This document shows positions 1-11,636 of a DNA stretch of 11,636 bases, piece after piece. The stretch's first letter is position 1. Each line of letters opens with the position of its first letter. The stretch is from Promethearchaeota archaeon (GTDB lineage: Archaea; Asgardarchaeota; Lokiarchaeia; Sigynarchaeales; SOKP01), in assembly GCA_016839425.1 (NCBI GenBank), contig JAEOUI010000132.1, forward strand, positions 1 to 11,636, written 5' to 3'. The translations under genes were made by a program, and so were the position numbers. A model generated the notes under the pieces. It did not search any database, had not been told where the DNA came from, and saw only the letters and a program-made list of their open reading frames with translations.

Positions 1-93
1 ATTCCAGGTTACGATCTCCTTATTATTTTAGGTTTTAGCGCAATTTCTATTTTTGGCGTTATTTATTTAATTAGAAAGAAGAAATTTAAATAA
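1..93 (+). CDS. C-terminal end of a surface protein with IPGY-type membrane anchor (partial, 5' end outside window)
   Basis: Frame 1 reads 30 codons without a stop and then TAA at 91-93. The peptide begins IPGYDLLIILG, continues as a hydrophobic stretch and ends in the basic tail IRKKKFK. A Pro-Gly motif, one transmembrane helix and a short Lys/Arg tail form the tripartite layout of archaeal C-terminal sorting signals (PGF-CTERM-like). The IPGY[DE]L version is, from memory, typical of Loki/Heimdall archaeal extracellular proteins. The same layout ends the protein at 8843-9778. Only the anchor is visible, so the function of the exported part is unknown. The call as a surface-protein tail is firm in form but rests on 30 residues. 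Confidence 0.75.
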   Translation: MPGYDLLIILGFSAISIFGVIYLIRKKKFK

Positions 94-125
94 ATTAGAG
101 TAATAGAATTTAACTTTTAATATTC

Positions 126-133
126 TTTTTTTT
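126..133 (+). terminator. poly-T terminator of the upstream surface-protein gene
   Basis: A run of eight T lies 33 bases past the stop codon at 91-93 on the coding strand, in AT-rich DNA and without an obvious hairpin. This fits archaeal poly-U termination. It lies in a gap between two convergent genes. Confidence 0.5.
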
Positions 134-185
134 AACTTATTTTCTTGATATTCGATTATAATTGAAAATAATATTAATTAGCATT

Positions 186-193
186 AAAAAAAA
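186..193 (-). terminator. poly-T terminator of the cysteine-cluster gene
   Basis: Eight A on the plus strand give T8 on the minus strand, five bases past the TAA at 199-201. With the T8 at 126-133 on the other strand it forms a convergent terminator pair. Confidence 0.5.
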
Positions 194-198
194 TTATT

Positions 199-819
199 TT
201 AGGTTTCCTCTAAATTAAATATCGTCAAGACGAGATTTCTTGCTGAAGCGACTATCTCGCGCGTCTTTACGGATCTATTCCACTTCTGGATGAGTACATT
301 GTTTTCCCCCATCTTTTGGATCGTTTCCTTTCCTAATTGAACCCATTTCTCTCGATCAATCAGGGGATTTTTTTCATCTATCCCTTCGCAATACTCGTGA
401 CCCTTATCGGTAAAATAGATTTCAATACCCTTCCTTTGCTTTGATTCGGGATCCACTAAAATTTTAAAAGAATAAGGAAAGGTACGGCAGAACATCGGCC
501 GAGCTTTATAAATCTTGCATTTCTTGGTTTTCTCATCAAAGAAATAACAACTTCCCGATGGTTTTTTAAAAAGCCCCATAAACGCCAAGCCATTTTCTGT
601 CTCAATTGGCGGCACGACCATTTTTTTTAGTTCCAAGGTAGTTGGAGGGGCTTCAAACACATAAAATCCAAGTATTACTAAAGTTTCATCGAGAGTGAGT
701 TTTAAAGCGGATTTTATCCTCAATATATCGTGATAGGTAACATTGACTATGGTGTTCTTATCGGAACAACAATTTCCACATTGAGTACATTGAAATCGAA
801 ATTCTTTAGGGCTTTCCAT
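199..819 (-). CDS. YkgJ-family cysteine-cluster protein (putative Zn/Fe-binding)
   Basis: The protein has 206 residues counted from the ATG at 817-819. An in-frame TTG at 853-855 would add 12 mostly hydrophobic residues; I prefer the ATG because the family signature then begins close to the N-terminus. The signature is FQCTQCGNCC (Cys 11, 14, 17, 18), followed by GSC (91), KKCKIYKARPMFCR (101, 111) and one more Cys at 144. This C-x2-C-x2-CC ... C-x-IY-x2-RP-x2-CR-x2-P pattern defines the YkgJ/UPF0153 zinc- or iron-chelating family, whose biochemical role is mostly unknown. No signal peptide is seen with the ATG start, so it is probably cytosolic. It lies 80 bases downstream of the pirin gene on the same strand and could be co-transcribed with it. 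I see no good ribosome binding site at either start. Confidence 0.85.
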   Translation of the reverse strand: MESPKEFRFQCTQCGNCCSDKNTIVNVTYHDILRIKSALKLTLDETLVILGFYVFEAPPTTLELKKMVVPPIETENGLAFMGLFKKPSGSCYFFDEKTKKCKIYKARPMFCRTFPYSFKILVDPESKQRKGIEIYFTDKGHEYCEGIDEKNPLIDREKWVQLGKETIQKMGENNVLIQKWNRSVKTREIVASARNLVLTIFNLEET

Positions 820-899
820 GGGAAGAAAGATAATGATTATATTTTTTATGTGCAAAACCTAATTTAAACAATCCTAATAATATTTTATTTGTATTAACT

Positions 900-1775
900 T
901 TATCGAGAAGGAATATTTTCGTGCTTGATGAAGGTTCCCTCTTGGTATTCTTTAAACGCCATGATGAGTTCTTCAGTGGTATTCATTACTATGGGTCCAC
1001 GCCAAGCAATAGGTTCATTAAGAGGCTTGCCAGATACAAGAATGAATCGTAATTGGGCTCCCTCGTCAGCCTTAATCTTCACTTTATCTCCGTCTTGATA
1101 TAGGATTAAATCATATTTTGATTTTAACTTGTCCTCGTTTTCATCAAAATATCCTTGACCGTCAAAAACATATGCGAGCACAGTTTTTCCTTTTTCTATC
1201 TCGTGAACGAACTCTGAGTTTGGAGGAATTAATACATCCAAATATTCGGGATCGGTGATTATATCGCGAACAGGTCCTACAATATTATTAAAAATCCCGC
1301 TAATAATCCTCACCTTAATTCCATTAGTTAATGAAATCTGGGGAATCATCACATCTGTAATTTCCCGATACCGTGGCACCATCATTTTATGAGAGGAAGG
1401 AAGGTTCGCCCATAATTGGAAACCATATAAATCTTTTTTACTAATTTGTGGCATTTCTTGGTGTATTATTCCGCTTCCCGCAGTCATCCATTGCACGTCT
1501 CCAGGCCCTATAATGCCCTTATTTCCAAGGCTATCTTCGTGCACAACTTCACCCTCTATCATGTAAGTAATGGTCTCTATTCCTCTATGAGGATGCCAAG
1601 GGAACCCAAGAACATAATCACTTGGATTATCGGAGCCGAAATGATCGAGAAGTAGAAAAGGATCGAATAAATTTACATCTTCATTAAAACCAAAAGCTCG
1701 CCTTAGTTTAACTCCCGCCCCCTCAAGTGTTTGCCTGCTCTTTAAAGTAAATTTTATTTTTCGATATTTGCTCAT
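900..1775 (-). CDS. Pirin family protein (bicupin, metal-binding)
   Basis: The 291-residue length is normal for pirins. The N-terminal cupin holds the family signature HPHRGIETITY (residues 61-71) and GPGDVQWMTAGSGIIHQE (90-107). The expected metal ligands H61, H63, H105 and E107 are all present, matching human pirin His56/His58/His101/Glu103. The C-terminal half keeps the conserved pirin segment GKPLNEPIAWRGPIVMN around 249-265. Some pirins are quercetin 2,3-dioxygenases and others act as redox or transcription cofactors; the sequence does not decide which applies. The ATG at 1773-1775 is preceded by TGATGATGATGAG, a weak ribosome binding site at best. There is no signal peptide, so it is cytosolic. 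A 194-base gap separates it from the upstream primase-like gene, which suggests its own promoter. Confidence 0.93.
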   Translation of the reverse strand: MSKYRKIKFTLKSRQTLEGAGVKLRRAFGFNEDVNLFDPFLLLDHFGSDNPSDYVLGFPWHPHRGIETITYMIEGEVVHEDSLGNKGIIGPGDVQWMTAGSGIIHQEMPQISKKDLYGFQLWANLPSSHKMMVPRYREITDVMIPQISLTNGIKVRIISGIFNNIVGPVRDIITDPEYLDVLIPPNSEFVHEIEKGKTVLAYVFDGQGYFDENEDKLKSKYDLILYQDGDKVKIKADEGAQLRFILVSGKPLNEPIAWRGPIVMNTTEELIMAFKEYQEGTFIKHENIPSR

Positions 1776-1969
1776 ATCTCATCATCATCAAAAATACATT
1801 CAGGATAGATACATCGCATTATCTTAAAAACCTATATTTTATGATTTATAGAAAAGGAAGACACTTATCAAATAAATATTAGTTTATAATTAGGTGATTT
1901 AAAAATTAAAATATCTTTCCAATATCATTTAGAACTAAAAACTTATCTTGATTTTCGATTCCTTATCCT

Positions 1970-3676
1970 TTATTTCCTTTTTTTAATAAAGGATTCGAAA
2001 TAAGGGAGTTCTTCTTGCCCTGAATGATCGGTGGTAATAATTATATTATAATTTGAGTTTAAAATTGAAGATATGAACTTTTTAAAAACCATTATAGCTC
2101 CATCCGTTTTAAGAGAGTTATCTTTACAAAAATCTAAACCTAATAAATGAGCGACTATGAGCTGCCGTTCTTCTGAATTAAGACGGATTTCTAATTCTTT
2201 TAATATTTTAATATCTCTATCCCAGACGCTTTTCATCTTAATTGCTACAACGATATCAGCAGCGCTACAATAATGATAGGAACTATAAAGTCCACCAATA
2301 TGCATCGTACGACAGTTCCATTTCCTCGAGTATTTACGAAGTAAATTTGAATTTTTAAACAAGAGCGAAAATCCCTCGTCCGTGTTAGTAGCTATCGCCT
2401 TGACAGATATGGGAGATGTTTCGGTTATCGCTTTAATATCATCCATCGTTGCATTATCTATGATCAAGAGTATGGTTGGCGGGGGAACTTGCAATACTTT
2501 ATTAGGAAGATCCTCTTGAGTTTTTAGAAATATATCTCCTATTTCACAATTCTCTTTCTTAGCTTTAGGTCGTTTTTTCTTATTTAACTCGATAATTTTA
2601 AACGCTAATTCCTGAGTCTTTCCTTCCTTTATTAACAATTTAAGAGCCATTTTTTCATCCTCAATATTCATTTCTACGCCTTTTCTCAAATAATCGCCCA
2701 CATTAGTTTTTATTCTTGTATCGTATAGGGATTCCCTGAAGATAGCTTTTTCTGCCAATGGTTTCCATTTTTTAATTAAATCTTCATACATATCACTTTT
2801 GGAATTTTTCACATTCCAATCAACATTCCAGGATATTATTGCGTTTTTCGCCTGTTCTGGACGTTCGCTCATCTCGTAAGTTTCAATTAATTTGAGTATT
2901 TCTATAGCTTCAAGAAAATTATTATCGTTCACTGGAAGTGATGGTGTGAGCCTCTTATAATGCAATGAAAAAGGTGCTCTAATGATGGGCACGGGATCTA
3001 GAGAATTATCGTCTATTGGAATACCTTTGTTTGTCAATTCTTGATATAAGGTATAATGAAAAATGGATCTATCGAATATTGTAGAACCCTCATCTTTAGG
3101 GAGCCCAATATTTATATGAAGTCCATTCAAAGAAGATAACTTTATGGAATGTTCGAGGTCGTATAATTGAAGTAATTCTCTTGTTTTTATGTATAATTCT
3201 TCTATTGTATGATTTTTTGCATCCAAATCGAGTATAACAGTAGATTCATTCCAAATTAAATTATTTTTGCACGCAATACGATGACACCGATGGCAATCAA
3301 ATGACCGCCTCCCGATTTGGCAATAAGTTTTTCGAATATTAGTTGCAAGATTAGGGTTTATAAAGGAAGGTGCGGTATAACAAAGATCGAATGCCTTCCA
3401 TCCTTTCATGAGATCGATGATGTCATTTGATTCGTTTATTTTCGAAACGAATTCTCTTACTTGATCTATTCCCTTTTTAGAGCGCGCATCCTCTCTTTTT
3501 ATTTTATAAGTGCTGGAAATTATGAGTTGCTGGAACCCAATCATTTTTATTAAGGATTCTCGGAATATATAAGGATATATTAAATTTATGACATTACGAT
3601 AATATTTTAAAATGGCTTCCATATAATCTTCCATTACTACATTTGAAGGTACTAGAGATAAGCGATCTTTTGACAT
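1970..3676 (-). CDS. Primase-like (AEP) domain fused to a degenerate alkaline-phosphatase-superfamily domain
   Basis: The protein has 568 residues and starts at the ATG at 3674-3676. Residues about 80-270 resemble the catalytic small subunit of archaeal primase. VILDLD (147-152) gives the DxD metal pair D150/D152. SSLNGLHINIG (181-191) resembles motif II with H187. DNSLDPVPIIRAP and SLHYK (223-241) resemble the PriS segment R-L-I-R-x-P-G-S-L-H-G-K. A Cys/His cluster at 119-136 (C119, C128, H129, C131, C136) precedes the DxD as a possible zinc site; PriS normally has its zinc site elsewhere. A Lys/Arg-rich linker lies at 367-374. Residues about 400-568 look like an alkaline-phosphatase/phosphodiesterase fold: ILLIID (D407), AHLLGLD (D515) and IIITTDH (D550, H551), with several metal ligands missing. 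It could be a replication, repair or defence polymerase. The domain calls come from motifs only, and the biological role is unknown. Confidence 0.6.
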   Translation of the reverse strand: MSKDRLSLVPSNVVMEDYMEAILKYYRNVINLIYPYIFRESLIKMIGFQQLIISSTYKIKREDARSKKGIDQVREFVSKINESNDIIDLMKGWKAFDLCYTAPSFINPNLATNIRKTYCQIGRRSFDCHRCHRIACKNNLIWNESTVILDLDAKNHTIEELYIKTRELLQLYDLEHSIKLSSLNGLHINIGLPKDEGSTIFDRSIFHYTLYQELTNKGIPIDDNSLDPVPIIRAPFSLHYKRLTPSLPVNDNNFLEAIEILKLIETYEMSERPEQAKNAIISWNVDWNVKNSKSDMYEDLIKKWKPLAEKAIFRESLYDTRIKTNVGDYLRKGVEMNIEDEKMALKLLIKEGKTQELAFKIIELNKKKRPKAKKENCEIGDIFLKTQEDLPNKVLQVPPPTILLIIDNATMDDIKAITETSPISVKAIATNTDEGFSLLFKNSNLLRKYSRKWNCRTMHIGGLYSSYHYCSAADIVVAIKMKSVWDRDIKILKELEIRLNSEERQLIVAHLLGLDFCKDNSLKTDGAIMVFKKFISSILNSNYNIIITTDHSGQEELPYFESFIKKRK

Positions 3677-3761
3677 AATTATTATAATAGCTAAAAAATT
3701 AAAATAATTTTATGTCCTTTTAAAAGATAAAAATAAAAATGATTTATTTTGCCAGTAATAT

Positions 3762-6047
3762 TTATAGGAAAATTCCTGAAAATAAACCGCCAAAAAAGCC
3801 CGTCAAAATGAACAAGGGCAAAAATGTTAAAGCCATAGTGTTCATCGTCGTTATTAATATGTTCATTGAAGGTCCTGCCGAATCTTTTAAGGGATCACCG
3901 ACCGTGTCTCCGATGATTGCGGATTTATGAGCAAAACTTCCCTTTCCTCCAAATAATCCCGACTCAATCGCTTTTTTAGCATTATCAAATGCGGCACCTC
4001 CAATGCTCATAAAGAATCCTAATATTAGGCACCCAATTAAATTTCCAATCAAGATTCCAGCAACCACGATGGGACCAAATAATATACCTAATAATAATGT
4101 AAATGAAATATTAAATAATACGGGCTTAACTATCTTTTTCAAGGCGTTACTAGCTGAAATATCGATACATTCGTCATAATCCGGTTTAACGCCAGGAGCG
4201 CCTTCTTTTAATCCAGGAATTGTTTTAAACTGATGTCTGACTTCTTTAACCATATTTTCGGCCCCTTTTCGAACGGCCCGTAGCACCATTGAAGAAAATA
4301 AGAATGGTAAAACAACCCCAACAAAGATTCCCATTATTATTAACGGATCGAAAAAGTCGAGATTATTAAAAATATCCTTGAGTTCAGTCAGGGGTCTGGC
4401 CGTAGTACTGAGATCATATGCGAGCGTTTGTGTTGATGTGAGAAAGGTAAGGAACATGACAATGCTACTAAAACCACCGCAAATCAGAGCAAATCCTTTA
4501 GCCACGGCTTTAGTCGTATTGCCTAGAGCGTCTAATTTATCTAAGTTGGCGCGAAGGTCTGATGGAGCCTCTTCTCGTCCCATTTCTGCGATGCCAGCAG
4601 CGTTATCCATGATCGGTCCAAAAGTATCAAAACTTAATATCGTGCTAATTATTGTATCGCTTGAAACCGAAGCCATGTTAACGCCCCATATACCGAAACA
4701 AATGAACACTATAGGCATTGTTAGCGGACTTCCTAAAATATTATTTGATGGAGAGCCACTCGCCTCGTAGAATAAAAAGCCAAACTCCTTACCTAAGACG
4801 AAAGTCAAGATTACGGATATACAAAAGACCAAGATTGGCACGAAAGTTGAGCTAAATCCCGTGGCGATGCCGGCAACAATATTAAGCGAGGGACTATCTT
4901 CGGAAGCTTCGGCAACTTTTCTCGTTGGTTTATGATCAACGCTAGTGTAATAAGTCGTTAATAAAATTGCGGTAAACGCAGATAAAAGACCAATGGCACT
5001 CGCAAAAAAGAGATAAATTCCAGCTGGTCCGAATAAAAATAGGTTTATAATCAATAATACAACCATGTTAAAAGAGACGGATGCGATAAAGACGCGCCAA
5101 ATACTTTTCGAAGGCTTAGCGAGATCCACTTTTAAGAATAATGTCGTAAAAAATAACGAGAATAAACCAAGAGAAATTAATGTAAGATTTGATATAACAA
5201 ATTTTGGATCTCCCAAAAATAGAAATATGGTAAGACCGAGCAACATCCCACCAATAACATCTGAAGAGGCACTTTCAAACAAGTCCGCACCTCTTCCTGC
5301 GCAATCTCCTACATTGTCTCCTACCAAATCTGCTATAATTGCCGGATTTCGAGGATCGTCTTCGTCTATGCTTAACTCGTATTTACCAACAAGGTCCGCA
5401 CCCATATCGGCGGATTTAGTAAATATTCCTCCTCCTACTTGAGCTAATAATGCTGCCACGCTAGCGCCAAAATCGTAACTTACCATGAGATAAACATTTC
5501 CTTGCGTAGCAAATAACAAAACCCACGAGCCTAACACGAACATACTTATGTTTAAAATGCCCGTTATCATTCCCCCGTAATACGATAGTTTGAAACCTTC
5601 TTGAGGATCGTTAAATGAGGCCTCAACAACGAGTATGTTGGTTTTTGTTGCAGCTTTCATTCCTATATATCCCGCAAACAAAGAACTCGCCGAACCAAAA
5701 AAGAAGATCGCTATAGCGATTAAAAATCCAGCAATGGGGATATCCATATATTCAATTCCTGTAAATCCAATAGGTACGCATAGGATTGCTCCGATAACTA
5801 GGAACATTTTCGCTTGTCGCTTGAGATATACGGTTGCACCGTGTTCGATATAAGTACTTATCTCTTTCATCTTTGTTGTTTTTTGCTCTAATGATCTTAT
5901 TTTTTTAAAAATTAAAGTGAGACATGTAAAAGATGCAATCAAACAAACAGGGATAATAATAATAACACAAGCGAAAAATACGGGATCTTCTAAGATATTA
6001 AATAAAAATTTTTGAAATTCTGTAATAACAGGTAACTGGGACAACAT
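3762..6047 (-). CDS. hppA: Membrane-bound proton/sodium-translocating inorganic pyrophosphatase
   Basis: The 761 residues with about 16 hydrophobic helices fit this family. It hydrolyses pyrophosphate and pumps H+ or Na+ out across the membrane. Diagnostic motifs are DMGADLVGK (214-222, usually DVGADLVGK), DNVGDCAGRGADLFE (244-258), DNAAGIAEM (481-489) and DTVGDPLKDSAGPSMNILI (714-732). These supply the Asp/Lys residues that hold Mg-pyrophosphate. GNTTKA (509-514) carries Lys513, where potassium-dependent enzymes have Ala, so this should be a potassium-independent, most likely proton-pumping, type. The ATG at 6045-6047 follows TCGTGAAAGTAAAAA, a weak ribosome binding site. It is transcribed away from the acyltransferase gene at 6253, and its stop lies 85 bases before the primase-like gene. 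That gap is T-rich on the coding strand (about 3722-3740), so termination there is plausible. Confidence 0.97.
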   Translation of the reverse strand: MLSQLPVITEFQKFLFNILEDPVFFACVIIIIPVCLIASFTCLTLIFKKIRSLEQKTTKMKEISTYIEHGATVYLKRQAKMFLVIGAILCVPIGFTGIEYMDIPIAGFLIAIAIFFFGSASSLFAGYIGMKAATKTNILVVEASFNDPQEGFKLSYYGGMITGILNISMFVLGSWVLLFATQGNVYLMVSYDFGASVAALLAQVGGGIFTKSADMGADLVGKYELSIDEDDPRNPAIIADLVGDNVGDCAGRGADLFESASSDVIGGMLLGLTIFLFLGDPKFVISNLTLISLGLFSLFFTTLFLKVDLAKPSKSIWRVFIASVSFNMVVLLIINLFLFGPAGIYLFFASAIGLLSAFTAILLTTYYTSVDHKPTRKVAEASEDSPSLNIVAGIATGFSSTFVPILVFCISVILTFVLGKEFGFLFYEASGSPSNNILGSPLTMPIVFICFGIWGVNMASVSSDTIISTILSFDTFGPIMDNAAGIAEMGREEAPSDLRANLDKLDALGNTTKAVAKGFALICGGFSSIVMFLTFLTSTQTLAYDLSTTARPLTELKDIFNNLDFFDPLIIMGIFVGVVLPFLFSSMVLRAVRKGAENMVKEVRHQFKTIPGLKEGAPGVKPDYDECIDISASNALKKIVKPVLFNISFTLLLGILFGPIVVAGILIGNLIGCLILGFFMSIGGAAFDNAKKAIESGLFGGKGSFAHKSAIIGDTVGDPLKDSAGPSMNILITTMNTMALTFLPLFILTGFFGGLFSGIFL

Positions 6048-6135
6048 TTTTTACTTTCACGACTCATGAGATTTGAAAAATTTAACTATTCTTATTTGAG
6101 AAATATGACGCTTGTATTGTGAAATATTAGCGAAA

Positions 6136-6178
6136 TTTTAAAATTTAGCATTTAGCGCTTTCATGCTTTTAAAATTTA
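6136..6178. promoter_or_regulatory. Divergent promoter region with imperfect dyad flanked by TTTTAAAATTTA repeats
   Basis: The 205-base gap between the divergent genes at 6047 and 6253 contains TTTTAAAATTTA twice as a direct repeat, at 6136-6147 and 6167-6178. Between them, AGCAT (6147-6151), the palindrome AGCGCT (6154-6159) and ATGCT (6163-6167) form an imperfect dyad. The TTTTAAAA cores are self-complementary and could act as TATA boxes facing both ways, or the whole could be an operator. Alternative TATA-like sequences sit nearer each start (TTTTAAAT near 6207-6214 for the plus gene, AGTTAAATTT at 6077-6086 for hppA), so the assignment is tentative. Confidence 0.35.
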
Positions 6179-6252
6179 CGGTCTATCCAATAAATGAACC
6201 TTTGTCATTTTAAATCATATTTTTTTTATGATATGATACTTTTATTTTTTCA

Positions 6253-7287
6253 ATGAATCAAGAAATTTCTGCTGATGAATCAATCGAATTAAAGACTACT
6301 AGGCTCTTGAGTATCGATTTTTTCAAGGGATTGACTATAATACTCATGACCTTCGTGAATACAACGAGGACATTTGAATCCATACCTTGGTGGAGCAAAC
6401 ATGCAGGAAATTTTGGATTGACATATGTGGATTTAATAGCACCCTTTTTCGTCTTTATGATGGCATTGAATTTCAAGAGCTCGTTCATGAGAAGGTTTCA
6501 AAAAGATGGACGAAAACAAGCCTACCTTCACTTCGTTCGAAGATATTTAATATTTTTATTCGTTGGTTTAGTTATCAGTATTAATTTTGACGATGCGGGA
6601 AACCTGGTCTTTCATTGGGGAACACTCCAAGTACTCGGAGCTTCGGGGCTTATATCGCTTTTTTTAATCGAGTTCCATCCATTAATTAGATTAGGTATCG
6701 GGACAATCCTAATGGGAATTCACCAATGTTTACTCGAAACCACTTTAAAGCCATTAATATACGACGCAATAGAAGCGGGATTTTTTGGAGCGCTTTCGTG
6801 GGGCGGGATGATGATCTTATCCACCGTACTTGCAGAAGGAATTTACAAATTCAAAAAGGAGCAAGATAAATCAGTAATGATTAGATATTTTCTTATCTAT
6901 GGGATCTTGCTCACGGTTTTGGGTTTTCTCTTAAATCTCATCTCGGTTGTTAATTTTAATTGGGTAATCAGCAGACAATACATGAGCTTGCCATATTGTC
7001 TTGTAACAACGGGTATATCAGCAATCGTTTTCTTTTGTGTTTTCTTGATTTTTGATTTATTTAAACCCAACTACAAATTCTTTCAAGAAGAAAATTTCAT
7101 ATCTGTTATTGGAAAGAACGCCTTTATATTATTCATCATTCATTGCGTTATATTTTCGATAACAAATACATCCATTCCAACAAATATCCCCCTTGTTTTG
7201 GCAGTTTTAATAGGCATAACATGTGTATTGATCATATGGATTATTGGATACTTAATGAATAAATTCGAGATTTTTATTGTCGTGTAA
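6253..7287 (+). CDS. HGSNAT-like (DUF5009/DUF1624-type) multipass membrane acyltransferase
   Basis: The 344-residue protein has roughly 9-10 hydrophobic helices. The N-terminus has the family pattern RLLSIDFFKGLTIILM (17-32) and then WWSKH (46-50) and GLTYVDLIAPFFVF (55-68). H50 aligns with the histidine acetylated in human heparan-alpha-glucosaminide N-acetyltransferase, and D60/P64/F65 are the usual family residues. GTLQVLG (123-129) matches the family's G-x-LQR-x-x segment, and IGKNAFILFIIH (286-297) matches the C-terminal GrNAl...H block. Family members move an acyl group from cytosolic acyl-CoA across the membrane onto a sugar; the acceptor here is unknown and might be a cell-surface glycan. 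The ATG at 6253-6255 has no ribosome binding site and is preceded by T-rich DNA, so the transcript may be nearly leaderless. Confidence 0.8.
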   Translation: MNQEISADESIELKTTRLLSIDFFKGLTIILMTFVNTTRTFESIPWWSKHAGNFGLTYVDLIAPFFVFMMALNFKSSFMRRFQKDGRKQAYLHFVRRYLIFLFVGLVISINFDDAGNLVFHWGTLQVLGASGLISLFLIEFHPLIRLGIGTILMGIHQCLLETTLKPLIYDAIEAGFFGALSWGGMMILSTVLAEGIYKFKKEQDKSVMIRYFLIYGILLTVLGFLLNLISVVNFNWVISRQYMSLPYCLVTTGISAIVFFCVFLIFDLFKPNYKFFQEENFISVIGKNAFILFIIHCVIFSITNTSIPTNIPLVLAVLIGITCVLIIWIIGYLMNKFEIFIVV

Positions 7288-7349
7288 AATTCGAAAATGT
7301 CTCATTACTTTTAGGACTAGATTTGATCGTGAGGTTGCCACAGAATATT

Positions 7350-7402
7350 CTTTAAAAGAAGGATTTTTTATACGCTCGTTGACATCTTTACTATGAGGTG
7401 AT
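7350..7402 (+). promoter_or_regulatory. Promoter and strong ribosome binding site of the small acidic protein gene
   Basis: TATA-like CTTTAAAAG lies at 7350-7358, and a second T-rich option, TTTTTTATA, follows near 7365-7372. GAGGTGAT at 7395-7402 is a near-perfect complement to the archaeal 16S rRNA 3' end, six bases before the ATG at 7409. It is one of the two strongest ribosome binding sites in the window and supports both the start and the reality of this short gene. Confidence 0.65.
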
Positions 7403-7408
7403 ATAAGA

Positions 7409-7744
7409 ATGATTAGAGAAGATGCAATCAACACGGGTTTCACGACGACATTAGAAGAAAAAGCGGAACTAAACTTCGAAAACATCAAAAAATCTGTCAA
7501 GGGTATTTACGAGATCTTCAAGATCAACTTCGAGGACAACGACTTTTATTTCAAGGCGGGTTTAGACAATGTAATTGGCATCTATCAAAATTTTCTCGAA
7601 CTCATGCTTAACGACTACGGCGCGCGACAATTCATGAAAAAACTCAGGAGCGCTGAAATAGAAATTGACATTCCTTTAGATTTCTTATTGGAATCGGATA
7701 ACGACGAGGCAAGCGAAGAAACCGAAGAACAAGAAGGGGCTTAA
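7409..7744 (+). CDS. Small acidic hypothetical protein
   Basis: I do not recognise this 111-residue protein. It is predicted mainly helical, has no signal peptide or membrane segment, and ends in a very acidic tail (residues about 94-110, SDNDEASEETEEQEG). Reality is supported by the strong ribosome binding site GAGGTGAT six bases upstream and by codon choice: many C-ending codons (GAC, AAC, TTC, TAC), which stands out against the A/T-ending codons of its neighbours and often marks well-expressed archaeal genes. It lies 121 bases after the acyltransferase gene on the same strand with its own likely promoter, so it need not be functionally linked to it. The acidic tail could bind a basic partner or nucleic-acid-binding protein, but that is a guess. 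Confidence 0.8.
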   Translation: MIREDAINTGFTTTLEEKAELNFENIKKSVKGIYEIFKINFEDNDFYFKAGLDNVIGIYQNFLELMLNDYGARQFMKKLRSAEIEIDIPLDFLLESDNDEASEETEEQEGA

Positions 7745-7757
7745 AAAAAAATCAGTC

Positions 7758-7799
7758 TTTTTTCACGGGGTTAAAAATAAAACGGGGTTTTTCTCTTTT
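7758..7799 (+). terminator. T-rich terminator after the small acidic protein gene
   Basis: A run of six T at 7758-7763, T5 at 7788-7792 and a further C/T-rich stretch to 7799 follow the TAA at 7742-7744. Several T tracts in succession are typical of archaeal termination zones. The ACGGGGTT repeats are interleaved with them. Confidence 0.45.
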
Positions 7800-7820
7800 C
7801 ACTCTTACCTCACGGGGTTA
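7764..7820. repeat. Three short direct repeats of ACGGGGTT
   Basis: CACGGGGTTA occurs at 7764-7773 and 7811-7820, and AACGGGGTTT at 7781-7790. The shared core is ACGGGGTT, with C positions 7766, 7783 and 7813. G4 runs are rare in this AT-rich background. The repeats sit in the 255-base gap between two convergent genes, which otherwise holds AT-rich DNA and terminators. Confidence 0.6.
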
Positions 7821-7980
7821 TTACTAATATTTTATCTAGATTTCTTTTTTATTTTTAAATTTTTTAACACTATTTTTCTTCACAAATAAAATAAGAACAT
7901 TTTATAGGAATAATCTACTTCAGTTTTGCTACATAGGCATACGAGAATATTCAAAAAATCTCTTAAAACTTTAAAAATAG

Positions 7981-7989
7981 AAAAAAAAA
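7981..7989 (-). terminator. poly-T terminator of the first four-helix paralogue
   Basis: Nine A on the plus strand give T9 on the minus strand, ten bases past the TAA at 8000-8002. Confidence 0.5.
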
Positions 7990-7999
7990 TTTGAAATAT

Positions 8000-8506
8000 T
8001 TATTTCTTCCAACTATCGGATTTTGGTCCCGCAAACAGCAACACGAGAGCTATGATAAAGATTGGTGCGCCACCCCACCATTGACCGAAAATTTCGGCAA
8101 TGATACCCCAAGCGAGCATCCAAGGGATTCTCACGCTTCCCAAGACGAATACATCATCGAGTAATTTATCCCAATTTTTTTCACCACAGAGTTTCGAAAA
8201 TCTAGGCCTAACGATGGCAATAGCAAAAATGGCAAGCACGATTGCACTAACGATCTCCCATATCAAATACGCGTCGAGAGGGTAGGCTGGATACGGTCCT
8301 GCCAAAGAAGCATATGGAAGTGCTTCATAAGCTTGTTTACCCTCGAGCCATAGAGAATAAGTGGTTGCAATGTCAGCAATAGGCCAAATTATATATATTA
8401 AAGCATTTACAAGGAGGAGGACCCAAGTCCATTTACCTAAAATACTTGCCCATTTCTCGTGTTGCCAACTTCCTTTCGATTTAACCGTTTTTGTTTGTTC
8501 TACCAT
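8000..8506 (-). CDS. Four-helix membrane protein of unrecognised family, paralogue 1
   Basis: This 168-residue protein is a paralogue of those at 10126-10620 and 10899-11408. I do not recognise the family. The N-terminus is short and charged. The motif W-x-[HY]-E-x-W-x-S-x-x-GK-x-TW (14-28) leads into helix 1 (about 27-47). A variable loop (about 48-78) is followed by helix 2 (about 80-99), a conserved polar loop RPRFSKLCGEKNWDKLLDDV (100-119) with Cys107, helix 3 (about 126-140) ending EIFG, helix 4 (about 147-160), and a tail with GPK and a terminal WKK. Over the last 75 residues it matches paralogue 2 at 59 positions. The ATG at 8504-8506 has an excellent ribosome binding site, AAAGGTGAT. 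It lacks the shared upstream motif found before 9778 and 10620. Confidence 0.88.
   Translation of the reverse strand: MVEQTKTVKSKGSWQHEKWASILGKWTWVLLLVNALIYIIWPIADIATTYSLWLEGKQAYEALPYASLAGPYPAYPLDAYLIWEIVSAIVLAIFAIAIVRPRFSKLCGEKNWDKLLDDVFVLGSVRIPWMLAWGIIAEIFGQWWGGAPIFIIALVLLFAGPKSDSWKK
8067..8143 (-). repeat. Nearly identical coding tract shared with 10193-10269
   Basis: This 77-base stretch and 10193-10269 match at 69 of 77 positions by hand alignment without gaps, beginning with an identical run of 20 bases starting GCGCCACCCC. The tract covers helix 3, the EIFGQWWGGAP turn and the preceding loop of paralogues 1 and 2. The match reflects gene duplication, possibly with later gene conversion. 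Confidence 0.8.
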
Positions 8507-8510
8507 TTAA

Positions 8511-8550
8511 ATCACCTTTAATTAATCGAAATTCAATCAGCTATTTAAGG
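8511..8550 (-). promoter_or_regulatory. Ribosome binding site and TATA-like box of paralogue 1
   Basis: On the minus strand, AAAGGTGAT (8511-8519) lies four bases before the ATG and fits the archaeal Shine-Dalgarno well. CCTTAAATAG (8541-8550) is a TATA-like box placed to start transcription just before the ribosome binding site, giving a short leader. Confidence 0.5.
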
Positions 8551-8820
8551 ACTTATTGGATGAAATTGAAGATCTCTTTTTTGTATAAATTGAACTTTGA
8601 GTGTTATTTTATATTATGGGGAATATTAAGGAGGAGGAGTTTATTTTAGGCTAATTAGAGAATATTTTTAAATTAAAAGAATCTAGGTTTTAGATAAGTT
8701 AATATCTTAACTATAAAATATAATTAAAACGCACAATTCTGAAAAGAATTAAATTTTAAATACTGAGCGAAAAAAGGTATTTTAAATGTGATTATTTCAT
8801 TTATTTGATTTATTGAAAAT

Positions 8821-8830
8821 AAAAAAAAAA
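8821..8830 (-). terminator. poly-T terminator of the surface-protein gene
   Basis: Ten A on the plus strand give T10 on the minus strand, 12 bases past the TAA at 8843-8845. It is the longest T run in the window. Confidence 0.6.
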
Positions 8831-8842
8831 TAATTAAATAAA

Positions 8843-9778
8843 TTATTTTAACGAATTCCTGCGTTTAGTGATATATACAGTACTAAAAACGGTTAAAACA
8901 CTCACGAGACATATTCCTAATACGATATAAAGCTCGTATCCAGGAATTGCCGCATTAGTGGAACCTGAAGAGGATTGTAAAACTCGTTTATTATAATAGC
9001 TATAATCAAAACTTTCTTCATTTTCGTTTAAATAGGTTTGATTAACGATTTCATTGATAGATATTTGATACACTCGCTCATATCGATTGATTATAAAATC
9101 CTCGTAATCAAGCATATATTCTTGACTTACATCGTATATAACGGATTCGTTAAACACATCAACACCGTTATCGAACCAGAAATAATCTTCTTGTTGATAT
9201 GACACGCTAAAAGCAATTGTTTGCGATACATCGTTAACTTCTAATTCATAATCGAAAGTACTCACGTTTCCCTTTAGCCAAATTAATTCTTGAGATACGG
9301 CGTCTAAAGGCTCCGTAAATTCCGTCCAGGTTCCCGCAATTATATGACACGGCGATATTGCCACGCCTCCAAACACCTCTATCCAAAACGATTCAAAAAG
9401 ACCGTCGTTATCGTCATCCTTGCAAAATGAGCTTGAGACATAAATTGGTCCACTACTCACATTGAAACTATCACATGGTGTAGCCCCGACCGTATTAAGA
9501 ATTAGAAATTGTATCCATTCCAAAGTAGTGTTAACATCGGTTACTTTCAATTTAAAATCGCTTGTATAACTTGATGTATCTAGTATCAATTCAGAAGTGT
9601 TAACGATTTGAGACTCAATTTTAGTTATGCCAGTTTCTCGAAAATCCTGTACCCCTTCTATCACAACATCAACGCCCCTATCTCCTGGTGCCGCCTGCGT
9701 AAGGATTATTGAAGATACTAAAAACAAGGCACTAAAGAAACATAGCAAAGTAATCGACAATATTTTATTCTTGTTCAT
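8843..9778 (-). CDS. Secreted, membrane-anchored surface protein with IPGY-type C-terminal signal
   Basis: This 311-residue protein has an N-terminal signal peptide: KNK, a hydrophobic core, then a likely cut after LTQAA near residue 30. The C-terminus is IPGYELYIVLG (278-288), a hydrophobic helix and the basic tail KRRNSLK. This matches the partial protein at 1-93 and the Loki-type version of archaeal C-terminal sorting signals, so the body should lie outside the cell. The exported part is predicted beta-rich. It has six N-x-S/T sites (N60, 83, 106, 171, 210, 246), three Cys (102, 119, 144) and an acidic calcium-loop-like DDDNDGLFE (121-129) with Asp at positions 1, 3 and 5. I recognise no enzyme domain. 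The start has AAGGTATGA four bases upstream as a fair ribosome binding site. Its promoter motif is shared with paralogue 2. Confidence 0.88.
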   Translation of the reverse strand: MNKNKILSITLLCFFSALFLVSSIILTQAAPGDRGVDVVIEGVQDFRETGITKIESQIVNTSELILDTSSYTSDFKLKVTDVNTTLEWIQFLILNTVGATPCDSFNVSSGPIYVSSSFCKDDDNDGLFESFWIEVFGGVAISPCHIIAGTWTEFTEPLDAVSQELIWLKGNVSTFDYELEVNDVSQTIAFSVSYQQEDYFWFDNGVDVFNESVIYDVSQEYMLDYEDFIINRYERVYQISINEIVNQTYLNENEESFDYSYYNKRVLQSSSGSTNAAIPGYELYIVLGICLVSVLTVFSTVYITKRRNSLK

Positions 9779-10125
9779 TTTTCATACCTTATAATTTTAT
9801 TTTATCTTTGATTGTTTAATTTAGTTTAAAGAAAGGATCTTCAAGTCATCATTTAAATCCATCTGGTGCGATTTTGAGATATTTAACTTTCAAAATGCTT
9901 AGATTTTTCATTTAAAAACCTTCTTAAATAATCACGCATCTTAAATTAACGAAAGTAGTACTTTGGAAAATCATTATAACTTTTATCTCTTTAAAGTCTA
10001 AAAATGGTAATATTAATTAAAAATCGATTATCACCATATAAATAATCCATATTTACATAAAGGACATTTAATGTATATAAATGATGTAAAAATAAATATA
10101 AATTTAAAAGAAAAATGAAAAGAAA
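9779..10125. other. 347-base intergenic region
   Basis: It contains the leader and promoter of the surface-protein gene (9779-9880) and, at the right, the AT-rich 3' flank of paralogue 2 with several T5 tracts on the minus strand that may terminate it. From about 9881 to 10100 I see only AT-rich sequence, with no gene, RNA or long repeat. Confidence 0.55.
9851..9880 (-). promoter_or_regulatory. Promoter with shared 22-bp motif, copy 1 (surface-protein gene)
   Basis: On the plus strand, CCATCTGGTGCGA followed by TTTTGAGAT (9859-9880) directly abuts the TATA-like ATTTAAAT (9851-9858). Read on the minus strand, the motif lies just upstream of the TATA box, where a BRE or activator site would sit. 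Placing initiation about 25 bases past the TATA box gives a leader of about 50 bases. It matches 10707-10728 at 20 of 22 positions. Confidence 0.65.
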
Positions 10126-10620
10126 TTAAGTTTTCCATTCGTACTGTTTCGGACCATCAAACAGTAAAAACAGGGCGATTACAAATATTGGAGCGCCACC
10201 CCACCATTGACCAAAGATTTCGGCGATGATACCCCAAACGAGCATCCATGGGAATCTAATGCTTCCCAATTTCAGCACATCATCTAATAAATAGTCCCAA
10301 TTTTTTTCGCTACAAGGATTCGAAAATCGAGGTCTCACGATGGCGATCGCAAAGATGATTAGGATGATTGCACTCACAATGCCCCATATCCAAGACGCAT
10401 CAACAGTAAAGGTAGCTGTGAAAGGAACTCCTAAGGTCTGATAATATGTCTTGAGATCGTTCCATGCAGTATAAGCAGCAGACATCCAGTAAATGTTTAA
10501 TAAGATATATACTAATGAATTTATTAAAAGGATGATCCAAGTTATCTTACCTAAAAAGCTTGCCCAACCTTCATGCTTCCATGTTCCTTTCGATTTTGTT
10601 TTTTTTGTTTGTTCAGTCAT
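10126..10620 (-). CDS. Four-helix membrane protein of unrecognised family, paralogue 2
   Basis: This 164-residue protein is the closest relative of paralogue 1. Both begin M-x-EQTK-x-x-KSKG and share 59 of the last 75 residues. Visible parts are W-x-HE-x-W-x-S-x-x-GK-x-TW (14-28), helix 1 (about 27-47), a loop (about 48-74) unlike that of the other two copies, helix 2 (about 76-95), the polar loop RPRFSNPCSEKNWDYLLDDV (96-115) with Cys103, helix 3 (about 122-136), EIFGQWWGGAP, helix 4 (about 143-156) and a GPKQYEWKT tail. The function is unknown. Conserved Trp, Cys and charged residues on the loop between helices 2 and 3 suggest a cytosolic or membrane-surface binding site. The start has AAGTGA upstream, a weak ribosome binding site. 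Its promoter carries copy 2 of the motif shared with the surface-protein gene, so co-expression is likely. Confidence 0.88.
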   Translation of the reverse strand: MTEQTKKTKSKGTWKHEGWASFLGKITWIILLINSLVYILLNIYWMSAAYTAWNDLKTYYQTLGVPFTATFTVDASWIWGIVSAIILIIFAIAIVRPRFSNPCSEKNWDYLLDDVLKLGSIRFPWMLVWGIIAEIFGQWWGGAPIFVIALFLLFDGPKQYEWKT

Positions 10621-10697
10621 GATTTTTTTTCACTTCTTAGTTTTATTAGTAATGTTAAAGTTTTTTTATCAATTAAGTGAAATATTCGTCTTGATAG

Positions 10698-10728
10698 TAT
10701 ATAAACCCATCTGGTGCGAATTTGAAAT
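10698..10728 (-). promoter_or_regulatory. Promoter with shared 22-bp motif, copy 2 (paralogue 2)
   Basis: CCATCTGGTGCGA followed by ATTTGAAAT (10707-10728, plus strand) sits one base from TATATAAA (10698-10705). On the minus strand this is motif and then TTTATATA, a very good archaeal TATA box. Expected initiation near 10676 gives a leader of about 55 bases, nearly the same geometry as copy 1. Confidence 0.7.
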
Positions 10729-10898
10729 GGTTCCATTTCCGAATATTCATATGTTTTTAACCTGTAATTTTCAAAGGGATATCTTTGTTATTATTCTTGA
10801 AAATACCTGTTTGACAAATGTACTAAAAGGCATAAACCTTTAAATTCATAAATTTATATGATTTAATTAGTTTTAAAATTTAAAATTTAATAAGAAGA

Positions 10899-11408
10899 TT
10901 ATTTCTTCCATTCGTATTTTTGTGGTCCCTTGTACAATAATAAGATAGCGATTATAAAAATTGGCATGCCTGCAATCCCTAACCCAAAGATTTCTGTAAT
11001 TACAAACCATATCAGCATTCGTGGAATTCTAGTTTCGCCCACGATCCAAACATCGTCGAGTAATCTATTCCAATCTTTTTCTTTACATGGTTTAGAAAAT
11101 CGAGAGCGCAGAGTATTATGGGCAAAATACATTAAAATTATCGGAGATATAATATCCCAAAACCAAACAGGTTGGAACTCGTAAACATAGTAGTAAGTAC
11201 TTGACGAATTATTACTCTCCCAGGCTAATTTTGCTCCTATAAATAAATATGTATACGATGATATCGTATAAATAGTTGCTAAGAAATATAATAGAGCAAT
11301 TATTAAAACTAATATCCAAGTCCATTTTCCGAAAATTGAAACCCATTTTTCGTATTGCCAAACGGTTTTAATGGATTCTTTTTCTGCCTTTTTCTCTTTT
11401 TCTGACAT
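10899..11408 (-). CDS. Four-helix membrane protein of unrecognised family, paralogue 3 (divergent)
   Basis: This 169-residue protein is the most divergent of the three. It keeps the frame of the family: W-x-YE-x-W-x-S-x-x-GK-x-TW (17-31), helix 1, helix 2 (about 82-99), RSRFSKPCKEKDWNRLLDDV (101-120) with Cys108, helix 3 with TEIFG (138-142), G-x-PIFIIA (147-154) and the GPQKYEWKK tail. Differences are a longer Lys/Glu-rich N-terminus, a Ser/Tyr/Asn-rich loop (about 66-80), and LGIAGM instead of QWWGGA after EIFG. It has no ribosome binding site, and ATG 11406-11408 follows AT-rich DNA. Its upstream region contains only a fragment of the shared promoter motif. It is probably an older duplicate with its own regulation. 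Confidence 0.87.
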   Translation of the reverse strand: MSEKEKKAEKESIKTVWQYEKWVSIFGKWTWILVLIIALLYFLATIYTISSYTYLFIGAKLAWESNNSSSTYYYVYEFQPVWFWDIISPIILMYFAHNTLRSRFSKPCKEKDWNRLLDDVWIVGETRIPRMLIWFVITEIFGLGIAGMPIFIIAILLLYKGPQKYEWKK

Positions 11409-11520
11409 ATTTATAATATTGAATTAGTATTATATGTTAAAAACGCAATTCCTTAAAAATCTGGTTAAAAATCGCAGAACTCTTATTAAGATTAAATTCA
11501 TGTAAAAGAGATAGGAATAA

Positions 11521-11636
11521 CTATTTTAGAATTTTGCCCGTTTCCAAATACCATAGAAATAAGTCTAAATCTGCCAATGATAGCTTAGTTTTGCGAGCTA
11601 ATTGCTCCAACACGCGTTCAATTTCCAAATAAGCAA
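11521..11636 (-). CDS. C-terminal end of a possible HhH-type DNA glycosylase/lyase (partial, 5' end outside window)
   Basis: Reading leftward from 11634, 37 codons stay open to a TAG at 11521-11523; the other two frames of this strand stop early. The peptide contains IERVLEQLARKT and then SLADLDLFLWYLETGKILK at the very end. The ending L-x-ELDL-x-LWY-x-x-TGK resembles, from memory, the C-terminus of archaeal 8-oxoguanine glycosylases of the Ogg2/HhH-GPD type, in which the terminal residues enter the active site. Thirty-seven residues are not enough to be sure, and the catalytic HhH motif would lie outside the window. The gene ends 113 bases before the ATG of paralogue 3 on the same strand. 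Confidence 0.55.
   Translation of the reverse strand, partial: AYLEIERVLEQLARKTKLSLADLDLFLWYLETGKILK

Follow-up and report, generated by a model that had tools for sequence, protein, structure and literature searches.

The window analyzed here, an 11,636-nucleotide stretch of DNA from a Promethearchaeota archaeon, carries at positions 1970 to 3676 of the minus strand a gene whose 568-amino-acid product is predicted to join an archaeo-eukaryotic primase (AEP) domain to a domain with the fold of the alkaline phosphatase (AlkP) superfamily. The presence of the two folds is supported by confident predicted structures and by structure comparison. The architecture is a new one built from known domains, and the gene is a rare archaeal gene. 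Its product is probably a repair enzyme and not a replication primase.

The view that no described family has this domain order agrees with a word search of the open-licence literature, which takes in few subscription papers and returned no such family. No open-licence paper joins the terms archaeo-eukaryotic primase, alkaline phosphatase and fusion, and none joins primase-polymerase with PglZ. In the available text of a 2025 study of Asgard primases (PMC12770985), the words fusion, phosphatase, PrimPol and LigD do not occur, and "phosphatase" is likewise absent from the available portions of two AEP surveys (PMC5862659, PMC4538821) and of a paper on CRISPR prim-pols (PMC8211822).

Gene and domain layout

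The reading frame begins with ATG, runs for 568 codons with no internal stop, and ends with the stop codon at 1970-1972 (minus strand), matching exactly the coordinates in the original prediction. A chance open reading frame is ruled out by the 46 homologues of the protein and by dN/dS values of about 0.14-0.16. For the whole gene these values are about 0.16 (locus pair L003/L005) and about 0.14 (L002/L004), and for the tail, with domain borders taken from the residue numbering of whichever protein is named first in a pair, they are 0.11 and 0.15, in that order. Purifying selection acts on both halves of the gene in the two pairs tested.

The order first proposed, an AEP domain followed by an AlkP-superfamily fold, is retained with slightly shifted borders. 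All features given here lie on the minus strand. The AEP domain occupies residues of about 13-290 (2807..3640), a helical module defined from model secondary structure spans residues 291-383 (2528..2806) with a low-confidence linker at 375-379, and the phosphatase-like domain covers residues 384-568 (1973..2527). Conservation is lowest in the helical module, where pairwise identity averages 0.40. Five models came from a single prediction run, four of them less confident (83.9, 75.2, 70.6 and 49.2) than the one used. Conservation was read from a 33-row alignment of fused proteins drawn from 47 sequences, 14 of which (six full-length, eight shorter) were set aside by choice, and the key residues of both the AEP domain and the tail are kept in all 33 rows. 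An NCBIfam scan of the protein gave nothing useful, sequence searches against solved structures with either the protein or the family profile gave nothing relevant, and an Rfam scan of the window gave nothing.

The polymerase domain and its relation to known primases

The AEP motifs sit where they had been placed by the original prediction. Motif I is D150-L-D152 (3221..3229), both aspartates of which are invariant in 33 of 33 rows, and motif II is S181-S-L-N-G-L-H187 (3116..3136), in which S181, S182, G185 and H187 are equally invariant. Motif III and its following block read D222-D-N-S-L-D-P-V-P-I-I-R233-A-P-F-S-L-H239 (2960..3013), with D222, D227, R233, P235 and H239 found in every fused row; D222, R233, P235 and H239 are also present in the LigD-type protein at locus L024. 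The fold, the DxD, the SxH-type motif II and the motif III acid together place this part of the protein in the AEP superfamily. Just before motif I lies a Cys4 motif, C119-x8-C128-x2-C131-x4-C136 (3269..3322), which is invariant in all 33 fused rows and in the six tail-less rows of alignment A5, and which is a probable zinc knuckle.

The AEP fold and motifs originally likened to those of PriS are present, but structure comparison and hhalign place LigD/Prim-PolC nearer than PriS. The only Pfam match of the window protein is to the LigD-type family PF21686, below threshold with 12.3 of the 27.4 bits required (E 0.13), and PF21686 is matched at E up to 1 by eight of the 33 members (best E 0.0061). 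The hhalign sets comprised PriS from seven of seven loci, 13 of 16 LigD_Prim-Pol matches (the short or partial L049-L051 being omitted), the best 20 Phosphodiest loci of a longer list, Metalloenzyme from 13 of 15 loci and PglZ from seven of 15.

That the protein is not the replicative PriS, as had been proposed, is borne out by a separate PF01896 PriS above the Pfam cut-off in all seven relatives' genomes, a count made up of five full-length carriers and two genomes with remnants, with the window's own genome outside it. PriL is likewise present in nine of nine genomes (the same seven plus G009 and G010). The identification of the gene as the organism's PriS is rejected on the strength of these separate PriS genes in relatives' genomes, of the lack of any PF01896 match in the window protein at E up to 1, and of an hhalign value of 1.2%. 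Besides the main PriL, extra partial PriL-family matches (positions of about 100-209) were seen at G002:C247, G004:C324 and G004:C122.

Ku was found in one of the five full-length carriers (G005) and in two of nine genomes overall, genomes that may be incomplete; with Ku in so few of the full-length carriers, a strict NHEJ factor is rejected. Of 99 genomes sampled from the phylum of G002, 15 have LigD_Prim-Pol matches that exceed the cut-off (L036-L048); two score above 300 bits in frames of about 300 amino acids, and most others fall below 80 bits in frames of 375-437 amino acids.

The phosphatase-like tail

Phosphoester cleavage is the activity of the AlkP superfamily. In the tail, D407 (2456..2458), just past strand 401-406, and D550-H551 (2024..2029), after strand 544-548, are probable metal-2 ligands, and T432 (2381..2383), the first residue of helix 432-441, is the probable nucleophile. 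Each of these residues is invariant in 33 of 33 rows and occupies the expected secondary-structure position in the model. The hhalign alignment puts T432 off the known nucleophile position, so its assignment rests on model secondary structure.

The fold is that of the AlkP superfamily, and the metal-1 ligands, D-x3-H with a further histidine, are not all present. Their counterpart is D515-F-C-K-D519 (2120..2134), in which the histidine is replaced by aspartate; D515, C517, K518 and D519 are invariant, the D515-x3-D519 spacing occurs in 33 of 33 proteins, and no conserved histidine follows H551. AlkP relatives carry this last histidine on a longer loop between the corresponding strands, and in the models strands 544-548 and 556-562 are joined by a short turn only. 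Pfam assigns no AlkP family at E up to 1 to any of the 33 members, so the tail is assigned from its fold together with weak profile evidence. Structure comparison matches the fold to, among others, PglZ and PorX. Against Asgard PglZ proteins the tail gives an hhalign value of 3.8%, with five of the seven PglZ rows off the expected length, and it has no Pfam match to PglZ (PF08665).

Distribution, origin and loss

Single-sequence and profile searches of 5.8 billion proteins recovered 46 homologues besides the query (best E 2.8e-229 and 1.8e-288, respectively), none of which carries a precomputed Pfam domain. Among the sources that carry a name are MAGs of Lokiarchaeota/Promethearchaeota, Sigynarchaeota and Hodarchaeota as well as Methanofollis formosanus and a Methanoregula species, and a genome scan yielded eight loci, one of them (L006) from the MAG "Euryarchaeota archaeon isolate EA_22." The Methanofollis, Methanoregula and Euryarchaeota members refute the suggestion that the family is specific to Asgard archaea. 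In the phylum to which the Sigynarchaeota MAG G002 belongs, nine of 227 genomes were matched: four full-length carriers with five copies, two with C-terminal remnants (G006, G007), two with tail-less proteins (G009, G010) and one of LigD type (G170). In the phylum of G005, the one match among 389 genomes was G005 itself. A viral-type gene is ruled out by the absence of relatives from viral_contigs, where 20 stretches matched GLD[YF]CKD or DDN[SA]LDP[VI] and none was confirmed, and by a lone PHROG match at E 0.03.

At least seven tail-less AEP proteins (P0048-P0054) of 382-397 amino acids are known from these searches; P0048, named from a Baldrarchaeia MAG, is identical to the L021 query row. 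They share the AEP core, the Cys4 motif and the helical end and are 28%-30% identical to the window protein in aligned rows, but they stop near residue 375 and lack the AlkP-fold domain. Five were scanned with Pfam, and four of these have weak PF21686 matches that stay below the cut-off, at E 8.9e-6 to 0.008. The L021 protein as query recovers the fused family in genomes at E 2.2e-29 to 4.7e-23, and the fused family was absent among the matches listed (7993 candidates) when the tail-less pair A4 served as query. At L021, the tail-less AEP gene (1516-2676) lies head-to-head with an ATPase-like gene (2760-3809).

A tree of the AEP regions of 33 fused, seven tail-less and 13 LigD-type proteins needs one change per group, with support of 73/89 for the fused proteins, 98/93 for the tail-less proteins and 98/94 for PolDom. 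This topology is in line with a single fusion event, the support for the fused group being moderate, with a program warning of long branches and a midpoint root. Loss is evident in G006, where the tail is left by itself as a 185-amino-acid frame with D407 changed to Asn (L007:10007-10561), and in G007, where only about 70 residues remain with a stop inside. Given the patchy distribution and these decayed copies, the gene is dispensable and sometimes lost. The lone-tail frame lies directly upstream of an Nre_N/Nre_C gene (PF04894/PF04895) at 10686-12020.

Genomic neighborhood

On the same strand of the window, the gene is flanked by that of a membrane pyrophosphatase at 3762-6047 and, on the other side, by those of a pirin (900-1775) and of a CxxCxxCC protein (199-855). 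Neighborhoods were compared all-against-all using mechanically called open reading frames from the window and nine loci; neighbors at the other loci were annotated by a Pfam scan of nine proteins. A conserved operon is ruled out, since neighbors are common only to L002-L005, apart from one pair of pfkB-type kinases (L002/L022, 25% identical). Across the window and nine loci no recurrent adjoining repair gene was found, and the loci compared hold no recurrent signaling neighbor.

Elsewhere in the window, the minus strand encodes a set of three small proteins (8000-8506, 10126-10620 and 10899-11408), all hydrophobic, 164-169 amino acids long and related to one another, with 64% and 46% identity to the first and no Pfam family over the cut-off. 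Between such small membrane proteins, 8843-9778 (minus strand) encodes a 311-amino-acid protein with hydrophobic ends, as judged by eye, and no Pfam match. Near the fused gene of one Lokiarchaeota MAG lies an ARPP-1 family protein (PF20208, 1.9e-50; L001:840-1889).

Proposed function and alternatives

We infer a repair or translesion function, along with the corresponding chemistry, substrate and pathway. The reading that we rank first, to which we give slightly less than an even chance, is an accessory, non-replicative AEP polymerase of LigD/Prim-PolC type whose AlkP-fold phosphoesterase tail processes ends in cis during repair. The AEP domain would fill gaps, or extend or prime at damaged ends, by means of D150, D152 and D222, with the Cys4 knuckle and helical module gripping the nucleic acid. 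The tail, using T432 and a metal held by D407, D550 and H551, might then strip a phosphate or terminal nucleotide from the polymerase's ends, in parallel with the unrelated PE domain of LigD. Because four of the five full-length carriers show no Ku, this action would lie outside classical NHEJ. According to the available text of PMC4797286, the polymerase of archaeal NHEJ shares its ends with an unrelated phosphoesterase. This precedent, combined with an AEP part that resembles gap-filling and end-extending repair polymerases and with a superfamily that cleaves phosphoesters, two members of which (PglZ and PorX) cut nucleic acids or oligonucleotides, is why cis end processing is favored. Several observations nonetheless count against it. 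The metal-1 site is altered (D519 in place of His, and the last His without a conserved counterpart), although PorX needs its D-x3-H, a double mutation at this site having abolished phosphodiesterase activity in the part of the report available (PMC11320123). Furthermore, there is no recurrent adjoining repair gene, the gene is patchy and dispensable, Pfam recognizes no AlkP family, and a first hhalign run, made with other options and with the wrong frame in several loci, gave weaker values (27% and 23%). The altered site, the short turn between strands 544-548 and 556-562, and the persistence of the lone L007 domain with D407 changed to Asn would each suit the reading placed second, a somewhat unlikely one in which the tail is a catalytically dead module for binding a partner, a nucleotide or a DNA end, which leaves the polymerase as the sole active part. 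A pure scaffold would have no need of D407, T432, D550 and H551 in 33 of 33 fused proteins, however, and the L007 copy lacks the polymerase part and may be decaying.

Other roles seem considerably less probable. AEPs produce short oligomers, and by analogy with two-headed nucleotide-signal enzymes the AEP might make short oligonucleotides, as primers or signals, that the AlkP-fold domain degrades. PorX and PglZ do cut nucleic acids or short linear or cyclic oligonucleotides, as described in the accessible portions of PMC12205998 and PMC11320123, but the protein shows no sensor domain and no signaling gene recurs beside it, and we consider this role improbable. No greater likelihood is given to a tail that hydrolyzes pyrophosphate or damaged nucleotides and so drives or cleans synthesis. 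A role in defense, raised in the original prediction and here taken as that of a polymerase or nuclease akin to CRISPR-associated prim-pols or BREX PglZ, found little support and is a shade less probable again. The distribution is patchy (full-length carriers in four of 227 genomes of one phylum and one of 389 of another), PglZ and PorX are among the fold matches, and the gene beside the L021 tail-less relative matches the PADLOC candidate-defense model PDC-S27 (4.5e-10); against this, PADLOC matched neither the window protein, nor the AEP of L021, nor two window neighbors, no relative occurs on a viral contig, and the window setting is one of pyrophosphatase and pirin.

Significance and comparison with known systems

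In a conserved family without a precomputed Pfam domain, a hydrolase fold is attached to a nucleic-acid polymerase, and because one member (E2N92_01105) belongs to a named species, Methanofollis formosanus (2.97 Mb contig), the proposals made here should be testable. Should both halves prove active, the family would show that evolution has arrived at polymerases with built-in end processing by a second route, and it would supply a Ku-free candidate for archaeal break and gap repair. With an inactive tail, it would still be a clear example of a phosphatase fold that was rebuilt and taken up by a polymerase. More boldly, and in our estimation unlikely, the tail could be an AlkP-fold phosphodiesterase with a rebuilt, possibly single-metal site that serves as the polymerase's own end-trimmer, proofreader or oligonucleotide eraser, an independent equivalent of LigD PE that has spread in archaea largely without Ku.

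Among known systems, replicative PriS differs in the placement of its Cys cluster, which in the PriS of L011 comes after motif I. The best structural and profile match to the AEP part is the LigD polymerase domain/Prim-PolC/archaeal NHEJ polymerase (PF21686), with which it shares the AEP fold, the DxD, the motif II Ser and Gly, the later Asp and the R-x-P-x-S-x-H block. Unlike the LigD type, the window family has an extra Cys4 before motif I plus helical and AlkP-fold domains, and it forms a separate branch of the tree. PglZ and PorX, the latter matched by structure, differ from the tail in its altered metal-1 site, as do phosphonoacetate hydrolase, phosphopentomutase, iPGM and NPP, whose chains of 383-549 residues also far exceed the roughly 185 of the tail. 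A parallel in proposed role is the 3'-phosphoesterase (PE) of LigD, which processes ends in cis with an AEP polymerase as the tail would, but its fold, described in the available text of PMC4797286 as unique to its clade, is unrelated to that of the tail.
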